Source: an uncultured Lachnospiraceae bacterium (lineage in GTDB: Bacteria > Bacillota > Clostridia > Lachnospirales > Lachnospiraceae). From it: a DNA stretch of 64,000 nucleotides. Below, in pieces: positions 1 through 64,000 of the stretch. The position numbers and the translations under genes were made by a program. The stretch lies in the NCBI GenBank assembly GCA_946549035.1, contig CAMNQH010000002.1, positions 39,977 through 103,976 of the forward strand, read 5' to 3'. The notes under the pieces were generated by a model. That model was given only the letters and a program-made list of their open reading frames with translations, made no database searches and was not told the DNA's origin. Within the stretch, counting starts at the first letter, position 1. The number at the start of each line of letters is the position of its first letter.

Positions 1-87
1 GGCAACCGCTACCTTAGGACACATGAGATAAAATAAAGCAGCCTTAGGTCAGATTTCATAAAAAAATCATAAACTTCTGTTAAAATG

Positions 88-122
88 TTGACAAGTATTC
101 CATAAACAGTTTAGTATGGAAT
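88..122 (+). promoter_or_regulatory. Sigma-A promoter with overlapping inverted repeat
   Basis: TTGACA at 88-93 and TAGTAT at 112-117 (18-bp spacer) form a likely promoter for the gene at 150. A perfect 8-bp inverted repeat, ATTCCATA (97-104) and TATGGAAT (115-122), straddles the spacer and covers the -10 box. That is the position of a repressor operator. No regulator gene is adjacent inside the window, so the binding protein is unknown. Confidence 0.55.
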
Positions 123-149
123 CATCAAACGTTCAGAAAGGCCAATACC

Positions 150-812
150 ATGGAGACACAGAAAAAAACATTTCAAACCATGACAATAGGAGAGAAGCTG
201 GAACATATCTGGGAATATTATAAGCTGGCATTGCTGATTATTGCATTGGTGACAGGGCTTGTGATTTATATTATTTATAAGCTGGTTGCTCCGGGGCCAG
301 ACAGCATTTTAAATGTGACAATGGTGAATTCCTATCCTTTGAGTGTGGAAGGGGAGGATACCTTTGACCGCTATCTGAAGGAGTATGGCCACGATCCCAA
401 GGATGAAACCATTGGGGTGAATTCCACGTTGTATATGGATGCCAATAATGCCAGTCAAAGCAGCGCCATGGCGTTTCAGGCGCTTTTGGCAATGAGCATA
501 GTAGGAGAGATTGACCTGTTAATTGGGGATGAGACGGTTTTTCAGCTGTTCGGTTCCGGAAACGGGCTTTTAGAGATTGATACGGTGCTGCCCAAAGAGC
601 TGGTAGAGAAATACCAGGACGATTTTTATACGGCCAGGGCACAGGATACCGGAGAAGAATTTGTGTGCGGGGTTCGGCTGCCTAAGGGGAATCCCTTAGA
701 ACAGGACGGGTATTACGGAGAAGGGGTGATGGCCGGAATTCCCTATACCGGGGTGAACCAGGACGAAGCTAGGAAGATGCTTTTGTATCTTCTTGGTGAA
801 AACGATAAATGA
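150..812 (+). CDS. Single-pass membrane protein of unknown function
   Basis: Protein of 220 residues that I do not recognise. A cytosolic N-terminus of about 27 residues is followed by one hydrophobic helix (about 28-50) and a soluble, probably extracytoplasmic domain rich in acidic residues. The ribosome site is weak (AGAAAGG, about 9 bases before the ATG). The next gene, also a small membrane protein, starts 18 bp downstream with its own AAAGGAG site, so the two are probably co-transcribed from the promoter at 88. There is no signal-peptidase site or lipobox, so the helix probably stays as an anchor. Function unknown. Confidence 0.7.
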   Translation: METQKKTFQTMTIGEKLEHIWEYYKLALLIIALVTGLVIYIIYKLVAPGPDSILNVTMVNSYPLSVEGEDTFDRYLKEYGHDPKDETIGVNSTLYMDANNASQSSAMAFQALLAMSIVGEIDLLIGDETVFQLFGSGNGLLEIDTVLPKELVEKYQDDFYTARAQDTGEEFVCGVRLPKGNPLEQDGYYGEGVMAGIPYTGVNQDEARKMLLYLLGENDK

Positions 813-830
813 AAAGGAGAGTAACGGGAC

Positions 831-1298
831 ATGAATGAGAAACCAATGGAATGGATGGCGGTATGCGGAGAAGGAATGGGCCATAAGCTTGGCCGGATTG
901 TAAGCCTTGCCGCTGCGGTGGCGCTGTTTCTGTTTTTTATTTTGACGAATCGGTTATTTGCGGTAGTAGGCGCGGCCTTACTGGCAATTTTATATTCCTG
1001 GATGCAGACCCATGCATTTGTAGAATATGAATTTTGCTATTTTGACGGGGATTTGGATGTGGCGGCTATTTTTAATAAGGCCAGACGGAAGAAAAAAATG
1101 TCCATCCGATTGGAAGATGTGGAATATATGGTAAAGAAAATAGAGCCCCAGCAGAACACGAAATATTTTTGCCGGAGAGATAAGGAAGGGAATATTTATA
1201 CTCTGGTAGTGAATCAGGAAGGAAAGCGCACGGCGGTGGTGATGGAGGCAGTGCCGGAATTTGTCAAAATTATGGAGATGAAACGTAAAGTACGATAG
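831..1298 (+). CDS. Two-helix membrane protein, DUF6106-like
   Basis: Protein of 155 residues with two adjacent hydrophobic helices (about 21-36 and 40-55) followed by a soluble basic tail of about 95 residues. The tail has the feel of a bacterial PH-like or DUF6106-type cytosolic domain (EYEFCYFDGDLDVAAIF, then a KARRKKK basic patch). The family name is from memory and tentative. It sits 18 bp after the preceding membrane protein and is probably in the same operon. No catalytic motif is visible. Confidence 0.65.
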   Translation: MNEKPMEWMAVCGEGMGHKLGRIVSLAAAVALFLFFILTNRLFAVVGAALLAILYSWMQTHAFVEYEFCYFDGDLDVAAIFNKARRKKKMSIRLEDVEYMVKKIEPQQNTKYFCRRDKEGNIYTLVVNQEGKRTAVVMEAVPEFVKIMEMKRKVR

Positions 1299-1358
1299 AG
1301 TGCGTTTGCAAAATACATCTGGAAGAAGGAATTTTCCAATCCATCCTAGGAGGAGATT

Positions 1359-1826
1359 ATGTCGAGACAGGATCGTTTGGTAACAGACAAAGAAGAACTG
1401 ATAGAAATAATACGCCGTTGTCAGGTGATACATATTGGGATACATGACGGCGAGGATATTTACGTGATTCCTATGAATTACGGATATACCTGGGAAGACG
1501 GGGAGCTGACATTCTATCTTCACGGGGCGCTGGAGGGCAAGAAGATAGACTTGCTGAAGAAGAATGGCAGAATCGGCTTTGCGGTGGATTGCGATCACGA
1601 GCTGGTGGAGGGCAAAATGCCTTGTCAATTTGTGTTCAAGTTCGCCAGTGTGGCTGGTACTGGAACCGCCAGGATCCTGGAAGAGCCTCAGGAGAAAATC
1701 CAAGCGATGGAGCGTTTAATGAGACAATATTCCAATCGGGAGTTTGCATTTACCGAGCGGTTGGTTTCCATTGTTTCCCTAATTCAAGTGAAGGTGGATA
1801 CATTTACCGGAAGAATCCGAAAATAA
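1359..1826 (+). CDS. Pyridoxamine 5'-phosphate oxidase-fold flavin protein (NimA-like)
   Basis: 155 residues matching the small split-barrel FMN-binding family that includes nitroimidazole reductases (NimA) and many uncharacterised flavoproteins. The N-terminal part has the usual run of strand, PMNYGY, then FYLHGALEGKK, which in this family helps bind the flavin phosphate. It starts after a strong AGGAGGAG site. The likely job is reduction of a small substrate or flavin/heme handling; the substrate cannot be read from sequence. It lies 60 bp after the preceding gene and 63 bp before glucokinase, so it may be a separate unit. Confidence 0.75.
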   Translation: MSRQDRLVTDKEELIEIIRRCQVIHIGIHDGEDIYVIPMNYGYTWEDGELTFYLHGALEGKKIDLLKKNGRIGFAVDCDHELVEGKMPCQFVFKFASVAGTGTARILEEPQEKIQAMERLMRQYSNREFAFTERLVSIVSLIQVKVDTFTGRIRK

Positions 1827-1889
1827 AAGGAAGCTTTTATTGATATAAAAATGGCCGGGAAGGCAGATTAGGAAAGGACGAGGAGAGAG

Positions 1890-2831
1890 ATGAAAAAATA
1901 TGGCTTTGGCGTAGACGTAGGAGGAACCACTTGCAAAATCGGGTTGTTTGAGACCACGGGAGTTTTGATTGAAAAATGGGAGATTCCTACGGACGTCAGC
2001 GACAATGGAAAGAATATTCTGGACAATGTAGCGGCTGCATTAAAGGGAAAAATGGCGGAAAAACAGATTGCGGCTCAGGACGTTCAGGGAATCGGAATCG
2101 GAATCCCGGGGCCTGTGGACGCGAAAGGGGACGTGGCCGTTTGCGTGAATCTTGGCTGGGGCCATGTAAGCGTAGCAAAGGATTTATCTGAAAAAATGGA
2201 CGGCATGCTTGTGAAAGCCGGGAACGACGCCAATGTGGCGGCTCTGGGCGAGATGTGGCAGGGCGGCGGCAAAGGCTATGAAGACGTAGTTATGGTTACG
2301 CTGGGAACCGGAGTCGGCGGCGGGATTATTGTTGGCGGCAAGGTTGTAGCGGGAGCCCACGGGGCAGGCGGCGAGATTGGCCACCTGACCATGAATCCCC
2401 ACGAAACCGAAAGCTGCGGCTGCGGCAGGAAGGGATGCCTGGAGCAGTATGCTTCCGCTACCGGGCTGGTACGCCTTGCAAAACAGGCCCTTTCTAAGGA
2501 GCATACAACGACGGCTTTGGATCAAATCTCGGAGATTACGGCAAAGGATGTGTTTGACGCTTACAAAGCCAACGACGCTGTAGCAGCGGAAGTGGTAGGG
2601 AAGTTCGCTTCCATATTGGGAAGAGGCCTGAGTAAAATTTCCTGTGTAGTGGATCCTCAGATCTATGTAATCGGCGGCGGTGTGTCCAAGGCGGGGCAGC
2701 CCCTTTTGGACGCCGTAAAGAAGGCTTATCAGGAAGAAGCCTTCAGCTCCTGCAAAGTGACAGAGTTTGCCTTGGCGACTTTGGGCAATGATGCAGGAAT
2801 GTATGGATGCGTACAGTTGATATTAGAATAA
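1890..2831 (+). CDS. glcK: ROK-family glucokinase
   Basis: 313 residues, normal length for a ROK sugar kinase. It phosphorylates glucose to glucose 6-phosphate with ATP in the cytosol. The phosphate-binding loop DVGGTTCKIG is at about 9-18, the catalytic Asp lies in GNDANVAALGE (about 111-121), the second phosphate motif GTGVGGGI is near 139, and the zinc motif CGCGRKGC near 174. These are all the hallmarks of ROK glucokinases rather than ROK repressors, since there is no N-terminal helix-turn-helix. RBS GGACGAGGAGAG. A clear terminator follows, so transcription ends here. Confidence 0.92.
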   Translation: MKKYGFGVDVGGTTCKIGLFETTGVLIEKWEIPTDVSDNGKNILDNVAAALKGKMAEKQIAAQDVQGIGIGIPGPVDAKGDVAVCVNLGWGHVSVAKDLSEKMDGMLVKAGNDANVAALGEMWQGGGKGYEDVVMVTLGTGVGGGIIVGGKVVAGAHGAGGEIGHLTMNPHETESCGCGRKGCLEQYASATGLVRLAKQALSKEHTTTALDQISEITAKDVFDAYKANDAVAAEVVGKFASILGRGLSKISCVVDPQIYVIGGGVSKAGQPLLDAVKKAYQEEAFSSCKVTEFALATLGNDAGMYGCVQLILE

Positions 2832-2848
2832 TAACATACGTTTTCAAA

Positions 2849-2880
2849 AGAGAATCCGAAAGGCAGGATTCTCTTTTTGT
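2849..2880 (+). terminator. Rho-independent terminator after glcK
   Basis: Perfect 9-bp stem AGAGAATCC / GGATTCTCT with an 8-base loop, followed by TTTTTG. It separates glcK from the thiolase operon. Confidence 0.85.
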
Positions 2881-3007
2881 TTCTTCCACAAAAAATGAAA
2901 AAAATTTTTGTGCTTCTGCACGATGGATTTCGGTTCATGTTATATTATACTAAAAAAGAGATCAAGCAAAGAGCTGAATATGGAGCGGAAATGAAAGGAG
3001 AAGCCTT

Positions 3008-4324
3008 ATGAATCAGACAAAAATTAACAAGTACAACAGAAGCGTGTCCATCATCGGCGTTGGTTGTACGCCTTTTATGTACACGGTTGACAATCCTGAA
3101 ACAGATGGATTGACAGAGGGAGAAATGTTCGGTTATGCGGCGTTAAAAGCAATGGAAGACGCCGGTGTGAATCCCCAGGATGTGGATTATTATTTCCATG
3201 GGCAGGCAAGCCCCTTAAACGGATCCAACTATTTGACTCCCAACATTCAGATCGGAAATTGGTTCGGTATGAAAGGAAAAGGTTCCATCCATCATTCGGA
3301 AGCATGTTGTACCGGTTATCTTGCCATTGAACAGGCAGTAAACGCCGTTGCGTCCGGCAAATATAATTGTGTTCTGACTGGAGCCGTAGAATTCGGTGAT
3401 AGTACGCCTTCTCCTGCTGATAGTGTGGAAACACCAAAGCATCCTTATAAACGTGATAAAATGACCATGGATAAGTTCTTAAAGACTACAAGCTGGTTAT
3501 ATGACCGTACATATACACGAAGCCTGATGGCCGGGCAGGAGCTGATCTATGACGACGCTGCAGAATGGTACGTGCGTACCCGCGGCATCACGGCAGAGCA
3601 GATGAACGATACCCTGAACTGGATGTGCATTAACAACAGAAGAAATGCCTCCGTGAATCCCCTTGCCATAGAGAGAAAGACTTATGAATCCTTAGCAGAA
3701 GAAGCAGGCATGACGTTAGACGAATATATGAATTCGGCTTTTAACCCCAGAATGGGAGATTTCCTTAGGGCGGGGGGCATTGAGCTGAAATGTGACGGCG
3801 CGGCGGCAGCGATTGTCTGTGCAACAGAAATGATTCCCCAGATTGCGAAGAATTTAAAGCACAAGCCCATTGAAGTTCTTGGAATCGGCAGCGCGGCGTG
3901 TGAAGCAACTACGCCTCATTTTGAAGTACGGGCCACAGAAGAAGCGGTTCGTCAGGTCTATGAGCTTACCGGATTGACAGGAGAGGATTTGGATCTGTTC
4001 TATGCCAATGACTTTATTATTACTTCTCACCTTGTATCGGCGGAGATTGCAGGCTATCTGCCCTATGGAGAAGGCTGGAAATATATCTGTGAAGGACGTA
4101 CTGCATGGGACGGAGACAGACCCATCAATTCCAACGGCGGACGTACCTCCTTTGGCCATGCTCATGCGGCGTCCGGTCTTGCGGATATGTATGAGTGCTG
4201 TAAGCAGATTTGGGGCGAATGCGGGGACCATCAGGTAAAAATTCAGCCTAAGACAGCAATGCTTAGAGGTTACGGCGGAGCTCAGAACGTTGCAGCGGTA
4301 GTAGTCAGAAGAATTGATGATTAA
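3008..4324 (+). CDS. Thiolase-family protein (SCP2-type)
   Basis: 438 residues, longer than a classical 390-residue thiolase and closer to the SCP2/archaeal acetoacetyl-CoA thiolase branch that pairs with DUF35 proteins. The nucleophile is probably Cys101 in EACCTGYLA; His384 lies in FGHAHAASG, and GYGGAQN near the C-terminus fits the terminal glycine-rich loop. Expected reaction: thiolytic cleavage or Claisen condensation of a 3-ketoacyl thioester. It is the first gene of a tight six-gene operon with DUF35, ACP, phosphate acyltransferase, holo-ACP synthase and butyrate kinase. No hydroxyacyl dehydrogenase, crotonase or acyl-CoA dehydrogenase accompanies it, so this is not the usual butyrate operon. 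A TATATT -10-like box lies at 2941 without a clear -35. RBS AAAGGAG precedes the ATG. Confidence 0.85.
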   Translation: MNQTKINKYNRSVSIIGVGCTPFMYTVDNPETDGLTEGEMFGYAALKAMEDAGVNPQDVDYYFHGQASPLNGSNYLTPNIQIGNWFGMKGKGSIHHSEACCTGYLAIEQAVNAVASGKYNCVLTGAVEFGDSTPSPADSVETPKHPYKRDKMTMDKFLKTTSWLYDRTYTRSLMAGQELIYDDAAEWYVRTRGITAEQMNDTLNWMCINNRRNASVNPLAIERKTYESLAEEAGMTLDEYMNSAFNPRMGDFLRAGGIELKCDGAAAAIVCATEMIPQIAKNLKHKPIEVLGIGSAACEATTPHFEVRATEEAVRQVYELTGLTGEDLDLFYANDFIITSHLVSAEIAGYLPYGEGWKYICEGRTAWDGDRPINSNGGRTSFGHAHAASGLADMYECCKQIWGECGDHQVKIQPKTAMLRGYGGAQNVAAVVVRRIDD

Positions 4325-4337
4325 GGAGGAGCGGAAC

Positions 4338-4751
4338 ATGAGTATCAAATTGGAAAAGGTTGTTGAGCAGTTTTACTTAAACCTTGAAGAAGGAAAAATT
4401 ATGGGCCGTAAATGCCCCAAATGCGGGAATGTAGAATTCCCTCCGGTATATGCCTGCAATGCTTGCGGAAATCTGGAGACAGAGTGGTATGAGATCAGCG
4501 GAAAGGCAAAAATGCACTCTATCGTAATGCCGGCGGCTCTTTCTTCCAAACCGGAATATAAGAACCTTGGGAAATTTGCATACGGCGAAGTGGAATTGGA
4601 AGAAGGCACAAGACTGAATGCAGTTGTCCGGGGAATCAACAAAAAGAAACGGACCGAGCTGCAGGATCAGCTTCCTGTAAATTGCCACGCCTCTATTTTC
4701 CAGAGAGAAGGCGGCTTTAAGACAGTTGTATTTGATTTGGACGAAGCATAA
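4338..4751 (+). CDS. DUF35 zinc-ribbon / OB-fold protein, thiolase partner
   Basis: 137 residues. I choose the ATG at 4338 (MSIKLEK) because AAGGAGGA lies 7 bases upstream; the longer ORF starts inside the preceding gene. Cys26, Cys29, Cys40 and Cys43 form the zinc ribbon typical of DUF35, followed by a small OB-fold. Known relatives (PhlB and the archaeal acetoacetyl-CoA thiolase/HMG-CoA synthase bridge) bind a thiolase and hold the thioester arm between active sites. Its place directly after the thiolase gene supports the same complex here. Soluble and cytosolic. Confidence 0.88.
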   Translation: MSIKLEKVVEQFYLNLEEGKIMGRKCPKCGNVEFPPVYACNACGNLETEWYEISGKAKMHSIVMPAALSSKPEYKNLGKFAYGEVELEEGTRLNAVVRGINKKKRTELQDQLPVNCHASIFQREGGFKTVVFDLDEA

Positions 4752-4789
4752 GTAAAAAACAAATTATCAATATAAAGGAGAATAGAATC

Positions 4790-5029
4790 ATGGACAGAAA
4801 AGAATTAGAAGCAAAGGTATTGGAATTAGTAGCAGCATCCTACAAGAAAGAGGTAGGCGACCTTTCTATGGAAACATCCTTTAAAGAGGACCTGGCCGGA
4901 GCATCCGTGCAGATGGTGGCATTGGTAGCAGAAGTAGAAAATGAACTGGATGCAACCTTAATGCTGGCAGACGCAAGCGCTTGCGCAACCATCAAAGAGT
5001 TTGTGGATCTGGTAGAAGAAGAGCTGTAA
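4790..5029 (+). CDS. Acyl carrier protein with divergent attachment motif
   Basis: 79 residues, highly acidic, with the four-helix ACP pattern. Ser39 in DLAGASVQMVAL aligns with the phosphopantetheine serine of the usual GADSL motif, but the flanking Asp and Leu are replaced (A-S-V). It is therefore a specialised carrier rather than the fatty-acid AcpP. A holo-ACP synthase two genes downstream could supply its arm. It is preceded by AAAGGAG and lies 38 bp after the DUF35 gene. Likely role: carry the acyl or 3-ketoacyl group on which the thiolase and the phosphate acyltransferase act. Confidence 0.85.
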   Translation: MDRKELEAKVLELVAASYKKEVGDLSMETSFKEDLAGASVQMVALVAEVENELDATLMLADASACATIKEFVDLVEEEL

Positions 5030-5074
5030 AAACAGGGAACCTGAAAATGATTAGAACCTTGGAGGAAGGGATAC

Positions 5075-6085
5075 ATGAGTATTTTAGATCAGCTTTATGA
5101 AAAAGCAAAGCAGAATCCTCAGAAGGTAGCATTTCCGGAGGCAGCCAATGAAAAGATGATGCAGGCGGCTTACGAGACAGGAAAGGACGGTTATATCATT
5201 CCTGTGCTGGTAGGCGATGCAGAAGAACTCAAACGGCTTGCGGGAGAAAGAGGCTACGAAGAGAGCGTATTTACGATTGTAGATATCCATGAGGAAGCTT
5301 ATAAGAGTGAGTTAATTGCAAAATATGTGGCTCTGCCTGATACGCGCCTGAAAGAAAAGGCTCTGGGACGGCGGATGGAGGATCCTTTGTATTATTCCAT
5401 GGTCATGCAGGCTGTGGAGGAAGCAGACGTTACCTTTGCAGGTATTGACAATACCACAGGAGACGTGCTTTTGGCCGGACAGATGATTATTGGCTTAAAG
5501 CCGGGAATCAGTACGATTTCCAGCATTGGCCTGTGCGATATTCCGGGCTTTGAAGGCAGCGAGGGAACGCTTCTTGCGGTAGGCGACAGCGCTGTATGCA
5601 CAAATCCCAATGCAGAACAGCTGGCCAGCATTGCCATTTCTGCCTGCGATACGGTAGCGGCTTTGCTTGATTGGGAACCCAGATGCGCCATGGTTTGCTA
5701 CTCTACCTTGGGCAGCGGCCAGGGAGAATTGATTGATAAAGTTACAGAGGCTCTTAAGATTGCCCAGGAAGCCCGTCCGGATCTTGCCATTGACGGAGAG
5801 TTTCAGCTGGACGCCGCCATTGTTCCTGCAGTTGCAGAGAAGAAGGTGAAGCGGGAAAGCAAAGTGGCCGGAAAGGCAAACGTTGTTATCTGGCCGGATT
5901 TGAACGTGGGTAATGTCAGCGTGAAATTAATTCAGCAGTTTGGACATGCAAATGCATATGGTCCCATGCTTCAAGGCTTCAACAAAGTAGTCTGCGATTG
6001 CTCCAGAGGGGCGCCTGTTTCTGAAATTAAAGGAAACGTAGTAATTTCAGCCGTTCGGGCGGCCGGAAGCAAGAAGAATGGGTAA
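5075..6085 (+). CDS. Phosphate acetyl/butyryltransferase family protein
   Basis: 336 residues, the normal length of the single-domain PTA/PTB family. Family stretches visible are PEAANEKMMQAA near the N-terminus, STLGSGQGE, DGEFQLDAAIVP, the GNVSVKLIQQFG region and CSRGAPV near the C-terminus. It converts an acyl thioester plus phosphate to acyl phosphate, or the reverse. The sequence resembles phosphotransacetylase more than Ptb, but chain-length specificity cannot be called. In this operon the acyl donor might be ACP-bound rather than CoA-bound, which is inference. RBS TTGGAGGAAGG. Its last 8 bases overlap the holo-ACP synthase gene. Confidence 0.88.
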   Translation: MSILDQLYEKAKQNPQKVAFPEAANEKMMQAAYETGKDGYIIPVLVGDAEELKRLAGERGYEESVFTIVDIHEEAYKSELIAKYVALPDTRLKEKALGRRMEDPLYYSMVMQAVEEADVTFAGIDNTTGDVLLAGQMIIGLKPGISTISSIGLCDIPGFEGSEGTLLAVGDSAVCTNPNAEQLASIAISACDTVAALLDWEPRCAMVCYSTLGSGQGELIDKVTEALKIAQEARPDLAIDGEFQLDAAIVPAVAEKKVKRESKVAGKANVVIWPDLNVGNVSVKLIQQFGHANAYGPMLQGFNKVVCDCSRGAPVSEIKGNVVISAVRAAGSKKNG

Positions 6086-6512
6086 CGTCCGGGGAGTAGG
6101 AATAGATATGGTCAAGATTTCAGAGCTACGAGATCTTGACCAAAGGACAAAGGGCGCCTTTGTAAGGCGCTCCTTTACCGATATTGAGAGGGAGGATGCG
6201 AAATCCGCCCAGGATCCTTATGTGTTTTATGCAGGAAGATTTGCGGTAAAAGAAGCTGTATTTAAGGCGGTAGCCCATTTGGCGGATGAAAAGGCGTTTG
6301 ATTTCAGAATCGTAGAGACAAAAAGGCTTTCCGATGGACGCCCTCAGGTTGTACTGGAGGGCGGGCTGAAAGAATTTTTGAAAAAAGCAGGCGTTGACGA
6401 TATTTTAATTTCCATCAGCAATGAAGGCGAGTATGCTATTGCCATTGCAGAGGCCATAGGTTATGAAGCGTCCTGTATAAAAAGACGCCCTGATAAAAAG
6501 GAGGAGCAGTGA
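6078..6512 (+). CDS. acpS: Holo-ACP synthase (4'-phosphopantetheinyl transferase, AcpS type)
   Basis: 144 residues. Asp10 in GVGIDMV and Glu59 in FAVKEAVFKA are the magnesium ligands of AcpS enzymes. It transfers phosphopantetheine from CoA to the ACP serine. It is slightly longer than typical AcpS (about 120-125) because of a C-terminal tail. It overlaps the upstream gene by 8 bp and its stop overlaps the start region of the kinase gene, so the three are translationally coupled. Its position inside an operon with its own ACP suggests a dedicated synthase. Whether the genome also has a housekeeping acpS cannot be seen here. Confidence 0.88.
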   Translation: MGNVRGVGIDMVKISELRDLDQRTKGAFVRRSFTDIEREDAKSAQDPYVFYAGRFAVKEAVFKAVAHLADEKAFDFRIVETKRLSDGRPQVVLEGGLKEFLKKAGVDDILISISNEGEYAIAIAEAIGYEASCIKRRPDKKEEQ

Positions 6513-6514
6513 AC

Positions 6515-7618
6515 ATGAGTTATAAAATTTTTGCCATTAATCCCGGTTCTACTTCGACAAAGATAGCTTTGATTGAAGACGAAACGGTTTTGTTTTCCAA
6601 AAATGTGTCCCATGATGCTAATAAATTGGCTGAATTTGACGGGATTTCCGCACAGATGCCCTATCGGAAAGAAACCATTTTAAACCTTCTGAAAGAGGAT
6701 CACGTATCTCTGGAAGGAATTTCTGCCTGTGTTGGACGGGGCGGCGGACTTCTTGCTATGGAAGGCGGCACCTATACCATTGATGATACATTGTTAGATC
6801 ATGCAACACGGGGCGCCAACGGTGTGCAGCATCCGGCACAGCTTGGCCCCCAGCTTGCGAAAGAATTTGCGAAAGAGTACAACTGTCCGGCGTTCGTAGT
6901 GAATCCTCCGGATGTGGATGAACTGCAGGATTTGGCAAGGCTTACCGGTATTAAAGGCGTAAACCGGGTGATACATTTACATGCCCTGAACTTGAAGGAA
7001 ACGGCGATTCGCCATGCCCAGTCCCAGGGGAAAAAGTATGAGGAGCAGAATTACGTTGTCTGCCATATCGGAGGCGGCATTTCCGTGTCGGCTCACCGGG
7101 ATGGCAAGATGGTGGACGGATATGATATCGTAGGGGGAGAAGGCCCCATGGCTCCCACCAGAAGCGGTTCTGTTGCAGTAGCAGATTTGCTTCGCTATGC
7201 AGCCGGCAAAGACCTGAAAGAGGTTAAGAGCGTATGTACCCGTTCCGGCGGCCTGGTAAGCCATCTTGGCACCTCAGACGCACTGGAAGTAAGCAACCGT
7301 GCAGAAGCAGGGGACGCTTACGCAAAGATGGTATGGGATACCATGATTTATCAGATCAATAAATGCATCGGCTCCATGGCTGCTGTGCTTCACGGCAAGG
7401 TGGACGGCATTTTGCTGGGGGGCGGTATGGTGTATAACAAAGGGCTTGTGGCTCAGATTAAAGAAGCATGTGAATGGATCGCGCCTGTCAGCGCATATCC
7501 CGGCGAGTTTGAAATGGAGGCTATGGCCTCCGGTGCTATCCGTGTGCTTTCTGGTGAAGAGGAGGCTAAGACCTATACAGGCGTACCTGTTTGGTCCGGA
7601 TTTGATTTTGAAAAATAA
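6515..7618 (+). CDS. buk: Butyrate kinase family protein
   Basis: 367 residues from the ATG at 6515; the ORF track start is a GTG two codons earlier, but AAGGAGG (6498-6504) fits the ATG better. The ASKHA phosphate loop INPGSTSTKIAL is at the N-terminus and the glycine-rich stretches HIGGGISVSA and LLGGGMVYN follow. It interconverts acyl phosphate plus ADP and carboxylate plus ATP. Butyrate or a branched short-chain acid is usual for the family. As last gene of the operon it would harvest the acyl phosphate made by the phosphate acyltransferase. Transcription probably ends at the hairpin lying inside the 3' end of the convergent kinase gene. Confidence 0.9.
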   Translation: MSYKIFAINPGSTSTKIALIEDETVLFSKNVSHDANKLAEFDGISAQMPYRKETILNLLKEDHVSLEGISACVGRGGGLLAMEGGTYTIDDTLLDHATRGANGVQHPAQLGPQLAKEFAKEYNCPAFVVNPPDVDELQDLARLTGIKGVNRVIHLHALNLKETAIRHAQSQGKKYEEQNYVVCHIGGGISVSAHRDGKMVDGYDIVGGEGPMAPTRSGSVAVADLLRYAAGKDLKEVKSVCTRSGGLVSHLGTSDALEVSNRAEAGDAYAKMVWDTMIYQINKCIGSMAAVLHGKVDGILLGGGMVYNKGLVAQIKEACEWIAPVSAYPGEFEMEAMASGAIRVLSGEEEAKTYTGVPVWSGFDFEK

Positions 7619-9022
7619 TTAAGAACTCATAAGTTTTACCGGCAGCTTTGCTAAGAATGCAGAGCCGCCGGAATTTTTTTTGCAAAAATCCGGAATACCC
7701 TGGTAATTAGAATCTGAAGCAAAGCGTTTGGAGAGTTCTATGAGATCTTCTACCCAAATTTCTCCCTGGTGAGCCAGAACGATTTCCTTTGCAATGCACA
7801 GCCCCAGGCCAAAATGTTCTTTTTCCGTCCGGGAGGTCTGGGAACGGTAAAAGCGTTGGAAAATCAGTTTCTTTTCTTCCGGCGGGATGCTGTCTCCCTG
7901 ATTTGCCACCCCTAAAAATATGCTGTTTTTATCGTCGCTTCTGCTAAAATCACGATCCGGGTAAAAAAGAAAGAGCAGGATTCCCATACCAGGAGGCGTG
8001 TAAGCGAAAGCGTTATCCAACAAAATAGACAAAAGCTGCCGAATGCGCTGTTCATCCCAGATACAGTCCGGCAGGTCGGATTCCGGCAGCAGAAGCCGGA
8101 AGGATAATTGCCGTTCCCTGGCCAGGGCAGCGTAAGCATCGTAGCATTCCAGCAGAAGCTCATCCGGCTGAAGAATCTGGGTTTGGAGACGAAGGGCATG
8201 GGAATCAGAGCTGGCTAATAACAGCATATCTGAAATAAGATGCTGCATTCTCTGGCCCTCCGAGCGGATGAGATCCAGAAAGCGTTGTGCCTGGGCCGGA
8301 GTGTCTGCTTTTTCTATGGATTCCGTACCGGAAAGAATGACGGCCAGAGGGGAGCGCAGCTCGTGGGAGGCGGAGGCAATAAACTGGCTTTGTTGTTTTC
8401 GATTTTCCTCCAGAGGTTTTATCAAATGTCCGGTAAACAACCAGGAAAACACAAACAGCAGCAGGATTGCGATTCCGTCTGCCAACAAGACGGCGATGCG
8501 CAGCCAGGCAACCTGCCGTGCCTCATCGTCCAGAGAATACAAAATCAAAAATCCCAGGTGGCCGTTTCCCCGAGGCAGTGTTCCCGCAGAAACATAATAG
8601 TTCCTGTTGGAAAAACGCAAGGGGAATTCTTCATGGCGAATCAAGAGCGTGGAGGAATTCTGAAAAATGTCCAGCCCGTAAGTATCTCTGGCAATCTGCC
8701 GGGCAGATGCAGCAAGGCTATCCTCTGGGCCGCCAGGGTGATACTGCCGCAGAACCTGATAATATAAGGGGGCGCCGTTATCGTAAAGATAGATGGTAAG
8801 ATGATGATCTTCCTGCATCTGATTCAGCCATTGATGAGAGATGGCCTGTTCACTTTGGAGGTTGGCCACTAACGTACTTTGTTCCTTTAAGAAAGATGCA
8901 TAATTGTTTTGGCGGATGCTGTTTTGAGCGAAAAGGAGACAAATCAGGCATAAAACAGAAAAAATAGTTCCTGTAACAAGTGTGCTAAAAAGGGCCAGCT
9001 GTCGGTGAAGCTTACGAAACAT
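7619..9022 (-). CDS. Sensor histidine kinase
   Basis: 467 residues. Two membrane helices (about 12-33 and 172-196) frame an extracytoplasmic sensor of about 140 residues with no family I recognise. A dimerisation/phosphoacceptor domain follows with His220 in SASHELRSPL, then the ATPase domain with N box LLDNAFAY and the FGLGLCIAKEIV loop. A recognisable HAMP is short or absent. It pairs with the response regulator gene, which overlaps it by 11 bp upstream. Together they probably respond to an envelope signal and control the divergent lipoprotein/permease operon. The C-terminus has an unusual extra segment after the G2 loop (ELSKRFASDSNYQGIPDF). Confidence 0.9.
   Translation of the reverse strand: MFRKLHRQLALFSTLVTGTIFSVLCLICLLFAQNSIRQNNYASFLKEQSTLVANLQSEQAISHQWLNQMQEDHHLTIYLYDNGAPLYYQVLRQYHPGGPEDSLAASARQIARDTYGLDIFQNSSTLLIRHEEFPLRFSNRNYYVSAGTLPRGNGHLGFLILYSLDDEARQVAWLRIAVLLADGIAILLLFVFSWLFTGHLIKPLEENRKQQSQFIASASHELRSPLAVILSGTESIEKADTPAQAQRFLDLIRSEGQRMQHLISDMLLLASSDSHALRLQTQILQPDELLLECYDAYAALARERQLSFRLLLPESDLPDCIWDEQRIRQLLSILLDNAFAYTPPGMGILLFLFYPDRDFSRSDDKNSIFLGVANQGDSIPPEEKKLIFQRFYRSQTSRTEKEHFGLGLCIAKEIVLAHQGEIWVEDLIELSKRFASDSNYQGIPDFCKKNSGGSAFLAKLPVKLMSS
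7639..7682 (+). terminator. Terminator of the buk operon inside the convergent kinase gene
   Basis: CCGGCAGCTTTGC and GCAGAGCCGCCGG form a strong stem (one mismatch, one G-U) with a 7-base loop, followed by eight T residues at 7674-7681. On the other strand these bases encode residues near the C-terminus of the histidine kinase (GGSAFLAKLP). The terminator for the plus-strand operon is therefore part of the minus-strand coding sequence. Confidence 0.8.
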
Positions 9023-9695
9023 GGGGATCCTCCAACATATATCCTACGCCGCGAATGGTTTTTAGGGATAATCGGCTGCCGGATTGTTTTAACCGCTTTC
9101 GAAGGAAGTGGATATAAGTATCCAGATTTCCTTCCTCTACCTGTGCGTCCGCGCCCCATACCCGAGAAAGAATCACCATACGGCGTAAAACGGACTGAGG
9201 GCTTTGCAAAAATACTTCCAAGAGGCGTCCCTCCCTGCCGGAGAGCATCACGGAGCCTTTCGGCCCAGTTAATTCCCGTAAGTCCCCCGTGTAGGAAATA
9301 TCCCCGTAGAGATGAGCCTCATGTTCCTCAAAGACGCCGCTGCGCCGTCCAAGAGAACGGATGCGGGCAGAGAGTTCCTCAAATGCAAAGGGTTTTACCA
9401 GATAATCGTCCGCCCCGTTATCCAACCCTTCCACCCGGTCGTACAGCTCTCCCAAAGCGGTGATTAATATGACAGGCGTGGAGACGCCCTGTTTTCTGGC
9501 TTTTTGCAGTACTAACAGACCGTTCATGGTAGGCAGCATCCGGTCTAACAGCACCAGATCATAAGCGTCCTGTACAAATAGATCCAGACCGTCCCTGCCG
9601 TCGTGGCAGATTTCTACCTGATGGCGTTCTTTTTCCAGTTGGAACCGTAAGGTTTCGCAGAGTTTTTCATCGTCTTCCACCAATAAGATTCTCAT
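9012..9695 (-). CDS. OmpR/PhoB-family response regulator
   Basis: 227 residues: receiver domain with acidic pocket (Glu7, Asp8, Asp9), phosphoacceptor Asp51 in LLDRMLP and the LVKPF lysine, then a winged helix-turn-helix with the usual GREGRLLEVF and TIRGVGYML stretches. It is first in a two-gene unit with the histidine kinase (11-bp overlap). Start supported by AGGAGG. Just upstream lies a dyad of tandem 11-bp-spaced half-sites, the classic DNA target of this family, so it probably regulates itself and the divergent operon beginning at 9838. Confidence 0.93.
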   Translation of the reverse strand: MRILLVEDDEKLCETLRFQLEKERHQVEICHDGRDGLDLFVQDAYDLVLLDRMLPTMNGLLVLQKARKQGVSTPVILITALGELYDRVEGLDNGADDYLVKPFAFEELSARIRSLGRRSGVFEEHEAHLYGDISYTGDLRELTGPKGSVMLSGREGRLLEVFLQSPQSVLRRMVILSRVWGADAQVEEGNLDTYIHFLRKRLKQSGSRLSLKTIRGVGYMLEDPHVS

Positions 9696-9735
9696 AACAT
9701 CCTCCTTCTATGTATGCTCATTTTATCACAATTTT

Positions 9736-9794
9736 CTTAAAATAATCTTGAAATGAAAAAAATAATTAAAGATTGTTTTCAAGAAAATTTTAAG
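9736..9794. promoter_or_regulatory. Predicted response-regulator operator dyad
   Basis: CTTAAAATAATCTTGAAA (9736-9753) recurs in inverted orientation at 9777-9794 as CTTAAAATTTTCTTGAAA on the minus strand, 16 of 18 bases identical, with 23 bp between. Each copy holds two CTTRAAA half-sites whose starts are 11 bp apart, the spacing OmpR/PhoB-type dimers use. A TACAAT box at 9805-9810 is a plausible -10 for the rightward operon, placing the operator over its -35 region, as expected for activation. No good -35 is present for that box. Confidence 0.7.
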
Positions 9795-9837
9795 GCGGAA
9801 CTGTTACAATAAGGGAGAAAAAGAAAGGAGGCGCACT

Positions 9838-12135
9838 ATGAGAAAAGGAACAAGAGCAATCGGATTAATCTTGGCGCTGGCTTTGACAGCAGTGGGATTT
9901 GCCGGATGTAAAGATACGAAAAAAGATGTGGGAAATGGATCGGGAGGAGGTACGCAGAAAACAGAGGGACAAGACGGTTTGGAAGGCAGTAGCGAGGATG
10001 CGTTTTCCGATAACTACGGCGGGAAAGGACGGTTTTTAGAAACAGAGCTGACACTGCCCAAAGAGACGGATCGTGTACTGGCGGCGGGGAAGCTGTCGGA
10101 CGGGAGTATCTCAGTGGTGGGCTATAACGTCAACAGCATGCAGTACTATATAATGAATACCAAGGATTTGGGGGATAGCTGGGATAGTAAGGAAGTCCAG
10201 GGGATGGAGCTCTTTTATGTGTCTAGGGCCGCTATTGCTCCCGACGGCGGAGCTGTATTGATGGATCCTTATGGGGAAGAACTCGTCCAGGTTACGCCGG
10301 AGGGTGCGGCAACTGCCGGAAGCCTGGCTTTGCCGGGAGCTGAGGGAGAGAAAAAAAATCAAATACAGCAGGCGGGGTATACAGAGGATGGGACGCTCAT
10401 TGTCCTGGATATCAAAGGAGTACTGTACCGGGCGGACGCCAAGCAGGGAACCGTGGAAGAGATTACAAAAAATATGTCGGAAGAGGCGTACTACTTTGGC
10501 ATAGCAGGCAATGATATTGTGACGGTTATGGGTTCCGGCGTATATCGTATCGATGCAGGTACGGGAGAAATAAAAAAGGATGAGACTCTTAGACAGGTAA
10601 CGGACAGCAGCCAGGAGCCTCTCGGCGGGGAAAATTCCTATCCCTACTTATTTACGGCAGGCGCAGAAGCTGACAGTACCATCTATGTAAACCATGAAGG
10701 GCTGTTTTTCCACCAAATGGGAGGCAGCGTGAATGAACAATTAATCAATGGGGCTTTGGTATCTTTGGGAGATTCCAGTTTGAGTTTCCAGCAGGCTTTG
10801 ACCATAGACGAATCTACTTATCTGGTGTTGGGCTCCGATTCTCTGGGCGTACCCAGGCTGTATCGTTATATCTATGACTCTCAGGCTTCGGCGGTGCCCG
10901 AGAAGCAGTTAAAGGTCTATGCCCTGGAGGATTCTGTTACTTTGCAGCAGGCGATTTCCTATTTTCAGAAACAGAATCCGGACGTGTTTGTAAAGAAAAC
11001 CATTGGATTAACCGACAATGACGGCATTACGGCGGAGGACGCACTGCGAACCTTAAGTACGGACATAATGGCCGGAAACGGGCCGGATGTGCTGATTTTA
11101 GACGGGATTCCTGTAGAAAGCTATATAGAAAAAGGAATTCTTGCAGATATGAAGGATTTGGTGGAAGAAGTAGAAGAAGAGGACGGTTTGTTTGAAAATA
11201 TCAAAGAAGCCTATATCCGGGACGGAAGCATCTATGAAATGCCAAGCCGGTTCGGGTTTTCTGTAGTGGAAGGGGAAGCGGAGGCTGTGGGAGCCAAAAA
11301 CAGCCTGGAAGCCTTTTTGGAGTATGCAAAAGGAAAGAAGTCGTCTGATCCAGATACGCATGTTTTAACTCCTATGAGCGCCTCAGGACTGCTCCATGAG
11401 CTGTACTATGCCGACAGTGCAGGGTGGCGCAAAGAAGACGGCAGCCTGGATGCAGAGAAGCTGGAAGCATACCTAAAGGCAGCAAAAGAATATTTTGATT
11501 TGGATACGTACTCCCAGGAGGAATACAACGATCAAGTGGAAAATTATACGTTTCGATTAGGCGGGATGGGCGGCGCGGCGTCTACCGTGGCAAATTTCCG
11601 GCTGATCTTGATGGGATACGCCGGCATAGGGACGATAAGCTCTGTTCGCGACGTACAGCAGATTTATGCTACGGAAGCTCAAATAGGCGGCGCATATGAG
11701 ATTTTTGGAGAAGCAGATAACAGTTCCTTCGTTCCTTATGTTTCTGTGGGGATTGCCGCTCAAAGCGCAGAGAACCAACAGGCTCGGGCATTTGTAAAAG
11801 GGCTTTTGGGAAAAGAGTGCCAGACTGCTTCCTCAGACGGATTTCCGGTGAACCGAGCGGCGTATCAGGAGCATCTGAAAAATCAAAAGGAATATGCCAT
11901 AGGCACCAGCCGTCTCGACGGAACGGCTGCGGGAGTAGATGTAAAGGTTCTCACAGAAGAACAGGCAAATACGCTGCTAAAACAGTTGGAAAGCCTGAAA
12001 CGTCCTATACTGACGGACAGGGTGATTCAGGAATTAGTCATTGAGGAAGGGATAAAGTGCTTAGGCGGAGACGGGACTCCGAAGGAAGCCGCGGACAGAA
12101 TTATGCAAAAGGTAAAGCTGTATTTGTCAGAGTAA
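9838..12135 (+). CDS. Lipoprotein with N-terminal propeller-like region and C-terminal ABC solute-binding domain
   Basis: 765 residues. Signal peptide with lipobox AVGFAGC (lipid on Cys24). The region from about 60 to 350 has repeated short strands of the type LSDGSISVVGYN and APDGGAVLMDP that look like a beta-propeller. From about 355 to the end the sequence follows family 1 extracellular sugar-binding proteins (LQQAISYFQKQNPDVFV, GNGPDVLILDG). Ordinary binding proteins are about 430-550 residues, so this is an extended form. Two MalF/MalG-type permease genes follow at once. It is the first gene of an operon probably controlled by the divergent two-component system. Ligand unknown. The RBS AAAGGAGG is strong. 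Confidence 0.85.
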   Translation: MRKGTRAIGLILALALTAVGFAGCKDTKKDVGNGSGGGTQKTEGQDGLEGSSEDAFSDNYGGKGRFLETELTLPKETDRVLAAGKLSDGSISVVGYNVNSMQYYIMNTKDLGDSWDSKEVQGMELFYVSRAAIAPDGGAVLMDPYGEELVQVTPEGAATAGSLALPGAEGEKKNQIQQAGYTEDGTLIVLDIKGVLYRADAKQGTVEEITKNMSEEAYYFGIAGNDIVTVMGSGVYRIDAGTGEIKKDETLRQVTDSSQEPLGGENSYPYLFTAGAEADSTIYVNHEGLFFHQMGGSVNEQLINGALVSLGDSSLSFQQALTIDESTYLVLGSDSLGVPRLYRYIYDSQASAVPEKQLKVYALEDSVTLQQAISYFQKQNPDVFVKKTIGLTDNDGITAEDALRTLSTDIMAGNGPDVLILDGIPVESYIEKGILADMKDLVEEVEEEDGLFENIKEAYIRDGSIYEMPSRFGFSVVEGEAEAVGAKNSLEAFLEYAKGKKSSDPDTHVLTPMSASGLLHELYYADSAGWRKEDGSLDAEKLEAYLKAAKEYFDLDTYSQEEYNDQVENYTFRLGGMGGAASTVANFRLILMGYAGIGTISSVRDVQQIYATEAQIGGAYEIFGEADNSSFVPYVSVGIAAQSAENQQARAFVKGLLGKECQTASSDGFPVNRAAYQEHLKNQKEYAIGTSRLDGTAAGVDVKVLTEEQANTLLKQLESLKRPILTDRVIQELVIEEGIKCLGGDGTPKEAADRIMQKVKLYLSE

Positions 12136-12157
12136 TTGCAAAGGAAAGAATGACGGG

Positions 12158-12994
12158 ATGGGCTGGAAAAAGTATACGGGATGGTTGTTTTTATTACCGG
12201 GATTTTTGGGAGTATCGGTATTTTACTTGATTCCCTTTCTGGATGTGGTACGGCGTTCCTTTACCCAGGCGGTAGGGGGAAAGTTTGTGGGATTGGCCAA
12301 CTATCAGATGATTTTTGGAAATCAGGCGTTTTTAATGGCGGCAAAAAATACACTGCGGTTTGCCGCCGTATGCCTGCCGCTGCTTTTGGTAATTTCCCTG
12401 GGGATTGCAGTGCTTCTGCAGAAGCTGGAAGCATGGTCCGGCTTTTTGAAAGGAGCGTACCTGATTCCTCTGGCCATTCCGGCGGCCAGCGTGGTACTCT
12501 TGTGGAAACTGTTGTTTGACGGCCGGGGTATTTTAAACGGTATTTTGACGGCGGCGGGGCAGTCTGGTATCGATTGGATGAACACAGGAGCGTCTTTTGG
12601 GGTACTGGTATTTAGCTATATTTGGAAAAATTTAGGGTACGATGTGGTGCTTTGGATTGCCGGACTTTCCATGGTGCCAAAACAGGTGTATGAAGCGGCC
12701 CGGGTAGACGGGGCGGGAGAATGGCGGTGCTTTTTCTATATTACGTTGCCGGGGATCCGCCCCGCTGCATTTACCATTGTAGTGATTTCCTTTTTGAATT
12801 CCTTCAAGGTATTTCGAGAAGCGTATCTGGTGGCCGGGAATTATCCTCAGGATGATATTTATTTGCTGCAGCATTTGTTTCAAAATTGGTTTCGGGAGCT
12901 TTCGGTGGATAAAATGGCCTCCGGGGCGGTAACCATGGCGGCGGTTATATTTTTCCTGGTCTGCCTGCTGCAAAAAAGCTGGGATCAAAAGTGA
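12158..12994 (+). CDS. ABC permease, MalF-like
   Basis: 278 residues with about six membrane helices and the cytosolic EAA loop YEAARVDGAGEWRCFFYITLP, which docks on an ATPase. It belongs to the sugar-type (CUT1) permease family. It lies 22 bp after the lipoprotein gene and 7 bp before the second permease. No ATPase gene is present in this operon, so an MsmK/UgpC-type ATPase from elsewhere would have to drive it. Confidence 0.9.
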   Translation: MGWKKYTGWLFLLPGFLGVSVFYLIPFLDVVRRSFTQAVGGKFVGLANYQMIFGNQAFLMAAKNTLRFAAVCLPLLLVISLGIAVLLQKLEAWSGFLKGAYLIPLAIPAASVVLLWKLLFDGRGILNGILTAAGQSGIDWMNTGASFGVLVFSYIWKNLGYDVVLWIAGLSMVPKQVYEAARVDGAGEWRCFFYITLPGIRPAAFTIVVISFLNSFKVFREAYLVAGNYPQDDIYLLQHLFQNWFRELSVDKMASGAVTMAAVIFFLVCLLQKSWDQK

Positions 12995-13001
12995 GGGTTA
13001 C

Positions 13002-13886
13002 ATGGAAAAACAGGAATATAAGGCGTGTATGCATATGGGAAAAAGAATACAAAGAGCGGTTTGCCTGGGGGTGCTCTTAGCAATGGCTTTCTTGTCTTTG
13101 GGGCCTGTTGTATTTTTGATGGGAGGCAGCCTGATGGGAAGCAACGAGATGGAAGAATGCATTCGTCCGGTGCTCAGGGGAGGGGACGGCTACGCAGTAT
13201 GGAAGCTGTTTCCTATGTATCCCACTTTAAAGCATTTGGTAGAAGTATTCTTTGATTCGCCGGAATTTTTCCAGATGTTTTGGAATTCCATGAAAATTAC
13301 GGCAGGGACTCTTTTGGGACAGCTATTGGTTGGAATGCCTTCGGCCTGGGGTCTGGCGCATTATTCCTTTCCGGGAAAAAAAGCGGTTTACATGTTGTAT
13401 ATCGTGCTTATGATGATGCCGTTTCAGGTAACTATGCTTTCGGAATATCTTGTTTTGGATATGCTGGGTATCATGGATACGTTGTGGGCGGTTATTTTGC
13501 CGGGGGTCTTTTCTACCTTCTCCGTATTTATCATGTATCGATTTTTTTCCGGAATCCCGGATGCCATCATAGAAGCAGCCAGATGCGACGGAGCGGGGGA
13601 ATTTCAGATTTTTTGGCGAATGGGAATTCCTCTGGGTTCTTCGGGGATTATTTCAGCCATGGTACTACAGTTTTTGGAGTGCTGGAATTTGATTGAGCAG
13701 CCGGTCACATTTTTAAAGACAAAAAGCCTTTGGCCCCTTTCCTTGTATTTGCCCCAAATCAGTATGGAGAAGGCGGGATTCGCTCTTTGTGCTTCCATGG
13801 TGACGCTGCTGCCGGCGCTTTTGGTATTTTTGGCCGGATCCGATTATCTGGAGCAGGGGATTACAGCTGCGGCAATAAAAGAATAA
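13002..13886 (+). CDS. ABC permease, MalG-like
   Basis: 294 residues, about six helices, with the EAA loop IEAARCDGAGEFQIFWRMGIP. It forms the second half of the channel with the preceding permease. The N-terminal tail of about 20 residues precedes the first helix. RBS GAGGG. It is followed after 69 bp by the HlyD-like gene without a visible terminator, so the operon probably continues. Confidence 0.9.
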   Translation: MEKQEYKACMHMGKRIQRAVCLGVLLAMAFLSLGPVVFLMGGSLMGSNEMEECIRPVLRGGDGYAVWKLFPMYPTLKHLVEVFFDSPEFFQMFWNSMKITAGTLLGQLLVGMPSAWGLAHYSFPGKKAVYMLYIVLMMMPFQVTMLSEYLVLDMLGIMDTLWAVILPGVFSTFSVFIMYRFFSGIPDAIIEAARCDGAGEFQIFWRMGIPLGSSGIISAMVLQFLECWNLIEQPVTFLKTKSLWPLSLYLPQISMEKAGFALCASMVTLLPALLVFLAGSDYLEQGITAAAIKE

Positions 13887-13955
13887 TGCGGGCAAAAAGA
13901 AAGGGCCGGATATAGTTGCCGGCTTGCACCGTCTTTCGAGCAGGAGTGAGAAATT

Positions 13956-15593
13956 TTGAATAGAAGAAAATGGAGTGTAAGAGAGCGTCTGTCCGGGTTT
14001 ATGTATGCCAGGCATCAGGCGGCGATAGAAGAGAAAAGCAATGTAATAGAGGATAAAAAGCGGAACTGGAAAAGCGGGGCTTTGAAGGGGTTTGCGGCCT
14101 TGCTAATAGTAATGATGGCGTTTACGGTGATATCCAGGGGAGCCGCATCTTTTTCGGTGGTTCAGGTGGAAGTTGAGACGCCGGCTCCCAGGAAGATTGA
14201 GCATATTGTAAGGGGACAAGGAACCGTGGAAAAGAACCGGGAGCTGGCAGTTTGGACCCAGCCGGATATTCTGGTAAAGACGATTTATGTCAGCATTGGG
14301 GAGACGGTGCGTCAAGGAGATATGCTGGCCTTATTGGAGCCTGAAAGTATAGAAGAGGAAATTGAAAAGCTGGAGCATGAGATCCAAATCCTAAAGCTGC
14401 AAAATGAAGCGGCAGGGAGCGTCGCGGCCAAAGAACAGCAGGGAAGGGACATGGAACGGCAGCGGGCCCAGGAGGATTATAACAGGACTATGGAAGAGCA
14501 GGGAAATCTGGTGGCTCAGGCGGAAGAGGATTTGCGCCGGGCCCAGGATGCGCTGTCGGCCTTTGACCAGAGACAGGAAGCCTTGTCTCAGGAGCCTGTG
14601 AAAGCTCCAGACGACGTTGCAATACCAGAGTTGGAAAAACCGGACATAAAGAACCAGCAGGATAGTTTTGAAGATATAGAAGGCGTGGGTGTAGCTCCGG
14701 ACGCCGTACCGGATGATCACAGCGAGCCTGATCAGGAATCTGACGGAGAACCGGATGCTGCTGAAACCAATAGTGAAGCTCAGCAAAATCAGGCAGAGAT
14801 AGAGCGGGCCGCCCTGGAAGAAGCAGCGCGCCTGGCCTACCGTGCATTTGAAGAAGCTTTACGGAGCCAGGAAAAAGCCAGGACGGAAGCGGCCCGCCGC
14901 ATAGAGGATGCCAAAACAGGCGGCACAATAGACAATACTTCCCAGATCAATGGGATTACTATAGAGGATAAATTAAAAGAGCAGCATAAGTTAAAGGAAC
15001 TGAAAGAAAACGGAGGCTCTATTCTTGCTCCGGTGGACGGCGTCATTACCCAGATGAATATTGTAACCGGACAGCGTACAACGGATACGGCGGCCTTTAC
15101 CATGGCGGATATTACTTCCGGGATGCGCTATGTCGCCCAAATCGAAGAAGAGGATGCAAAATACCTTGCAACAGGAGACGGCGTAAGCTTACAAGCAGGC
15201 GGGAAAAAACATTCGGATCTTCAAGTGCTGACTATGGAACCGGATGGAGAAAAGGAAATGGTTACCGTAACCGTTTTGTTGGAGCAGGGAATCTTGTCCA
15301 TAGGGGATACGGCATCCCTGGAGGCAGTAAAACAATCGGATACTTATCCCATGACGCTGCCCATTGGAGCGATTCATTCCGAAAACGGAAAGAATTTCGT
15401 TTATGTATTGGAAGAAGAGGAAACAGTACTGGGTACGCAGCTGACAGTTCGCCGTGCAGATGTGACGGTAGAGGAACAAAACGGCCAGTATGCGGCAGTT
15501 ACATCAGAACTGCTTTCAGAGAGCTCCCAGGTGGTTACAGACAGTGACGGATTGATTCAGGCAGGCGATCGCGTACGCCTGCGGGAATTATGA
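13956..15593 (+). CDS. HlyD/membrane-fusion-type periplasmic adaptor protein
   Basis: 545 residues. A cytosolic N-terminus of about 45 residues, one membrane helix (about 46-66), then the first half of a biotinyl-lipoyl-like domain (VKTIYVSIGETVRQGDMLALLEPES), a long charged coiled-coil hairpin interrupted by an acidic low-complexity stretch (PDQESDGEPDAAETN), the second lipoyl half (SILAPVDGVITQMNI) and beta-barrel domains. This is the adaptor layout of efflux systems such as MacA or HlyD. In a monoderm, adaptors work with MacB-type or bacteriocin exporters. No exporter ATPase is encoded nearby. RBS is a modest AGGAG. The 3' end overlaps the next start. Confidence 0.85.
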   Translation: MNRRKWSVRERLSGFMYARHQAAIEEKSNVIEDKKRNWKSGALKGFAALLIVMMAFTVISRGAASFSVVQVEVETPAPRKIEHIVRGQGTVEKNRELAVWTQPDILVKTIYVSIGETVRQGDMLALLEPESIEEEIEKLEHEIQILKLQNEAAGSVAAKEQQGRDMERQRAQEDYNRTMEEQGNLVAQAEEDLRRAQDALSAFDQRQEALSQEPVKAPDDVAIPELEKPDIKNQQDSFEDIEGVGVAPDAVPDDHSEPDQESDGEPDAAETNSEAQQNQAEIERAALEEAARLAYRAFEEALRSQEKARTEAARRIEDAKTGGTIDNTSQINGITIEDKLKEQHKLKELKENGGSILAPVDGVITQMNIVTGQRTTDTAAFTMADITSGMRYVAQIEEEDAKYLATGDGVSLQAGGKKHSDLQVLTMEPDGEKEMVTVTVLLEQGILSIGDTASLEAVKQSDTYPMTLPIGAIHSENGKNFVYVLEEEETVLGTQLTVRRADVTVEEQNGQYAAVTSELLSESSQVVTDSDGLIQAGDRVRLREL

Positions 15594-16462
15594 AAAAATA
15601 TGCCGGGCAGATACTGTGGGTGTTCTGCCTGGCTCTGGCCGTAGCTGCAATTTGGAAGGGAAAGATAATGTCAAACCGGGCCGGGCAGTATGCGGAGCAT
15701 GTAACGCTGTTATTGCAGGAGCCCGTGGATGAAAACACGATGGAAATGATGAGAGAACTGGAACGGACGCAGGGAGAGGAAGTATCCTTTACGGCCTGGA
15801 AGGAAGAAAAAGATGAAAGGGTTCAGGCGGAAGAAACAGGAAAAAGTACATGGGCCAGTTTGCTGTGTATTTCTGGCCCCTCAGAATTGCTTCTACCCTA
15901 TGGGAAGAACCTGCCGCGGGAAGATTTGGAGGGATGTCTTATGGATGCGGATACGGCCGTGGAACTGTTCGGCAGCCCCAGGGCGGAAGGAATGACTATC
16001 CTGGCAGAAGGGAAAAAAAGAGTGATACGGGGAGTCTTTTCCTCTCCCAAACGTTTGATTATTGTCCAGGGAGTTGGAAGCGGGCAGGAAGGGTTTCGCC
16101 GAATTACATTGCAGCGTATGTGGCGGCAGCCCATAAAAGCTTTGGGGGAAGAATTTTTGATGCGTCATGGCCTGAACGGCTCTCTGCTGCGATGGGATTT
16201 GGTAGGGGGACTTTCCTGGATACAGGAGCTGATTCCGGGAAAATGGTCTGACTTTTCAGGCTGGATAAAAAACCTCCAGGAGAAATCCAAAGAACTGGAG
16301 CTAATTGCCAGGACGGAAAAAGGGACTCTGGAGCTGGAGTATTTGAGACTGGAAAAAAAAGGGGTTCTTTGTCTGATTTTAGGAGGAATCCTGGTTTGGG
16401 GGGAGGCTTTTGCTTTGCTTGGAAGTATTTCAACTAAAAAATTTTTGCAAACAATGTATTGA
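15590..16462 (+). CDS. Membrane protein with extracytoplasmic domain, MacB-core-like, exact function unknown
   Basis: 290 residues. One helix at the N-terminus (about 4-21) and one near the C-terminus (about 257-279) flank an extracytoplasmic domain of about 230 residues. The arrangement and the stretch around GCLMDADTAVELFG, then GVFSSPKRLIIVQG, resemble the periplasmic core of MacB/FtsX-type permeases, but the remaining FtsX helices are missing. It starts with an ATGA overlap with the adaptor gene, so the two are made together and probably interact. The stop codon overlaps the -35 box of the next promoter. Assignment is tentative. Confidence 0.6.
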   Translation: MKKYAGQILWVFCLALAVAAIWKGKIMSNRAGQYAEHVTLLLQEPVDENTMEMMRELERTQGEEVSFTAWKEEKDERVQAEETGKSTWASLLCISGPSELLLPYGKNLPREDLEGCLMDADTAVELFGSPRAEGMTILAEGKKRVIRGVFSSPKRLIIVQGVGSGQEGFRRITLQRMWRQPIKALGEEFLMRHGLNGSLLRWDLVGGLSWIQELIPGKWSDFSGWIKNLQEKSKELELIARTEKGTLELEYLRLEKKGVLCLILGGILVWGEAFALLGSISTKKFLQTMY

Positions 16463-16489
16463 CTCCTACCTTACGTTATAGTTTAAGAT
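16459..16489 (+). promoter_or_regulatory. MerR-type promoter with 19-bp spacer
   Basis: TTGACT (16459-16464) and TAAGAT (16484-16489) are separated by 19 bp rather than 17. The spacer holds the imperfect dyad CTACC-TTACGT-TATAG, the usual operator of TipAL/Mta-type MerR regulators. It lies directly before such a gene, so it is very probably an autoregulated activator promoter. Confidence 0.75.
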
Positions 16490-16514
16490 AATATTATGGG
16501 AGGAGGAGAGAAGC

Positions 16515-17255
16515 ATGAGAACGGTACATGAAGTGAGCAAGCTGACAGGAGTGAGTATACGCACTTTGCAATATTACGACAAGATCGGACTGCTGCCCCC
16601 AGCAGACTATTCCGCATCCGGTTACCGGCTGTATGACGATACGGCTTTGGAAAAGCTTCAGCAGATTTTATTGTTCCGTGAATTGGAATTTTCTTTAAAA
16701 GAAATCAAACAAATTCTGGATGCCCCTGACTTTGACCGAAACCGGGCATTGGAGCAGCAGATTGAACTGTTGACCCTCAAACGGGAGCATCTGGATCATT
16801 TGATTACCTTCGCCCGTGGAATTCAGATGATAGGAGTGAAGACATTGGATTTTTCAGCATTTGATACAAGTAAAATGGATGAATATGCGCGGCAGGCCAA
16901 AGCAACCTGGGGGAATACCCCGGAGTATAAGGAATTTCAAAAACGTGCCGGGAAGTGGACCAAGGAACAGGAGCAGGACATAGAGCAGGAATTTATGAAG
17001 TTGTTTCGAGAATTTGGAGACATGCGGTCATACGATCCGGCCTCTTTAAAGGTGCAAAATCAGGTTCAAAGGCTGCAGGAGTATATCGAAGTGCATTTTT
17101 ATCCTTGCAGCATGGAAATATTGGCGGGCCTGGGGCAGATGTATGCCGGAGGCGGAGCCATGACGGAGCAGATTGACCGGGTAGGAGGAGCTGGAACCGG
17201 AGAATTTGCAGGAGAGGCGATCCAGATTTATGTGAAGGAGAGTCAGAGCCGATAA
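16515..17255 (+). CDS. MerR-family regulator with TipAS effector domain
   Basis: 246 residues. Residues 1-70 are the MerR winged helix (VSKLTGVSIRTLQYYDKIGLL, then SGYRLYDDTALEKLQQI). A coiled coil at about 75-110 leads into a TipAS-type antibiotic-binding domain (about 115-240, with WGNTPEYKEFQKR and YEC-like helices). Regulators of this type bind thiopeptides or other amphipathic drugs and activate their own promoter by realigning the 19-bp spacer, which is present here. No efflux gene follows directly; the next gene is an FNT channel with its own promoter. Confidence 0.9.
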   Translation: MRTVHEVSKLTGVSIRTLQYYDKIGLLPPADYSASGYRLYDDTALEKLQQILLFRELEFSLKEIKQILDAPDFDRNRALEQQIELLTLKREHLDHLITFARGIQMIGVKTLDFSAFDTSKMDEYARQAKATWGNTPEYKEFQKRAGKWTKEQEQDIEQEFMKLFREFGDMRSYDPASLKVQNQVQRLQEYIEVHFYPCSMEILAGLGQMYAGGGAMTEQIDRVGGAGTGEFAGEAIQIYVKESQSR

Positions 17256-17268
17256 AAATAATTGCCGG

Positions 17269-17298
17269 TTGTAAATGAGTGTTTAAGCATGTTACAAT
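17269..17298 (+). promoter_or_regulatory. Sigma-A promoter, extended -10
   Basis: TTGTAA (17269-17274), 18-bp spacer, TACAAT (17293-17298) preceded by TG-T. It drives the FNT channel gene and probably the GH43 gene behind it. Confidence 0.65.
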
Positions 17299-17324
17299 AG
17301 CTTCAGAAGGAGAGAAAGAAGCAA

Positions 17325-17948
17325 ATGAAGAAATATGTGGAAACATTTTTACTTGCAGCCGGGGCCGGAATTGCCATTGCAATAGGCGGAACGGTTTACT
17401 TATCCATGGAAAACCGGATTCTGGGGGCGTTGTTGTTTACCGTGGGATTATATTTGATTGTTACCAGCGGCCTGAATCTCTATACAGGGAAAATTGGGTA
17501 TCTCCCGGAGCAGGGCAGGGGATATCTTCCCTTTTTGCTGGTGGTTTGGCTGGGAAATCTGGCTGGAACGTTTCTTGGGGCCAAAGCTCTGCTATGTACC
17601 AGAATCGGAAATATCGCAGAAGATGCCCGGGGTATTTGCCAGGGGAAAATGTCTGACAGCCCCGGAAGCATGTTTTTACTGGGGATATTTTGCGGGATTC
17701 TTATGTATGGCGCAGTGGATGGGTATAAAAAAACGAAGAATCCTCTGATTTTATTTTTATGCGTGGGAGTGTTCATCTTGTCTGGATTTGAACATTGCGT
17801 TGCCAATATGTTTTACTTTTCCCTGGCTCATGCATGGTCTCCCAAGGCGTTTTTATATTTGGTGATTGTGACTTTGGGCAACAGTGCGGGAGGCGTGCTT
17901 CTTCCCCTGCTTCATATAGGAGATTTTTGGAAAAAAGGAGAAAAGTGA
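17325..17948 (+). CDS. Formate/nitrite transporter family channel, compact form
   Basis: 207 residues, well below the usual 260-290, yet six helices can be traced. Signature pieces remain: the TSGLNLYTGK loop (compare TGAELFTGN in FocA), the central histidine segment GFEHCVANMF that gates the pore, and VTLGNSAGGVL in the last helix. The shortening is in the loops and termini. It should move a small monovalent anion such as formate, nitrite or hydrosulfide. The GH43 gene begins 2 bases after its stop with an AAAAAAGGAG site inside the FNT tail, so they are co-transcribed, an odd pairing. Confidence 0.85.
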   Translation: MKKYVETFLLAAGAGIAIAIGGTVYLSMENRILGALLFTVGLYLIVTSGLNLYTGKIGYLPEQGRGYLPFLLVVWLGNLAGTFLGAKALLCTRIGNIAEDARGICQGKMSDSPGSMFLLGIFCGILMYGAVDGYKKTKNPLILFLCVGVFILSGFEHCVANMFYFSLAHAWSPKAFLYLVIVTLGNSAGGVLLPLLHIGDFWKKGEK

Positions 17949-17949
17949 A

Positions 17950-19590
17950 ATGAATAAGCCTAAGATTAGGAACCCCATTTTGCCGGGATTCTATCCGGAT
18001 CCTTCGATTTGCCGGGTGGGAGAGGATTTTTATATGGTCTGCTCCAGTTTTGAACTATATCCGGGAATTCCTGTATTTCATAGCAAGGATTTGGCAAACT
18101 GGGAACAATTAGGATATGCGATGCACCGGGAAAATGGATTTCATGTGGAGGCTAATATTTATGCCGGAGGAGTGATGGCCCCTACGATTCGCTATCATAA
18201 AGGCACGTTTTATATCATAAACGCCAATTTTTGCGATCAGGGCAATTTTATTGTTACCGCAACAGATCCGGCCGGGCCTTGGTCGAAGCCTTTTTGGCTG
18301 ACAGACGTTCCGGGAATTGACGCGTCGTTATTTTTTGACGAGGATGGAAAGGCTTATGTGATTGGAACCGGGGATGTGGTAAAACGGGCGGACGGCGCCA
18401 TGGAGCGAGGCATCTGGATTTGTGAATTTGACGTTGAGAAAATGAAGACAGTAGGAGAGCCTGCTGCCATTTGGGATTCGGCTCTGCGCCATGCCGCCTC
18501 CCCGGAAGCTCCCCATATTTATAAGGTAGGGGAGTATTATTATCTGGTGATTGCAGAGGGTGGCACGGAGCATTACCATGCGGTCACAGTGGCCAGGAGT
18601 AAGGAGCTGAAGGGCTGGTATGAGGGGAATCCGGCCAATCCGGTTATGACCCATCGGCAGTTTGGGTTTACCTATCCCATTGCCAATGCGGGTCACGCGG
18701 ATTTGGTGGAGACTTCTGCCGGGGAATGGTATGCAGTGCTTTTGGCCTCCAGGACAATCGAAGGGATTCATAAGAACCTGGGCAGGGAGACTTATATTTG
18801 TCCCGTTGTCTGGGAGCGGGGATGGCCGGTATTTAGCCCTGAAAGCGGGAAAATTGACTGGGAATATCCGGCTGCCAGGGATCTTACCTGGACGGAATAT
18901 GAACCGGAGCCAGAATGGGATGGATTTGATATAAAAAGGCTTGCGCTTTACTGGAGCTTCTGGGGTACGCCTTATGAGGATTTTTATCGTATCTCGGACA
19001 GCAGCCTGAAGCTGAGATGCCTGAGGCGCTCTTTGTCTGCGCCCCTGTTGCCCTTAAGCATGGAATCGGAAAAAATATACGATAATTGCGTGAGTTTTTT
19101 GGGCAGAAGGCAGCGTCATGTGGACTTTAAAGCGGCTTTACAGATGCGTTTTTTGCCAGAAGGAAAGGAAAGCGCCGGCTTGGCCGTACTCCAGGCAAGT
19201 AATCATCAATTCCGTCTGGAACGGGTGCAGGAGAAAGGCGTACAGCTGCTTCGGCTGGTACTTGTGACGGCGGATTTTGAAATTCCCCCCTATTTGCCAG
19301 GCTTTACCAGCGTAACTCATGAGACGGTGCTGGCTCAAACGCCCTGGGCGGAGGAGGAAGTGGTGTTAAAGCTTTGTGCCCGAGGGCAGGATTATGGATT
19401 TTATTATGGGAAGAACATGGAAGCGTTAGTTCCCTTGTACGAACATGGAGACGCAAAGCGGATCAATCCAGAAAAAGTAGGCGGAATGGTAGGCACATTG
19501 CTTGGAATGTTTGCCAGTGGTAATGGGACAGAGAGCGGGAATGAGGCGTCTTTTGACTGGTTTTTGTATCAGGAAATGAAGCAGCGGTAA
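17950..19590 (+). CDS. Glycoside hydrolase family 43 (beta-xylosidase / arabinofuranosidase type)
   Basis: 546 residues, with no signal peptide, so a cytosolic enzyme acting on imported oligosaccharides. The five-blade propeller begins with NPILPGFYPDPSICRVG, where the Asp of YPDPS is the general base; a second Asp lies in VPGIDASLFFD and the acid Glu in SPEAPHIYK. A C-terminal beta-sandwich (about 330-540) is typical of the GH43 subfamily of xylan beta-1,4-xylosidases. The product would be xylose or arabinose, which fits the FGGY kinase further along the window. It directly abuts the truncated ATPase gene. Confidence 0.92.
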   Translation: MNKPKIRNPILPGFYPDPSICRVGEDFYMVCSSFELYPGIPVFHSKDLANWEQLGYAMHRENGFHVEANIYAGGVMAPTIRYHKGTFYIINANFCDQGNFIVTATDPAGPWSKPFWLTDVPGIDASLFFDEDGKAYVIGTGDVVKRADGAMERGIWICEFDVEKMKTVGEPAAIWDSALRHAASPEAPHIYKVGEYYYLVIAEGGTEHYHAVTVARSKELKGWYEGNPANPVMTHRQFGFTYPIANAGHADLVETSAGEWYAVLLASRTIEGIHKNLGRETYICPVVWERGWPVFSPESGKIDWEYPAARDLTWTEYEPEPEWDGFDIKRLALYWSFWGTPYEDFYRISDSSLKLRCLRRSLSAPLLPLSMESEKIYDNCVSFLGRRQRHVDFKAALQMRFLPEGKESAGLAVLQASNHQFRLERVQEKGVQLLRLVLVTADFEIPPYLPGFTSVTHETVLAQTPWAEEEVVLKLCARGQDYGFYYGKNMEALVPLYEHGDAKRINPEKVGGMVGTLLGMFASGNGTESGNEASFDWFLYQEMKQR

Positions 19591-21221
19591 AGGAAGGAGC
19601 GCCGGATGGCACGTACAGTTGGGATAGGAGTGATGAGGTAACGCTTTTAGCCCGTCCCCGGCGTTTTGGAAAAACACTGGCGGTAAGTATGATAGAACAT
19701 TTCTTTTCTATACGGTATGCCAAGGAAAGCAGTTTGTTTGAAGGCCTTTCGGTGTGGAACGAGGACTCCTATCGTGCACTCCAGGGAAGCTATCCGGTAA
19801 TCAGTCTGTCCTTTGCCAATGTAAAAGAACAGACCTATAAAGGGGCAAAACGAAAAATATGCCAGCTGCTGGTGAACCTGTATGTGGAGAACCATTTTTT
19901 GCTGGAAAGCGGCGTTTTGGAGGAGAAGGACAAAGATTTTTTTCATCGGGTGGATGTAGACATGGAGGCAGGGGATGCAGCTATGGCTATTTATCAGCTT
20001 TCCAGCTATTTATATCGCTACTATGGAAAAAAAGTAATTCTTCTTTTGGATGAATACGATACTCCCATGCAAGAAGCCTATATAAATGGGTATTGGGAGG
20101 AATTTGCAGGATTTATCAGGAGCTTGTTTCATGCTTCTTTTAAAACGAATCCATGGCTGGAGCGGGGGTTGATGACAGGAATTACCAGGGTTAGTAAGGA
20201 ATCCGTATTTTCTGATTTAAATAATTTAGAGGTAGTGGCTACAACGTCACAGAAATATGCAGGATGTTTTGGATTTACGGAGAAAGAAGTATTTGCAGCA
20301 ATGGATGAATTCGGGCTTGCCAATAAGGAAGAGGTAAGATTTTGGTACGATGGTTTTGCATTCGGGGACTTACAGGATATCTATAATCCTTGGTCTATTT
20401 TGAATTACTTGGATAAAAAGAAATTTGCCGCCTATTGGGCAAATACCAGCGGTAACAGCCTGGTGGGGAAATTGCTGCGGGAAGGAAGCAAGGATATGAA
20501 ACTTGCTTTTGAAAAACTGCTGATGGGAGGGCGGCTGAGGGCCCCAGTAGATGAACAGATTGTTTACGATCAGCTTGATCAGGAGGAAGAGGCGGTATGG
20601 AGTTTGCTTTTGGCTATCGGGTATTTGAAGGTGGTTGCATGTCAGGAATTTAGCGATAGATGGGATATGATTCTTCCGGAGTATGAATTAGAATTGACCA
20701 ACTTTGAGGTGAAGGTGATGTTCCGGGGAATGGTTCGAAGTTGGTTTGGTAAAACGGCGTCCGATTATAATGGTTTTGTCCAGGCTTTGTTGCAGGGGGA
20801 TTTGGATGCCATGAATGGATATATCAACCGAGTTTCCCAAAAAACATTTAGCTTCTTTGATACAGGAAGTGCATCCGGAGAAAGCGCTGAACCGGAGCGT
20901 TTTTATCATGGGTTTGTATTGGGACTGATTGTAGAACTGCAGAATCGGTATGAAATTACCTCAAACCGGGAAAGCGGTTTTGGGCGTTATGACGTAATGT
21001 TAAGGCCCCGGGAATTAAAGGAGGATGCAATTATTATGGAATTTAAAGTGCATAATCCAAAACGGGAAGAAAATCTTGAAAAAACGGTGGAAAAAGCATT
21101 GATTCAAATTGAGGAAAAACAGTATGAAGCCTCCCTTGTGGAAGCAGGTATTCCCAAAGAACGGATTCGGAAATATGGATTTGCTTTTGAAGGGAAAAAC
21201 GTGTTCATTGGGCAGGGATGA
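19590..21221 (+). pseudogene. 5'-truncated AAA-ATPase / PD-(D/E)XK nuclease protein
   Basis: The first ATG in frame is at 19689 (510 residues), but the same frame is open back to 19557 and encodes DEVTLLARPRRFGKTLAVS just before that ATG. This is the Walker A of the AAA-ATPase-like plus PDDEXK_9 family (DUF1703 type). No ATG, GTG or TTG lies between the upstream stop (19554-19556) and the Walker motif, and the 30-40 residues that normally precede it (the YVDKT region) are missing. The gene therefore lost its 5' end, apparently at a junction with the GH43 stop codon. The rest looks intact: Walker B ILLLDEYDTP, and a C-terminal nuclease core with IIMEFKVHN. It is either a remnant or translated without a P-loop. 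Confidence 0.75.
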
Positions 21222-21296
21222 TTCGTTGGAGCCTAGCTCGGCGGCTCAATTATAAAATTACGTTGCTGGAATAGACGGTTTTTTCCGAAAAAGGAG

Positions 21297-21803
21297 TTAT
21301 TTCTCATAAACGCCTTCATGCTCCAGAAGCCAACGCTTTTTTTCGATGCCTCCGGCGTATCCGGTAAGGCTTCCATTCGTCCCGATGACTCGGTGACAGG
21401 GGATGATAATGGAAATGGGATTGTGTCCCACGGCGCCGCCCACAGCCTGGGGAGACATATGAGAAAGAGCGTTTTGTGTTGCAAGCTCCTGGGCGATTGC
21501 TTTGTAAGTGGTAGTTTCCCCATAGGGAATTTGACATAGGATATCCCATACCTTTTGGCGGAATTCGCTGCCAAAGGGAGCTAAGGGCAGTTGGGTGCAG
21601 CAGGGACGTTCCCCTGCAAAATAGCGGTTAAGCCATTCTTTGGTAAGCATAAGAATTTTGGAATCCTCTTTGGATTCCATTTTTTCTTGTATGGAAGACA
21701 GATAGTATTTTTGACCCTCTATCCAAAGTCCGCATAAGGCGTGATTTTTTTCGGCTAAGAACAGAGTTCCTATGGGGGATGGATAAGCTGCGGTATAAAT
21801 CAT
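21297..21803 (-). CDS. ogt: Methylated-DNA-protein-cysteine methyltransferase
   Basis: 168 residues from the ATG at 21803, chosen because AAGGAG lies 9 bases upstream and because MIYTAAYPSPIGTLFLA matches the family N-terminus; the ORF track starts 11 codons earlier. The active-site IIPCHRVIG motif supplies the acceptor cysteine. It removes methyl groups from O6-methylguanine in a one-use reaction. The N-terminal ribonuclease-like domain and C-terminal winged helix are both present. Convergent with the truncated ATPase gene. Confidence 0.95.
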   Translation of the reverse strand: MIYTAAYPSPIGTLFLAEKNHALCGLWIEGQKYYLSSIQEKMESKEDSKILMLTKEWLNRYFAGERPCCTQLPLAPFGSEFRQKVWDILCQIPYGETTTYKAIAQELATQNALSHMSPQAVGGAVGHNPISIIIPCHRVIGTNGSLTGYAGGIEKKRWLLEHEGVYEK

Positions 21804-21854
21804 AAGAAAGAACTCCTTTACAGAAACATTTTTCATTTTCTTAACACATGTACT

Positions 21855-22706
21855 TCATTTCCGAGCCTGGCAAAACTGCAGCGGCGTCATATGTTCATGC
21901 TTTTTAAATACGGCGCAGAAGTAGCTGGGCGTATCAAAGCCACAGAGCCGGGAAATTTCCCCGATGGTTTTATCCGGGCATTTCAGCAGCAGTGTTTTGG
22001 CCTCCGAGAGGCGGATTTGGGTGAGATATTCCAAAACCGTGCTGTCGGTGGCTTTTTTAAAAAGCTGACAGAAATATTCTCGGGACAGACGCACCTGGGA
22101 GGCAATTTCTGAAAGCCCAATAGGTTCTCCATAATGCTTTTGCATATAGCGGATAGCCGTGTGAACCCGGTCGTCTTCCAAGGAGGACAGAGAGGAGTGA
22201 GAGTGTCTGGCATCTGCAGCAAGCTCCAGTAAAAGGCGGTAGAGGAGCTTGCTGATTTCCGGTGCGCTGCGTGTTTCATTTTCCAGATAGAGTTGAAAAA
22301 TTTCCTGCTCCAAATTTAAGATATGCTCCGGGTTGGATAAATGATAGACTCCCGGATGTGTAAATTCCAAAAGCTCCATCAGGGGCCCAAGAAGGGGGCC
22401 TCCAATACAGAGAAAGCTGGTATACCAGACTTTTGTCAGACCGTAGTAAGTATGAGGACATTGGGCTGGCAGCAGGATACCGGAGCCCTCTTCTACCGGA
22501 TAGGAGCTTTCCGCCAGCAGCAGGACGCCTCGTCCCTTGATACACTGGATCCATTGCCAGAACTCCATGCCCGGACGGTCCACATGTTCCTGGAGATGGT
22601 ACAAGCCCAACCCGTCCAGAGCCAAAGGGAGGCTTGGATATTTCCTGGAATGTCCGGTGAAGGTCAAAGGTTCCTGGACAGAGGAGATATGAGGAGATGT
22701 ATGCAT
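21855..22706 (-). CDS. AraC-family transcription regulator
   Basis: 283 residues: N-terminal cupin-type ligand domain (about 25-150) and two C-terminal helix-turn-helix motifs (about 185-283, with LSEIASQVRLSREYFCQLFKK and IGEISRLCGFDTPSYFCAVFKK). RBS AAGGAGG before the ATG. It is divergent from the GH35 gene with 119 bp between, so it probably activates the GH35-GH3 pair in response to a plant or host sugar. It lies 51 bp upstream of ogt on the same strand. Confidence 0.93.
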   Translation of the reverse strand: MHTSPHISSVQEPLTFTGHSRKYPSLPLALDGLGLYHLQEHVDRPGMEFWQWIQCIKGRGVLLLAESSYPVEEGSGILLPAQCPHTYYGLTKVWYTSFLCIGGPLLGPLMELLEFTHPGVYHLSNPEHILNLEQEIFQLYLENETRSAPEISKLLYRLLLELAADARHSHSSLSSLEDDRVHTAIRYMQKHYGEPIGLSEIASQVRLSREYFCQLFKKATDSTVLEYLTQIRLSEAKTLLLKCPDKTIGEISRLCGFDTPSYFCAVFKKHEHMTPLQFCQARK

Positions 22707-22770
22707 GGCAGATCCTCCTTAAAATTTTAATATAAACATTAAAAACTTGTGATTTACCAAGAAAAAAGAA

Positions 22771-22800
22771 ATTGATATGATATTACTATATCAATATAAC
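22771..22800 (+). promoter_or_regulatory. GH35 promoter overlapped by a palindrome
   Basis: TTGATA (22772-22777), 17-bp spacer, TATAAC (22795-22800). A perfect 8-bp inverted repeat ATTGATAT (22771-22778) and ATATCAAT (22788-22795) covers the -35 box and touches the -10. A protein bound here would block polymerase, so it looks like a repressor site rather than an AraC activation site. Confidence 0.7.
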
Positions 22801-22825
22801 GGAAAAAAAGCAAGGAGGATACAGT

Positions 22826-24370
22826 ATGAAAATAAAACAGCTGCCAGAGGTAAAAATGTTTCAGGGATATCACACACTTTTTGTAGAAGGAGAGCCTTAT
22901 GTAATCCTAGGGGGAGAAATTCACAATTCTGCTGCGTCCGGGGAAGCGTACATGGAAGAGGAAGTCTGGCCTTATCTAAGGGATCTTGAAATCAACACAG
23001 TAGTGGCTCCGGTATATTGGGAATGCATCGAACCGGAATTAGGGGCGTTTGATTTTTCCACCGTGGACTATTTGCTGGAGCAGGCCCTGAGGGAAAACGT
23101 CAGACTGGTGCTTCTGTGGTTTGGATTATGGAAAAATGCGGAGTCCATGTATGTTCCCATTTGGATGAAGCGGGACAGAAAGAAGTATTTTCATTGCAAA
23201 AAAGAAAAGGGAGGAGAGATTCCAACCATATCTCCTTTTTGCAAAGAAGCCGTGGAGCGGGACCGAGAGGCATTTGCCCGTTTGATGGCTTATCTGAAGG
23301 AACAAGACAGCAGCCAAAGGGTAATTATGGTTCAGGTAGAAAATGAGATTGGGTTGCTGGGCTCTGAGAGGGATTATAGCCCCACAGCCCAGGAAGTCTT
23401 TTCGGCGGAAATGCCAAAGGAGGTGAGGGAGGAATTTAACTTGTCGGGTACTTGGCAAGGAGCCTTTGGAGAAGATGCAGGAGAATATTTTATGGCCTGG
23501 GCATTTGCAAAGGCAGTGGAAGAAATTGCTGAAGCCGGCAAGAAGGAGTATCCTCTGCCCATGTATACCAATGCCTGGCTGGAGCAGTTTCCTTGGCGGG
23601 CGGGTATATATCCAAGCGGCGGTCCTGTTCGAAAAATGTTTCGAATGTGGAAATTCATGGCGCCGTCTTTGTTTACATTGGCGCCGGATATTTATGTTCC
23701 TATGGTGCCAGAGACAATGGATATGTATACAAAACAGAATAATCCCCTGTTTGTTCCAGAGGTGCGTAAGGATGCTGCTTGTGCCGTTAATGCTTTGTAT
23801 GCAGTATTTGGATGTCATGGCATTGGATTCTCACCTTTCGGAATTGAAGAGCTTTCCATGGAACCGGAAAAAATAGACCGGATTCCGCCGGAAGTCATGG
23901 CCGCTTTGAATATTGATCCGGCTGCCTTTGAAGTAGAGGGGTCGGCAGAGTATTTAAAACGAAGCTACGAGTTGATTACAAAGCTGCTTCCCTTGTACTA
24001 CCGTCTTCGTCCCGCCGGGGACGTCTACGCTTTTATACGGAAAGATCCCAGAGAACAGGGAACCGTGGTGCGGGCCAGAGGATATGATGTTCAGTTTGAC
24101 TATAAAAGAAAGGAACCGGGAAAGCCGGAGGCAGGCGGCGTTATATTCCAGTTAGAGGACCATGTATTTTTAATTGCCGGGACTATGTGCAGCATTACAT
24201 TTCACAGTAAAATGGGAAGCGGGAAAACGGCGGAGCTGATTCGTCTGGAAGAAGGAGCGTGGGAGAGTGACGGTTTTAGACCAAGGCGCATATTAAACGG
24301 GGACGAGAAGATGTTTGTATCATGCAAAGATTATATCGTATTGTATCGCGCAGAATTATTGACTGTGTAA
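22826..24370 (+). CDS. Glycoside hydrolase family 35 beta-galactosidase-like protein
   Basis: 514 residues, with no signal peptide. TIM-barrel start VILGGEIHNSAASG, acid/base Glu174 in VQVENEIG and nucleophile Glu312 in FVPEVRKD fit clan GH-A family 35. The C-terminal 130 residues resemble the DUF5597 domain that goes with a subset of GH35 enzymes. It would release a terminal beta-linked galactose or related sugar in the cytosol. Strong AAGGAGGA site. It is followed by the GH3 gene 20 bp later, forming a two-gene operon opposite the AraC regulator. Confidence 0.9.
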   Translation: MKIKQLPEVKMFQGYHTLFVEGEPYVILGGEIHNSAASGEAYMEEEVWPYLRDLEINTVVAPVYWECIEPELGAFDFSTVDYLLEQALRENVRLVLLWFGLWKNAESMYVPIWMKRDRKKYFHCKKEKGGEIPTISPFCKEAVERDREAFARLMAYLKEQDSSQRVIMVQVENEIGLLGSERDYSPTAQEVFSAEMPKEVREEFNLSGTWQGAFGEDAGEYFMAWAFAKAVEEIAEAGKKEYPLPMYTNAWLEQFPWRAGIYPSGGPVRKMFRMWKFMAPSLFTLAPDIYVPMVPETMDMYTKQNNPLFVPEVRKDAACAVNALYAVFGCHGIGFSPFGIEELSMEPEKIDRIPPEVMAALNIDPAAFEVEGSAEYLKRSYELITKLLPLYYRLRPAGDVYAFIRKDPREQGTVVRARGYDVQFDYKRKEPGKPEAGGVIFQLEDHVFLIAGTMCSITFHSKMGSGKTAELIRLEEGAWESDGFRPRRILNGDEKMFVSCKDYIVLYRAELLTV

Positions 24371-24390
24371 ATATGAGAAAGGAGAACGTT

Positions 24391-26595
24391 ATGGCAAAGT
24401 TTACATTAAGGGAAGAGCAGGCCCTTAAAGTAGAGGAATTGTTAAAGAAAATGACAGTGGCTGAGAAGGTAGGGCAGCTTCATCAGCTTTCCCCTTCTAT
24501 TGTGGGGGGATTTGACGTATCTTTTGAAGAGCTGATTGAAATGCTGACGGAGGGCCGCATTACCAATGAAGAGTTTGGGCAAATGATGGAGGGAGCAGAA
24601 CGGGATTTTCATGAAGAGGAAATTCGAGAAGGAAGGATTGGCTCTTTTTTACTGGATGACCCTGAAAAAGCAAACGAGCTTCAGCGAATTGCTGTGGAAG
24701 AGAGCCGCCTGGGGATTCCGCTGTTGATTGGATTTGATGTGATTCATGGGTTTCAGACGGTTTTTCCCATTCCTCTGGGGGAAGCGTGTACCTGGAATCA
24801 AGAGCTGTTTGAAGCTTCTGCTTCCATTGCGGCAAAGGAAGCCAGTTCTCATAACATACGCTGGACGTTTGCTCCTATGGTGGATATTGCTCGTGATGCC
24901 CGCTGGGGCAGAATCAGTGAATCCCCTGGGGAGGATCCGTATTTGGCCGGCGTTTATTCCAGAGCCAAGGTGCGGGGCTTCCAGGGAAAAGAACCGGGAG
25001 GGCAAGAGCATATCGCTGCCTGTCTCAAACACTTTGCCGCTTATGGAGCGGTGGAATCAGGGCAGGATTATAACACGGTATCCATGGCTCATTCCATGCT
25101 TCATAACGGATACCTGCCCCCTGTCAAAGCGGCGGTGGAGGAGGGAGCTATGACGGTGATGGCGGCCTTCAACGATTACAACGGCGTACCCTGTACGGTG
25201 AATCCATACCTGTTGCGGAAGGTTTTAAAGAAAGATTACGGGTTTGAAGGATTTGTGGTAAGCGACGCTACGGCCATTAAAGAATGTGTGGCTCACGGAA
25301 TTGCCGCTGATTTGGCGGATGCGTCCAAAAAGGCAATCGAGGCAGGAATGGATATGGATATGAATTCCCATGCCTACCACAACCATCTGGAGACCCAGGT
25401 GGAAGACAAAACGGTTTCCATAGAGACCCTCAATGAAGCGGTGCGGCGTGTGCTTTCCGTAAAAATGGCTTTGGGACTGTTTGAGCGTCCTTACGTATCA
25501 GAAGAAGAGATGAAACGGTATGAAGAATTGCCAAAAGAGCATAAAGAAGCGGCGTTGGAGACGGCAAAGCGTTCGATTGTTCTCTTAAAAAATGAACAGG
25601 TTCTTCCATTAAGAAAAGACCAGAAAATCGCCCTGGTGGGAGAATTGGCGGATATGCCGATGGAAGTGTTGGGAGCATGGTCCCTGGGGGGACGTGAAAA
25701 GGATTGTGTATCCATTTATCAGGGATTAAAGGATGCAGGGGCGTCTGTTACATATCAAACATGTTGTGGGCCAGAATCTGATTTTTGTAAGGAAGCTCTT
25801 ATGGAGGCCGCAGAAGACGCGGATGTGATCGTAGCAGTAGTGGGAGAGACTTCTGCTATGAGCGGGGAAGCTGCGTCCCGGTCGGATCTTACACTGCCGG
25901 GGCAGCAGCAGGAGCTTTTGAAGGAAGCTTTGGCTACTGGGAAGCCGGTCGTAGCTGTTTTGATGAACGGTCGTCCCTTGGCGCTGGCCTGGGAGCAGGA
26001 ACATGTGCCCGCCATTTTGGAATGCTGGCAGTTGGGCATTGAGATGGGTCATGCTGTGGCGGACGTACTGTTTGGCGCGTACAATCCCAGCGGCAAGCTA
26101 TCCTGTACCTTCCCGGCGGTTACAGGACAGTGCCCCCGTTATTATAATCACCCCAGTACCGGGCGTCCGGCAGGAAAAAGCAAATTTACCTCCCGGTATC
26201 TGGATGCTCCTTTGGCGCCCCTGTATCCCTTCGGCTATGGGTTAAGCTATACAGAGTACCGCTATGAGGGTTTCCAGTTAAAAGAAACAGAAACCGCTGT
26301 TTTGGCTCAGGTTACGGTACGCAATGAGGGAAGCTATGGCGGAGAAGAGACGGTGCAGCTGTATGTTCGGGATGTAACAGGTTCTCTGGTGCGCCCGGTA
26401 AAAGAACTGAAAGGGTTTCAAAAGGTGCGGCTATCTCCCGGAGAGGCAAAGAAAGTATTGCTGTCGGTGGAGAAGAAGGATCTGGGATTTTATAATGATG
26501 AAATGGAATATTTGCTGGAAGACGGTGAGTTTATCTTCTACGTGGGCGGAAATTCCAGAGACTGTATGGAACAGGAGATCAGCCTTAAGTTTTAA
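24391..26595 (+). CDS. Glycoside hydrolase family 3 beta-glucosidase/beta-xylosidase
   Basis: 734 residues from the ATG at 24391, which has AAAGGAG 7 bases upstream; the ORF track start at 24322 lies inside the GH35 gene. Domains: TIM barrel (1-370) with KHFAAYG, the nucleophile Asp in GFVVSDATAIKE (where SDW is more usual), the alpha/beta sandwich (about 390-600) with GEASRSDLTLP and a C-terminal fibronectin-like domain. Cytosolic. It hydrolyses beta-linked glucosides or xylosides from oligosaccharides, cooperating with GH35. Confidence 0.93.
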   Translation: MAKFTLREEQALKVEELLKKMTVAEKVGQLHQLSPSIVGGFDVSFEELIEMLTEGRITNEEFGQMMEGAERDFHEEEIREGRIGSFLLDDPEKANELQRIAVEESRLGIPLLIGFDVIHGFQTVFPIPLGEACTWNQELFEASASIAAKEASSHNIRWTFAPMVDIARDARWGRISESPGEDPYLAGVYSRAKVRGFQGKEPGGQEHIAACLKHFAAYGAVESGQDYNTVSMAHSMLHNGYLPPVKAAVEEGAMTVMAAFNDYNGVPCTVNPYLLRKVLKKDYGFEGFVVSDATAIKECVAHGIAADLADASKKAIEAGMDMDMNSHAYHNHLETQVEDKTVSIETLNEAVRRVLSVKMALGLFERPYVSEEEMKRYEELPKEHKEAALETAKRSIVLLKNEQVLPLRKDQKIALVGELADMPMEVLGAWSLGGREKDCVSIYQGLKDAGASVTYQTCCGPESDFCKEALMEAAEDADVIVAVVGETSAMSGEAASRSDLTLPGQQQELLKEALATGKPVVAVLMNGRPLALAWEQEHVPAILECWQLGIEMGHAVADVLFGAYNPSGKLSCTFPAVTGQCPRYYNHPSTGRPAGKSKFTSRYLDAPLAPLYPFGYGLSYTEYRYEGFQLKETETAVLAQVTVRNEGSYGGEETVQLYVRDVTGSLVRPVKELKGFQKVRLSPGEAKKVLLSVEKKDLGFYNDEMEYLLEDGEFIFYVGGNSRDCMEQEISLKF

Positions 26596-26605
26596 TTTCC
26601 TTTCT

Positions 26606-27298
26606 TTACGTTAAATATAAATCCTCCGCCAGCTCCATCAATCTCCAGGAATCCTTAATGACATATCCCTTGGGGTATTTTTCCAGGATTCCCTGAGAGA
26701 CAAATTCTTTCATAACCCGCAGCAGATGACGGTAGCTGGTGCCTAAAAGCTCGGAAAGCTGGGTCAGGTTCTCGCAGAAATAATTGTTTTCACTCACTTG
26801 GTAGATATAACTGGCCAGCCTGCTTTCCAGGGGATAGAGAAGATTGATAGAATTATTCCTGCTGACTCTGGTGAGTTTGTCTGCCAGAGAGCGGGAAAGG
26901 AACTGAAGAAAAAGATTGTCCTCCAAAAGCCGTTTGCGAATGGAGGTAATGCGCAAGGCAATGCAGATGCAGGGTTCCACAGCCGTAATGGTGGTGGTGG
27001 AAGTATCGATTTCATGGAATTCCAAGTCTCCCAGAAGCTGGAAAGAGGTATAGAAGCAGACAAGGAGAGATCTGCCGTTGCTCATGTCGCAGCACACCTT
27101 GATTTTTCCGGTTATAAAAAAAAGCAGATACTGCCGTTGGCCTTGCTTTTGATAGATAATCTCATGCTTGGCAAACCGCACCAGATGGAAATAGGGCTTG
27201 TATTCCTCATAATAGCGAAAACGGCCGGGGAGATTATATTGGAGCATCAGCCGGTTCAGCCGTTTTTCATTTTGAATAATTTCCATGTTGCACCTCAT
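26606..27298 (-). CDS. Crp/Fnr-family regulator (YeiL-like)
   Basis: 230 residues. N-terminal cyclic-nucleotide-type barrel (about 30-130) without the arginine/serine cAMP-contact motif, a long dimer helix, then a winged helix-turn-helix (about 165-215, LTQLSELLGTSYRHLLRVMKEF). Cysteines are scattered but there is no N-terminal Cys cluster as in Fnr. It resembles YeiL. Divergent from the flavoprotein gene at 27451, with a perfect TGACA-type palindrome between them. Likely role: switch the flavoprotein gene with the presence of its electron acceptor or a metabolite. Confidence 0.85.
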   Translation of the reverse strand: MRCNMEIIQNEKRLNRLMLQYNLPGRFRYYEEYKPYFHLVRFAKHEIIYQKQGQRQYLLFFITGKIKVCCDMSNGRSLLVCFYTSFQLLGDLEFHEIDTSTTTITAVEPCICIALRITSIRKRLLEDNLFLQFLSRSLADKLTRVSRNNSINLLYPLESRLASYIYQVSENNYFCENLTQLSELLGTSYRHLLRVMKEFVSQGILEKYPKGYVIKDSWRLMELAEDLYLT

Positions 27299-27352
27299 AA
27301 AATATGGTTGCTTTTTACCTTAAGTAAACAAATATAAAATATTACTTTCAGT

Positions 27353-27366
27353 ATGACATATGTCAT
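27353..27366. promoter_or_regulatory. Crp/Fnr-type palindrome
   Basis: ATGACATATGTCAT is a perfect 14-bp palindrome with TGACA and TGTCA arms two bases apart, the same arm spacing as the PrfA box. It sits 55 bp from the regulator start and 85 bp from the flavoprotein start. Confidence 0.65.
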
Positions 27367-27450
27367 GGTTTTGGTCAAGGATGCTGTGATAAAATATAGA
27401 AAGAAAAGACAGGACGAAGATGGAATAAAATAAAAAAGGAGAGGATAGAA

Positions 27451-28899
27451 ATGAAAAACTACGAAGCGCAGATTTGTGTCATCGCGGCTGGTCCCACAGG
27501 GCTGTCTGCGGCAGTGCAGGCGGCGGAGGACGGCGCCAGCGTCATTGTATTGGAGAAAGCGGCAGCAGTAGGCGGAGCCGCCAATATGGGCATGGGGCCT
27601 CTGGGGATCGGCACCAAATATCAGAAGGCTCAGATGATAGACATTTCTGTGGAAAAAGCCTTTAACATGTTTATGGAGTATACCCACTATCAGGTAGACG
27701 CGAGATTGGTAAAGCGCTATTTTGAACAGTCCGGTGAGACCATTGAATGGTTAGAGGATATGGGCGTGGAATTTGAAGGCGCATATCGCTATTTCCCCCA
27801 GTCAGAAGCAACCTGGCATATTGTAAAGACAGACAAGGGTATCGGCCCGAGAGCGGCTTCCTTTATGAATAAGGCTCTCTATGAAAAAGCGTTGGAGCTG
27901 GGAGTTACCTTCCTTCTGGAAACGCCTGCAACTAAGATTTTAAAAGACGAAGAGGGCTGCGTATGCGGCGTTATGGGAGTCGATAAGAGCGGCGAAGAAA
28001 TAAAGGTGGACTGCAAGGCTGCAATCATCTGTACTGGCGGAGCAGGCTGCAATCCGGAGATGATTAAGGAAGAAACAGGATTTACCTTCGGTAAGGATAT
28101 GTTTAACTTTGCCATTCCGGGGATTGTGGGAGACGGCCTTCGGATGGCTTGGGAAGCAGGAGCGGACCATGTGCCGGTTCGTATCGAGATGGCGGCAAAT
28201 ATTGAAGGGATTGACGATCTGCCCCAGTGCATCCCTAATGTATTTATCCAGCCCAACCTGTTGGTAAATCAGTTCGGTAAGCGGGTGATGAACGAGGAGT
28301 ATATGCAGAATGCCACCTATCTTTCCAATGTGGTATCCAATCAGAAAGACCGGGTATGTTATAGTATTGTAGACACTTCCATTGTGAAGAATTATATTCG
28401 AAATGGTGTAGATGTGGTAAGTATGGTTCGTACAGAGACAGACGTATCCGACTTCTATGACGGAGTAAAAATGGCTCAGGAGAATGGAAACGATTCCTTC
28501 TACATAGCAGATACTGTTGAAGAGCTGGCTGAGATGATGGGAATTGATCCCGAGACACTGGCAGATACCATAGATGAATATAACGATTTCTGCGACAGCG
28601 TGGATGAAGAATTCTTCAAGCAGAAGAAGTATTTGAAGGCGGTTCACAAAGGACCCTTCTATGCCACCAGAGTACGAGCAGGTGGATACGGCACCGTAGG
28701 CGGCGTCCGCATCAATGAGAACTGTGAAGCCTGCGGAGCAGATTTTATGCCGATTCCCGGATTATACTGCGCGGGAGCAGATTCCTGTAATATCTATAAC
28801 GACAGCTATATGTTCCTGCTGCCCGGCAATTCCATGGGATACGCAGTGAATACCGGACGTATTGCCGGAATGGAAGCTGCAGAGTTTGTGGAAGAATAA
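27451..28899 (+). CDS. FAD-dependent oxidoreductase, fumarate reductase flavoprotein family
   Basis: 482 residues: FAD-binding Rossmann start, substrate-capping domain (about 230-360) and C-terminal FAD closure (GLYCAGADSCNIYND, GNSMGYAVNTGRIAG). It is a stand-alone flavoprotein subunit with no FMN-bind or heme domain and no signal peptide, so it is cytosolic. The first dinucleotide motif reads VIAAGPTGLSAAVQAAE, with Ala where GxGxxG has its first Gly. The arginine RVRAGGYGTVGG stretch fits the catalytic region of the family. Gut relatives reduce fumarate-like or enone substrates. RBS AAAGGAGAGG. Probably controlled by the divergent Crp/Fnr regulator. Confidence 0.85.
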   Translation: MKNYEAQICVIAAGPTGLSAAVQAAEDGASVIVLEKAAAVGGAANMGMGPLGIGTKYQKAQMIDISVEKAFNMFMEYTHYQVDARLVKRYFEQSGETIEWLEDMGVEFEGAYRYFPQSEATWHIVKTDKGIGPRAASFMNKALYEKALELGVTFLLETPATKILKDEEGCVCGVMGVDKSGEEIKVDCKAAIICTGGAGCNPEMIKEETGFTFGKDMFNFAIPGIVGDGLRMAWEAGADHVPVRIEMAANIEGIDDLPQCIPNVFIQPNLLVNQFGKRVMNEEYMQNATYLSNVVSNQKDRVCYSIVDTSIVKNYIRNGVDVVSMVRTETDVSDFYDGVKMAQENGNDSFYIADTVEELAEMMGIDPETLADTIDEYNDFCDSVDEEFFKQKKYLKAVHKGPFYATRVRAGGYGTVGGVRINENCEACGADFMPIPGLYCAGADSCNIYNDSYMFLLPGNSMGYAVNTGRIAGMEAAEFVEE

Positions 28900-28915
28900 A
28901 AAAAGAATGAATGAC

Positions 28916-28962
28916 AGCCCTGTAGAAACGGTGTTTGGTTTCTGCAGGGCTATTATATTTTT
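28916..28962 (+). terminator. Terminator after the flavoprotein gene
   Basis: AGCCCTGTAGAAAC and GTTTCTGCAGGGCT form a 14-bp stem with one G-U pair, followed by ATTATATTTTTT. Confidence 0.85.
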
Positions 28963-29038
28963 TACAAGAAATACCACGGTCAACTAAGAAAGTCGAAAAA
29001 TTTATATTAATTTATACACGCTGCTTGTTAGCCTCCAG

Positions 29039-29323
29039 TTATTTTATTTGCACACTCAAACTTTTTCCCAGTGATTCAGCTATTTTCGAAAGAAAATCTA
29101 AACTTGGATTATAATTGCCGCTTTCCAGTCGTGAAATATTGCTCTTTTGTGTGCCTATTCTTTTGGCAAGTTCAGATTGAGTTATATTCTGTTCTTTTCT
29201 GATCTTTATGATTTGCTCAATAGCCTCATACCGGGGTTTTAATTTCTCATATTCTGTCTTGAAATCGTTGTCTTTTAGCATATCGTCTTTTATTTTTTCA
29301 AAAGATATCCCTGGGTTAGTCAT
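29039..29323 (-). CDS. HigA-type antitoxin, XRE helix-turn-helix
   Basis: 94 residues. The C-terminal two thirds is a lambda-repressor-like helix-turn-helix (ITQSELAKRIGTQKSNISRLESGNYNPSLDFLSKIAESLG). It is encoded 4 bp overlapping (ATGA) behind the toxin gene, the toxin-first order of higBA loci. It should bind the toxin and the operator upstream of the pair. AT-rich compared with neighbours. Confidence 0.9.
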   Translation of the reverse strand: MTNPGISFEKIKDDMLKDNDFKTEYEKLKPRYEAIEQIIKIRKEQNITQSELAKRIGTQKSNISRLESGNYNPSLDFLSKIAESLGKSLSVQIK

Positions 29324-29706
29324 GCTTTAGTCCTCCTCTTATAATCTTCCATGTATTTTCTTGCTTTTTTAATCTCATTTTCAGATGTTTTCACAGTCTT
29401 TTTTATAAAGCCGTGCAGTAACACAAATTTATTGTTATAATATGTAAAGTAAAATATTCTAGCAATGTCGTTTGAAAATTTTATTCGTAACTCAAACAAA
29501 CCTTTATTCTCTTTACCCTTTATTGGCTTGACATATGGTTCTTTTAATTCATTTCCCAGCTTTTTTAATAATTCAATATCCCTAAATGCTTTGGCTCTTA
29601 GCTTGGGGGCGAGCGTATATAAAAAGTCTCGCACTGGAACTTTGCCATTTTCCTTCATGTAAAAGTCTAATTCAAAAATTTTAATCCCATCTCCTTTTCT
29701 TACCAC
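29320..29706 (-). CDS. HigB/Gp49-type toxin, RelE superfamily
   Basis: 128 residues from a GTG at 29706. The sequence follows the phage Gp49/HigB toxin pattern: KVPVRDFLYTLAPKLRAKAFRDIELL, then GLFELRIKFSNDIARIFYFTYYNNKFVLLHGFIKKT. These toxins are ribosome-dependent mRNA endonucleases. AAAGGAG lies only a few bases before codon 8, so the true start may be further in or non-standard. First gene of a type II toxin-antitoxin operon. Confidence 0.85.
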   Translation of the reverse strand: MVRKGDGIKIFELDFYMKENGKVPVRDFLYTLAPKLRAKAFRDIELLKKLGNELKEPYVKPIKGKENKGLFELRIKFSNDIARIFYFTYYNNKFVLLHGFIKKTVKTSENEIKKARKYMEDYKRRTKA

Positions 29707-29707
29707 A

Positions 29708-29735
29708 AGTTATCATATAAGATAACTTCTGTCAA
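29708..29735 (-). promoter_or_regulatory. Toxin-antitoxin promoter and operator
   Basis: On the minus strand a perfect TTGACA -35 (29730-29735) is followed by the inverted repeat AGTTATC-N6-GATAACT (29708-29727), which lies over the spacer and -10 area and ends one base before the GTG. This is the expected place for HigA autorepression. Confidence 0.75.
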
Positions 29736-29771
29736 GGTGATAAAGTAAAAATTGAAAAACAAAACAGCTTC

Positions 29772-29800
29772 TTGAAATTTCCTTATGCAAAACGTATAAT
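29772..29800 (+). promoter_or_regulatory. Consensus sigma-A promoter of the fused oxidoreductase
   Basis: TTGAAA (29772-29777), exactly 17 bp, TATAAT (29795-29800). The start codon at 29830 has the ribosome site GAAGGAGGATG. Confidence 0.9.
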
Positions 29801-29829
29801 ATTTTCATAAGTCGAAGGAGGATGATGTA

Positions 29830-32400
29830 ATGAAATACATAGTTTTGGGCGGCGTTGCAGCAGGAACCAAAGCAGCCGCCAAATTAAAACGTTGTGACAG
29901 GGAGGCGGAAGTAAAAGTATTCACAAAAAGCACAGATATTTCCTATGCTGGATGCGGGCTTCCTTACTATATTGGGGGAGATATCGGCACCAGAGAGGAA
30001 TTGATTGTGAATTCTCCGGCAAAGTACGCCGGACTTACAGGCGTTTGGGTGAATACAGGCTGCGAAGCCATTAAGGTTGACAGCAAAGAAAAGCAGGTAA
30101 CGATCCGGCCTATGACGGGGGAAACATTTACGGAAACCTACGATAAGCTGATTATTGCCACAGGAGCCGCGCCTTTTGTGCCTCCGGTGGAAGGAAAGGA
30201 TTTGCCGGGCGTATTTTGTGTCCGTACGCCGGACGATGCAGTAGCGGTGCGGGATTACATAGAGAAAGAGCATTGCCGCAGGGCCGTTGTATGCGGCGCT
30301 GGATTTATCGGTCTTGAGGTGGCGGAAAACCTGATGGCCCAAGGGCTGGAAGTGACTGTGATTGACGCGGCTTCCCAGATTATGCCAAACGCGTTTGACG
30401 AAGAGATGGCCTACTATGCAAAGCGTCAAATCAAAGCGGCTGGAATGCGGGTGCTTACTTCGGTAAGCCTGACCGGAATTACGGGCACACAGTGTGCAGA
30501 AGGGGTCATGACAGACAATGGCAGCATTCCTGCGGATTTGGTAATTCTGGCAATCGGAGTGCGTCCCTGTACGGAATTTTTGACAGACAGCGGCCTTGAA
30601 ATGTTTCGGGGAACGATTATCGTAGATGAGAAGCTTAAGACGAACCTTCCGGATATTTACGCAGTAGGAGATTGCGCGGTAGTAAAACATGCCTTGACAG
30701 GGGCAGCCCAATGGTCCGCTATGGGATCCACGGCTAATTTGGCGGCAAGAGCTATGGCCAAGGGCATGTATGGACTGGGGAATGGTTATGGAGGATGCCT
30801 TGGAACAGGCGTTGTGCGTATTCTTCCCACACTAAATGGCGGCAGGACAGGGCTTACGGAAGAACAGGCCAAGGCGGCAGGCTTTGATGCGGCCTCCGTT
30901 GTCTGTGTCTTGGACGACAAGGCTCATTATTATCCGGGGGCGTCTTCCTTTATCGTTAAACTGACGGCAGAAAAAGAAAGCCGCAGACTTTTGGGGATTC
31001 AGGTACTGGGTGCCGGTGCAGTAGATAAAATGGTGGATATTGCAGTTACCGGAATTTCCAGAGAAATGAAGCTGGATGATTTTGATACGCTGGATTTTGC
31101 CTATGCGCCTCCTTTTTCCACGGCGATTCATCCCTTTGTGACAGCCTGTTACATTCTGGAGAACAAATTAGACGGAGTGTTAGAGAGCATGAGTCCGGCA
31201 GAATATAAGAAGGGAGCTGCCGAGGGATATACGGTGCTTGACGTGCAGCCGGCTCCTGCTATTCCCAATGCCCGCTGGATAGAATTAGCGTCCGTGACGG
31301 AGCCCATAGAAGGCTTGGAAAAATCAGCCAAGCTGCTCTTGGTGTGTGCAAAAGGCAAGCGGGGATATTTCCTGCAGAACCGTTTGAAGGCCCTTGGTTA
31401 TACCAATACCCTTGTTCTGGAGGGAGGAGTTACCTTTAATGAAGTAAAGGTTCCAAGAGACGGTAAAAAGCTTTCTCCAGAAGAAATCAAACGGGTGAAA
31501 GGACTTGGGTGCCTTCAGGATAAACGGTACGACGATATTTTTAACGTGAGAGTCATCACCAGAAACGGTAAAATTACGGCAGAAGAGCAGATCAAGATTG
31601 CAGAGGCGGCGGCAAAATTCGGCTCCGGGGAGGTCACTATGACCACAAGACTTACCCTGGAGATTCAGGGAGTTCCTTATGACAAGATTGAGGAGCTGCG
31701 TGAATTTTTGGAAGAAGTGGGTCTTGAAACCGGAGGCACAGGCTCTAAAGTACGTCCGGTGGTGTCTTGTAAAGGAACCACCTGCCAATATGGACTCATT
31801 GACACCTTCGATTTGTCTAAGAAGCTGCATGACATTTATTATACAGGGTATCATGATGTGGCCCTGCCCCACAAGTTCAAAATTGCTGTGGGAGGCTGTC
31901 CCAACAACTGTGTGAAACCGGATCTCAATGACCTTGGCATCATTGGCCAGCGCGTACCGGAAATTGATCTGTCCAAATGCCGGGGCTGTAAAGTATGTCA
32001 GGTGGAGAACGCTTGTCCCATTCATGTGGCTCAGATGGAGGATGGCAAGATCCGGATACCGGAGGAGAATTGTAATCATTGCGGCCGTTGCATTTCCAAA
32101 TGTCCCTTTGGGGCCGTAAATGAGTCCGGGGTAGGTTATAAGGTCTATATCGGAGGCCGTTGGGGCAAGAAAGTGGCAGGAGGCCGTCCGCTGGATAAGA
32201 TTTTTACCTCAGAAGAGGAAGTTGTGGATTTGGTAGAACGCGCCGTCTTATTCTTCCGGGATGAAGGTCAGTCAGGAGAACGCTTTGCAGATACCATTGC
32301 CAGACTGGGATTCGATTACGTCCAGGATAAATTGCTTAACAGTAAGATTGACAAGAGTAAAATTTTGGAGAAAACCGTAGTTGGCGGAGCCACCTGCTGA
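29830..32400 (+). CDS. Fused CoA-disulfide reductase - rhodanese - siroheme reductase - ferredoxin protein
   Basis: 856 residues with four modules. 1-445: FAD/NAD(P)H pyridine nucleotide-disulfide oxidoreductase of the CoA-disulfide/polysulfide reductase type, with the single redox Cys42 in SYAGCGLPYYIGG. About 455-545: rhodanese-like domain with candidate persulfide Cys506 (LLVCAKGKRGY). About 560-710: one sulfite/nitrite-reductase repeat with Cys647 and Cys652 (CKGTTC) and Cys690 and Cys694 (GGCPNNC), predicted to hold siroheme and a 4Fe-4S cluster. About 718-775: two 4Fe-4S motifs, CRGCKVC and CNHCGRCISKC. It would pass electrons from NAD(P)H to sulfite, polysulfide or a related sulfur species, all in one cytosolic chain. 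The first cysteine pair is C-x4-C, while classical enzymes have C-x5-C. Overlaps the next gene by one base. Confidence 0.85.
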   Translation: MKYIVLGGVAAGTKAAAKLKRCDREAEVKVFTKSTDISYAGCGLPYYIGGDIGTREELIVNSPAKYAGLTGVWVNTGCEAIKVDSKEKQVTIRPMTGETFTETYDKLIIATGAAPFVPPVEGKDLPGVFCVRTPDDAVAVRDYIEKEHCRRAVVCGAGFIGLEVAENLMAQGLEVTVIDAASQIMPNAFDEEMAYYAKRQIKAAGMRVLTSVSLTGITGTQCAEGVMTDNGSIPADLVILAIGVRPCTEFLTDSGLEMFRGTIIVDEKLKTNLPDIYAVGDCAVVKHALTGAAQWSAMGSTANLAARAMAKGMYGLGNGYGGCLGTGVVRILPTLNGGRTGLTEEQAKAAGFDAASVVCVLDDKAHYYPGASSFIVKLTAEKESRRLLGIQVLGAGAVDKMVDIAVTGISREMKLDDFDTLDFAYAPPFSTAIHPFVTACYILENKLDGVLESMSPAEYKKGAAEGYTVLDVQPAPAIPNARWIELASVTEPIEGLEKSAKLLLVCAKGKRGYFLQNRLKALGYTNTLVLEGGVTFNEVKVPRDGKKLSPEEIKRVKGLGCLQDKRYDDIFNVRVITRNGKITAEEQIKIAEAAAKFGSGEVTMTTRLTLEIQGVPYDKIEELREFLEEVGLETGGTGSKVRPVVSCKGTTCQYGLIDTFDLSKKLHDIYYTGYHDVALPHKFKIAVGGCPNNCVKPDLNDLGIIGQRVPEIDLSKCRGCKVCQVENACPIHVAQMEDGKIRIPEENCNHCGRCISKCPFGAVNESGVGYKVYIGGRWGKKVAGGRPLDKIFTSEEEVVDLVERAVLFFRDEGQSGERFADTIARLGFDYVQDKLLNSKIDKSKILEKTVVGGATC

Positions 32401-33212
32401 TGATACGGATTTTAACCCTGATAGAAAATACCTCCGGGAACCCCCAATATGTTTGCGAGCATGGACTGTCCGTCTATATTGAGACTGGAAAACACAGAAT
32501 TCTTGCAGACACGGGGGCTTCCCCCGGTTTTCTGGAAAACGCCTGCAGCTTGGGCGTGGATTTGGAAAAAATAGATACGGTAGTTTTAAGTCATGGACAT
32601 TACGACCATTCCGGGGGAATTTTAGCGTTTTCTGAAATAAATGCTCATGCTAGGATTTATATGCAGCAAACGGCCGGAGGGGATTATTACCATGGCGATA
32701 AGTATATTGGAGTGGATAAGAAAATTTTAGAGTTGCCCCAGGCGGTATTTTTAAATGGGGATACCGAAATAGACGAAGAGCTTTTTTTATTTTCTAACGT
32801 TACAGGAAGAAGATGTTATCCTCAGAGTAATTTGGCGTTGTCCAAGATAGAGAATGGGAAGCAGGTGCAGGAAGATTTTGCCCATGAACAATACCTGGTA
32901 ATTCGTGAGGATGAGAAGCATATCTTGATATCCGGGTGCGCTCATAATGGAATATTAAATATACTTGATCGTTACCAGGAATTATTTCAAACCGTGCCGG
33001 ACGTTGTGATTAGCGGATTTCATCTGATGAAACGGACAGAATATACCCTCCAGGAAAAACAAGTGATTCTGGATACGGCAAAAGAGCTGAATCAGATGAA
33101 GACAATTTTTTATACAGGTCATTGTACCGGAGGGCCGGCCATGGAGCTGATGGAATCGGTGATGGGAGATAGACTGGGCAGGCTCTATAGCGGCTGCGAG
33201 ATTGTTTTATGA
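32400..33212 (+). CDS. MBL-fold metallo-hydrolase
   Basis: 270 residues. Zinc motif SHGHYDHSGG (about 64-73) plus ADTGA at the strand before it; later ligands are in CAHNG and in GFHLM. It resembles the small family annotated as dihydropteridine or tetrahydromethanopterin-linked beta-lactamase-fold enzymes rather than the ETHE1 persulfide dioxygenases. Its ATG shares one base with the stop of the sulfur reductase gene, so the products are made in step and probably work on the same pathway. Substrate unknown. Confidence 0.85.
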   Translation: MIRILTLIENTSGNPQYVCEHGLSVYIETGKHRILADTGASPGFLENACSLGVDLEKIDTVVLSHGHYDHSGGILAFSEINAHARIYMQQTAGGDYYHGDKYIGVDKKILELPQAVFLNGDTEIDEELFLFSNVTGRRCYPQSNLALSKIENGKQVQEDFAHEQYLVIREDEKHILISGCAHNGILNILDRYQELFQTVPDVVISGFHLMKRTEYTLQEKQVILDTAKELNQMKTIFYTGHCTGGPAMELMESVMGDRLGRLYSGCEIVL

Positions 33213-33266
33213 AGCAGATCAGATTTCTCCCAAAACTATAATAGTGTATGGAAAGTGACAGAGACA

Positions 33267-33292
33267 GGGAGGGGCTTAAAGAAGCCCCTCCC
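33267..33292. other. Perfect 11-bp hairpin at the convergent gene ends
   Basis: GGGAGGGGCTT-AAAG-AAGCCCCTCCC. It covers the last codons of the minus-strand HAD gene (REGLL-stop). Neither strand has a T-run after the stem, so it may stabilise or slow transcripts rather than act as a classical terminator. Confidence 0.6.
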
Positions 33293-34094
33293 GTAAAAAT
33301 GCCTGATACAGCCCGTCCTCTCTCAAGGGAGCCGTAGTATAATCTGCGGCTTTTTTTGCGGCCATATTCCCATTGCCCATGGCAATTCCCCGGCCGGCCA
33401 TTCGAAGCATTTCCACATCATTGTCGCTGTCGCCTATGGCGATTACATCCTCAGGGGTAAAATTTCCGGCTTTCAAAATGGCCCGGATTCCTTCCCCCTT
33501 GTCCACGGTGGTTGGGGTAATTTCCCCTGCAAAATAAGGGCCGCAGGGGATACTGGTGGGGACGATATAGAAGCTGGTTCCCCACTTTTCCTTTAAAGCA
33601 TCCGTAGACAGTTTCCGGCTGAAATACAGGATTTTTTCAATTTTGTAAACATCCAGAAAGGAGTCTATGAGTGTCGGGGGGACCGTGAGCTTTTGCGCTT
33701 CACGGCCCAGAGACTCCTGTATGGTCTGCCCCACCGTTTCATAGTCTTTTAGACTTTGCCGAAGCAGGTAGGCCGCCTGATAGGTATGCAGTTCCAGGAC
33801 GCAGTCCTGCGCCGCCAGTTCATTGCAAAGGGTAAGGTATGTGAACTGGGTAATATACTTATGGCGGACATAGGTTCCCTGGTATGTAACATAGCTGCCA
33901 GACCCGGAAACAATCCCGTCAAAATCCATGGCGAGGATTCTGGGTTCAATATGGCAAAGGGGCCGTCCTGTACAAATGCACACCTTATGACCGTTGCTTC
34001 TTGCAGCCGCAACAGCCGTTTTTGCAGACTCTGGAATGTAGCCGTCAAAATCCCGAATGGTGCCGTCAATGTCCAGAAAAACAATTTTTTTCAT
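33276..34094 (-). CDS. HAD-superfamily (Cof-type, IIB) sugar phosphatase
   Basis: 272 residues. Motif I FLDIDGTIRD supplies the nucleophilic Asp, the cap of IIB type sits between motifs II and III, and motif IV reads IAIGDSDNDVEML. A typical small sugar-phosphate or pyridoxal-phosphate phosphatase. It lies 6 bp downstream of the zinc dehydrogenase gene and is transcribed with it, pointing to a sugar- or polyol-phosphate substrate. Confidence 0.92.
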   Translation of the reverse strand: MKKIVFLDIDGTIRDFDGYIPESAKTAVAAARSNGHKVCICTGRPLCHIEPRILAMDFDGIVSGSGSYVTYQGTYVRHKYITQFTYLTLCNELAAQDCVLELHTYQAAYLLRQSLKDYETVGQTIQESLGREAQKLTVPPTLIDSFLDVYKIEKILYFSRKLSTDALKEKWGTSFYIVPTSIPCGPYFAGEITPTTVDKGEGIRAILKAGNFTPEDVIAIGDSDNDVEMLRMAGRGIAMGNGNMAAKKAADYTTAPLREDGLYQAFLREGLL

Positions 34095-34100
34095 AATGCT

Positions 34101-35147
34101 TTAATCCCAAGGATGCAGCACAACTTTGATGGCTTCCCCGGTTTTGGTCAGCTGGATTCCTTCGTTGATCTGATCCAGGGGAAGAATGTGGGTTACAAAC
34201 CGTTCCGTGGGGAAGTTGGGGGAAATGGCCAGTGCAAATGCCCGTTTCGACTGATTGTAGGAAGCGCCGAAGTGTCCTTTGATCCAGATATTGTTGTAGT
34301 GGATCAGATTACAGTCTAATTCTGTCATGGAACCCTTGGGCACACCGCCGAAGAATACCACCAGTCCGCCTTTCTTCACCATATGGATACTCTGGGTCTG
34401 CGTAGCGTTTACCGGAGTTGCGGAGATCACTTTATCAGCGCCCTTGCCGCCGGTGAGCTTTTTGATTGCTTCAATGGGATCCTCATTGGAGCTGTTTACG
34501 GTAATATCTACACCGAAATCCATAGCCATATCAAGGCGTTTCTGGTTGATATCAATCATAATAACTTTTTGGGCTCCCCGGATTTTGGCTAGCTGCGCCA
34601 TAAAGCAGCCAATGGGGCCGGCGCCGATGATAACCAGCGTGTCGGGATATTTTACATCAACATTTTCCAGGCAGGCAAATACAGAGGTGAGAGGCTCGCC
34701 CAGGCTGGCGGCGTCGAAGGACACGTCGTCGGGAATCTCATAGATTCCGCCTCTGCGGATTTTTTCTCCTTTTACGGCCACGTATTGAGCGAATCCGCCG
34801 GTTCCGGCCAGAGCGCTTACTTCCTTATTGGAGCAGTTTTCGCTGTGCCCGCTGATGCATTCATCACATTCCATACAATAAGTTCCTGGGAATAAGAAGA
34901 GACGGTCTCCCACCTTGTATTTCGTCTGTTCCGGGCCGATTTCATCTACAAAGCCTACGATTTCATGTCCATAGATAAAAGGATAAGCCCCTTTTCTGGA
35001 ATCTGTGGTCAGGTTACGGATATCGGAGCCGCACAACCCCACAGACATGATTTTGATAATCAATCCGTCCTTGGGGCATTGGGGTTTGTCGGTTTCTTCT
35101 ACGCGAATGTCGTTTGGGCCGTACATTAAGGCTGCTTTCATTTTCAT
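34101..35147 (-). CDS. Zinc-dependent medium-chain dehydrogenase, polyol/galactitol-1-phosphate type
   Basis: 348 residues. Catalytic zinc ligands in SVGLCGSDI and YGHEIVG, structural zinc loop with four cysteines (YCMECDECISGHSENCSN), and Rossmann motif IIGAGPIGCFMAQLAK. The sequence resembles sorbitol or galactitol-1-phosphate dehydrogenases, oxidising a polyol (phosphate) with NAD. RBS AAAGGGG. Divergent from the FGGY kinase gene, with the HAD phosphatase gene downstream; together they form a pentose/polyol catabolic set. Confidence 0.9.
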   Translation of the reverse strand: MKMKAALMYGPNDIRVEETDKPQCPKDGLIIKIMSVGLCGSDIRNLTTDSRKGAYPFIYGHEIVGFVDEIGPEQTKYKVGDRLFLFPGTYCMECDECISGHSENCSNKEVSALAGTGGFAQYVAVKGEKIRRGGIYEIPDDVSFDAASLGEPLTSVFACLENVDVKYPDTLVIIGAGPIGCFMAQLAKIRGAQKVIMIDINQKRLDMAMDFGVDITVNSSNEDPIEAIKKLTGGKGADKVISATPVNATQTQSIHMVKKGGLVVFFGGVPKGSMTELDCNLIHYNNIWIKGHFGASYNQSKRAFALAISPNFPTERFVTHILPLDQINEGIQLTKTGEAIKVVLHPWD

Positions 35148-35249
35148 ATCAGGTTACCCCTTTCGTATTTGTTTTTCTGGTTCCAGTATAGGAAATCCGC
35201 CAGGGAGGTTCAAACAGAATATTTCCATTTCTTAACGGCAAAAAGCCTT

Positions 35250-35278
35250 TTGAGGAAATAGCCGGATTTTGCTACCAT
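35250..35278 (+). promoter_or_regulatory. Promoter of the FGGY kinase gene
   Basis: TTGAGG (35250-35255), 17-bp spacer, TACCAT (35273-35278); four of six matches in each box. The rest of the 172-bp divergent region holds the opposite promoter, which I could not resolve. Confidence 0.5.
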
Positions 35279-35319
35279 AGTTCATAATAGGTTAAAACAA
35301 AAAGAAAGGAAGGGTACAT

Positions 35320-36885
35320 ATGGGAGAGACGACATCACCCAGTTATCTGCTAGGCATGGATCTGGGAACTACCAATATAAAAGCCATTATATTAAGAGAG
35401 GACGGAACCGTGGTAGCGCAGGCTTCCCGGGGGAACAAACTGCTGCTGCCTGAGGCAAATCACGTGGAGCAGGACGCTTGCCACTGGTGGGCAAATGCCG
35501 TAGAGATTTTTAAAGAAATAACACAAAGCGCAGGGCCAGGAGTGGTGTCCTCCATAAAGGGGATCTGCATCAGCTCTCAGACGGTTACCATGCTCCCGGT
35601 GGACGCAGAAGGAAATCCTTTGCAAAACGCTATGATTTGGATGGATTCTCGCTCTGCGGGAGAGCTGCATGAAATAGAAGAGACCCTGGGCTATGAGCAT
35701 TTTGTAAAAATTATCGGGGGACAGCCGGATGTGGCGTTTTTACCCAATAAGATTTTGTGGTTCAAACGCCATAAGCCGGAGCTTTTCGCGAAGACAGCCT
35801 GTGTGCTTCAGGCCAGTTCCTATTTGAACTATAAACTGACAGGGGTATTTTCCATGGACGTGGACCAGGCCTCCAGATGCCAGTGCCTGGATATTGATTC
35901 CATGAAATGGTCCCAGGAGATTGCGGAAGTTATTGGGGTAGACTTAAATAAGCTTTTGCCGGAGCCTAAGGCGGTAAATGAGATCATTGGCCATGTTACA
36001 AAAGAAGCGGCGGCGGAAACAGGACTGGCAGAAGGAATTCCTGTGGTGGCCGGGGCCAGCGACGCTATGGCGTCTATGTATGCCACCGGATTGAGTCGCT
36101 TAGGAGAAGCGGGGGAATCTTCCGGAACCACATCTTTGGTGTTTGTGGGAAGCCCTGTAAAGAGCGCTCCGGATGTGCCGGTAGTCACAAAGCCTTGCGC
36201 CGTTTCCGGAATGCCTTATGTCTTTGACGCTCCCATTAATACCAGCGGGGCAGCCATCAAATGGTACTTAGATACTTTGGGAAAAGAAGATTTCGTGAAG
36301 GCTGAGGAAGCCGGAATAAATGTTTATGAGTATTTAAACAAAGAAGCCTTAGAGGTTCCGGCAGGAAGCAATGGAGTCATGTTTTTCCCCTATCTTTTGG
36401 GAGAGCGGGCGCCCCTTTGGAACTCTCATGCCAGAGGGATGTTTATCGGCATGTCCCTAGACACCAAGCGAGAAGATCTGGTACGGGCAGTCTTTGAAGG
36501 AACGGCGTTTGCACTGCGCCATGTAATGGAGACGGTAAAAGAATCAGGGGCTGTGGCAGACTGTCTGCGGATTACCGGCGGCGGAGCCAAGAGTCTGACT
36601 TGGTCTAAGATTAAAGCTTCCATGCTGAAAATGCCGGTATACGTACTGGACGAAGGCGCCGGGGACGTGCCTTTTGGAGACGCCTTGATTGTGGGAAATG
36701 CAGTAGGAGTTTTCCCGGATTTGAACGCGGCCATTGATAAGATGATTACCGTGAAAGAAGTGATTCAGCCGGATGAAGCGTGGGCAAAGGCATACGACGC
36801 TCTGTATCCTATGTACTTAAAGATGTATCAGCATTTGGATTCGGATTTGGTGGAGCTGAAAAAAATTGTAGGCGAGTTTAAGTAG
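35320..36885 (+). CDS. FGGY-family carbohydrate kinase, xylulokinase-like
   Basis: 521 residues, normal length. N-terminal phosphate loop GMDLGTTNIKAIILRE, MIWMDSRS substrate motif, catalytic Asp in VAGASDAMASM, and the C-terminal ITGGGAKSLTWSKIKASML ATP-binding stretch. The overall pattern is closest to xylulokinase, giving xylulose 5-phosphate for the pentose phosphate pathway, but the ketose cannot be proved. RBS AAAGGAAGGG. It complements the GH43 enzyme at 17950 and the transketolase/aldolase genes near 58 kb. Confidence 0.88.
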   Translation: MGETTSPSYLLGMDLGTTNIKAIILREDGTVVAQASRGNKLLLPEANHVEQDACHWWANAVEIFKEITQSAGPGVVSSIKGICISSQTVTMLPVDAEGNPLQNAMIWMDSRSAGELHEIEETLGYEHFVKIIGGQPDVAFLPNKILWFKRHKPELFAKTACVLQASSYLNYKLTGVFSMDVDQASRCQCLDIDSMKWSQEIAEVIGVDLNKLLPEPKAVNEIIGHVTKEAAAETGLAEGIPVVAGASDAMASMYATGLSRLGEAGESSGTTSLVFVGSPVKSAPDVPVVTKPCAVSGMPYVFDAPINTSGAAIKWYLDTLGKEDFVKAEEAGINVYEYLNKEALEVPAGSNGVMFFPYLLGERAPLWNSHARGMFIGMSLDTKREDLVRAVFEGTAFALRHVMETVKESGAVADCLRITGGGAKSLTWSKIKASMLKMPVYVLDEGAGDVPFGDALIVGNAVGVFPDLNAAIDKMITVKEVIQPDEAWAKAYDALYPMYLKMYQHLDSDLVELKKIVGEFK

Positions 36886-36904
36886 TAATATTGAGAATGG
36901 AATG

Positions 36905-36938
36905 AAAAGGGGCTGTCAGAAGTGATATGCTCCTTTTT
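36905..36938 (+). terminator. Terminator after the FGGY kinase gene
   Basis: AAAAGGGGC and GCTCCTTTT pair with one mismatch around a 15-base loop, running into TTTTTTG. Confidence 0.7.
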
Positions 36939-37014
36939 TGTTAAGTTTGCCAATAGACAAACGAGAACAAATGTTCTATAATATAAAATATATTCACCGG
37001 GATAGTAAAATTTG

Positions 37015-37043
37015 TTGATAATTGCCATATACTGGTATATTAT
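37015..37043 (+). promoter_or_regulatory. Promoter of the AT-rich two-gene island
   Basis: TTGATA (37015-37020), 17-bp spacer, TATTAT (37038-37043). ATATAC-TG-GTATAT at 37027-37040 is an inverted repeat within the spacer that could be an operator. Confidence 0.7.
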
Positions 37044-37076
37044 TAGGACAAATCTATTGAGGTGGAGGAAGAGATT

Positions 37077-38072
37077 ATGGCAAAAAAGGTTGAATTTTAT
37101 TTTATATCTTTGAATAATGATTTGGGGATTACTAATTATTCGGTCCGTGAATTTTTTGATAGCATAGAGCAAAGAATGATATTGAGTGAAGAAGATAAGA
37201 CTTTTGTTCGAGAAATGAACGGTAAGCGTATAAGATTATTTCCATTTTATTATACAGCAACACATCGGCAGCTTGTAATACCTTTTGGAAAATTAAAAAA
37301 TAAAAATCCTTATTGGGAAAATGAGGAACATCAGCTAGAAGAAGTGCCAATACAATTATATGATGTTAATTCTCTGGGGTATGATGATGAATATAACGTC
37401 ATGATACTTACAACGAATAAAGAAGGGCCGTCTGTTAAAGATATTGAGGAGTATTTGAATACATTTCTTTCGCAGGATACAGGATTGTTTGTGAAAATCG
37501 AACCGATAATGCACAATACAGGAATTGAAGCGATTAGAAGGGCTGAAATTGTAAGAAGCATTACGTTACAACTAGATTTATGGCAGCCGTTAAATAATTT
37601 TTACATTAATGAAGTCAATAGGAATCAACCTAGAACATTGCTTTCTGCAGTAAGAGGAATCGCAGAAATAGCGAAAGATGAAGGAGATAGCAAAACATTG
37701 TCGTTGACGTTAGGATTGGGAAATGATAAAGGCAAGGGAGCATCTTTAAATTTGGAAAACTTATTATTCTTATTAGAGAGGTTAAATATTAATGAAGATT
37801 TTGTGAAAGAGATTACAGTGAGATATAAAAATGGAAAAGATCAGGTATTAGATAGAGCAAGATTAAAGCAAACTCAGATACTACTATCTTATAATTGTAG
37901 TTGTACTGGAAATCAGGTATCGCCACAAGTGTTAATAGATAACGTAAATGCGGCAGTGGAGGAGAAGGTGACAGAAATTGTGAGGGCTAAGAGGATGTAT
38001 TTTGAAAACATTAGACAATGTGATATAGAGGAAATTCAAATCGTAGCGAATTGGAACAATGAGGTTGAATAG
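37077..38072 (+). CDS. Uncharacterised soluble protein, DUF6731-like, in AT-rich island
   Basis: 331 residues from the ATG at 37077, placed 7-8 bases after GGAGGAAG; the ORF track uses an upstream GTG. I do not recognise a catalytic motif. The start MAKKVEFYFISLNN and the layout recall the DUF6731 family, a memory-based and tentative match. A C-terminal half with mixed helices and strands (about 165-331) contains a short GLGNDKGKG loop. No membrane segments. Base composition is clearly more AT-rich than the neighbours on both sides, which suggests acquisition by transfer. It is followed after 36 bp by a four-helix membrane protein gene, likely its partner. Confidence 0.7.
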   Translation: MAKKVEFYFISLNNDLGITNYSVREFFDSIEQRMILSEEDKTFVREMNGKRIRLFPFYYTATHRQLVIPFGKLKNKNPYWENEEHQLEEVPIQLYDVNSLGYDDEYNVMILTTNKEGPSVKDIEEYLNTFLSQDTGLFVKIEPIMHNTGIEAIRRAEIVRSITLQLDLWQPLNNFYINEVNRNQPRTLLSAVRGIAEIAKDEGDSKTLSLTLGLGNDKGKGASLNLENLLFLLERLNINEDFVKEITVRYKNGKDQVLDRARLKQTQILLSYNCSCTGNQVSPQVLIDNVNAAVEEKVTEIVRAKRMYFENIRQCDIEEIQIVANWNNEVE

Positions 38073-38108
38073 GGAATAAAATATATGATTGGAAGGAGGC
38101 GTAGTGAA

Positions 38109-38690
38109 TTGAGAACGACTATTTCGGAGTTTTTGAAAGACTTAAGAGAAGAAATAATAATAGCTGTCATGTTTTCTATAGTATTTATTGTTATTTTCAT
38201 ATGCAAGTATTTTGATTTGTGGGAAGTTCCGATAGATATATTTCTCAAGTCATATCTTACGCCAGATAGATTAAATGGAGCAGCCTCTTTTTTTGCAATT
38301 ACAATAGGGGTTTATATTGCTGTCATAACAATTCTCGCAACGTCAGAAATAAGCATAAGCAGGGAGCTGTTAGTTAGAAAACTAGATAGGCGGATTATCA
38401 AAGTTGCAATGGTTGGGATGAGCGAGAATCTGATGTGTGCAGGATGTGCAATTTTTATTCCGATAAATAAAATAAGCAGTCGAATGATTTTGACTTTAGT
38501 AGTACTTTCTGTTATATCTTTCATTAAATTTATTGTATTGTTATTGAGAATATTTATAGAGAACATGAATCAGATGGCAAAGGCAATAGACGAGAAAGAA
38601 CGTTATGATAATGATATATTGACATATGTGGAAGAAATTTCAAAATATTGTAGAAAACATATGAATGATGAAGGCCAAGATACGCCATAA
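38109..38690 (+). CDS. Four-helix membrane protein of the AT-rich island
   Basis: 193 residues if read from the TTG at 38109, which has AAGGAGG 9 bases upstream; the ATG at 38085 has no ribosome site and lies before that AAGGAGG. Four hydrophobic helices (EEIIIAVMFSIVFIVIFI, then ASFFAITIGVYIAVITIL, MCAGCAIFIPI and ILTLVVLSVISFIKFIVLLL) and a charged cytosolic tail of about 50 residues. Size and topology match KwaA of the Kiwa defence system, but I cannot show homology. It is co-transcribed with the soluble protein upstream. Function unknown. Confidence 0.65.
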   Translation: MRTTISEFLKDLREEIIIAVMFSIVFIVIFICKYFDLWEVPIDIFLKSYLTPDRLNGAASFFAITIGVYIAVITILATSEISISRELLVRKLDRRIIKVAMVGMSENLMCAGCAIFIPINKISSRMILTLVVLSVISFIKFIVLLLRIFIENMNQMAKAIDEKERYDNDILTYVEEISKYCRKHMNDEGQDTP

Positions 38691-38798
38691 TAGGTGTATT
38701 TTATTATACCCCACAAATAATAGGGGTAACCAACAAAGAGATGATTTTAAAGCAAGGGGAGGGGTTATCTGCTAGTTCCAATGTTACTTATACGGACC

Positions 38799-39785
38799 CT
38801 AGCATCTCAGCACCCTCCTCCGGATCCATTTCCCAAAATTCTGTTCTATCAAATACCAGGATGCGCCCGCCCCCGCAATCGTAAGAGTCAGCCCCAGCAG
38901 TTCACAGCACAATCCCTGGATTCCCCAATCCCGGATAAACAGTTCCGCAAAATTCATAGGAAACGCGTGCACCAGATAAATGGAATAACTGATATCCCCC
39001 AAAAAGGAAAAAAACCTTGGAACTGGACGCTGGTGCAGGGCGAACAGTACGCATAGAAAAAACAGCATGGACGGAATCCCCCATATCAAGATACGGGTGG
39101 GGCGGTATCCGTTTGCCAGCCACAGAAAGGCGAACAGTAAAACGGCGGAGACGGCAGCCAATACTTCCTGCCATTTCTTTTTTTCTGCTGTCATCAGGCG
39201 CTTTCCAATTTCATATGCCGCCATTCCGAAAGAAAATTCCAACAGCATAGGACTGGTTACCACAGATAAAATCGCTGATGCTTCCGTATTTATCAGCGTT
39301 CCTGCCAGAATCAGCAAGCCAAAGCATAGAGTGGTCAGCAGAGCTCGACGCTTAAGGTTTATTTTGGCGCAAATATAAAATATAAAATAGAAAAACAGTT
39401 CATAGGATAAGGACCATGCAACTCCCACAATGGGGACAATGCCGCCATTGTTAAAGTAGGGAATAAACAGAAGGGATTTGATGAAAGCTTCCCCGGAAAA
39501 TGTAAAATTATGGAATAGCTGAGGAAGCACAAGCCCCAGGGCAGCAGTAAAAATGGTTACCATCCAATACAAGGGAATCACACGGATCAGGCGCTTCGCA
39601 AAGAAACGTGAGGAACCTTCTTCTGTTACATGCATCATAATAAAGCCGCTGATACAAAAAAATAAATCTACGCCGAAGCTGCCGTAGCATTTTTCTCCAA
39701 TGATTTCAAAATGAGTAATTACGACGCAGATTGCCGCCAGCCCTCGCATCAGTTGAATACTGTCGAATCGTTCTTTTGTGTTCAT
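38799..39785 (-). CDS. Membrane acyltransferase, OafA/AT3 family
   Basis: 328 residues with about ten helices. The start FDSIQLMRGLAAICVVITHFEI holds the conserved arginine and catalytic histidine region; SFGVDLFFCISGFIM and the RRVIPLYW-type loop (RLIRVIPLYWMV) are diagnostic. It acetylates or otherwise acylates surface polysaccharide or an exported small molecule. It lies 6 bp downstream of the BglG-type regulator gene on the same strand and is probably co-transcribed, which is an odd pairing. Confidence 0.9.
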   Translation of the reverse strand: MNTKERFDSIQLMRGLAAICVVITHFEIIGEKCYGSFGVDLFFCISGFIMMHVTEEGSSRFFAKRLIRVIPLYWMVTIFTAALGLVLPQLFHNFTFSGEAFIKSLLFIPYFNNGGIVPIVGVAWSLSYELFFYFIFYICAKINLKRRALLTTLCFGLLILAGTLINTEASAILSVVTSPMLLEFSFGMAAYEIGKRLMTAEKKKWQEVLAAVSAVLLFAFLWLANGYRPTRILIWGIPSMLFFLCVLFALHQRPVPRFFSFLGDISYSIYLVHAFPMNFAELFIRDWGIQGLCCELLGLTLTIAGAGASWYLIEQNFGKWIRRRVLRC

Positions 39786-39791
39786 ATATGT

Positions 39792-41732
39792 TTAATCCTT
39801 TTCGTAGTAAGCTATCAGATCTTTTTTTGTTTTTAACTTCATCAATGCATCTACATCGTAGTAAACGTCATAAATCAAATGCAGCAAGCCCAGCAGCATG
39901 GGGGCGTCTCCCTTTTGGAAGGACGCCATTAGTATGATACGGATTTTATGAGAATTCCACACCATGCGGTGCTTTAGCGTCATAACGGACAAGCGTGTTT
40001 TCGACGCCGGGACCAGAGAGTATAGGAACAGGACGCCGGGGCGAAATGCGAAGGAGGAAGTGGCTTCTCTCCGCAGAATATCTTGTGTAAAGGCCGAATC
40101 CGTAAGATGATCCCTTATAAAATCAGAAGCCAAGGATTCAATTATGGTAAAGTAGGAGCCGCCCTCTTGGTTTTCATGCCAGCAGGCTTGCCGAAGCAGC
40201 TTCCGAAACTGAAAAGGATGAAAACCGGACAGCCGGCGAATGCGCTGGTTATGAAGGTAGGATTCCATTTGGCGGATGTCTCCGGCATGAAAAAAAGAAG
40301 AAATATACAAGGTGTCCGTGTCTGGGGCGTCTGTGATTTGCTTTCGGACAGTGGCAAGTACCAGGTCTGTTTGAGAGAAATCATAGGCGCTTTTCTGGTT
40401 TACAGGCAGCAATCCGCTTACATGAATGTAGTTTGTAAAAGCCCCCAGTACTTTTCGTTTCAGGGACCATAGTGCTGTGAGATTTAACTGGGAACAGATT
40501 ACCGTTTTTAATTTGTATTCCGGATGATGAAAGTAGTAGTATTCCAGTGCTCCGGAAATGCAGTAGGCCAGGTATAAGAGCTCGGACTGGTCCACGTAAT
40601 ATCCCAGATATTGCTGAGCCGATTCCTGAAATAAATAAGCGAATTCAAATTCTACCATTAGATTTTCCTTGGCAATGTCTATGTTCCCCTGGGTATTCAG
40701 GCTGAGGAATGGAAGCTGGAGGCTGCGGATATATTGCAGCAGGGTAATGTAAAAATCCTCATCGTTAGAAAAATCTGTGCCGAATACCTCCTGAAGGGAA
40801 TTTAAGTAATGGCGGGCCATTTCGATGGTGATAGGTCCGAAATATTGAGGCGCCGTTTGAAAATTCAGCTTGTCTGCTTCCAGAAGGTGGCCGGAAGCAA
40901 TATTTTGATAGATGCTGTCCCTCTCCTCCTGGCAGAAGGCACAGTGAAGCTGCAGCTCCAAGGCGTCCATCAAGTCTTTGGCAGCGTACATGGCAGCCGT
41001 ATCCTGCTTGGGAAGGGCGGGGGCTTTGGGAAGCCCGTGGCCTGCCGTAACCCGGTGGTACATAATGGCCACCGCCAGATTCAAAGAGACCAGGTTTGTG
41101 TCTTCCATCTGGATCTGATAACGCTGAAGGTGCCTGGGGATCTCCTCCATAATCAGATTCAATACGTCGCTGTCCAGAAAGTGATAGCCATAGTAGGCAT
41201 TGCTTCGCCCTTCATAGTCCCAGTCCACATAGAACAGGCGGTTTAGAATGGTGCGCCGCTTCTTTTCATCTTTTTCAAATTCAATATGGTCTTTTTGATG
41301 GGACAGGCGGATATATGGCGTTGACTGAACATAGTGCATCTTTAATAAATGCAGATCGTTGTTTAAAGTGGTGTGGCTTACTGCCATCTCTTCTTCCAGG
41401 TCGAACAAGTTGATAGGAATATCAGATAAGCAGAGCTGAAAAGCCAAATAACGCACCCGGTCTTCCTTCGTGAGAAAATTGATGTCATTTTTGGCCAGCA
41501 CAGGAAATGTGTCGGGATTTTCACAATAAAAAAGATATCCTTTGCTTTTTTCCGACAAGATCTGCGCTTCAAAAGGAAGAAGGCTTTGATTTAAATCCGC
41601 GATGTCGTTGCGGATGGTGCGGGGGGACACGCCAAGCTGCCTGGCAAGCTCAGCTCCAGTGATATGGGAATGGCTCCGCTGGATAAGACCTAAAAGCTTT
41701 TGCTGGCGAAGAGACAGAGATAATGTTTTCAT
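39792..41732 (-). CDS. BglG/MtlR-type transcription regulator with PRD-like domains
   Basis: 646 residues. N-terminal HTH_11/Mga-type helices (LLGLIQRSHSHITGAELARQLGVSPRTIRNDIADLN) then a second winged helix (about 85-165), two PRD-like helical regions (about 190-400), an EIIB-like stretch (about 405-500) and a C-terminal EIIA-like domain (about 500-646). The usual PRD histidines are not obvious, so phosphorylation control may be altered. No PTS permease gene is nearby; the divergent operon uses an MFS carrier instead. It is divergent from that operon with 177 bp between and is the obvious candidate regulator. Confidence 0.85.
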   Translation of the reverse strand: MKTLSLSLRQQKLLGLIQRSHSHITGAELARQLGVSPRTIRNDIADLNQSLLPFEAQILSEKSKGYLFYCENPDTFPVLAKNDINFLTKEDRVRYLAFQLCLSDIPINLFDLEEEMAVSHTTLNNDLHLLKMHYVQSTPYIRLSHQKDHIEFEKDEKKRRTILNRLFYVDWDYEGRSNAYYGYHFLDSDVLNLIMEEIPRHLQRYQIQMEDTNLVSLNLAVAIMYHRVTAGHGLPKAPALPKQDTAAMYAAKDLMDALELQLHCAFCQEERDSIYQNIASGHLLEADKLNFQTAPQYFGPITIEMARHYLNSLQEVFGTDFSNDEDFYITLLQYIRSLQLPFLSLNTQGNIDIAKENLMVEFEFAYLFQESAQQYLGYYVDQSELLYLAYCISGALEYYYFHHPEYKLKTVICSQLNLTALWSLKRKVLGAFTNYIHVSGLLPVNQKSAYDFSQTDLVLATVRKQITDAPDTDTLYISSFFHAGDIRQMESYLHNQRIRRLSGFHPFQFRKLLRQACWHENQEGGSYFTIIESLASDFIRDHLTDSAFTQDILRREATSSFAFRPGVLFLYSLVPASKTRLSVMTLKHRMVWNSHKIRIILMASFQKGDAPMLLGLLHLIYDVYYDVDALMKLKTKKDLIAYYEKD

Positions 41733-41836
41733 GGAATGCTCCTGTTATGTAATCATTCAATATAACAATGGGATATTTTGTTTTTCTTTTTTAGTGTACC
41801 AGAAAATGTTTCCGCTTTAAAGAGGAAAAAGTGAAT

Positions 41837-41865
41837 TTGAGGATCAGGGAATTTTGTATTAAGAT
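41837..41865 (+). promoter_or_regulatory. Promoter of the aldolase operon
   Basis: TTGAGG (41837-41842), 17-bp spacer, TAAGAT (41860-41865). The start codon at 41910 has an AGGAGG site. The weak -10 suits activation by the divergent regulator. Confidence 0.6.
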
Positions 41866-41909
41866 AAAGCCAAGATAAGAAAACACAATTCATACAGGAG
41901 GTATTCATC

Positions 41910-42548
41910 ATGAAATACGAAAATATCAGAAAAATCGTTTTGGACGCAATCCTTGAGGCCGTTGAAGACGGTTTGATTCATGGAACATCCGGAAACATTG
42001 CTTTGAGAGACGACAATGAGGATGTAGTAGCTATTACCCCCAGCGGAATTTCTTACAAAGGCATGACGGCAGACCAGATTGCTATCGTGGATATGAATGG
42101 AAAATGGCTGGACGGCCCCTTCAAGCCCTCATCTGAGGTTCCTATGCATACGGCGGCTATGCGGGCAAGAAGCGACGTTCGTGCAACAGTACATACCCAC
42201 GGCATGTTTGCAACGATCGCAGCCATGTCTGATGAATTACTTCCTACCACACCGCCTCAGTGTGAATTCTATCCGGTAGGCATCGTTCCCTTCTGTATGC
42301 CGGGAACCAATGATGTGGCAGATAAAGTGGTAGAGTGTCTGGGAGAGACTGGCCGTACTGTATTGATTAAGAATCATGGTATGTTCAGCGTAGGAAAGAA
42401 CATGAAAGCAGCCATGGCGGCAGCCGTTTATACCGAAGAAATGGCACAGATCGCTTACTATGCAAAGGTAGCAGGAGTATATCAGCCCATGCCCAAGGAA
42501 GCGATTGACAAGATGCTGGCATTGATCGCAGCAGATCAGGCAGTATAA
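41910..42548 (+). CDS. Class II aldolase/adducin family, fuculose-phosphate-aldolase-like
   Basis: 212 residues, normal for FucA-type enzymes. GTSGNIALRD binds phosphate, the catalytic Glu lies in PSSEVPMH, and the zinc ligands in THTHG and IKNHGMF. It splits a ketose 1-phosphate into DHAP and an aldehyde (lactaldehyde, glycolaldehyde or another), or carries out a related decarboxylation/epimerisation. First gene of a five-gene operon. The alcohol dehydrogenase behind it could reduce the aldehyde product. Confidence 0.9.
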   Translation: MKYENIRKIVLDAILEAVEDGLIHGTSGNIALRDDNEDVVAITPSGISYKGMTADQIAIVDMNGKWLDGPFKPSSEVPMHTAAMRARSDVRATVHTHGMFATIAAMSDELLPTTPPQCEFYPVGIVPFCMPGTNDVADKVVECLGETGRTVLIKNHGMFSVGKNMKAAMAAAVYTEEMAQIAYYAKVAGVYQPMPKEAIDKMLALIAADQAV

Positions 42549-42559
42549 GGAGAGACAAC

Positions 42560-43705
42560 ATGAGCTACAACTTTTTTGTAAAAAGCAATATTGTGTTCGG
42601 AAGAGGGGCGGTAAGCCAGCTTCCGGACATGATTAAAAGCTATGGCATGAAACATGTTATGGTAGTATATGACCAGGGCGTAAAAGCGGCCGGTATCTCT
42701 GAACAGGTAATGGAACAGGTGACGAAAGCAGGCGTTACGGTTACGGTATTTGACGGCGTAATTCCCAATCCCACCAACGAAGTAGTAGAAGAAGCGGCAG
42801 CCATTGCGAAAGAGGCAGGGGCAGACGGCTTCGTGGCAGTAGGCGGTGGCAGCAGCATTGATTTGGCAAAAGCCATTAACGTGCTGATGACAAACCCCGG
42901 TAAAATCGGAGAGTACGGCGGGATGAATATGGTAAAAAATGACTGCCTTCCCCTGATTGCAATTCCCACCACTGCCGGAACAAGCAGCGAGATTACCAAT
43001 GTAAGCGCTTTGATTGATACGGAAAAAGTAATCAAATATGTAATCATTGATAATAAAATCGTGGCTTCCGATGTTATCTGCGATCCGGAATTCACAAAAA
43101 CCATGCCGGCAGGCGTAACGGCCGCCACAGGAATGGACGCTATCACCCATGCGGTGGAAAGCTATATTTCCAATATGGCGACACCCCTGACTGCGTATAA
43201 TTCCCTGGAAGCATTGAAGATTTTCAGGAAATATCTTCCAAGAGCCGTAAAGGACGGATCTGATATGGAAGCAAGGGAACAAATGATGCTGGGCTGCATC
43301 ATCGGCGGTTTTGCATTTTCCAATGCGAACCTGGGACTGGTTCACGGCATCGCCCATACCTTAAGCGCCCACTTCGGGTTAGCCCACGGTATGGCAAATG
43401 CAACGGTGCTTCCTTATGTTATGGAATATAATGCCAAGAGCTGTCCTGAGAAAATGGTGGGCATGGCAAAAGCCATCGGCCTTCCCGTAAGCGGAAATCT
43501 GGAAGAAGTTCAATATCTTTTGTCCAAAGATTTGCTGGCTATGACAAAGGAGCTTGGCATTAAAACGTTATCTCAACAGGGCATTGAGAAGAAGGACTTT
43601 GATATGCTGGCAGAAGATGTTTTAAAAGAGCCGGTTTTAAACTTTAATCCTCGTCAGGGCGTTACCAAGGAAGATGTTTTAGAGATTTTGAATAAAGCAT
43701 TTTAG
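42560..43705 (+). CDS. Iron-containing alcohol dehydrogenase (lactaldehyde/propanediol type)
   Basis: 381 residues. NAD-binding GGGSSIDLAKAI (about 95) and the iron-ligand histidines in HGIAHTLSAHFGLAHGMANA (about 257-276) mark family III dehydrogenases such as FucO and DhaT. It reduces an aldehyde to an alcohol to recycle NADH. It begins 11 bp after the aldolase stop with AAGGAGAG. Confidence 0.92.
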   Translation: MSYNFFVKSNIVFGRGAVSQLPDMIKSYGMKHVMVVYDQGVKAAGISEQVMEQVTKAGVTVTVFDGVIPNPTNEVVEEAAAIAKEAGADGFVAVGGGSSIDLAKAINVLMTNPGKIGEYGGMNMVKNDCLPLIAIPTTAGTSSEITNVSALIDTEKVIKYVIIDNKIVASDVICDPEFTKTMPAGVTAATGMDAITHAVESYISNMATPLTAYNSLEALKIFRKYLPRAVKDGSDMEAREQMMLGCIIGGFAFSNANLGLVHGIAHTLSAHFGLAHGMANATVLPYVMEYNAKSCPEKMVGMAKAIGLPVSGNLEEVQYLLSKDLLAMTKELGIKTLSQQGIEKKDFDMLAEDVLKEPVLNFNPRQGVTKEDVLEILNKAF

Positions 43706-43714
43706 AGGGAATAG

Positions 43715-44881
43715 ATGAAGAATGCAAAAAAAGCCCGTATATTAATCACCATTGTCTGTATCTCCCTGATTCAGGGGCTGCAATATTGCGTTTCCCCGGT
43801 ATTGGGAGAGATACAGACCATGTATCCAAAGGCCAGCCCTACCATGATACAGCTTCTGGTAACGGTGCCGTCTCTGCCGTCTATGGTGATGGCCGTCATT
43901 TCCGGCTGGCTGGTGGTAAAGATCAGCAAGAAAAAGTTATTGCTGGCAGGATGCTTCATTGCGGGTGTGGCAGGCGTTCTGCCTTTTTTGTCAGATAGTT
44001 TTGAAATGTTGTTTTTTTCCAGGGCCTTTTACGGCGTAGGGCTGGGAATCGCTCTTGTTATGAATACTTCCGTGGTGGCGGAATTTTTTGAAGGACAGGA
44101 GCGGGTGGCGGCTATGGGAATCCAGTCGGCGGCCATCGGCGCAAGCCTGATTCTGGTAAATGCGGCAGGAGGGTTTCTTGGGCGGATGGGATTCCAGTAT
44201 TCCTGTCTGTTAAATGTGGCGGGCTTTTTATCTATGATATTGATTTTCGTATGTCTGCCGGATACCGGAAAAGTAAAACTGTCCGGTGAAAATAAGATTA
44301 CCTTAAACCGGGCGGTGGTTCGCCTGTCTGTGTTTATGCTGTTGGAGACCTTGTTCGTCTCCGCTTATACCACGAATATTGCCATGCATGTAAGCCAGAA
44401 TCTCACTACAGATTCTGGGGTCTCCGGAACGCTTTCCGGAATCTTTTCCGCCTCCCAGCTGATCATAGGATTGATATTGGGACTGGTGGTTCAGAGGACA
44501 AAGCAATATACCCTTCCTATGGCCATGTCCTTTCTGGGCATAGGGGGAGTCTTGATTGTTCTGTTTCCAGGCAGCTTTGTCCTGCTTGGCATTGGAAGCA
44601 TGTTTTGCGGTTTGTCCCAGGGAATTTTTGTTCCCCAGGCCTCTGTGGAACTGACAAGCTCAGTGCCTCCGGCTTCTGTTACCATCGCTACGGCAGTATT
44701 TTCCTGCATGATGAATTTCGGCCAGTTGGTATCCCCGGTGGTTTTGAATACATCGTCACGTTTGGCGTTGGGGGAAGAGAGCACAAAAAATGCGTTTACC
44801 GTTATGATTGCAGCGGCAGTGGCTACTTCGGCGGTTATGGCGATTATTTGGAGCAGAATGGGACGACAAGAGAAAAAATAA
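43715..44881 (+). CDS. Major facilitator superfamily transporter
   Basis: 388 residues and 12 predicted helices. The cytosolic loop between helices 2 and 3 (GWLVVKISKKKLLLAG) is the usual MFS signature area, and the RAFYGVGLGIALVMNTSVVAEFF stretch resembles the acid/sugar porter branches. It probably imports the operon substrate. It starts 9 bp after the dehydrogenase stop and has only a weak GAGGGA site. Confidence 0.88.
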   Translation: MKNAKKARILITIVCISLIQGLQYCVSPVLGEIQTMYPKASPTMIQLLVTVPSLPSMVMAVISGWLVVKISKKKLLLAGCFIAGVAGVLPFLSDSFEMLFFSRAFYGVGLGIALVMNTSVVAEFFEGQERVAAMGIQSAAIGASLILVNAAGGFLGRMGFQYSCLLNVAGFLSMILIFVCLPDTGKVKLSGENKITLNRAVVRLSVFMLLETLFVSAYTTNIAMHVSQNLTTDSGVSGTLSGIFSASQLIIGLILGLVVQRTKQYTLPMAMSFLGIGGVLIVLFPGSFVLLGIGSMFCGLSQGIFVPQASVELTSSVPPASVTIATAVFSCMMNFGQLVSPVVLNTSSRLALGEESTKNAFTVMIAAAVATSAVMAIIWSRMGRQEKK

Positions 44882-44903
44882 AAATTATAGGAGGAATTTG
44901 AGA

Positions 44904-45959
44904 ATGAAGAAAAAATTAGCGCTGTGTACTCCGATTCCGGAGAAGCAGATGGAATATATCAAAGAACAATGCGACGTGACCATTTGCGGTGAATTAAAAC
45001 ACGGCAAAGGAAATGTGACGGAAGATATGACCAAAGAAGAATGCATGGGATTCGAAATTGTTGTCCTGGGAGATGAAAATGCAGGTGCAGACACCATTAC
45101 AGCATGGGCTCAGTCTGGAATGAAGTTTTTAGGCGTAGCCAAGGGTACTCCGGCGACTGTTGATTACGACGCGATTGCCGATGCAGGATTAGAGCTTTCC
45201 TATACACCTGGCAGAAACCGTGTGGCGGTAGCCGAATTCAATATAGGCCTTATGATTGCGGCAGCAAGAAGACTGGCATTAAGCAGCACCGGACTTCAAA
45301 AGGGCGAGCATCTGGGGGCAGAGGTAGAAGACGTTTACAATATTCCCGATGTAAAGAATGTGATTTGGGGACCGTTGGATGAAAATCACCCTTATACAGA
45401 CTATGGCATCGGCTTTGAACTTTACGGAAAGAAGCTGGGGATTGCCGGATATGGCGCTATCGGCCGGGAAGTGGCTGTTCGTGCCAAGGCGTTCGGTATG
45501 GAAATTCTGGCTTACGATCCGTACCTTGCAGCAGAGAAAATCGAAGCAGACGGGGCCAAGGCTGTAGATTTGGATACTATGTTGGCAGAAAGCGATATCA
45601 TCAGCCTTCATTTGCCGGTAGTTCCCGCTACCAAAGGGATTGTAAATAAGGACTGGTTCTCCAAAATGAAGCCCAGCGCTTATGTCATCAATACGGCAAG
45701 AGCAGCAGTCATCGACCAGAAGGATTTTGTAGAAGCTCTTCAGAATAAGACGATTGCAGGAGCAGCCATTGACGTGTACTGGCAGGAGCCGGTTCCCGCA
45801 AACCATCCTCTTTTGTCTATGCGCAACGTATTATGTACGCCTCATATGGCTGGCCTGACCACAGATGTGGACAACTGGTCCGGTACCATGATGGGGGACG
45901 AGGTTATCGCATATCTGAAGGGCGAGCCTCGCAAATATCTCTGGAAGCTGAAAAAATAA
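44904..45959 (+). CDS. D-isomer-specific 2-hydroxyacid dehydrogenase family protein
   Basis: 351 residues from the ATG at 44904 with TAGGAGGA upstream; the ORF track start lies inside the MFS gene. Rossmann motif GIAGYGAIGREVA, then catalytic Arg in INTARAAVID, Glu in YWQEPVPANHP and His in CTPHMAGL. It reduces a 2-oxoacid or oxidises a D-2-hydroxyacid with NAD. The N-terminus has an unusual insertion (CGELKHGKGNVTEDMTKEECM). Member of the five-gene aldolase operon. Confidence 0.9.
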   Translation: MKKKLALCTPIPEKQMEYIKEQCDVTICGELKHGKGNVTEDMTKEECMGFEIVVLGDENAGADTITAWAQSGMKFLGVAKGTPATVDYDAIADAGLELSYTPGRNRVAVAEFNIGLMIAAARRLALSSTGLQKGEHLGAEVEDVYNIPDVKNVIWGPLDENHPYTDYGIGFELYGKKLGIAGYGAIGREVAVRAKAFGMEILAYDPYLAAEKIEADGAKAVDLDTMLAESDIISLHLPVVPATKGIVNKDWFSKMKPSAYVINTARAAVIDQKDFVEALQNKTIAGAAIDVYWQEPVPANHPLLSMRNVLCTPHMAGLTTDVDNWSGTMMGDEVIAYLKGEPRKYLWKLKK

Positions 45960-45990
45960 CAACGCAGGAAAGAGTGAATAGGTGAAATAT

Positions 45991-47961
45991 ATGGGTGCAA
46001 AAAGCTGCAGAGGAAAAGAGCTGTATCCCAACCTCTTTTCCCCAATCAGAATCGGGAATATCCGATTAAAAAATAGAATCATCGCTGCTCCCACAAGCCC
46101 CAGCATGATTACCACGGAAGGGTTTTTTACACCGGAAATGCGGGCTTATCTGGAAGAAAAAGCCAAAGGAGGAGCAGCCGTAGTAACCTACGGAGAAGCA
46201 ATCGTACACTCTAAGACAGGAAAATCCCATAACAAGCAGGTGGAGTTAGACCATTTTGGAGTGCGCCAGGAGATGGCTCCAGTGGCCCGGGATATACATA
46301 ATGCCGGCGCATATGCCAATATTCAGCTTTCTCACGGAGGAAAGTACGGCGGCCTTGCCAGCGTAGGAGGAGAGCATACTGCCTGCGAAGTGGCCTATGG
46401 CCCAAGCCATGAAATGACTTCCATGGGAGAAGTGTTTGAAATGCCAAATGAGATGATCTATGAGATCATTGCGTCTTACGGCAAAGCGGCAAAGCTCTGT
46501 AAGGACTGCGGATTTGACATGGTTCAGGTACATGCGGCCCATGGCTGGCTGTTCTCCCAGTTCCTGTCTCCGAAGATGAATCAAAGAACCGATGAATTCG
46601 GCGGATCTTTGGAGAATAGGGCCCGGTTTTTGATGCTGGCCTTAGATGAGGTCCGCAAAGCGGTTGGTCCCAGATTCCCAATCGAAATTCGTATTTCCGG
46701 CGATGATATGACAGATATGGGAATGAATATGGAACAGTGCATAGAGGTAGCCAAGCTGGTGGACGATAAAGTAGATTTGTTTAATGTCTCTTGTGGAAAC
46801 CATGAGGATCCCGATATGTTCTGCCGTACCCATCCCTATGCCTTTTATCCGAGAGGGGTAAACGTATATCTGGCGGCGGAATTTAAAAAGCATGTGACAA
46901 AGCCGGTGGCCTGTGTAGGTTCTTTGAACGATCCGGCTCAGATGGAAGAAATTATTGCTTCCGGGCAGGCGGATATTGTGGAAATCGCCCGGGGACTTTT
47001 GGCGGATCCTTACCTTCCCAAGAAAGCATTGGAAGGAAGAGCGGATGATATTACTCCTTGTCTGCGCTGTTATGAATGCTTCGGAGAAGGCACCAAAAGC
47101 GAGACCGTGAAATGTGCCGTGAATCCCACCATGGGACAGCAGCTGGCGGAGAAATATCTCCGGAAAGAACCGGAATATAAAAAACGGGTGCTAGTGGCAG
47201 GCGGCGGGCCGGCCGGAATGGAAGCGGCCATTGTTGCAGCCCGGCGGGGACATGAGGTAACTCTGGTAGAAAAGGCAGATAAACTGGGCGGTAATCTGCA
47301 CCCGGCTGGGGCGGCGTATTTCAAAGAAGATATTGCAAAACTGTGCAGAGTTTTGGAAAAACGTGTGCGGGAGGCCGGAGTAAAGGTGATTCTGAATACG
47401 GAAGTTACGCCGGAATACATACAGGAATATAATCCCGATGCACTGTTTATTGCCATTGGTTCCAATGAGCTTCGTCCGCCGATCAAAGGCATAGATTCCC
47501 CCAATGTGGTTATGGCCTGCGATGCAGAGCTAAACCCGGCGCAGCTTGGAAAAAAGGTGGCCATTATGGGCGGCGGCTTTGTAGGCGGCGAGGCGGCGAT
47601 TTCCTTCCATCATGAAGGAAGAGAATGCGCTGTCATTGAGATGAAGAGCGTTCTGGTGGAAGAGGTGAATAATTTCTACCGAGGCGCATTGACTCATAAG
47701 ATTGAAGAATCCGCAGAAATTTATTTGAATACCAAGGTAAAAGAAATTGTGCCAGAGGGCGTACTTTGTGAACGGGATGGCGAAGAATTCTTGGTGGAAG
47801 CAGATTCTGTAGTATGCGCACTGGGCTTTTCGTCGCCGTATGAACAGGTGGATCAGATGGCGGAGCTGGTGGACGAATATTATATCGTGGGAGACTGCAA
47901 TAATGTAGGACAGATCTACCAGGCCATGAATACGGCCTATTATGCAGCCATGCGTCTGTAA
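45991..47961 (+). CDS. Enoate reductase / NADH:flavin oxidoreductase (2,4-dienoyl-CoA reductase family)
   Basis: 656 residues from ATG 45991 (AGGTGA just upstream); a GTG at 45982 is possible. Domains: OYE-type TIM barrel with FMN (1-350), a 4Fe-4S motif CLRCYECFGEGTKSETVKC, and a C-terminal FAD/NADH module (VAGGGPAGMEAAIVAARRG, then IMGGGFVGGEAAIS). It reduces an activated C=C bond with NADH. In the barrel the segment HAAHGWLFSQFLSP has Trp where E. coli FadH has its proton-donor Tyr. Last gene of the aldolase operon; a terminator follows. Confidence 0.9.
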   Translation: MGAKSCRGKELYPNLFSPIRIGNIRLKNRIIAAPTSPSMITTEGFFTPEMRAYLEEKAKGGAAVVTYGEAIVHSKTGKSHNKQVELDHFGVRQEMAPVARDIHNAGAYANIQLSHGGKYGGLASVGGEHTACEVAYGPSHEMTSMGEVFEMPNEMIYEIIASYGKAAKLCKDCGFDMVQVHAAHGWLFSQFLSPKMNQRTDEFGGSLENRARFLMLALDEVRKAVGPRFPIEIRISGDDMTDMGMNMEQCIEVAKLVDDKVDLFNVSCGNHEDPDMFCRTHPYAFYPRGVNVYLAAEFKKHVTKPVACVGSLNDPAQMEEIIASGQADIVEIARGLLADPYLPKKALEGRADDITPCLRCYECFGEGTKSETVKCAVNPTMGQQLAEKYLRKEPEYKKRVLVAGGGPAGMEAAIVAARRGHEVTLVEKADKLGGNLHPAGAAYFKEDIAKLCRVLEKRVREAGVKVILNTEVTPEYIQEYNPDALFIAIGSNELRPPIKGIDSPNVVMACDAELNPAQLGKKVAIMGGGFVGGEAAISFHHEGRECAVIEMKSVLVEEVNNFYRGALTHKIEESAEIYLNTKVKEIVPEGVLCERDGEEFLVEADSVVCALGFSSPYEQVDQMAELVDEYYIVGDCNNVGQIYQAMNTAYYAAMRL

Positions 47962-47982
47962 AATAAAGTATAAAAAGTAAAA

Positions 47983-48024
47983 AGCTGGTCTGAAACCATT
48001 TTTAGGTTCAGTCCAGCTCTTTTC
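47983..48024 (+). terminator. Terminator of the aldolase operon
   Basis: AGCTGGTCTGAAACC and GGTTCAGTCCAGCT form a long stem with small bulges, followed by CTTTTCTT. Confidence 0.75.
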
Positions 48025-48027
48025 TTA

Positions 48028-48056
48028 TGTACAAATAGATAAAAAGGATCTATAAT
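48028..48056 (+). promoter_or_regulatory. Promoter of the chemoreceptor gene
   Basis: TGTACA (48028-48033), 17-bp spacer, TATAAT (48051-48056). Confidence 0.65.
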
Positions 48057-48089
48057 AAGGAGCATCAATGCAATAAAGGGGAAAGGAAA

Positions 48090-50081
48090 ATGAAACAGAA
48101 AAAGAAACCGAAGAAGAACAACATGATCAAAACCAAGAGAAGCATCCGGACGAAAATCATGATTACCACAGTGGCAGCGATTGTAACTGTGATGCTTGTA
48201 TTCAGCGGTGTACTGACTTTTGCCATGCATAATCTGACGGAATCTATTTTGATGGATGTGTTGCAGCCTATGGCAAAGGAATCCGCAAAGGCGGTAGAAT
48301 CCAATATCCATTTGATGGCGGACCGGATGATGGGATTGGTTTTAGACGGCAGGCTTGCGGACCCTGCTGCGTCAAAGGAGGATAAAGCGGCGGCTTTATC
48401 AGAGGTGCGGAACACATATGAATTTTACGGCATTGGTGTTTATGGAACGGATGGAGCGGCCATAGCCGTAGATGGAGAGACGTATCAGAATCTGGCGGAA
48501 TCCTCCTGGTTTGAGTTGCTTGCAGAGACGGATAACCTTACGATTTCGGATCCGGAAATTTTTGAAGAATACATAGGAATACCTGTAGGGATGCCCATAA
48601 AGGCGGAGGGCGAGACCCAGGCATACCTTGTGGGTATCTATAAATATGACATATTAAGCGATGTTCTGGGTGAAATCCGTGTAGGAAAAAGCGGTGTGGC
48701 CATTATGATTAACGATGAGGGAACTGTAGTAGGACATCCCAGCTCGGACGTGGTCCGGGAATGTCCCAACATTTTTCAGATGGATACGGAAGAATCGGCC
48801 CATGATATCTTTGACCGTATGGTATCCCGGGAGACCGGAGTTTCTCAAGGACTTGTAAATGGACAGGACGCATATGTGGCTTTCTGCCCCGTCAGAGGAA
48901 CCCATTGGTCTTTTGCCGTTGAAGTACCCAAGTCGGATTATATGGAATCTACGAACCGGGCGCTTTTATTTACCCTTGTGGCGGCGGCAGTTGTTTTGGC
49001 CGGGGCACTGGTGGTATTCTGGGGAATTACAACGGTGATTTCCACTCAGCTGAAAAAAGCGATTGCACGGATGGACGGATTGGCGAAGGGAGACTTGACT
49101 TCGGAAATTGTAAGTAAAAATTCTGGAGATGAAGTGCAGGTTTTGACCCTTTCCTTAAAATCTACGATTGGAAGTATCAATGATTACCTGATGGAAATTC
49201 GCAGAGTGTTAGACAGTATTTCAGAGGGCAATCTGAATGTATCGGCGAATGGGAATTATCAGGGAGATTTTGTAGTCGTAAAAGAAACTTTAACCAATAT
49301 TATCAACTCTCTGAACCAGGTGATGAAGCAGATTAGCGATACATCCTACCACTTGATGGAGACGGCGGAAAGTATGGGAAGCCAGTCAGAAGAGCTGCAT
49401 CAGGCCGTTATGAATCAGACGGACGCCATGGACAGTCTCAATACAGAGGTAAAAAGTATCCGGGATAATCTTGGAAATGTGACGGAGAATACAAGACAGA
49501 CCAGCCAGAGGGCGGCTGAAATTGCACAACAGATTGCGGACGGAAACCGGAAGATGGAACAGCTGCGGGAAGCAATGTCCGCCATTGACCGTAACGCGGA
49601 GGATATTACAAAAATCAGCAAGCTGATAGAAGGGATTTCCCAGCAGACGAAGATTCTGGCTTTGAATGCGTCTGTGGAAGCTGCCAGAGCAGGAGAGGCC
49701 GGAAAGGGATTTTCAGTAGTTGCCCAGGAGGTACGGGATTTGGCGAGCCAGAGCGAGGAAGCGGCTAAGAGTACGGTGGAAATGATCGAGACAGCCAGCG
49801 CATTAATCAATCAGGGCGTTCGTTTGACTACCCAGGCGTCAGAGTCTCTGGAGGCTATCCAAAAGGGCTCCGACGCCGTGACGGAGATTTCCGTCTGTCT
49901 TTCAGAAACGGTGGATATACAGGAGGCATCTTTAGAAGAGATTGTGGATAAGATGGAAGATATCACCAATATAACTCAACAAAATCTTCAATGTGCGGAA
50001 AACACAGCGGATATCAGCGTGGAGCTGGACATGGAGTCAAAGAAACTAAAAGAGATTTTGGAGAAATTTCGTTTTCAATAG
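48090..50081 (+). CDS. Methyl-accepting chemotaxis protein, Cache sensor
   Basis: 663 residues. Basic N-terminus, helix at about 25-47, extracytoplasmic dCache-like domain (about 50-285, with [16 protein letters not shown] and [16 protein letters not shown]), second helix (about 290-312), HAMP, then a long signalling coiled coil with the hairpin tip [37 protein letters not shown]. Cache domains of this type bind amino acids, amines or carboxylates. The basic start K-rich motif [10 protein letters not shown] is unusual. Co-transcribed with the FMN-binding lipoprotein 23 bp downstream. Confidence 0.93.
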
Positions 50082-50104
50082 AAGTAAGACTGGAGGTTGT
50101 GCAG

Positions 50105-50566
50105 ATGAAAAAATGGGTGATGGCAGTTGTTTTGATAACATGCATTTTAATGACAGCAGGCTGCCAGGAAACGAAAAAAAACCAGGAGCTTAAGGATGGA
50201 TCCTATACGGCCCAGATGTCGGAATTTTCCCATGGCTGGAGAGAATATGTGACAATTACAGTCAAAGGCGGAGAAATTATCGACACGGAATATAATGCGG
50301 AAAATGCCAGTGGTTTTATTAAGAGCTGGGACAATGTATATATGAATCAGATGAAGTCTGTTACCGGTACGTACCCAAATGAATATACCAGATATTATGC
50401 GGCTCAGCTCACAGGGGTTGATCAGGCGCCTGAAGTTGAAATTTTGTCTGGCGCTTCCAGCTCCGGGGGAAATTTTAAGAAATTGTCCCAGGCAGTCGTG
50501 AACCAGGCGATAAAAGGGGATTCCCGAGTTGTGATGGTAGAGACAGAAAGTGAAAAGCAGGAATGA
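50105..50566 (+). CDS. FMN-binding-domain lipoprotein
   Basis: 153 residues from the ATG at 50105 (TGGAGG upstream); the ORF track start is inside the chemoreceptor gene. Lipobox LMTAGC puts the lipid on Cys20. The mature part follows the FMN_bind fold: DGSYTAQ, WREYVTITVKGGEIIDTEY and LSGASSSGGNFKKL, where the last resembles the SGAxxT site at which FMN is attached covalently to Thr or Ser. Relatives include PplA, used in extracellular electron transfer. Here the attachment residue would be a serine. It shares an operon with the chemoreceptor. Confidence 0.8.
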   Translation: MKKWVMAVVLITCILMTAGCQETKKNQELKDGSYTAQMSEFSHGWREYVTITVKGGEIIDTEYNAENASGFIKSWDNVYMNQMKSVTGTYPNEYTRYYAAQLTGVDQAPEVEILSGASSSGGNFKKLSQAVVNQAIKGDSRVVMVETESEKQE

Positions 50567-50664
50567 TTTTTGTGGAAAAATGAATTTACACCATATAAAA
50601 CTTGCAAAAAAGATATTTTTGTGCAATGAAAATAGAAAAAAAATAAGAAATTAAGAAAAAGTGA

Positions 50665-50693
50665 TTGCAAAATCCTGCATTTCGTACTAAAAT
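50665..50693 (+). promoter_or_regulatory. Promoter of gdhA
   Basis: TTGCAA (50665-50670), 17-bp spacer, TAAAAT (50688-50693). The region before it, from 50567, is very AT-rich with no other feature seen. Confidence 0.65.
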
Positions 50694-50722
50694 GGGATGG
50701 AAGAAAAAAGTGTAGGTATTGA

Positions 50723-52075
<1,353 letters not shown>

Positions 52076-52130
52076 AAATTTTAAAAATATAAGAGCTCCC
52101 GGACAAAACCATCGTCCCGGGAGATAAAAA

Positions 52131-52155
52131 AGAACCGGAAACGGTTCTTTTTTAT
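52131..52155 (+). terminator. Terminator of gdhA
   Basis: AGAACCG-GAAA-CGGTTCT followed by TTTTTT. A second hairpin, CTCCCGG/CCGGGAG, lies just before it (52096-52122). Confidence 0.9.
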
Positions 52156-52183
52156 TGTCAAATGGGAGCTATGCCGATATAAT
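52155..52183 (+). promoter_or_regulatory. Promoter of deoB
   Basis: TTGTCA (52155-52160), 17-bp spacer, TATAAT (52178-52183), directly after the gdhA terminator. Confidence 0.85.
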
Positions 52184-52214
52184 AAGGATAATTCAAGAGG
52201 TAGAGGAGGTTGCA

Positions 52215-53417
52215 ATGAAAGAATTTCAAAAGTATAAACGTGTGTTTTTGATTGTTCTGGATTCCTATGGGGCAGGGCCTATGGAGGATGCAGCAGATTA
52301 CGGAGATGAAGGAGCAGATACTATGGGGCATATTGCCCAGGCAGTTCCGGGAATGTCGCTGCCAAATCTGCAAAAGCTGGGCTTGGCTAATCTCAGGCCC
52401 CTGGCGAATATGGAAGCTGTTGAGAAGCCAAAGGCTTATATTGCTGTCATGAGGGAACAAAGTACCGGAAAAGATACTATGACCGGACATTGGGAGATGA
52501 TGGGGTTAAAGACCGAAAAGCCGTTTGTTACGTTTACGGATACCGGGTTTCCGCCGGAATTAATTCAAGAATTGGAAAAACGCACAGGGCGTAAGGTAAT
52601 CGGAAATAAAAGCGCCAGCGGTACGGAAATTATAGAGGAATTGGGCGAAGAAGAGATTGCTACGGGCCATATGATCGTCTATACCTCTGCGGATTCCGTA
52701 CTTCAGATCTGTGGGAATGAAGAGACCTTTGGATTGGAGGAGCTGTATCGCTGCTGTGAGATTGCCCGGGATATTACCATGAAGGATACATGGAAGGTGG
52801 GCCGTGTGATTGCAAGACCGTATGTGGGCAAGAAAAAAGGAGAATTCAAACGAACCTCGAATCGCCATGATTATGCGTTGAAGCCTCATGGAAAAACGGT
52901 TTTGAACGCACTTAAGGACGCAGGGTATACCGTGTATTCCATTGGGAAAATCAATGATATTTTTGTGGGAGAAGGCATCACGGAAGCTGAAAAATCCAAA
53001 AGCTCCGTTGAGGGCATGGAGCAAACCATAAACGTGGCCGAGAATAAAGAATTTACGGGGCTGTGCTTTGTCAATCTGGTGGATTTTGACGCTCTTTGGG
53101 GGCACCGAAGAGATCCGGAGGGATATGCCAGGGAGCTGGAGCAATTTGATGAGAAACTGGGAGAGCTGCTGAAGGTACTGAGAGAAGACGACCTGCTTGT
53201 ATTGACGGCAGATCATGGAAACGATCCCACCTACATGGGAACGGACCATACCAGAGAGAAAGTGCCGCTGCTTGCGTACTCAAAGAAAATGACAGGAAGC
53301 GGGCAGATGCCGCAGCGTGATACCTTTGCCGATATCGGGGCTTCCATAGCAGAGAACTTTGGAGTAGAACTTCCCAGTGGAGCGATTGGAACTTCCATGC
53401 TGGAGCTTTGGAAATAA
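52215..53417 (+). CDS. deoB: Phosphopentomutase
   Basis: 400 residues from the ATG at 52215, which has GAGGAGG at the right distance; the longer ORF starts upstream of the promoter -10. Alkaline-phosphatase-superfamily metal motifs: [32 protein letters not shown] with the phosphorylated Thr, [12 protein letters not shown] and [19 protein letters not shown]. It converts ribose/deoxyribose 1-phosphate to the 5-phosphate in nucleoside salvage. No other deo gene is adjacent. Confidence 0.97.
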
Positions 53418-53425
53418 AGGAACTG

Positions 53426-53457
53426 TACCCTTTATCCACTGAGGGTATCATTTTTTG
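53426..53457 (+). terminator. Terminator of deoB
   Basis: TACCCT and AGGGTA form a 6-bp stem with a 10-base loop, followed by TCATTTTTTG. Confidence 0.6.
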
Positions 53458-53482
53458 TTTCCTGCCTTTTATACTAACAGAA

Positions 53483-53514
53483 AACCCGCAAACGGCGTCT
53501 GCCGCCGGCGGGTT
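53483..53514 (-). terminator. Terminator of the tRNA-Ser gene
   Basis: On the minus strand AACCCGC and GCGGGTT close a GC-rich hairpin with an inner GGCGGCAGACGCC part, ending in TTTTCTG. It lies 10 bp past the tRNA 3' end. Confidence 0.7.
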
Positions 53515-53523
53515 TTTATAAAC

Positions 53524-53611
53524 CGGAGATGGAGGGATTTGAACCCTCGCGCCGGCGAACCGACCTACCGGATTTCGAATCCGGACCCTTCAGCCACTTG
53601 GGTACATCTCC
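53524..53611 (-). tRNA. tRNA-Ser, anticodon CGA
   Basis: 88 nt on the minus strand. Acceptor GGAGATG pairs with CATCTCC; the anticodon arm is CCGGA-TTCGAAA-TCCGG, giving CGA; a long variable arm (GTCGGTTCGCCGGC region) is typical of class II serine tRNAs, and the T arm has GGTTCAAAT. CCA is not encoded (GTT follows the discriminator base). Confidence 0.95.
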
Positions 53612-53625
53612 ATAAGACATTCTAC

Positions 53626-53654
53626 ATTATAACAATCTTTTTTCAAAAAAGCAA
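53626..53654 (-). promoter_or_regulatory. Promoter of tRNA-Ser
   Basis: Minus strand: TTGCTT (53649-53654), 17-bp spacer, TATAAT (53626-53631) with TG-T extended -10. Confidence 0.75.
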
Positions 53655-53663
53655 TGAAAAATC

Positions 53664-53693
53664 TTGCGGAATCCATAAGAAATGGTATATGAT
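53664..53693 (+). promoter_or_regulatory. Promoter of pfkA
   Basis: TTGCGG (53664-53669), 18-bp spacer, TATGAT (53688-53693). It is back to back with the tRNA promoter; the two -35 boxes are only 9 bp apart. Confidence 0.6.
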
Positions 53694-53727
53694 AAGATTA
53701 AAATAAAATAAAAAAGGACGTGAGCAG

Positions 53728-54801
53728 ATGAAACGAATCGGAATGTTGACAAGCGGCGGCGACTGTCAGGCGCTGAATGCTGCTATGCGGGGCGTGGTAA
53801 AATCATTGAGCAGCAACCTGGACGAGTTGGAGGTTTATGGATTTTACGAAGGTTATAAGGGCCTGATATACGGGAATTACCGCCTGCTGACGGCAAAAGA
53901 TTTTTCCGGTATCTTGACTATGGGAGGAACGATTTTAGGAACCTCCAGACAGCCCTTTAAGCTGATGCGTACTCCGGATGAGAACGGGCTGGACAAGGTA
54001 GAAGCCATGAAGCATACTTATCATAAGCTTCGTCTGGACTGTTTGGTGATTCTGGGAGGAAACGGTACGCAAAAAACGGCCAATCTGTTACGGGAAGAGG
54101 GCTTAAATATAATACACCTGCCAAAGACCATAGATAATGATATCTGGGGAACCGATGTGACCTTCGGATTCCAAAGCGCTATTAATATTGCCACAGAAGC
54201 GATTGACTGTATCCATACCACAGCGGCGTCTCATAACCGGGTTTTTATAGTAGAAGTTATGGGCCATAAGGTGGGCTGGCTGACACTGTACGCAGGAGTA
54301 GCGGCAGGGGCCGATATCATTCTGCTGCCGGAGATTCCCTATGATATTGAAAAAGTTGTGAAAGCGATTCAGCGCAGAAGCCAGGCTGGAAAAGGATTTA
54401 CAATTCTAGCAGTGGCAGAGGGGGCTATTTCCAAAGAAGATGCGAAGCTGTCCAAGAAAGAGTATAAAGAGAAATTAAAAAATCGCAAATATCCTTCTGT
54501 ATCTTATGAGATTGCGGCAAGGATTCAGGAGCGGACCGGTTCTGAGGTTCGCGTGACAGTGCCGGGACATACCCAAAGAGGCGGGAGCCCCTGTCCCTAT
54601 GACCGGGTGCTTTGCACCAGATTAGGCGCTGCAGCAGGCAAGCTGATTCTGAAGGATGATTACGGTTATATGGTAGGTATGATCAACGGCGAGACAAAGA
54701 AGGTGCCCTTGCAGGACGTAGCAGGCAAGCTTAAGATGGTGGAGCCGGATTCTAAGATGGTGCAGGAAGCAAAGCTGATCGGCATCAGCTTCGGGGATTG
54801 A
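53728..54801 (+). CDS. pfkA: 6-phosphofructokinase, group III type
   Basis: 357 residues, longer than E. coli PfkA (320). N-terminal GGDCQALNAAMRG; the GGDGS loop reads GGNGTQ near residue 110, keeping Gly where PPi enzymes have Asp; PKTIDNDIWGTD has the Lys (PGTIDND in ATP enzymes) usually linked to PPi use; the fructose-6-phosphate motif MGHKVGWLTL follows. This mix is seen in mixed-substrate group III enzymes, so the phosphoryl donor is uncertain. Makes fructose 1,6-bisphosphate in glycolysis. RBS AAAAAAGGACGTG. Confidence 0.93.
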   Translation: MKRIGMLTSGGDCQALNAAMRGVVKSLSSNLDELEVYGFYEGYKGLIYGNYRLLTAKDFSGILTMGGTILGTSRQPFKLMRTPDENGLDKVEAMKHTYHKLRLDCLVILGGNGTQKTANLLREEGLNIIHLPKTIDNDIWGTDVTFGFQSAINIATEAIDCIHTTAASHNRVFIVEVMGHKVGWLTLYAGVAAGADIILLPEIPYDIEKVVKAIQRRSQAGKGFTILAVAEGAISKEDAKLSKKEYKEKLKNRKYPSVSYEIAARIQERTGSEVRVTVPGHTQRGGSPCPYDRVLCTRLGAAAGKLILKDDYGYMVGMINGETKKVPLQDVAGKLKMVEPDSKMVQEAKLIGISFGD

Positions 54802-54802
54802 T

Positions 54803-56398
54803 ATGGCATATACCGCATTGTACCGAAAGTTTCGGCCCCAGGAATTTGAAGACGTAAAAGGGCAGGAACATATTGTAACGACGTTGTGTAACCAGATAAA
54901 AGCAGACCGTATCGGGCACGCTTACCTGTTCTGCGGCACCCGGGGAACCGGGAAAACGACCATTGCAAAAATCTTTGCAAAGGCCGTCAACTGCAGTCAG
55001 CCCGTAGACGGAAGTCCCTGCGGCACATGCCCCTCCTGCAAAGCCATACAGGAGGGGAATTCCATGAATGTAATAGAAATTGATGCGGCTTCTAATAATG
55101 GCGTGGACAATATTCGGGAGATCCGGGAAGAGGTGGCTTACTCTCCGGCGGAGGGAAAGTATAAAGTATACATTATAGATGAGGTTCATATGCTATCCAT
55201 GGGAGCTTTTAATGCGCTATTGAAGACCCTGGAGGAACCGCCGTCTTATGTAATATTTATTCTTGCTACCACAGAAGCCCATAAGATTCCTGTTACAATT
55301 CTTTCCAGGTGTCAGAGATATGATTTTCGCCGGATTACCATTGACACCATTTCGAAACGTCTGATGGAGCTTGTCTTGGCAGAACAGGTACAGGCTCAGG
55401 ATAAAGCGATTCGTTATATTGCAAAGGCCGGGGACGGCTCCATGCGTGATGCTATCAGCCTTTTAGACCGGTGCATCGCCTTTTATCTGGGGCAGGAGCT
55501 GACATATGACAAAGTACTTGACGTGTTGGGGGCGGTGGATAGCCAGGTATTTGGCCAGATGCTGCGTTTGATTGCAGAGCGAGATATCGCCGGATTGATT
55601 GCGGCGCTGGAAGAGATGATGATACAGGGCAGAGAACCAGGGCAGTTTGTAACAGATTTTACCTGGTATCTTCGGAACCTTCTGCTTCTGAAAAGTTCTG
55701 ATGATATGGAAGAGGTGCTGGATGTTTCCAGTGAAAACCTAAAAGAGATGAGAGAAACGGCGTCCGTGCTGACAAGCAAAGAGCTGATGCGATATATTCA
55801 TATATTTTCTCAGCTTTCCAATCAGATACGGTATGCTTCCCAAAAGCGGATATTGATTGAGATAGCGCTGATTAAGCTTTGCAGGCCTCAGATGGAGGAG
55901 AATCTGGAAGCGTTGACCGCCCGAATCGACGATCTGGAACGCAAGCTGGAGCAGGGTGTTATCAGCTATAGAGAAAAGAATTCAGATGCTCAAGACGAGA
56001 AGGGTACTGACGGAGAGCCTCAGGGAGAGTCCGATACTCCCACGATATCAGGCAAAAGCGTTTTGCCTAAAGCGATTCCGGAAGAAGTACAGCAAGTAGT
56101 AACAAATTGGCGTTCTATCATTCAAAGTATGTCGGGCAGTCTTCGCACGTTTCTAAAAGGAGCAAGGCTAAGCCTTGGCAAGGACAATGAGCTGCTGATT
56201 CTTTTTGAAGATGAATTGGCGGAAAGTTATGTGAATACCCAGGAACACCGGCAGGAGATTTCCAACGCTATTTCTGCCAAAACCGGGAGAGAAGTTGAAA
56301 TACAAATTTTAAAAAATGAATCCAGGCAGAATTTTTCGGATGCCTATGTGGATATTGAGAAAATGATCCATATGGATCTTGTGATAGAAGATGATTAA
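54803..56398 (+). CDS. dnaX: DNA polymerase III subunit gamma/tau
   Basis: 531 residues. N-terminal [17 protein letters not shown], Walker [14 protein letters not shown], four zinc cysteines (CGTCPSC region), DEVHM Walker [23 protein letters not shown] sensor, then domain III and a low-complexity linker before the C-terminal tau part. Clamp loader of the replicase. It starts 1 base after the pfkA stop and is followed by ybaB and recR in the order conserved in Firmicutes. Confidence 0.97.
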
Positions 56399-56411
56399 GG
56401 AGGATGCTGTA

Positions 56412-56756
56412 ATGGCAAAAAGAGGCGGTTTTCCAGGCGGTATGCCGGGAAATATGAACAACCTGATGAAACAGGCACAAAAGATGCAGAAACAGATGGA
56501 GGAGGCCACCAGAGAGCTGGAAGAAAAAGAAATTACGGCGTCGTCAGGCGGCGGAGCAGTGGAAGTTACAGTATCCGGTAAGAAGGAAATTTTAAAAGTG
56601 AAGATTTCCGAAGAAGTGGTGGATCCCGACGACATTGAAATGTTAGAAGATTTAATTATGGCTGCTGCAAATGAAGCGCTTCGGGAAGTTGAGGAATTTT
56701 CTTCAAAATCCATGTCCAAAATTACCGGGGGCCTGGGCGGCGGCTTTCCGTTTTAG
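56412..56756 (+). CDS. ybaB: Nucleoid-associated protein YbaB/EbfC
   Basis: 114 residues from the ATG at 56412, with AAGGAGG at 56397-56403; the ORF track start lies 7 codons too early. A glycine/methionine-rich start, a long helix ([23 protein letters not shown]), then [33 protein letters not shown]. It binds DNA as a dimer. Conserved partner of dnaX and recR. Confidence 0.95.
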
Positions 56757-56765
56757 AGGCGGAAC

Positions 56766-57362
56766 ATGGGATACTATAGCAGACAGATCAGTAAGCTGAT
56801 TGAGGAGCTGTCCGGCTTGCCGGGGATTGGAAGCAAATCTGCCCAGCGGCTGGCTTTTCATATTTTGAATATGCCCTTAGAGCATGTAGAGCAGCTTTCG
56901 GACGCTATTATTGACGCCAGGCGGAATGTACGGTATTGCCGTCAATGCTACACATTGACAGACGAAGAGCTTTGCCCGATTTGCAGCAGCTCTCAGCGAG
57001 ATCAGAAACTGATTATGGTGGTGGAGGATACCCGAGATCTGGCGGCATATGAAAAAACCCAGAAATACCAGGGCGTATATCATGTACTCCATGGGGCTAT
57101 ATCTCCTATGCTGGGAATCGGGCCAAATGACATTAAGCTGAAAGAGCTGATGCAGCGGCTTCAGGGAGAGGTGGACGAAGTGATTATTGCTACGAACTCC
57201 AGCCTGGAAGGTGAAACCACGGCTATGTATATCAGTAAGCTGATTAAGCCAACCGGGATTAAGGTGTCCCGGATTGCCAGCGGCGTTCCTGTAGGCGGGG
57301 ATTTGGAATATATTGATGAGATGACGCTTTTACGAGCCCTGGAAGGGCGCGTGGAACTATAA
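56766..57362 (+). CDS. recR: Recombination mediator RecR
   Basis: 198 residues. Helix-hairpin-helix [24 protein letters not shown], zinc finger [16 protein letters not shown], Toprim domain [12 protein letters not shown], and the [20 protein letters not shown] and [23 protein letters not shown] stretches. It works with RecF and RecO to load RecA. Starts 9 bp after ybaB with a poor ribosome site (GAGGCGG). Confidence 0.97.
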
Positions 57363-57389
57363 AGGGGATGCCTGAAATGCATTCCCTTT
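57361..57389 (+). terminator. Hairpin after recR
   Basis: AAAGGGGATGC and GCATTCCCTTT form an 11-bp stem with one G-U and a 7-base loop. Only a short T-run (within the stem) follows, so termination may be partial. Confidence 0.5.
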
Positions 57390-57446
57390 GCCGCGTTTAC
57401 AGCGGGAGGCATAAGGGAATCCGGCTGCAATTAGGAAAAATGGGGC

Positions 57447-57475
57447 TGGACAGAAAGAGAGACAAGTGTTATTCT
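57447..57475 (+). promoter_or_regulatory. Promoter of the transaldolase-transketolase operon
   Basis: TGGACA (57447-57452), 17-bp spacer, TATTCT (57470-57475) with a TG-T extension. Confidence 0.65.
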
Positions 57476-57507
57476 ATAGCTAAATATGGCAAAAAGGAGG
57501 AAAACAT

Positions 57508-58161
57508 ATGGAGTTTTTCATTGATACAGCGAAAGTAGAAGACATCAAAAAAGCAAATGATATGGGCGTTATATGTGGAGTGACTACCAATCCGTCCCTG
57601 ATTGCGAAAGAAGGCAGGGATTTCAAGGAAGTGATCTCAGAGATTGCATCCGTTGTGGACGGGCCCATCAGCGGGGAAGTGAAAGCTACCACGGTTGACG
57701 CCGAAGGCATGATTGCAGAGGGCAGGGAGATTGCCAAGATCCATCCCAATATGGTGGTGAAGATCCCTATGACAGCAGAGGGCTTAAAGGCTGTAAAGGT
57801 ATTGACGGCAGAAGGAATTAAGACAAACGTTACATTGATTTTCAATGCGAACCAGGCGCTTTTGGCAGCAAGAGCCGGGGCTACCTATGTATCTCCTTTT
57901 GTAGGAAGATTAGATGATATCAACATGCCGGGAGTAGAATTAATCAAAACTATTGCAGATATGTTTGCCATACACGGCATTGAGACACAAATTATCGCGG
58001 CAAGCATCCGCAATCCGATTCATGTAATTGACTGCGCGCTGGCCGGAGCAGATATTGCCACCGTTCCGTACAGCGTAATCGAACAGATGACGAAGCATCC
58101 GCTGACAGATCAGGGGATTGTTAAATTCCAGGCAGACTATAGGGCCGTTTTCGGGGAATGA
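57508..58161 (+). CDS. tal: Transaldolase, small TalC/fructose-6-phosphate aldolase type
   Basis: 217 residues, the compact form of transaldolase. [27 protein letters not shown], and the Schiff-base lysine in [13 protein letters not shown], then [32 protein letters not shown]. Acts in the non-oxidative pentose phosphate pathway. The split transketolase genes follow 13 bp later, forming one operon for xylose/ribose carbon. Confidence 0.95.
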
Positions 58162-58174
58162 GAAGGAGAAGAGA

Positions 58175-59011
58175 ATGGAGAATTTACAGCTTCAAAAAAT
58201 AGCCAATGAAATCCGCAAAGGAATTGTAACTGCTGTCTACAGCGCAAAGTCAGGGCATCCGGGGGGCTCTCTTTCAGCGGCGGACATCTTTACCTATCTC
58301 TATTTTGAAGAGATGAACGTGGATCCTGTACATCCCAGAAAGCCGGACAGAGATCGCTTTGTTTTATCCAAAGGGCATGTGGCTCCTGGACTGTACGCAG
58401 CCTTAGCCCACCGTGGATTCTTTCCGGTGGCGGATCTGTCCTCCTTGCGTCATGTGGGTTCCTACCTGCAGGGACATCCGGACATGAAGTGCATTCCCGG
58501 GGTTGATATGTCCACCGGTTCTTTGGGGCAAGGATTTTCCGCAGCAGTGGGAATGGCCGCGGCAGGTAAGCTGGATAATCAGAATTACCGGGTGTATGCG
58601 CTGGCTGGCGACGGGGAGATTCAGGAAGGCCAGATTTGGGAAGCATCTATGTTCGCAGGACACCGCAAACTGGATAATCTGGTGCTTATTGTAGATAACA
58701 ACGGCCTGCAGATTGACGGCAAAATTGAAGAGGTTTGTTCACCCTATCCAATTGACAAAAAATTTGAAGCGTTCAATTTCCATGTGATCACCATTGACGG
58801 ACATGATTTCGATGCTATTCGGGGGGCGTTCAGGGAAGCACGGAAAATAAAAGGAATGCCTACGGCAATCATCGCCAATACCGTAAAAGGAAAAGGCGTC
58901 TCCTTTATGGAGAATCAAGCCTCCTGGCACGGCAGTGCACCCAACGAAGAACAATATAAGGCGGCGATGGAAGAATTGGAAAAGGCAGGTGAAGCATTAT
59001 GTCAGAAGTAA
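58175..59011 (+). CDS. tktA: Transketolase, N-terminal subunit
   Basis: 278 residues from the ATG at 58175 with AGAAGGAG upstream; the ORF track start is inside the transaldolase gene. Thiamine-diphosphate half: KSGHPGGSLSAADIFTYLYF, STGSLGQGFSAAVGMA, and the Mg-binding GDGEIQEGQIWEA to NNGLQIDG. The C-terminal half is a separate gene that overlaps by 13 bp. Confidence 0.95.
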   Translation: MENLQLQKIANEIRKGIVTAVYSAKSGHPGGSLSAADIFTYLYFEEMNVDPVHPRKPDRDRFVLSKGHVAPGLYAALAHRGFFPVADLSSLRHVGSYLQGHPDMKCIPGVDMSTGSLGQGFSAAVGMAAAGKLDNQNYRVYALAGDGEIQEGQIWEASMFAGHRKLDNLVLIVDNNGLQIDGKIEEVCSPYPIDKKFEAFNFHVITIDGHDFDAIRGAFREARKIKGMPTAIIANTVKGKGVSFMENQASWHGSAPNEEQYKAAMEELEKAGEALCQK

Positions 59012-59937
59012 AGAAGATTGCAACAAGAGAGAGCTACGGTAATGCTTTGGTTGAACTGGGAAAAATACACGAAGAATTGGTAGTACTGGATGCAGATCTG
59101 GCCGGGGCCACAAAGACCGGTATGTTCAAAAAAGCATTTCCGGAACGTTTTTTTGACTGCGGTATTGCAGAGGCTAACATGACCGGTATTGCAGCAGGCT
59201 TCGCTGCTTGCGGCAAAGTGCCTTTCATGAGTTCCTTTGCCATGTTTGCGGCTGGACGGGCGTTTGAACAGGTGCGTAATTCCATTGGATATCCCCATTT
59301 GAATGTAAAAATTGGCGCCAGCCATGCCGGTATTTCAGTAGGCGAGGACGGAGCGTCTCATCAGTGCAATGAAGATATTGCCCTGATGCGTATGATACCG
59401 GGGATGGTAGTGATTAACCCCTGTGATGATGTGGAAGCAAGAGCGGCTGTAAAAGCGGCTTATGAATATGACGGGCCCGTATATTTGAGATTTGGAAGGC
59501 TTGCGATCCCAGTGATCAATGATGAAAATAAGTATGAATTTGAAATAGGAAAAGGCATCGTATTGAAGGAGGGCAAGGATGTAACGATTATTGCCACAGG
59601 CCTTTGTGTATATGAGGCGCTGGGGGCTGCCCGGATGCTGGAAGAAGATGGAATAGATGCGGAAGTGCTAAATATCCATACGATCAAACCTTTGGATGAA
59701 GCGCTGGTTTTAGCTTCGGCAGCGAAAACAAAAAAGGTGGTAACCGTTGAAGAGCATTCCGTCATTGGGGGACTGGGAAGTGCAGTTTGTGATGTGCTAT
59801 GTGAAAAAGCCCCCACCCAAGTTATGAAAATTGGCATTCAGGATGTGTTTGGAGAGTCGGGACCTGCAGTAGAGCTGATTCAAAAGTATGGACTGGATGC
59901 AGAAAATATTTACAAAAAAGTAAAAGCGTATATATAA
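58999..59937 (+). CDS. tktB: Transketolase, C-terminal subunit
   Basis: 312 residues carrying the pyrimidine-binding and C-terminal domains: RESYGNALVELGKIHEELVVLDADL, the catalytic Glu in CGIAEANMTGIAAGFA, and EEHSVIGGLGSAV near the end. It pairs with the upstream N-terminal subunit, a split common in Clostridia. The start ATG is within the end of that gene, so the subunits are translated together. Confidence 0.95.
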   Translation: MSEVKKIATRESYGNALVELGKIHEELVVLDADLAGATKTGMFKKAFPERFFDCGIAEANMTGIAAGFAACGKVPFMSSFAMFAAGRAFEQVRNSIGYPHLNVKIGASHAGISVGEDGASHQCNEDIALMRMIPGMVVINPCDDVEARAAVKAAYEYDGPVYLRFGRLAIPVINDENKYEFEIGKGIVLKEGKDVTIIATGLCVYEALGAARMLEEDGIDAEVLNIHTIKPLDEALVLASAAKTKKVVTVEEHSVIGGLGSAVCDVLCEKAPTQVMKIGIQDVFGESGPAVELIQKYGLDAENIYKKVKAYI

Positions 59938-59953
59938 TAACAAGAAATTCATG

Positions 59954-59983
59954 AGCTGTCACCAAAAGGTGGCAGCTTTTTTG
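59954..59983 (+). terminator. Terminator of the transketolase operon
   Basis: AGCTGTCACC-AAAA-GGTGGCAGCT with one G-U pair, followed by TTTTTTG. Confidence 0.9.
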
Positions 59984-60087
59984 TTGCCTGCTGTCGAAAA
60001 ATTATAAAATGCCGTGACAGGAATTTCCAAAAAAATAAGACATGCTATGCTATAGTATGGGGCAAAGAATCAGAAAGGGTGAAAATA

Positions 60088-61773
60088 ATGATTGAAATCA
60101 TTTATAAGGACTCTGCAAAAGACGGCGGAACCGTAATTGTAAAACCGCCTAAAAATATACGTCAGATCGGAAGCCCCCGAGGCAGGCATAAAATTTATAT
60201 GGAAGATTATGTATATACCTTTCTTCATTCGGCAGCCTTTGAGGGAGGAAAGCAGAAACGGGCGGCAGTTCTTTTGGGGAAAAGCGAGGTTTCCCAAGAT
60301 ATACGTTATACTTTTATCAGCAGCGCGATTCTCTGTGAAGATTTCATTTTCCGAGAGGAAGGAATTTTGTTTGATGAAAGCTGTTGGGAATACATATACA
60401 AAGAAATCAAACAGTATTTTGACGGTCAGGATATCGTGGGGTGGTTTTTGGGAGCCGCAGGTTTTCCCTTAGAACTTTCCCCGGCGATAGAAGCCGCTCA
60501 CCGAAAATATTTTGCAGGAAGGGATAAGGTGCTCTTTTTGTCGGAACCATCGGAAGGAGAGGATCTGTTCTTTGCGTATGAGCAAGGAATTTTGCAAAAA
60601 AAGGAAGGATATTATATTTATTATGAAAAAAATTTGCCTATGCAGGAATATATGGTAAGTATTCGAGAACAGGCAAGAGAACGGGAAGGAGGAATAGAAA
60701 CCCGTATTTATCCGGATGCACCCAAAAACCTGCAGGAAGATTTTATAAAAATTCCGGAACAGGGAAGATTGCTTTCCCAATCAGTGCCGGGAGAGACGTC
60801 ACAAGAGCCGGCGTCTGTTCAGGAAATCAGCGAGAAGGAAAAATCATCTTTCTTGGAAAAAAAGGAAGAGGAGACAGAGAATCAGCCGGAAGCCTTTTTT
60901 TATTCAGATCAAAAAGAGGAGAAGAATGCTGCTGCAGGAAAAATGTCTGCGGACGAGGCGATTCGAAAATACCGGAGTATGCTGCAGGGCAAGAAGGCTC
61001 CTCTTCCTCAGCGTCGTATGAGTCCGCTGCTGTATATGGCGGCGGCAGCGGCAATGGTAATTTTGTGCGTGATTGGCATTACAACCGTTAATAATTATGA
61101 AAAAATGCAGCAAGTGGAACAAGTGCTTTCTGTGATTTCTGGGGATTCAAACGCAAAACAACAGGAAGACGTTAAAGGCACGGATCTTGTGGTAACATCC
61201 ATACCCGGAGAGGTGACGCAGCAAGAGGAGAAGAAGGAACAACAGCCAGAATCAGAGGGGGAACAGCAGACGGCAGCAAATCAGGGAGAGGAAAACCAAA
61301 AGGAAGAACAGCCAGCCGGTGCAGACGAGAATCCTCAATCCCCGACGGATCAGGAACAAAGTACAGAAACAGGAAATCAGCCGAAAGGAGAAGAAAATCA
61401 AGGGGAAGCTGCTGCTACAGATCAGGGAGAACCCAAGGAGCCAGAGGGCCAGGAAGGGGAAACCCAAGTGACGCAGGGGCCGGATAGCCAGAAAGGGGAG
61501 ACTTCCGATGGCCAAGAAGGAGAGGCCTCCGAGGGTCAGGAAGGAGAGACTTCCGATGGTCAAGGAGAGGAATCGCCAGAGGGGGAAGCTCAAACAACAG
61601 CCGCTCAAGCATATTTAGACCAAGGATATTATATTGTTCAGCCTGGAGACAAGTTGGAATTGATTTGCAAAAAAATATATAACACCACCGCCATGCTGGA
61701 CAAGTTGTGTGAAATAAACGGAATTACAGATGTGGATAAAATTTTTGCAGGACAAAAACTGGTACTTCCCTAA
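60088..61773 (+). CDS. Membrane LysM protein with degenerate MPN/JAB-like cytosolic domain
   Basis: 561 residues from ATG 60088 (AGAAAGGGTGA upstream; a GTG three codons earlier is possible). Residues about 35-200 resemble the MPN/JAB fold (RAAVLLGK, then DIVGWFLGAAGFPLELSPAIEAAHRKYF and KVLFLSEP), but the JAMM metal ligands (HxH and Asp) are missing, so it would be non-catalytic. A charged linker leads to one membrane helix (about 311-332), then about 170 residues of Gln/Glu/Gly-rich sequence with imperfect repeats of GQEGETSD type, and a C-terminal LysM (YYIVQPGDKLELICKKIY, about 514-561) that binds peptidoglycan. Inside-out topology: MPN-like part in the cytosol, LysM in the wall. Confidence 0.75.
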   Translation: MIEIIYKDSAKDGGTVIVKPPKNIRQIGSPRGRHKIYMEDYVYTFLHSAAFEGGKQKRAAVLLGKSEVSQDIRYTFISSAILCEDFIFREEGILFDESCWEYIYKEIKQYFDGQDIVGWFLGAAGFPLELSPAIEAAHRKYFAGRDKVLFLSEPSEGEDLFFAYEQGILQKKEGYYIYYEKNLPMQEYMVSIREQAREREGGIETRIYPDAPKNLQEDFIKIPEQGRLLSQSVPGETSQEPASVQEISEKEKSSFLEKKEEETENQPEAFFYSDQKEEKNAAAGKMSADEAIRKYRSMLQGKKAPLPQRRMSPLLYMAAAAAMVILCVIGITTVNNYEKMQQVEQVLSVISGDSNAKQQEDVKGTDLVVTSIPGEVTQQEEKKEQQPESEGEQQTAANQGEENQKEEQPAGADENPQSPTDQEQSTETGNQPKGEENQGEAAATDQGEPKEPEGQEGETQVTQGPDSQKGETSDGQEGEASEGQEGETSDGQGEESPEGEAQTTAAQAYLDQGYYIVQPGDKLELICKKIYNTTAMLDKLCEINGITDVDKIFAGQKLVLP

Positions 61774-61837
61774 AACGTGGAAATGGGATATAATAGAAAA
61801 ATCTATGGTTTATGGAATTACATCGGAGGAATGCAGT

Positions 61838-63019
61838 GTGCCAAAAAAAACATATCGCCTGGCCGGAGAAGAAGTAGAACAGTTAGAGAAGAAAATTCGA
61901 AAACATAGAAGAAAAATCGTCAGAATTATTTTATTTCTCGCTGTTTTGGCTTTGATTGCAGCCGGAAGCCTTTATTACATATATGAGACGAAAGTATATG
62001 GGGATTTTCAGGTGTTGGAGTCAGCAGAACGGGAAGATTCGGCCGGCACAATGTTTGCAGAATTTAATGGAAATATATTAAAGTACAGCAATGACGGAGC
62101 ATTCTATATAGATGCCAGGAATCGTCTGATTTGGAATCAGACCTATGAGATGCAGTCGCCCATATTGGATATCTGCGAGGGGTATGTGGCGATTGCAGAA
62201 CAAAACGGCAAAACAATTTATATTATGGATGTATCCGGCCCCTGTGGAGAGATTCATACGAATCGTCCGATCCGGCAAGTGCATGTAGCGAACCAGGGGA
62301 TGGTAACGGTACTAATGGAAGAGGAGGGGACAGGATACATTCAGCTATACGATAAAGAAGGCAATTTTTTGGCGGAAGGGGAGCTAAACAGCAAAAACAG
62401 CGGTTATCCCTTGGACATCAGCATTTCTAATGACGGAAAGAAAATGGCGGTTGCCATGTTAGATCCCAACGAAGGGAATGTGAAGACGACAGTGGCCTTT
62501 TACAATTTCGGCTCTGTGGGGCAGAATGAGATTGATAATATTGTAAGCAGCTATCCATACAGTGACGTAGTAATTCCCAAAATTGAATTTGTTACAAATG
62601 ACATAGCGGTGGCCTTTGGGGATACCAAACTGATTATTTATGAAGGCAGTCAGAAGCCGGTGGTAAAGAAGGAGATGGAGATCGGGCAGGAAATCAGAAG
62701 TATTTTTTATAACCATCACTATATTGGTCTGGTATTTGAAAAAGAAAACAGCCAGCAGTCATATGCAGCGCAAATATATGATTTTAACGGAAAAAAGATT
62801 CGTACCTTTGAGTTTTCTATGGAATATGACGCCATTGAATTTTTGGGGAATGACGAAGTGTGTATTCGCAATAATCTGGAATGTACGATTTATACATTAC
62901 GGGGGACGCAGCGGTTTCATTATAACTTCGAAAAAAATATTTATAAGGTTATCCATGCAATTGGGAGAAGATATATTTTTCTCATGGACGGAACGACAGA
63001 TAAAGTAATATTGAAATAG
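61838..63019 (+). CDS. Membrane-anchored propeller-like protein, DUF5711 type
   Basis: 393 residues from the GTG at 61838, which has GGAGGA 7 bases before it; the ORF track start overlaps the LysM gene. A basic cytosolic start, one helix (about 27-49), then about 340 extracytoplasmic residues built of short strands (NGNILKYSNDGAFYIDARN, SISNDGKKMAVAML) that look like a beta-propeller of the DUF5711 type. No catalytic motif. It lies between the LysM gene and cvpA, a neighbourhood suggesting an envelope role. Family name is from memory. Confidence 0.7.
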   Translation: MPKKTYRLAGEEVEQLEKKIRKHRRKIVRIILFLAVLALIAAGSLYYIYETKVYGDFQVLESAEREDSAGTMFAEFNGNILKYSNDGAFYIDARNRLIWNQTYEMQSPILDICEGYVAIAEQNGKTIYIMDVSGPCGEIHTNRPIRQVHVANQGMVTVLMEEEGTGYIQLYDKEGNFLAEGELNSKNSGYPLDISISNDGKKMAVAMLDPNEGNVKTTVAFYNFGSVGQNEIDNIVSSYPYSDVVIPKIEFVTNDIAVAFGDTKLIIYEGSQKPVVKKEMEIGQEIRSIFYNHHYIGLVFEKENSQQSYAAQIYDFNGKKIRTFEFSMEYDAIEFLGNDEVCIRNNLECTIYTLRGTQRFHYNFEKNIYKVIHAIGRRYIFLMDGTTDKVILK

Positions 63020-63043
63020 CATACTACAGGAGATGAGACAGTA

Positions 63044-63763
63044 ATGAACGTTTTTTTGATAGCGGTGTTGTTGATTTTAATTAGTTCTGCAGTTATCGGG
63101 TATTGGCGCGGATTTGTCCGAATCGCTCTTTCTCTGGTCTCTATGGTGTTTTTGATTATACTGGTGTCCTGGGCGACCCCTCACATTACGGAATTCCTAA
63201 AGGAACATACTAATATTTATCAAGACTTAGAGGAAACATGTACCAAAAGAATCCGCTTTGCTATGGAAGATACCATGGATCATCATGGAGAGGAATGGGA
63301 AGTGCCGGGAGGCGTTCATCCAGAGTTGGCAGGAGGACTTCCGATTCCGGAGGAATGGGTGGAACAAATTTTGGAGAAAGCCAAAGATACGGTGTCTCAT
63401 ACTGTGGAGGAAAACGGGCTTTATCAACAGGCAGGCTCCTATCTTGCGGACTGGATTCTTCGGGGAATTGTTTTTTTTGTGACATATTTCCTTTGCTCTA
63501 TTGTGCTGCGGCTGGTGATAGGCCTTTTGGATGTTGTGACCCGACTCCCGGTGGTTAAAGGCGTAAATCGTGCATTGGGGGCTGTGATGGGCTTGCTCCA
63601 GGGATTGCTTTTGATCTGGCTTTTGATGTTTTTTGTTGCGATTGCCTGCACCAGTCATTTTGGTCAGATGCTTTTGGGGTATATTCAGGAAAGTGCGATT
63701 TTGTCCTGGTTATATCAAAATAATATAATATTATATTTCTTTCATTATATGTTTGGATTATAG
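63044..63763 (+). CDS. CvpA-family membrane protein
   Basis: 239 residues with four helices: AVLLILISSAVIGYWRGFVRIALSLVSMVFLIILVSWAT at the N-terminus, and IVFFVTYFLCSIVLRLVIGLLDVVTRLPVVKGVNRALGAVMGLLQGLLLIWLLMFFVAI at the C-terminus, matching the colicin V production/YshB family. A charged extracytoplasmic loop of about 75 residues lies between. Exact function in Firmicutes is unclear. RBS AGGAGATGAG. Confidence 0.85.
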   Translation: MNVFLIAVLLILISSAVIGYWRGFVRIALSLVSMVFLIILVSWATPHITEFLKEHTNIYQDLEETCTKRIRFAMEDTMDHHGEEWEVPGGVHPELAGGLPIPEEWVEQILEKAKDTVSHTVEENGLYQQAGSYLADWILRGIVFFVTYFLCSIVLRLVIGLLDVVTRLPVVKGVNRALGAVMGLLQGLLLIWLLMFFVAIACTSHFGQMLLGYIQESAILSWLYQNNIILYFFHYMFGL

Positions 63764-63844
63764 TAAAGCCTTGGGTCGACTGGCATTTGATTCGAGAAGG
63801 CTCATAAGGAATGGAAAAAAATATAAAAACTTGTCCAAAAAGTG

Positions 63845-63873
63845 TTGACAGGTTAAAAAAAAGGTGTTAATAT
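63845..63873 (+). promoter_or_regulatory. Consensus promoter P1 at the right edge
   Basis: TTGACA (63845-63850), 17-bp spacer, TAATAT (63868-63873). A hairpin lies immediately downstream. No ORF follows within the window. Confidence 0.75.
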
Positions 63874-63875
63874 AA

Positions 63876-63908
63876 AGTTCCACCGCGCGACGCGGGGGAG
63901 CTTTTTTC
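63876..63908 (+). terminator. GC-rich hairpin with T-run just after P1
   Basis: AGTTCC-A-CCGCG-CGA-CGCGG-G-GGAGCT followed by TTTTTT. The stem begins about where transcription from P1 would start, so it may terminate read-through from cvpA, or be a very early attenuator of P1. Confidence 0.65.
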
Positions 63909-63973
63909 TTGGGAGACCATATAATAGGAACTATCCAGTAAAAAGAAAAAATGTAAAAAAATGAAAAAAGTTG

Positions 63974-64000
63974 TTGACAAGTGAGAACAGACATGGTAAT
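63974..64000 (+). promoter_or_regulatory. Consensus promoter P2, cut by the window end
   Basis: TTGACA (63974-63979), 17 bp, then TAAT at 63997-64000 with the -10 box cut off by the window edge. Tandem strong promoters like P1 and P2 often precede rRNA operons in Firmicutes; the product lies outside the window. Confidence 0.65.

Follow-up and report, generated by a model that had tools for sequence, protein, structure and literature searches.

A single gene in the 64,000-nucleotide window analysed here (the whole stretch, from an uncultured Lachnospiraceae bacterium) encodes a protein in which a CoA-disulfide reductase (CoADR) and a rhodanese are followed by a siroheme sulfite reductase repeat with an inserted two-cluster ferredoxin and by a short tail ending in a cysteine, Cys856. 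The protein is a set of known parts in a new combination, plus a new tail feature, and no published description of a fusion of CoADR-rhodanese with a siroheme sulfite reductase was found in the open-access literature searched. We hypothesize, with a probability of roughly 0.45, that it is a cytoplasmic sulfite-to-sulfide reductase coupled to an NADH persulfide reductase, with Cys856 as the relay.

Gene structure and overall fold

The fusion gene lies on the forward strand at 29830..32400 (856 codons, complete, with its stop codon at 32398-32400), and a Shine-Dalgarno-like AAGGAGG, read from the sequence on the same strand at 29815..29821, stands 8 bases 5' of the ATG at 29830. The earlier note had described one 856-residue protein with CoADR, rhodanese, siroheme repeat and two ferredoxin motifs, and the motifs and the Pfam matches, all of which exceed their cut-offs, agree. 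In alignments to PDB entries, the first half matches solved CoA-persulfide reductases end to end and the second half matches the F420-dependent sulfite reductase Fsr. The whole-chain AlphaFold2 (AF2) model has a pLDDT of 91.4 and a pTM of 0.68, indicating that the domains are well defined while their mutual arrangement is uncertain.

A CoADR-rhodanese persulfide reductase module

Residues 1-433 (29830..31128, forward strand) form a CoADR/NADH persulfide reductase module recognized by Pfam, PDB and Foldseek searches, with Pyr_redox_2 at residues 1-294 (E 2.7e-61) and Pyr_redox_dim at residues 338-433. Its best PDB match is the CoA-persulfide reductase 8a56 (E 2e-99), and Foldseek places the first half of the protein on the same structure with a TMt of 0.93, with CoAPR, Npsr and CoADR-RHD all at about 0.9. 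The rhodanese domain follows at residues 456-534 (31195..31431, forward strand; Pfam PF00581, E 1.4e-6). Residues 1-536 align end to end with the CoADR-RHD enzymes of Bacillus anthracis (3ict), Shewanella loihica (Npsr, 3nta) and Enterococcus faecalis (CoAPR, 8a56; 37% identity), but those enzymes stop after the rhodanese, whereas here a siroheme reductase is added in the same chain or, in some relatives, by the next gene.

The active-site features of the CoADR-RHD family (Cys42, the tyrosine pair and the rhodanese cysteine) are all present. C42 (29953-29955, forward strand), the sole CoADR cysteine, is kept in 81/81 fused homologues, as are Y367 and Y425, and the rhodanese cysteine C506 (31345-31347, forward strand), in a loop reading C-A-K-G-K-R, is kept in 81/81 fused proteins and in 13/13 adjacent partner genes; the earlier note had called the CoADR single-cysteine and the rhodanese persulfide-carrying. 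Residue D179, which closes the second strand of the NAD fold and is present in 80/81 fused homologues, suggests NADH as the cofactor. The module scores below both NCBIfam CoA-disulfide reductase cut-offs (377 against 458 bits and 371 against 579 bits) and is thus, by that rule, a relative rather than an equivalog. In E. faecalis CoAPR the equivalent cysteines, C42 and the rhodanese C508, are 27 Å apart with CoA as the bridging arm, and C508 carries a persulfide in vivo (PMC9405070).

A siroheme domain related to Fsr

The single siroheme sulfite-reductase repeat (31534..32334, forward strand), identified by Pfam, alignment and an AF2 domain model, comprises NIR_SIR_ferr at residues 569-629 (E 4.7e-14) and NIR_SIR at residues 638-835 (E 2.7e-30), both above cut-off. 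Modelled alone it reaches a pLDDT of 93.3 and a pTM of 0.89, and a Foldseek search with this model returns Fsr (7npa/7np8) first (TMq 0.78, about 28% identity), DsrAB next and assimilatory enzymes after. Sulfite is bound in Fsr by Arg355, Arg423, Lys460 and Lys462, and a further residue, Arg388, is the marker of six-electron enzymes (PMC10229431). Our alignment equates the four sulfite-binding residues with R574, R642, K682 and K684 of the fusion, and R607 with R388 of MjFsr (the four were checked on the aligned chain sequence, and R388 was counted there by hand). All five are unchanged in a 23-sequence alignment and in 81/81 fused homologues; loss of the basic substrate-binding residues was one of the grounds that the earlier note had named for discarding its proposal.

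The conserved residues and the fold make it highly probable that the siroheme half is a sulfite reductase, and sulfite is likely its physiological substrate. The earlier suggestion of a sulfite, polysulfide or organosulfur reductase therefore holds in part: sulfite fits the retained Fsr substrate residues, but polysulfide or organosulfur reduction fits the CoADR-rhodanese half only. Nitrite or another oxyanion as the true substrate of the siroheme centre is very improbable; Fsr does favour nitrite by Km in vitro (PMC10229431) and the substrate residues are common to siroheme enzymes, but the persulfide-handling partner and the nearby YeiE-like LysR and YeiH genes indicate sulfur.

The cluster cysteines, C647-x4-C652 and C690-x3-C694, are kept in 81/81 fused homologues and give a motif, C-x4-C-xn-C-x3-C, that is one residue shorter than the CX5CXnCX3C of Fsr and is common to all close relatives. 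On alignment the sequence has neither the assimilatory-type motif CX5CXnCX3C, with C-x4-C in its place, nor the DsrB motif CXnCCX3C, and the dsrB model gives 101 bits against a cut-off of 341; R607 and the order of the cluster motif nevertheless make the siroheme centre look assimilatory rather than Dsr-like. The inserted two-cluster [4Fe-4S] ferredoxin domain occupies residues 711-763 (31960..32118, forward strand; Pfam Fer4 models), with cysteines 717/720/723/729 and 748/751/754/758 each present in 81/81 fused homologues and with a last spacing of x5 in the first cluster, not the usual x3. The C-x4-C and C-x3-C patterns and the two 4Fe-4S clusters are as the earlier note gave them.

Comparison with known siroheme enzymes

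The same note had drawn a parallel to Fsr with a different input module, and this was borne out: in both proteins a flavin module precedes one siroheme repeat into which a two-cluster ferredoxin is inserted, and the substrate-binding residues and the R388 marker are the same in both. They differ in that Fsr takes electrons through an FrhB-type F420H2 oxidase, whereas residues 1-450 of the fusion are CoADR with the rhodanese after, and in that Fsr has an N-terminal ferredoxin domain and C-x5-C, in place of which the fusion has no such domain, C-x4-C and the C-terminal GGATC tail. NirB likewise joins an NAD(P)H flavin module to a siroheme repeat within one chain, but its NADH/BFD part is replaced here by CoADR and rhodanese, and the fusion scores 250 bits with the NirB equivalog model, whose cut-off is 578. 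AsrC (TIGR02912) resembles it in having a small siroheme repeat with a ferredoxin insert and a clostridial distribution; we rejected membership in this family on score (105 bits, cut-off 324) and on partners, the fusion carrying CoADR-rhodanese instead and its locus lacking AsrA and AsrB.

This domain order raises the alternative of a plain NADH-driven sulfite reductase in which electrons pass from NADH through the CoADR FAD and the [4Fe-4S] clusters to siroheme, as in Fsr and NirB, with the cysteine tail merely docking the modules. The potential of NADH should be sufficient for sulfite reduction, as in NADPH-dependent SiR. The placement of a flavin module ahead of the siroheme repeat parallels Fsr, and the N-terminal part matches NirB (250 bits) and PadH-type (184 bits) models, both below cut-off, whose subunits exchange electrons with Fe-S partners; subunit E of 8c0z was also matched. 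We nonetheless consider this reading rather unlikely. Simple electron input has no need of the full persulfide-reductase site (C42/Y367/Y425 and C506) that is kept, a terminal cysteine is superfluous for a docking tail, and close siroheme relatives do without the CoADR module, which is accordingly unnecessary for electron input in those relatives. The lone siroheme proteins moreover retain the ferredoxin insert while lacking both tail and CoADR, so we do not think that CoADR is just an electron input which they have lost.

A C-terminal cysteine that tracks the persulfide reductase partner

The chain closes with the tail GGATC (residues 852-856, with Cys856 at the very end; 32383..32397, forward strand); such a tail is found in 80/80 fused loci, as GGATC in 69, GGASC in 10 and GGAKC in 1. 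The pattern GGA(T/S/Q/K)C is near-invariant though many residues just upstream vary, and the region has low pLDDT in the AF2 models, from which we read it as flexible. The earlier note made no mention of this invariant ending.

We first noticed the tail in one protein set and then tested it on freshly drawn genomes. Pooling the class, order and phylum samples, we found a GGAxC end in 35/35 siroheme proteins fused or adjacent to CoADR-rhodanese and in 1/39 without such a partner; the Fisher value of this comparison ignores kinship and was not taken as proof. One locus (L203) was excluded from the count because its reading frame enters unrelated sequence near a contig end. A tree computed from the alignment minus its tail columns requires 7-8 changes of partner state, 8 in its careful version, and across 5 well-supported independent pairs the tail follows the partner 5.0 times and does the opposite 0 times (p 0.0625, the minimum attainable by a sign test on five pairs). 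A lone siroheme protein 74% identical (L237) ends in GGAASL, its cysteine gone. The genomes of paired proteins have a close CoADR (49-57% identity), and those of lone tail-less proteins, where checked, have a generic CoADR (≤38% identity) or none at threshold. There are exceptions: two proteins end in ATC without a close CoADR partner (L209, SGATC; L210, TTATC), and a third (L219) ends in GGATC beside only a generic 35% CoADR, divergent and on the opposite strand. In three further genomes (G221, G229 and G206), a close CoADR-rhodanese lies apart from the sulfite reductase, whose match ends before the tail.

Because this cysteine sits on a flexible tail and is retained only where a CoADR partner is present, we favour reading it as a thiol through which the siroheme module and that partner exchange sulfur or disulfide. 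We put Cys856 as a mobile thiol linking both modules, in a sulfur or redox relay, at slightly under even odds; the association of tail and partner might also reflect docking. The same association bears on whether the two halves are separate activities that are only co-regulated, a ferredoxin-dependent sulfite reductase and a CoA-persulfide reductase clearing persulfides that arise from sulfide production. Each half is indeed found as a separate gene, the lone siroheme proteins with their ferredoxin insert, and generic CoADR-rhodanese genes of up to 38% identity occur elsewhere in these genomes. Yet the terminal cysteine is found in every partnered siroheme protein counted, two-gene pairs included, and is missing from nearly all lone ones, which argues for physical interaction rather than mere co-expression, and we regard separate activities as quite improbable.

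Proposed mechanism

Under our preferred reading of a sulfite reductase coupled to a persulfide reductase, the assimilatory-type siroheme centre would reduce sulfite, fed via its own two [4Fe-4S] clusters, and would be coupled to the NADH-dependent persulfide reductase formed by CoADR and rhodanese. CoADR enzymes normally reduce persulfides. Cys856 on its flexible tail may collect sulfane sulfur (a persulfide) or a disulfide equivalent from one module and hand it to the other; there, Cys506 of the rhodanese, bound CoA, Cys42, FAD and NADH would reduce the delivered sulfur to HS-. The siroheme electrons might come either from the FAD, the route from NAD(P)H that the earlier note had in view, or from an external ferredoxin, and sulfur could pass between the modules in either direction.

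A flexible C-terminal-tail cysteine between a siroheme enzyme and a reductase recalls DsrAB and DsrC, a likeness of analogy only: the tail has no homology to DsrC, neither the cluster motif nor R607 is Dsr-like, and DsrAB/DsrC use membrane DsrMKJOP, whereas the fusion is one chain with NADH. It is tentatively conceivable, though we doubt it somewhat, that the fusion is a one-chain counterpart of Dsr/DsrC found in many gut bacteria, soluble and NADH-linked, whose C-terminal cysteine carries sulfur between siroheme centre and persulfide reductase; if so, a single protein would convert sulfite (or thiosulfate) to sulfide by two chemistries. Assimilatory-type enzymes release HS- directly, and a DsrC-like carrier is not expected for them (PMC10229431). 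Such a centre should finish the six-electron reduction alone; this weighs against taking the DsrC analogy strictly and keeps a thiosulfate reading alive.

On that reading, the protein is a one-chain thiosulfate reductase: the rhodanese would split thiosulfate into sulfite and a persulfide, the siroheme centre and CoADR/NADH would reduce these to two HS-, and Cys856 would help to move the sulfane sulfur. Judged by its domains, the chain contains all three required activities, the rhodanese C506 is invariant, and the scheme would account for rhodanese, CoADR and sulfite reductase staying together. It also has a precedent in the thiosulfate pathway proposed for Halanaerobium, consisting of a rhodanese and an anaerobic sulfite reductase, and rhodanese and asr genes co-occur in many Clostridia (PMC5497025). 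Against it, the CoADR-rhodanese of known structure that is closest to the fusion, E. faecalis CoAPR, acts specifically on CoA persulfide (PMC9405070), Fsr does not accept thiosulfate (PMC10229431), the loop CAKGKR is not diagnostic for thiosulfate, and no thiosulfate genes were seen beside the fusion gene. We judge thiosulfate reduction improbable. For the coupled sulfite and persulfide reductase that we favour, the association of tail and partner makes intra-enzyme sulfur relay a specific question centred on Cys856.

Distribution among gut bacteria

A scan of one genome per species recovered at least 591 relatives; every one of the best 80, picked for resemblance to the full-length fusion, is itself a fusion. 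Those 80 come from Lachnospiraceae, Oscillospiraceae, Atopobiaceae and others (e.g., Schaedlerella, Flavonifractor, Olsenella and Collinsella), and Thermophilibacter also carries a fused relative; the gut Clostridia proposed in the earlier note do harbour the gene, but Olsenella, Collinsella and Thermophilibacter make that limit too narrow, and the protein extends to some gut Actinobacteria. Matches above threshold occurred in 24/295 genomes of the order sample and, with the siroheme part only as query, in 56/391 genomes of the class sample. Elsewhere the siroheme protein has a gene of its own, which either stands alone or is immediately preceded by the CoADR-rhodanese gene as a two-gene pair. 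Hydrogen sulfide production in the gut is surveyed by counting dsrAB and asrABC (e.g., PMC9016944). The fusion protein lies below both the dsr and the AsrC family cut-offs, and yet common gut families carry its relatives in hundreds of genomes; if it produces sulfide, dsr/asr-based surveys under-count sulfite/thiosulfate reduction in the gut.

Genomic neighbourhood and siroheme supply

A metallo-beta-lactamase-fold hydrolase (32400..33212, forward strand; relatives 2p4z and 3h3e) directly follows the fusion gene, its start overlapping the stop (TGATG). The earlier note was right about this stop-start coupling, but the second activity it saw there is not a conserved one: the hydrolase accompanies the fusion only in its own genome and a 97%-identical sister, and we rejected it as a system part in favour of a lineage-specific neighbour. 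An upstream FAD enzyme (27451-28899), present in the same two genomes only, was likewise rejected as a partner. The genome also encodes AsrA/AsrB, which we did not adopt as partners because they lie on another contig (C10), next to a PhsA-like molybdenum enzyme.

Several related genes have siroheme-synthesis neighbours, namely a CbiK chelatase (L079), Met8/CysG-type genes (L085, L123 and others), the glutamyl-tRNA reductase HemA (L047), and the precorrin-2 dehydrogenase SirC with HemC (L048). The genome of the fusion itself has two CbiK genes and, on contig C30, HemA, SirC, HemC, a CobA/HemD fusion, HemB and HemL in a row (SirC assigned from a Pfam match, the rest read from their sequences). 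For divergent LysR genes, YeiE is among the leading model matches, though below its cut-off, and three loci have YeiH-family genes nearby; in Salmonella, YeiE and YeiH mediate resistance to sulfite (PMC12880088). A Fec-type ABC transporter is found 3' of the gene in about 26 loci.

Downstream (3') of the siroheme gene, whether fused to CoADR-rhodanese or lone, we found a conserved Fec-type ABC transporter composed of a binding protein, a permease, and an ATPase (loci L029, L085, L089, L102-L119, L238, L240, L241, L257, and others), the cargo of which may be iron, a tetrapyrrole, or another compound. In the genome holding the fusion gene, a Fec-type transporter also adjoins a CbiK-domain protein on contig C15 (L286:4576-5679, minus strand), and this neighbor, together with the lipoprotein-like signal of the protein, suggests that it is an exported, chelatase-like protein.

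The same genome encodes a second, NirA/CysI-like siroheme reductase of two repeats and 538 aa on contig C12 (L001:763-2379, minus strand), indicating that siroheme is required elsewhere in this genome as well. Contig C10 (L284:6484-12252) encodes AsrA and AsrB homologues scoring above the NCBIfam cutoffs, beside a TorD-like chaperone, a 4Fe-4S subunit, and a PhsA-like molybdopterin enzyme. A NIR_SIR search of this contig found no AsrC (the genome is about 84% complete), and the cluster possibly encodes an NADH-linked molybdenum sulfur reductase with Asr-type subunits for input.

The region immediately 5' of the fusion gene carries two overlapping ORFs in the opposite orientation, for a Gp49-family protein and then an HTH protein (window positions 29039-29706, minus strand), which resemble a toxin-antitoxin pair. 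At 26606-28899, a YeiL-like Crp-family regulator adjoins a divergent FAD_binding_2 flavoprotein, the latter being vinyl phenol reductase-like with a score below the cutoff.
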